From: Pseudomonadota bacterium | GTDB lineage: Bacteria; Pseudomonadota; Gammaproteobacteria; UBA1113 | NCBI GenBank assembly: GCA_021782065.1 | Contig: JAJXVQ010000064.1 | Coordinates: forward strand, 1-6,437 | Direction of reading: 5' to 3' | DNA length: 6,437 nt | In this document: positions 1-6,437 of the stretch, in pieces | How the letters are laid out: each line of letters begins with the position of its first letter | How positions within the stretch are numbered: position 1 is the stretch's first letter | Notes under the pieces: model-generated | Databases searched by the model: none | What the model saw: the letters and a program-made list of their open reading frames with translations, nothing else | Told to the model about the DNA's origin: nothing | Position numbers and translations under genes: made by a program

Positions 1-36
1 GGTATAGAAGGGGCCCAGAAAGCTACACTCAGGTTA
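1..36 (+). ncRNA. ssrS: Possible 3' end of 6S RNA (partial, tentative)
   Basis: In many gammaproteobacteria the 6S RNA gene ssrS, whose RNA binds and sequesters sigma70 RNA polymerase, lies directly upstream of ygfA and is co-transcribed with it. The bases before ygfA here contain a GGT..AGAAGGG segment, then GC, then CACTCAGG. These loosely resemble the order of blocks at the 3' end of E. coli 6S RNA (GGTTCAAGGG, then GGC, then CATCTCGG). Only the last few dozen bases would be inside the window, so the closing stem with the 5' end cannot be checked. The call rests mainly on known gene order and a weak by-eye likeness. It could equally be ordinary leader sequence. Confidence 0.25.
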
Positions 37-54
37 AATGTGAAGAGCATCGCC

Positions 55-633
55 ATGTCAAATGATAAAAAAAATTTACGCCTAGAATTTCGCGCCAAAC
101 GCAAGGCAGTAACGGCCGAGCAACGGGATATCACCAGTCAGGCACTGGTACAGCAAATCTGCACGCAAGATTGGTTTAAGCACAAACATTCTTTTGCGCT
201 GTATTGCGCGATGCCTGCCGAAATAGACACCCAGCCTTTAATCACAGCGCTATGGCAGCACCAAAAAAGGTGCTATCTGCCTAGGATCACGGCAGATGAT
301 GTGCTGGTATTTGCCCAGTACAACCCAGATACCGCCTTAATTCCCAATCGTTTCGGCATTCCTGAGCCCGTTGCAGCTGCACCGCACTGCGCTATCAGCG
401 ATCTAGACATTATATTTATCCCCCTAGTTGCTTTTGATGAGGAAGGACGTCCGTTAGGTATGGGCGCGGGCTATTATGATAAAACGCTTGCCGGTCTGCG
501 TATACAAAAAACACGGTCGCTGTTAGTGGGGTTGGCTTATGAATTACAAAAAGCAAGCCATATTCCTCAGGATGCATGGGACATAAATTTAGACATGGTA
601 GTGACTGAGCAAGCTGTGCATATATATTCATAG
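55..633 (+). CDS. ygfA: 5-formyltetrahydrofolate cyclo-ligase (YgfA/Fau, MTHFS family)
   Basis: A 192-residue cytosolic enzyme that converts 5-formyltetrahydrofolate to 5,10-methenyltetrahydrofolate with ATP hydrolysis, returning this storage folate to the one-carbon pool. The length is close to the roughly 180-200 residues usual for the family. Visible motifs are an Arg/Lys-rich N-terminal helix with RLEFRAKRKAV, FGIPEP at about 100-105, the hallmark glycine loop GMGAGYYDK at 135-143 that binds ATP/phosphate, VGLAYE at 158-163 and the C-terminal D-MVVTE block at about 180-185. A GTG at 40 is in frame and would add five residues (MKSIA). I prefer ATG 55 because a GAAGAG purine run sits 7 nt upstream of it and the family usually begins shortly before the basic helix. 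No promoter is visible in the 54 nt upstream, so transcription probably comes from beyond the left edge. The gene is convergent with tdh; between them lies the repeat element at 640-800. Confidence 0.93.
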   Translation: MSNDKKNLRLEFRAKRKAVTAEQRDITSQALVQQICTQDWFKHKHSFALYCAMPAEIDTQPLITALWQHQKRCYLPRITADDVLVFAQYNPDTALIPNRFGIPEPVAAAPHCAISDLDIIFIPLVAFDEEGRPLGMGAGYYDKTLAGLRIQKTRSLLVGLAYELQKASHIPQDAWDINLDMVVTEQAVHIYS

Positions 634-639
634 CATAAA

Positions 640-677
640 CAACAAAGCCTAAGAATCAAATGCGAAGAATGTATACT
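640..677. repeat. Direct repeat copy 1 (38 nt), partial tandem unit
   Basis: This copy begins CAACAAAGCCTAAG and ends GTATACT. It is repeated at 765-800 with identical sequence except for an extra AT inside it (669-670 region), so the copies are 38 and 36 nt with starts 125 nt apart. It starts seven bases after the ygfA stop codon. It matches the right end of the palindromic element that follows, so it looks like the remnant of a preceding, truncated unit of the same element in tandem. No coding potential is seen. Confidence 0.9.
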
Positions 678-799
678 CACAGCAGTTGATTTTTAGGCGA
701 GGCGCCCAGCCCTCGAGCACCAGGAATGTAGTACTCTACATGACTGGTGCGAGATGGGTGCAGGCAACAAAGCCTAAGAATCAAATGCGAAGAGTATAC
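671..799. repeat. Nested imperfect palindrome, about 129 nt (MITE- or REP-like element)
   Basis: Almost the whole segment can fold on itself. The paired arms, from outside in, are 671-678 with 792-799 (8 bp, GTATACTC/GAGTATAC), 682-684 with 786-788, 686-698 with 772-784 (13 bp, one G-T pair), 702-708 with 755-761 (7 bp, one G-T), 712-714 with 751-753, 717-723 with 744-750 (7 bp) and 726-731 with 736-741 (6 bp, closing a TACT loop). Tandem G-A mismatches at 724-725/742-743 separate the last two arms. That is about 51 base pairs. It lies between two convergent genes, where it could serve as a bidirectional transcription end, although neither strand has a good T-tract. Non-autonomous miniature transposons and REP/BIME elements have this kind of architecture, but no transposase or second complete copy is in the window, so the family is not identified. 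Confidence 0.8.
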
Positions 800-800
800 T
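765..800. repeat. Direct repeat copy 2 (36 nt), right arm of the palindrome
   Basis: Second copy of the 640-677 repeat, lacking the 2-nt AT insertion. It forms the right-hand arm of the 671-799 palindrome. Its last two bases (799-800) are also the last two bases of the tdh stop codon read on the minus strand, so the repeat abuts and slightly enters the tdh reading frame. Confidence 0.9.
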
Positions 801-1821
801 ACCAGTTTAAAATAACTTTACCAGCCTGGCCCGATTGCAACACCTTAAAGGCTTCATCAAAATCTTCCATTGCAAATTGATGGGTAATAATGGGACTTAC
901 GTCTAAACCATCGCGTAGTAAAGAAGACATCTTATACCAAGTTTCAAACATCTCGCGGCCATAAATACCTTTGATGAAAAGGCTTTTAAATATGACCTGA
1001 CTCCAATCGATTGCCTGCTCTCCTGGAATAATGCCCAATAAAGCAATGCGTCCGCCGTGATTCATAGTGACTAGCATTTGTTGTAAGGCCTGAATTTTTC
1101 CCGACATTTCTAAGCCTACATCAAAACCTTCCACAATCTTCAATTCTGTCATTACATCTTTTAACGATTCCTTTTCAATATGCACAGCACGGGTAGCACC
1201 CATTTTTTCGGCCAAAGCTAAGCGATATGGATCTACATCTGTGATTACCACATTGCGTGCGCCTACTCTTAAAGCGATACGAATCGCCATTAACCCAATG
1301 GGACCTGCGCCAGTAATCAACACATCTTCCCCGACTAAATCAAAAGAAAGTGTCGTATGTACTGCATTGCCCAAGGGATCTAAAATAGCCCCTATGTCAT
1401 CATTAATATAGGGTGACAATTTAAAAACATTGCTTGCGGGCATACTGAGATATTCTGCAAAAGCTCCGGGACGATTTACTCCTAACCCCAAAGTATTGCG
1501 ACACAAATGTCGGCGCCCAGCGCGGCAATTACGACAATGTCCGCAGGTAATATGCCCTTCGACTGATACGCGATCGCCAACGGCAATGCCACTGACTTCA
1601 CTGCCTATGGCTTCTACTATACCCATGCACTCATGACCTACCGCCATAGGCACTGGAATGGTTTTTTGTGCCCATTCGTTCCAGGAATAAATCTGCAGAT
1701 CGGTACCGCAAATCGCTGCTTTTTTGACTTTGATTAAAACATCATTAGGGCCATATTCCGGTACAGCGATATCTTGTAACCACAAGCCGCGTTCTTTTTT
1801 TGCTTTGACTAATGCTTTCAT
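799..1821 (-). CDS. tdh: L-threonine 3-dehydrogenase (zinc-dependent, NAD+)
   Basis: A 340-residue cytosolic medium-chain dehydrogenase that oxidises L-threonine to 2-amino-3-ketobutyrate with NAD+, the first step of threonine breakdown to glycine and acetyl-CoA. All expected ligands are present at E. coli numbering: Cys38 (in ICGTD), His63 and Glu64 (GHE) for the catalytic zinc; Cys93, Cys96, Cys99 and Cys107 for the structural zinc; and His90 near the active site. The Rossmann loop GAGPIG lies at 171-176, with acidic Asp195 at the end of the second strand as expected for NAD+. The length matches E. coli Tdh (341), except that the protein ends at Trp340 where E. coli has one more Asp; the stop codon falls at the edge of the adjacent repeat. 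The ATG overlaps the kbl stop by four bases (ATGA), implying translational coupling. No strong separate Shine-Dalgarno is seen. Confidence 0.97.
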
Positions 1822-3008
1822 ACTATACCCATCTTTTTACCTACATGACTGAATGCCGCCACCGCTTTATCTATGTGCTGTGCCGTATGTGCTGCCGATA
1901 ATTGCACGCGTATACGCGCTTTATTTTGTGGTACCACCGGATAAGAAAAAGCGATCACATAAATCCCTTCTTCTAATAGTCCTTCGGCCATACGTGCGGC
2001 TATTTTGGCATCGTATAACATCACAGGTACAATGGGATGAACTCCAGGGACTATCTCAAAACCTGCGGTCTTCATCCCTTGCCTAAATCGGTTTGTATTT
2101 GTTTGCAACTGTTGCCGTAAATGCGCTTCGTGCGTTAATAGATCCAATACTTCTAGCGAAGTCGCCACAATCATCGGTGCTAAGCTATTGGAAAATAAAT
2201 AAGGTCTAGAGCGATTGCGTAACCAATCTACTACTTCCTTGCGCGCACTGGTATAACCACCAGAAGCACCACCCAAAGCTTTGCCTAAAGTGCCCGTAAT
2301 GATGTCCACTCGTCCCATCACCTCGCAATACTCATGTGTACCGCGGCCATTTTCACCCATGAAACCCACCGCATGTGAATCATCTACCATCACCCAGGCA
2401 TCATAACGATCCGCTAAATCGCAGATCGCCTTTAAATTAGCGATGATACCATCCATAGAAAAAACGCCATCTGTGGCAATTAAGCGAAATCTACAATTTT
2501 GCGCCTGTTTTAATTGCGCTTCTAGATCATCCATATTATTATTTTCATAACGAAAGCGTTTTGCCTTACAAAGACGTATACCATCGATGATGCTGGCATG
2601 ATTCAAAGCATCGCTGATTACAGCATCTTCTTCGCCCAGTAAAGTTTCAAACAAACCGCCGTTGGCATCAAAACAAGAAGAATACAAAATGGTATCTTCC
2701 ATTCCTAAGAATTTGGAAATTTTTTCTTCTAGTTGTTTGTGTATGGTTTGTGTACCACAAATAAAACGCACCGAGCTTAAACCATAACCATATTGCTGCA
2801 ACGCCGTTTGCGCGGCTTTAATTAAGCGCGGATTATCCGCTAAGCCCAAATAATTGTTGGCGCAAAAATTAATAACTTCTTGCCCCGTATTGATTTTAAT
2901 TTCGGCATCTTGTGGCGTTTGAATAACGCGTTCGGCTTTATACAAACCTGCTTCTTTTAGGGCGCTAAGCTCAGCGCGTAAATGTTCAATCAGTGCTTTT
3001 TTTTCCAT
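1818..3008 (-). CDS. kbl: 2-amino-3-ketobutyrate CoA ligase (glycine C-acetyltransferase)
   Basis: A 396-residue PLP enzyme of the alpha-oxoamine synthase family (E. coli Kbl 398). It cleaves 2-amino-3-ketobutyrate, the product of Tdh, with CoA to give glycine and acetyl-CoA. Visible landmarks are [12 protein letters not shown] at about 46-57, SCFDANGG at 111-118 and DALNHAS around His137 (cofactor stacking). The PLP-binding MVDDSHAVG lies at 207-215 (Asp209, His212), and the Schiff-base lysine Lys243 in [13 protein letters not shown] matches E. coli Lys244. [12 protein letters not shown] is near the C terminus. The frame stays open upstream to 3098, but those 30 residues do not resemble the family and cover the promoter, so the start is ATG 3008. 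Its Shine-Dalgarno is weak (a GTGGA run about 11 nt upstream). It is first in the operon and overlaps tdh by 4 bp. Tdh and Kbl are known to act in sequence on an unstable intermediate, which fits the coupling. Confidence 0.97.
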
Positions 3009-3020
3009 TGGTTTAGATAT

Positions 3021-3038
3021 CCACAACATAAACTGTGG
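3021..3038. promoter_or_regulatory. Dyad CCACA-N8-TGTGG at the predicted kbl transcription start
   Basis: Two 5-bp arms (3021-3025 and 3034-3038) separated by 8 bp lie just downstream of the kbl -10 box and include the predicted start point near 3036. This is the size and position of a repressor operator. No specific regulator can be named, and short dyads of this size also arise by chance. Confidence 0.25.
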
Positions 3039-3042
3039 CGCG

Positions 3043-3051
3043 ATTATAGCA
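3043..3051 (-). promoter_or_regulatory. Extended -10 sigma70 promoter of kbl-tdh
   Basis: On the minus strand the sequence reads TGC followed by a perfect TATAAT (hexamer at 3048-3043), an extended -10 element. No good -35 hexamer lies 16-18 bp upstream, as is common for extended -10 promoters; a TTGACC occurs too far away, at about 28 bp. Transcription would begin near 3036, leaving a leader of about 28 nt before the kbl ATG at 3008. This also supports the shorter kbl start over the longer open frame. Confidence 0.7.
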
Positions 3052-3074
3052 TATCGAAGGCACCGATCTAGGAT

Positions 3075-3099
3075 ATGGTCAAACCATGAAGTGGTCAAA
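3075..3099. promoter_or_regulatory. Possible operator: paired TGGTCAAA repeats and an ATGGT/ACCAT dyad
   Basis: TGGTCAAA occurs twice in direct orientation (3076-3083 and 3092-3099), 16 bp apart. The first copy is part of a perfect ATGGT-CAA-ACCAT dyad (3075-3087). It lies about 27 bp upstream of the kbl -10 box, roughly at -40 to -65, which is an activator-site position for a promoter with no -35. It is also upstream of the divergent promoter at 3155. The regulator is unknown and chance is not excluded. Confidence 0.3.
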
Positions 3100-3154
3100 A
3101 TAAGAACTATTTATGTTTGCTTCGTATTTACCGCTTTTTCTATCAATATTTGCA

Positions 3155-3184
3155 TTGACATGCCTGCCCTAGCTACTTTATGCT
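3155..3184 (+). promoter_or_regulatory. Sigma70 promoter of the Lys/Ala-rich protein gene
   Basis: A perfect -35 TTGACA (3155-3160) is followed after 18 bp by TATGCT (3179-3184), a 4/6 match to the -10 consensus; a second TATGCT overlaps at 3184-3189. The predicted start is near 3191, giving a leader of about 62 nt. It points away from the kbl promoter, so the 245-nt gap is a divergent promoter region. Confidence 0.6.
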
Positions 3185-3195
3185 ATGCTTTGTCT

Positions 3196-3222
3196 GGCCT
3201 GCCCTTCAGTGGGAAACAGGCC
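3196..3222 (+). other. Leader hairpin in the 5' untranslated region
   Basis: GGCCTG (3196-3201) pairs perfectly with CAGGCC (3217-3222), and the stem continues inside with CCC (3202-3204) against GGG (3211-3213) across an AAA bulge, closing a TTCAGT loop. It would sit within a few nucleotides of the predicted 5' end of the mRNA. An alternative pairing of AGTGG (3208-3212) with CCACT (3236-3240) competes with it and would end next to the Shine-Dalgarno. It may protect the mRNA 5' end or tune translation. It does not match a riboswitch class that I recognise. Confidence 0.45.
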
Positions 3223-3253
3223 GTGCCCGCATTAACCACTAGAGGATACCAGT

Positions 3254-3817
3254 ATGGACCACAATATAGATGATTTAGAGAATGAATTGAAAAGAGCTGA
3301 ATTAGAGCTAGCGCAAATTGAACATGAAATGTTGCAACAAATTGCTGAGGCAGAAGCCAATGCCAAAGCCGATTTGGAAAAAGCAGTTGCTAAAGCTTAT
3401 GCCGATGGCATGAAAAAAGCCTTAAATGAGCTAGAAGAACCTCTGCAAAAACAACGTAAAGCTTTGGCTGCCGCTGTAGCCGCTGCTGAAAAAGCTGCTA
3501 AAAAAGTAGTCAAAGTACCGGCCGTGAAGAAAGCTCCAGCTGCGAAAAAAGCTGCTGCAGCCAAAAAGCCAGCCGCTGTAAAGAAAGCCGCTCCTAATAA
3601 AGCAGCACACGCGGCGGCAAAGGCCCCTGCAGCTGTTAAAAAGCAGCCTGTAATGCCTGTTGCACCAGTGGGTAGCTTGCATGAAAAGCGCCTGGGTATA
3701 CTAGAACGTGAATTTAACCCTATTAAATCTGCGCGCAATAACGCTGCTTTAGAAGATAATGCCGTTAAAGATTTTGCCAGTTTAGATGAAATCTTGAACA
3801 AAGGCGATTGGTCTTAA
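3254..3817 (+). CDS. Coiled-coil protein with histone H1/AlgP-like Lys-Ala-Pro tail, function unknown
   Basis: A 187-residue soluble protein with no signal peptide or membrane segment; I do not recognise a named family. Residues 1 to about 75 are charged and helical, with a heptad pattern (Leu8, Leu12, Ala15, Leu19, Ile22, Met26), so an acidic-then-mixed coiled coil that probably oligomerises. Residues 78-130 are low-complexity Ala/Lys/Pro. KK pairs recur exactly every six residues (92-93, 98-99, 104-105, 110-111) and again at 129-130, each after an AAV/AAA-type run. Residues 131-187 form a non-repetitive, more acidic tail (EREFNPIKSARNN ... DEILNKGDWS). The basic repeats resemble AlgP of Pseudomonas and bacterial H1-like proteins, suggesting nucleic-acid binding, but this is inference from composition. 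The start is supported by AGAGGA at 3241-3246, 7 nt before ATG 3254. It has its own promoter and terminator, so it is monocistronic. Confidence 0.85.
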   Translation: MDHNIDDLENELKRAELELAQIEHEMLQQIAEAEANAKADLEKAVAKAYADGMKKALNELEEPLQKQRKALAAAVAAAEKAAKKVVKVPAVKKAPAAKKAAAAKKPAAVKKAAPNKAAHAAAKAPAAVKKQPVMPVAPVGSLHEKRLGILEREFNPIKSARNNAALEDNAVKDFASLDEILNKGDWS

Positions 3818-3831
3818 GATCGCCGGTTTAG

Positions 3832-3860
3832 AAGGGCGGTTCGTGAACCGCCCTTTTTTT
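3832..3860 (+). terminator. Intrinsic terminator of the Lys/Ala-rich protein gene
   Basis: A perfect 10-bp stem (3832-3841 with 3846-3855, G+C-rich in the middle) closes a CGTG loop, and seven T residues run from 3854 to 3860. It starts 15 nt after the stop codon at 3817. Read on the minus strand it follows the end of the convergent glutamate dehydrogenase frame (stop at 3880) and lacks a proper T-run after the stem, so it should work mainly for plus-strand transcription and at best weakly for the other gene. Confidence 0.95.
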
Positions 3861-3879
3861 AATGGTCAGCCCCCAAAAT

Positions 3880-6437
3880 CTACCGCCCGCTGGCTTGGGC
3901 CAAATCTTTCAGCTCTCTACTCACCACTGTAAACATAGCGAACTCTATCACATTACTACTTTTTAGCTTCAACATAGTCTGTTTCCAATGAGTCACCACA
4001 GCTTGATTCTTTTCTAGCCATGCCTGATATATAACATCGCCGTCTTTGCTGTCATTTCTTAAATCTTCCATACTGCGTCCCAAATCTAAAATGCTGCGTG
4101 TTAAATCACGATGTAAGAGGTCTATATCGTCTCTTAAAGCAGCTTTGGCTAAAGCATCCCAATTTGTTTCTTCCCTATAGTTTAAGATCAGCTCTTGTAA
4201 ACAAGCCAATTCTAACTCATCAGAAATGATGAAATATATTTTTGCCACATTGTCAATTAGAACTTTATCGTATGCTGCAATATCAATAATATCCAACATG
4301 GGTAGTAAAGCAGGTACAGAAGCTAAATGTTTAGCCGATCGCTCATCGATGTCATATTCCATATACTTCTCTACGGATTGATTAAACATTTCTAATATCA
4401 ATCCTCTAAAATAAGCGGGATATTGCGGACGTAATTTCTCTACCGCGGGTTGGTATACCTTAATGACTGCCTCAACGGTTTCTAGATTACCGCCATTTCT
4501 CAATACCCAGCGTATGGACCTACGCATGAAACGTGCTACCGATAACAGCATTTCATGCTGTATGGTTGCCGGAATTTTATAGTCCATTTCTTCTATCTGT
4601 TTCCACAGGAGATCTACAGAAAAAATGTCCTTGACGATAATAAAGGCTTTAACAATATTGGCGTAACTGGCACCTGTTTGCGAACGCAAGCGAGTTACAA
4701 AGGTAATTCCCATGTAATCTACAATTTTATCGCAGAGCTGTGTCACAATAATTTCACGATACAGACTATGACGAATGATTTCGTCATAAAATCGTTCATG
4801 TAATGTGGCTGGAAATTCAAATTTCACAAATTTAGACACATATGGATCTTCAGGAGCGGATGATTTTAACAATTCTTCTTTAAGGAAGATTTTAAAATAC
4901 GCCAACAATACCGCTAATTCTGGACTGGTTAAGCCTTTACCTGAAACTTTGCGCTCTTGTAGTTCTTTATCGTTAGGCAAAAATTCTATGGATCTATCTA
5001 AGAGACCTACCCGTTCCAAACTTTCGATGACTTGTACAAATAGATCCAAGCTATGTTTAGTTTGTTCTTCGGCTAAACTCACAGCTTGTGTTTGCGTATA
5101 ATTATTGCGTAATACCAACATACCCACTTCGTCTGTCATGCTAACCAATAATTTATTACGTTGTTCTTCAGTAAGTTCCCCTTTAGCGATCACTTGATTT
5201 AATAAAATCTTGATATTAACTTCATGATCCGAACAATCCACACCAGCAGAATTATCGATAAAGTCCGTGACGATGTGCCCGCCTGCTAAGGCATATTCTA
5301 CACGCCCTTTTTGCGTTGCACCTAAATTGCCACCCTCACCTACCACTTTAGCGCGTAAATCGCCGCCGTTGACGCGCAACGCATCATTGGCTTTGTCGCC
5401 TACATCAGACTGACTCTCGGTGCTGGCCTTAATATAAGTACCAATACCGCCATTCCACAGTAAATCGACTTCGGCCTTTAACATCGCCGAGATGAGTTGA
5501 TTAGGTTCCAACGAATCTTTATCAATAGAAAAAACCTTTTTGATTTCAGGTGTTAATTTAATCGACTTTACATTACGCGAAAAAACACCTCCGCCCTGGG
5601 AAATAAGTTTTTCATTGTAATCAGCCCAGGTTGAACGCGGCAATTCAAATAAGCGTTTGCGTTCATTAAAGCTAATCGCTGGGTCCGGTGTAGGGTCGAT
5701 AAAGATGTGGGCATGATTAAAGGCCCCCACTAATTGTATTTGCGTGGATAATAACATACCGTTGCCAAACACATCGCCCGACATATCACCTATACCCACT
5801 ACTGTAAATGGTGTGGTTTGGATATTGCAATCTAACTCTCTAAAATGTCTTTTAACAGATTCCCACGCACCTCTGGCGGTAATCCCCATTTTTTTATGGT
5901 CATAACCCGTTTTGCCACCAGAAGCAAATGCATCCCCCAACCAAAAATTATACTGCAAAGCTACTTCATTGGCATAATCTGAAAATGTTGCCGTACCCTT
6001 ATCTGCGGCCACAACCAAATAAGAATCTGGTTCGTCGTAACAGACCACATCTTTAGGTGGAATAATTTCATTGTTGACGCGATTGTCAGTTAGATCCAAC
6101 AGAGCGCTGATATATTTCTTATAGCAAGTAACGCCTTCTTCGTGAGTTTCTTCACGGCTAGCCTTGGCAGGAAGTTGTTTTAATACAAAACCACCCTTGG
6201 CACCCGTAGGCACAATCACTGAATTTTTAACGCGTTGTGCTTTCATTAAACCCAATATTTCTGTACGAAAATCTTCACGTCTATCTGACCAACGTAAACC
6301 ACCGCGTGCGACTTTACCACTGCGTAAATGTATGCCTTCAAACCTAGGAGCATACACAAAAACCTCAAACATGGGGCGTGGCAATGGCATATCGCTGATT
6401 GCCATGGCATCCAATTTGAAAGAAATACAGTCTTTAT
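3880..6437 (-). CDS. gdhB: NAD-specific glutamate dehydrogenase, 180-kDa class (C-terminal half, partial)
   Basis: An oxidative, NAD+-dependent glutamate dehydrogenase giving 2-oxoglutarate and ammonia. About 851 residues are visible. Relatives such as Pseudomonas aeruginosa GdhB have about 1600, so the N-terminal regulatory half lies past the right edge. The frame runs open to 6437 (a TTG at 6414 is an internal Leu codon, not a start) and enters with the family's LPLPRPMFEVFVYAPR. Catalytic-core motifs follow: ARGGLRWSDR (about 6306-6277), the Lys codon at 6228-6226 in RVKNS, and the catalytic Lys at 6198-6196 in PTGAKGGF. Next are the Asp codon at 5787-5785 in GIGDMSGDVFGNGM, then WNGGIGTYIKAS, VGEGGNLGATQKGR and FIDNSAGVDCSDHEVN. 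The remaining 450 or so residues are the long helical C-terminal domain typical of the class. Lys/Asp roles are by analogy with hexameric GDHs. No frameshift is seen. The promoter is outside the window. Confidence 0.96.
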   Translation of the reverse strand, partial: KDCISFKLDAMAISDMPLPRPMFEVFVYAPRFEGIHLRSGKVARGGLRWSDRREDFRTEILGLMKAQRVKNSVIVPTGAKGGFVLKQLPAKASREETHEEGVTCYKKYISALLDLTDNRVNNEIIPPKDVVCYDEPDSYLVVAADKGTATFSDYANEVALQYNFWLGDAFASGGKTGYDHKKMGITARGAWESVKRHFRELDCNIQTTPFTVVGIGDMSGDVFGNGMLLSTQIQLVGAFNHAHIFIDPTPDPAISFNERKRLFELPRSTWADYNEKLISQGGGVFSRNVKSIKLTPEIKKVFSIDKDSLEPNQLISAMLKAEVDLLWNGGIGTYIKASTESQSDVGDKANDALRVNGGDLRAKVVGEGGNLGATQKGRVEYALAGGHIVTDFIDNSAGVDCSDHEVNIKILLNQVIAKGELTEEQRNKLLVSMTDEVGMLVLRNNYTQTQAVSLAEEQTKHSLDLFVQVIESLERVGLLDRSIEFLPNDKELQERKVSGKGLTSPELAVLLAYFKIFLKEELLKSSAPEDPYVSKFVKFEFPATLHERFYDEIIRHSLYREIIVTQLCDKIVDYMGITFVTRLRSQTGASYANIVKAFIIVKDIFSVDLLWKQIEEMDYKIPATIQHEMLLSVARFMRRSIRWVLRNGGNLETVEAVIKVYQPAVEKLRPQYPAYFRGLILEMFNQSVEKYMEYDIDERSAKHLASVPALLPMLDIIDIAAYDKVLIDNVAKIYFIISDELELACLQELILNYREETNWDALAKAALRDDIDLLHRDLTRSILDLGRSMEDLRNDSKDGDVIYQAWLEKNQAVVTHWKQTMLKLKSSNVIEFAMFTVVSRELKDLAQASGR

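What the first reader, a model, noticed from the sequence alone, without database searches (positions are those of the whole stretch)
671..799. Multi-tiered palindrome of about 129 nt between convergent genes
Seven successive paired arms, including one of 13 bp and an outer 8-bp GTATACTC/GAGTATAC, line up in perfect nested order over the whole 129 nt. The arms are separated only by small symmetric loops. That cannot be chance and is far larger than a terminator needs. Tandem G-A mismatches near the tip are also a known stabilising motif in nucleic acid helices. It resembles a miniature inverted-repeat element or an intergenic structural repeat; the family is unknown to me.
Basis: partly seen in the sequence, partly recalled or inferred. 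Interest (0 to 1): 0.72.

Follow-up and report, generated by a model that had tools for sequence, protein, structure and literature searches.

The report
ERIC-type mobile palindrome beyond the enterics
The palindrome is one of dozens of copies of a small mobile DNA repeat that is a distant relative of ERIC, the well-known repeat of gut bacteria and vibrios, and the folded middle of this repeat turns up in many other groups of proteobacteria.

Summary
Confirmed and identified. The palindrome at 671-799 is a 123-bp element (674-796, TACTC...GAGTA) between two TA dinucleotides. Its genome holds 46 BLAST matches, 35 of them distinct near-full-length copies; all five congeners searched have a match, G002 only a partial one. 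Ends of 59 copies suggest a TA target duplication; the two empty sites found fit only roughly. Over 34 sequences the hairpin keeps 96.8% of pairs, with both-sided changes at 21 of 43.

It is homologous to ERIC. A covariance model built without ERIC finds E. coli ERIC end to end (73.8 bits) and ERIC-type elements in other genomes; a sequence-only model does too, on the same strand.

In this genus copies between co-directional genes are sense 28:4; 27 ERIC loci gave 9:10. No IS630-type or Y1 transposase was found in the host bin; the mobiliser stays unknown.

The 83-nt cap (693-777) matches 143 of 369 class genomes in 94 families, often inside palindromes with other outer arms. No Rfam family matched the loci tested.

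The parts
674..796 (+). Mobile element proper, 123 bp, TACTC...GAGTA; one long interrupted hairpin
   Evidence: Termini of 59 copies, empty-site lengths, fold
672..673 (.). Left TA of the presumed target-site duplication
   Evidence: Outer TA present on the left in 43 of 59 copies and on both sides in 34 of 59
797..798 (.). Right TA of the presumed target-site duplication
   Evidence: Outer TA present on the right in 44 of 59 copies
693..777 (+). Cap (core hairpin) shared with ERIC and the wider superfamily
   Evidence: R3 match 72.1 bits, model 1-83
671..678 (+). Outer left arm GTATACTC (one host base, then TA, then element end)
   Evidence: Sequence; pairs with 792-799
792..799 (+). Outer right arm GAGTATAC
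   Evidence: Sequence; pairs with 671-678
640..668 (+). Solo right-arm fragment of a second copy, identical 29 of 29 to 765-793
   Evidence: Letters; similar arm-plus-element junctions in L002 and L005
40..633 (+). 5-formyltetrahydrofolate cyclo-ligase gene upstream (neighbour, not part of the element; start codon not checked)
   Evidence: PF01812, E 2.5e-45
799..1821 (-). Zinc alcohol dehydrogenase gene (probably threonine 3-dehydrogenase, by inference from the neighbour); its stop codon abuts the right TA
   Evidence: PF08240/PF00107; ORF

Best explanation
It is a copy of a non-autonomous mobile element homologous to ERIC. Shown here: many dispersed copies; conserved ends with TA on both sides in most; copies absent from matching sites in sister species; a hairpin kept by compensatory change between subfamilies; sequence homology to ERIC on the same strand, end to end. 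Inferred: insertion duplicates a TA; it moves as DNA by a transposase supplied in trans that reads the TACTC/GAGTA ends; once inside a transcript the + strand folds into a long hairpin that can act on the mRNA, and copies lying antisense inside co-directional gene runs are lost, giving the 28:4 orientation bias. At this locus it sits 38 bp past one stop codon (counted to the left TA) and its right TA abuts the other, so read-through from either gene would put a hairpin at the 3' end of the mRNA.
For: Copies: 46 matches, 35 distinct near-full-length, in a 2.02-Mb bin; 9 of 51 genomes match, the own one and all 5 congeners among them. Ends: inner TA 49/59 left and 56/59 right, outer TA 43/59 and 44/59. 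Absent from matching sites: one copy in G004, one in G003. Structure: 96.8% of 1461 cells paired, 95 both-sided cells against 18.6 shuffled, 0 of 500. ERIC homology: R1, built from 34 sequences without ERIC, hits E. coli ERIC at 73.8 bits over all 132 positions and, in 28 of 398 phylum genomes, mostly families f183 (11), f184 (8) and f139 (4), elements that read as ERIC in the 11 genomes looked at. Sequence-only R2 hits all 12 ERIC loci given, E 1.4e-12 to 2.2e-6, on the ERIC strand; 11 of the 12 had been chosen as R1 hits, L085 had not. Global alignment of the window copy to ERIC scores 42 against a maximum of 31 in 300 shuffles. Orientation: 28 same, 4 opposite, p 1.9e-5.
Against: No candidate transposase: PF13358 in none of the 6 genomes of this genus; PF01797 in neither G000 nor G004, one match each in G001 and G003, the latter with stops; the bin is 83.6% complete. 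The better empty site reads AAG where a TA is expected, so a substitution must be assumed; the other has 13 unmatched bases on its left. The window copy aligned locally to ERIC scores 42, below the shuffle maximum of 48; blastn finds it in no E. coli genome; an HMM from 58 same-genus copies does not hit ERIC. Rare departures from pairing within the genus show no G-U over A-C preference (19 against 22), so selection on the RNA fold of resident copies is not detectable. ERIC loci show no orientation bias (9:10).
Confidence: 0.83

Rival explanations
1. An unrelated MITE or palindrome that resembles ERIC only because both are TA-flanked hairpins of about 127 bp.
For: Local alignment of the window copy with ERIC lies within the shuffle range; no blastn match in E. 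coli; HMM of same-genus copies misses ERIC.
Against: Sequence-only model finds 12 of 12 ERIC loci given on one strand; copies from G039, G010 and G040 align locally to ERIC above every one of 300 shuffles, while their reverse complements do not (in global mode the reverse complement of G040 also exceeds its shuffles, as a palindrome may); R1 leaves 341 of 369 class genomes without a match.
Confidence: 0.06
2. A REP-like element moved as single-stranded DNA by a Y1 (RAYT/IS200) transposase, the hairpin being the substrate.
For: Strand-specific orientation bias and a conserved hairpin would suit single-stranded DNA mobility; two congeners, G001 and G003, have one PF01797 match each.
Against: PF01797 found in 5 of 17 genomes, not in G000, G004, G186, G292 or G331, which carry several copies each; a TA duplication is not expected of that mechanism (recalled).
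Confidence: 0.06
3. Kept mainly by the host as an RNA element (3' mRNA stabiliser or decay signal) rather than as a selfish repeat.
For: Sense bias 28:4; published ERIC effects on mRNA stability in Yersinia, orientation dependent (passages of PMC2229807).
Against: No sign of selection on pairing in rare variants; copies are as close to 5' ends as to 3' ends in G000 (within 30 bp: 12 of 22 and 14 of 26 distances); 12 of 57 classified sites are divergent; copies differ between species at matching sites; no intrinsic terminator signature at this copy.
Confidence: 0.15

Closest known systems
ERIC / IRU / RU-1 (enterobacterial repetitive intergenic consensus)
   Same: About 127 bp with TA at the ends, single long stem-loop, multicopy, collinear sequence on the same strand (ERIC's properties from passages of PMC2229807 and PMC2759123)
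   Different: Host family handle f1 is not that of the genomes where R1 finds ERIC (f183, f184, f139); outer arms diverged; sense bias not seen in 27 ERIC loci
RUP of Streptococcus pneumoniae (IS630-linked MITE)
   Same: Small, non-coding, TA target, terminal repeats (passages of PMC2229807)
   Different: No IS630-type (PF13358) match in the six genomes of this genus; sequences not compared
QMITEs of Coxiella burnetii
   Same: Small MITEs of a gammaproteobacterium (passages of PMC10969869)
   Different: QMITE2 is described with direct repeats of 7-9 bp and terminal repeats of 23-29 bp; here TA, 2 bp; sequences not compared
BRE, betaproteobacterial repeat of about 90 bp
   Same: Size close to the 83-nt cap; dispersed and tandem (section read, PMC3110155)
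   Different: Its sequence is not in the text, so relation to the cap is untested

Membership tests
ERIC | Collinear sequence homology end to end on one strand | tested here: met
   R1 73.8 bits over 132/132 positions, opposite strand 23.1; sequence-only R2 24.7 bits for L085, up to 42.9 for L218
ERIC | About 127 bp with TA at both ends | tested here: met
   123 bp plus two TA = 127; outer TA 43/59 and 44/59
ERIC | TA duplication on insertion | tested here: inconclusive
   Termini fit; one empty site has the right length but AAG in place of TA, one is disturbed on the left
ERIC | Single long stem-loop | tested here: met
ERIC | Host in Enterobacteriaceae or Vibrionaceae (distribution given in a review, passages of PMC10969869) | tested here: inconclusive
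   Host family f1 differs from f183 and f184, but families carry no names; relatives are named only Proteobacteria or Gammaproteobacteria bacterium
ERIC | Orientation-dependent effect on mRNA stability | not testable with these tools
   Needs expression data
IS630-derived MITE | Matching transposase in the genome or genus | tested here: not met
   PF13358 in none of G000-G005
REP/RAYT | Y1 transposase present in the host | tested here: not met
   PF01797 absent from G000; present in 5 of 17 genomes, among them G001 and G003 of this genus
Any Rfam family | Match of the element to a family | tested here: not met
   Window: none at gathering or at E up to 1 for 600-860; 40 relatives' loci: only rRNA and SRP RNA neighbours (at gathering, at E up to 1)

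The most novel reading that the evidence does not exclude
ERIC is one branch of a proteobacteria-wide superfamily of palindromic repeats built from two exchangeable modules: a conserved cap of about 83 nt, whose helices covary while loop residues (AGGCG opposite CAAC, GA opposite GA, GGA opposite UGA) stay nearly fixed, and outer arms that differ by type (TATACYC, AGGGC-CTCTA, GTTGTTGAAAAA and others). The fixed loop residues would be read by a widespread protein or be a functional RNA fold, and the arms by different mobilising enzymes.
Probability: 0.55. Interest if true: 0.82.

Novelty: new variant of a known kind. Interest (0 to 1): 0.66.

Why it matters
ERIC was described in 1990-91 and how it moves had not been worked out in the papers seen here (PMC2229807 and PMC2759123, both 2007, passages). 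Placing it in a far wider family changes where to look: hosts with many copies and sister species for empty sites, a shared cap that can be used as bait, and arm types that can be compared with insertion-sequence ends. The sense bias in this genus is a testable sign that one orientation costs the host more than the other. If the cap really is one family, an unexplained structured element lies in over a third of the sampled genomes of the class (143 of 369), and no Rfam match was found for the 40 loci tested.

Tried and rejected
Known RNA family: no match. Intrinsic terminator: 0 found in 560-900. Plasmid or phage carriage: the window copy and the L112 and L114 copies have no plasmid match, and the L114 copy no phage match; the window copy was not searched in phages. 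IS630-type and Y1 transposases as mobiliser: not supported. RNA-strand selection through G-U over A-C: looked strong in the small alignment, but in 98 copies rare variants split 19:22 and only shared states differ (259 against 55 cells), so I dropped it as proof. RU-2 and RU-3 as cap carriers: by eye their printed sequences do not show the cap. A search for cap strings in papers returned 39 papers; the 15 listed were unrelated by title and abstract, the other 24 were not seen. Searching G004 with L101 gave no empty site because 10,871 bases are 100% identical between the two bins.

Rows dropped: the 37 rows include 2 that are the same copies read on the other strand. One search counts only copies with CTC...GAAGAG ends. 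One search classified 57 of 73 sites at ORFs of 100 aa or more and 46 of 73 at 150; the rest lay at contig edges or over 400 bp from an ORF. One of its clusters merges 9 classified copies through repeats in their flanks. One search left the 5 loci L227-L231 out of the ERIC orientation count.

Full report
Observation. The window is 6,437 bases of a 2.02-Mb, 50-contig genome bin, 83.6% complete. Between two convergent genes lies a nested palindrome, 671-799, z -8.7 against dinucleotide shuffles, 0 of 200 as stable. The genes are a 5-formyl-THF cyclo-ligase and a zinc alcohol dehydrogenase; the latter is preceded on its strand by an aminotransferase-fold gene, so the pair is probably kbl-tdh (inference). 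The left TA lies 38 bp past the first stop codon, and the right TA (797-798) abuts the other stop codon (799-801).

Copies. A search of the same genome with 640-830 gives 46 matches. Aligning them leaves 35 distinct near-full-length copies; the 37 rows include two copies read twice. The rest include fragments and short forms of about 60 bp that have lost the middle. Some copies are in tandem, sharing TATA. In 51 genomes including the own one, 9 match: the own genome, all five congeners (G002 only 84 bases of one copy), and three genomes of other genera (G010, G039, G040). Two congeners have public records, JAJXVU01 (Proteobacteria bacterium BP5.bin43) and VFJV01 (Gammaproteobacteria bacterium Bin_72_2): their handles G051 and G052 give matches at the same coordinates as G004 and G003. 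No closer taxonomy was available, and that the class of the searches is Gammaproteobacteria is inferred from these names.

Ends and insertion. In 59 distinct copies with CTC...GAAGAG ends, the inner TA is present in 49 (left) and 56 (right), the outer TA in 43 and 44, both outer in 34. The inner TA is therefore best read as part of the element and the outer as a target duplication. One copy (L098:9731-9858) is absent from G004. The site there reads GGTGATCC-AAG-TCACC against GGTGATCC-TA-[element]-TA-ATCACC; removing the element and one TA leaves the same length, but the empty site has AAG and no TA, so a substitution must be assumed; the matching stretch of G001 has GTGAC-TA-GGTCAC. A second copy is absent from G003, whose site has a TA fitting the right junction, but the filled site has 13 extra bases on the left. 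At the window's own locus G003 has the element (98%), G004 has other, probably coding, sequence in its place, and none is seen in G002.

Structure. For 34 sequences from four genera (A1: the window's genus and one each of G010, G039, G040), RNAalifold predicts 43 pairs. 96.8% of cells pair against 88.6% in shuffles; 21 pairs and 95 cells change on both sides against 9.6 and 18.6; 0 of 500 shuffles reach any of these, and sliding the partners drops pairing to 32-42%. Relatedness inflates the shuffle comparison; the slid controls keep relatedness. Within 98 copies of the genus, rare one-step departures are G-U 19 and A-C 22, so no strand preference is seen there; shared states differ (259 against 55 cells), but these reflect few ancestors and, in part, misalignment of a subfamily with another tip.

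Identity. I recalled ERIC from its length and ends and tested it. A typed consensus finds ERIC in 5,376 of 5,426 E. coli genomes, and one copy was fetched (L085). By local alignment with 300 shuffles each, the G039 copy scores 64 (shuffle maximum 37), G010 57 (45), G040 50 (41), but the window copy only 42 (48); in global mode the window copy also scores 42, above its shuffle maximum of 31. blastn of the window copy finds nothing in E. coli, and an HMM of 58 same-genus copies misses ERIC while one of 64 with the distant kin hits it at E 0.0012. The covariance model R1, built without ERIC, hits L085 over all 132 positions with 73.8 bits, 23.1 on the other strand. In 398 genomes of the phylum it matches 28: the own one, 11 of family f183, 8 of f184, 4 of f139, 1 of f202 and 3 outside the class. 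The best copies of 11 of these genomes were read and look like ERIC; that f183 and f184 are the enteric and vibrio families is inferred from this and from genome size. A model with no base pairs (R2) still finds 12 of 12 ERIC loci given, E 1.4e-12 to 2.2e-6, on the ERIC strand; 11 of the 12 had been picked as R1 hits, L085 had not. Sequence homology therefore does not rest on both being palindromes.

How it works. PF13358 (IS630-type) was found in 4 of 17 genomes, none of the six of this genus and none of G040, G117, G186, G292, G331. PF01797 (Y1) was found in 5 of 17, not in G000, G004, G186, G292 or G331, but once each in G001 and, with stops, G003. A DDE enzyme of another kind acting in trans is my inference from the TA flanks. 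In this genus 98 copies fall into 73 sites; of 57 classified with ORFs of at least 100 aa, 28 lie between co-directional genes in the sense orientation and 4 antisense (p 1.9e-5), 12 divergent, 9 convergent, 4 inside an ORF in the same sense; with 150 aa 21:3 of 46 classified. Gene calls are simple longest-ORF calls. The 27 ERIC loci gave 9:10; f30 gave 4:0, f31 3:3, f106 3:2. So the bias is a trait of this lineage, perhaps of f30 too, and not of ERIC at large. Selection against antisense copies is the simplest reading; insertion bias is not excluded. For ERIC, passages of a review report orientation-dependent mRNA destabilisation through RNase E in Yersinia (PMC2229807; the primary paper is not held).

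Wider family. Some of R1's weaker hits in 28 of 369 class genomes share the middle but not the ends. I aligned 40 middles, ERIC included, and built R3 (83 positions). In 139 kb of host stretches with the window, R3 gives 14 matches at E up to 1, all at known copies. In the class sample it matches 143 of 369 genomes at E up to 1e-3, 112 at 1e-8, in 94 families (79 at 1e-8). In the phylum sample it matches 121 of 398, of which 58 lie outside the class by my count of the listing. Twenty loci from 17 of the genomes with strong matches were fetched; in all 20 the predicted fold holds the cap, but the outer arms differ: AGGGC..CCTCTA type, GTTGAAAAA type, and others. Over 32 aligned caps, 20 of them these new ones, 94.9% of cells pair, with 122 both-sided cells against 38.7 shuffled; two of the five measures did not exceed the shuffles, and the alignment is fitted to the model and leans towards it. 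AGGCG, GGA, TGA, CAAC and the second GA are kept in at least 90% of rows, the first GA in at least 70%. Named carriers seen by blastn and R3 are Halomonas and Pseudomonas veronii plasmid records (49.1 and 38.8 bits) and, weakly, an E. coli record (26.3). Conversely L128 and L133 have ERIC-like ends and stalk around an unrelated middle, which suggests that the modules can be exchanged. R3's E-values are rough and the model was trained partly on R1's own weak hits, so this part is less certain than the ERIC identity.

Novelty. In the paper searches made (open-licence library only, listings and passages) I saw no report of ERIC outside enterics and vibrios, and a review gives those two families (passages of PMC10969869). 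PMC2267715 (passages) lists new stem-loop families in pseudomonads and bordetellae that may hold cap elements; their sequences were not compared. So the element is a new, distant branch of a known kind, and the superfamily is a proposal.

Noticed in passing
L098:3804-3945 and 11285-11620; L034, L041: A second dispersed palindromic repeat in the same genome, with GGGGATCCAG/CTGGATCCCC arms and GAGGATGACAA ends; present in G000 but absent from the matching G004 site at L098:3804-3945.
   Followed up: no
G000:C49 5001-15871 and G004:C33 1-10871: 10,871 bases are 100% identical between two bins whose other long shared stretches are 76-93% alike, which points to a contig binned twice.
   Followed up: no
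L120:1501-1630: In G071 an element of this kind lies between the 23S and 5S rRNA genes, on the same strand, so it is probably transcribed with them.
   Followed up: partly
L128:1501-1687 and L133:1501-1667: Palindromes with ERIC-like ends and stalk but an unrelated, longer middle, seen among the weak R1 hits.
   Followed up: no
window 640-668; L002, L005: Right arms or their ends directly before full copies share the odd junction GCGAAGAAT-nTATA instead of GAAGAG-TATA at three loci; origin unexplained.
   Followed up: no
L036, L038, L040: Short forms of about 60 bp that keep both arms and lose the middle, one pair in tandem and one pair in duplicated surroundings.
   Followed up: no
window 3254-3817: A 187-aa protein with an Ala/Lys-rich, histone-like middle and no Pfam match.
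   Followed up: no
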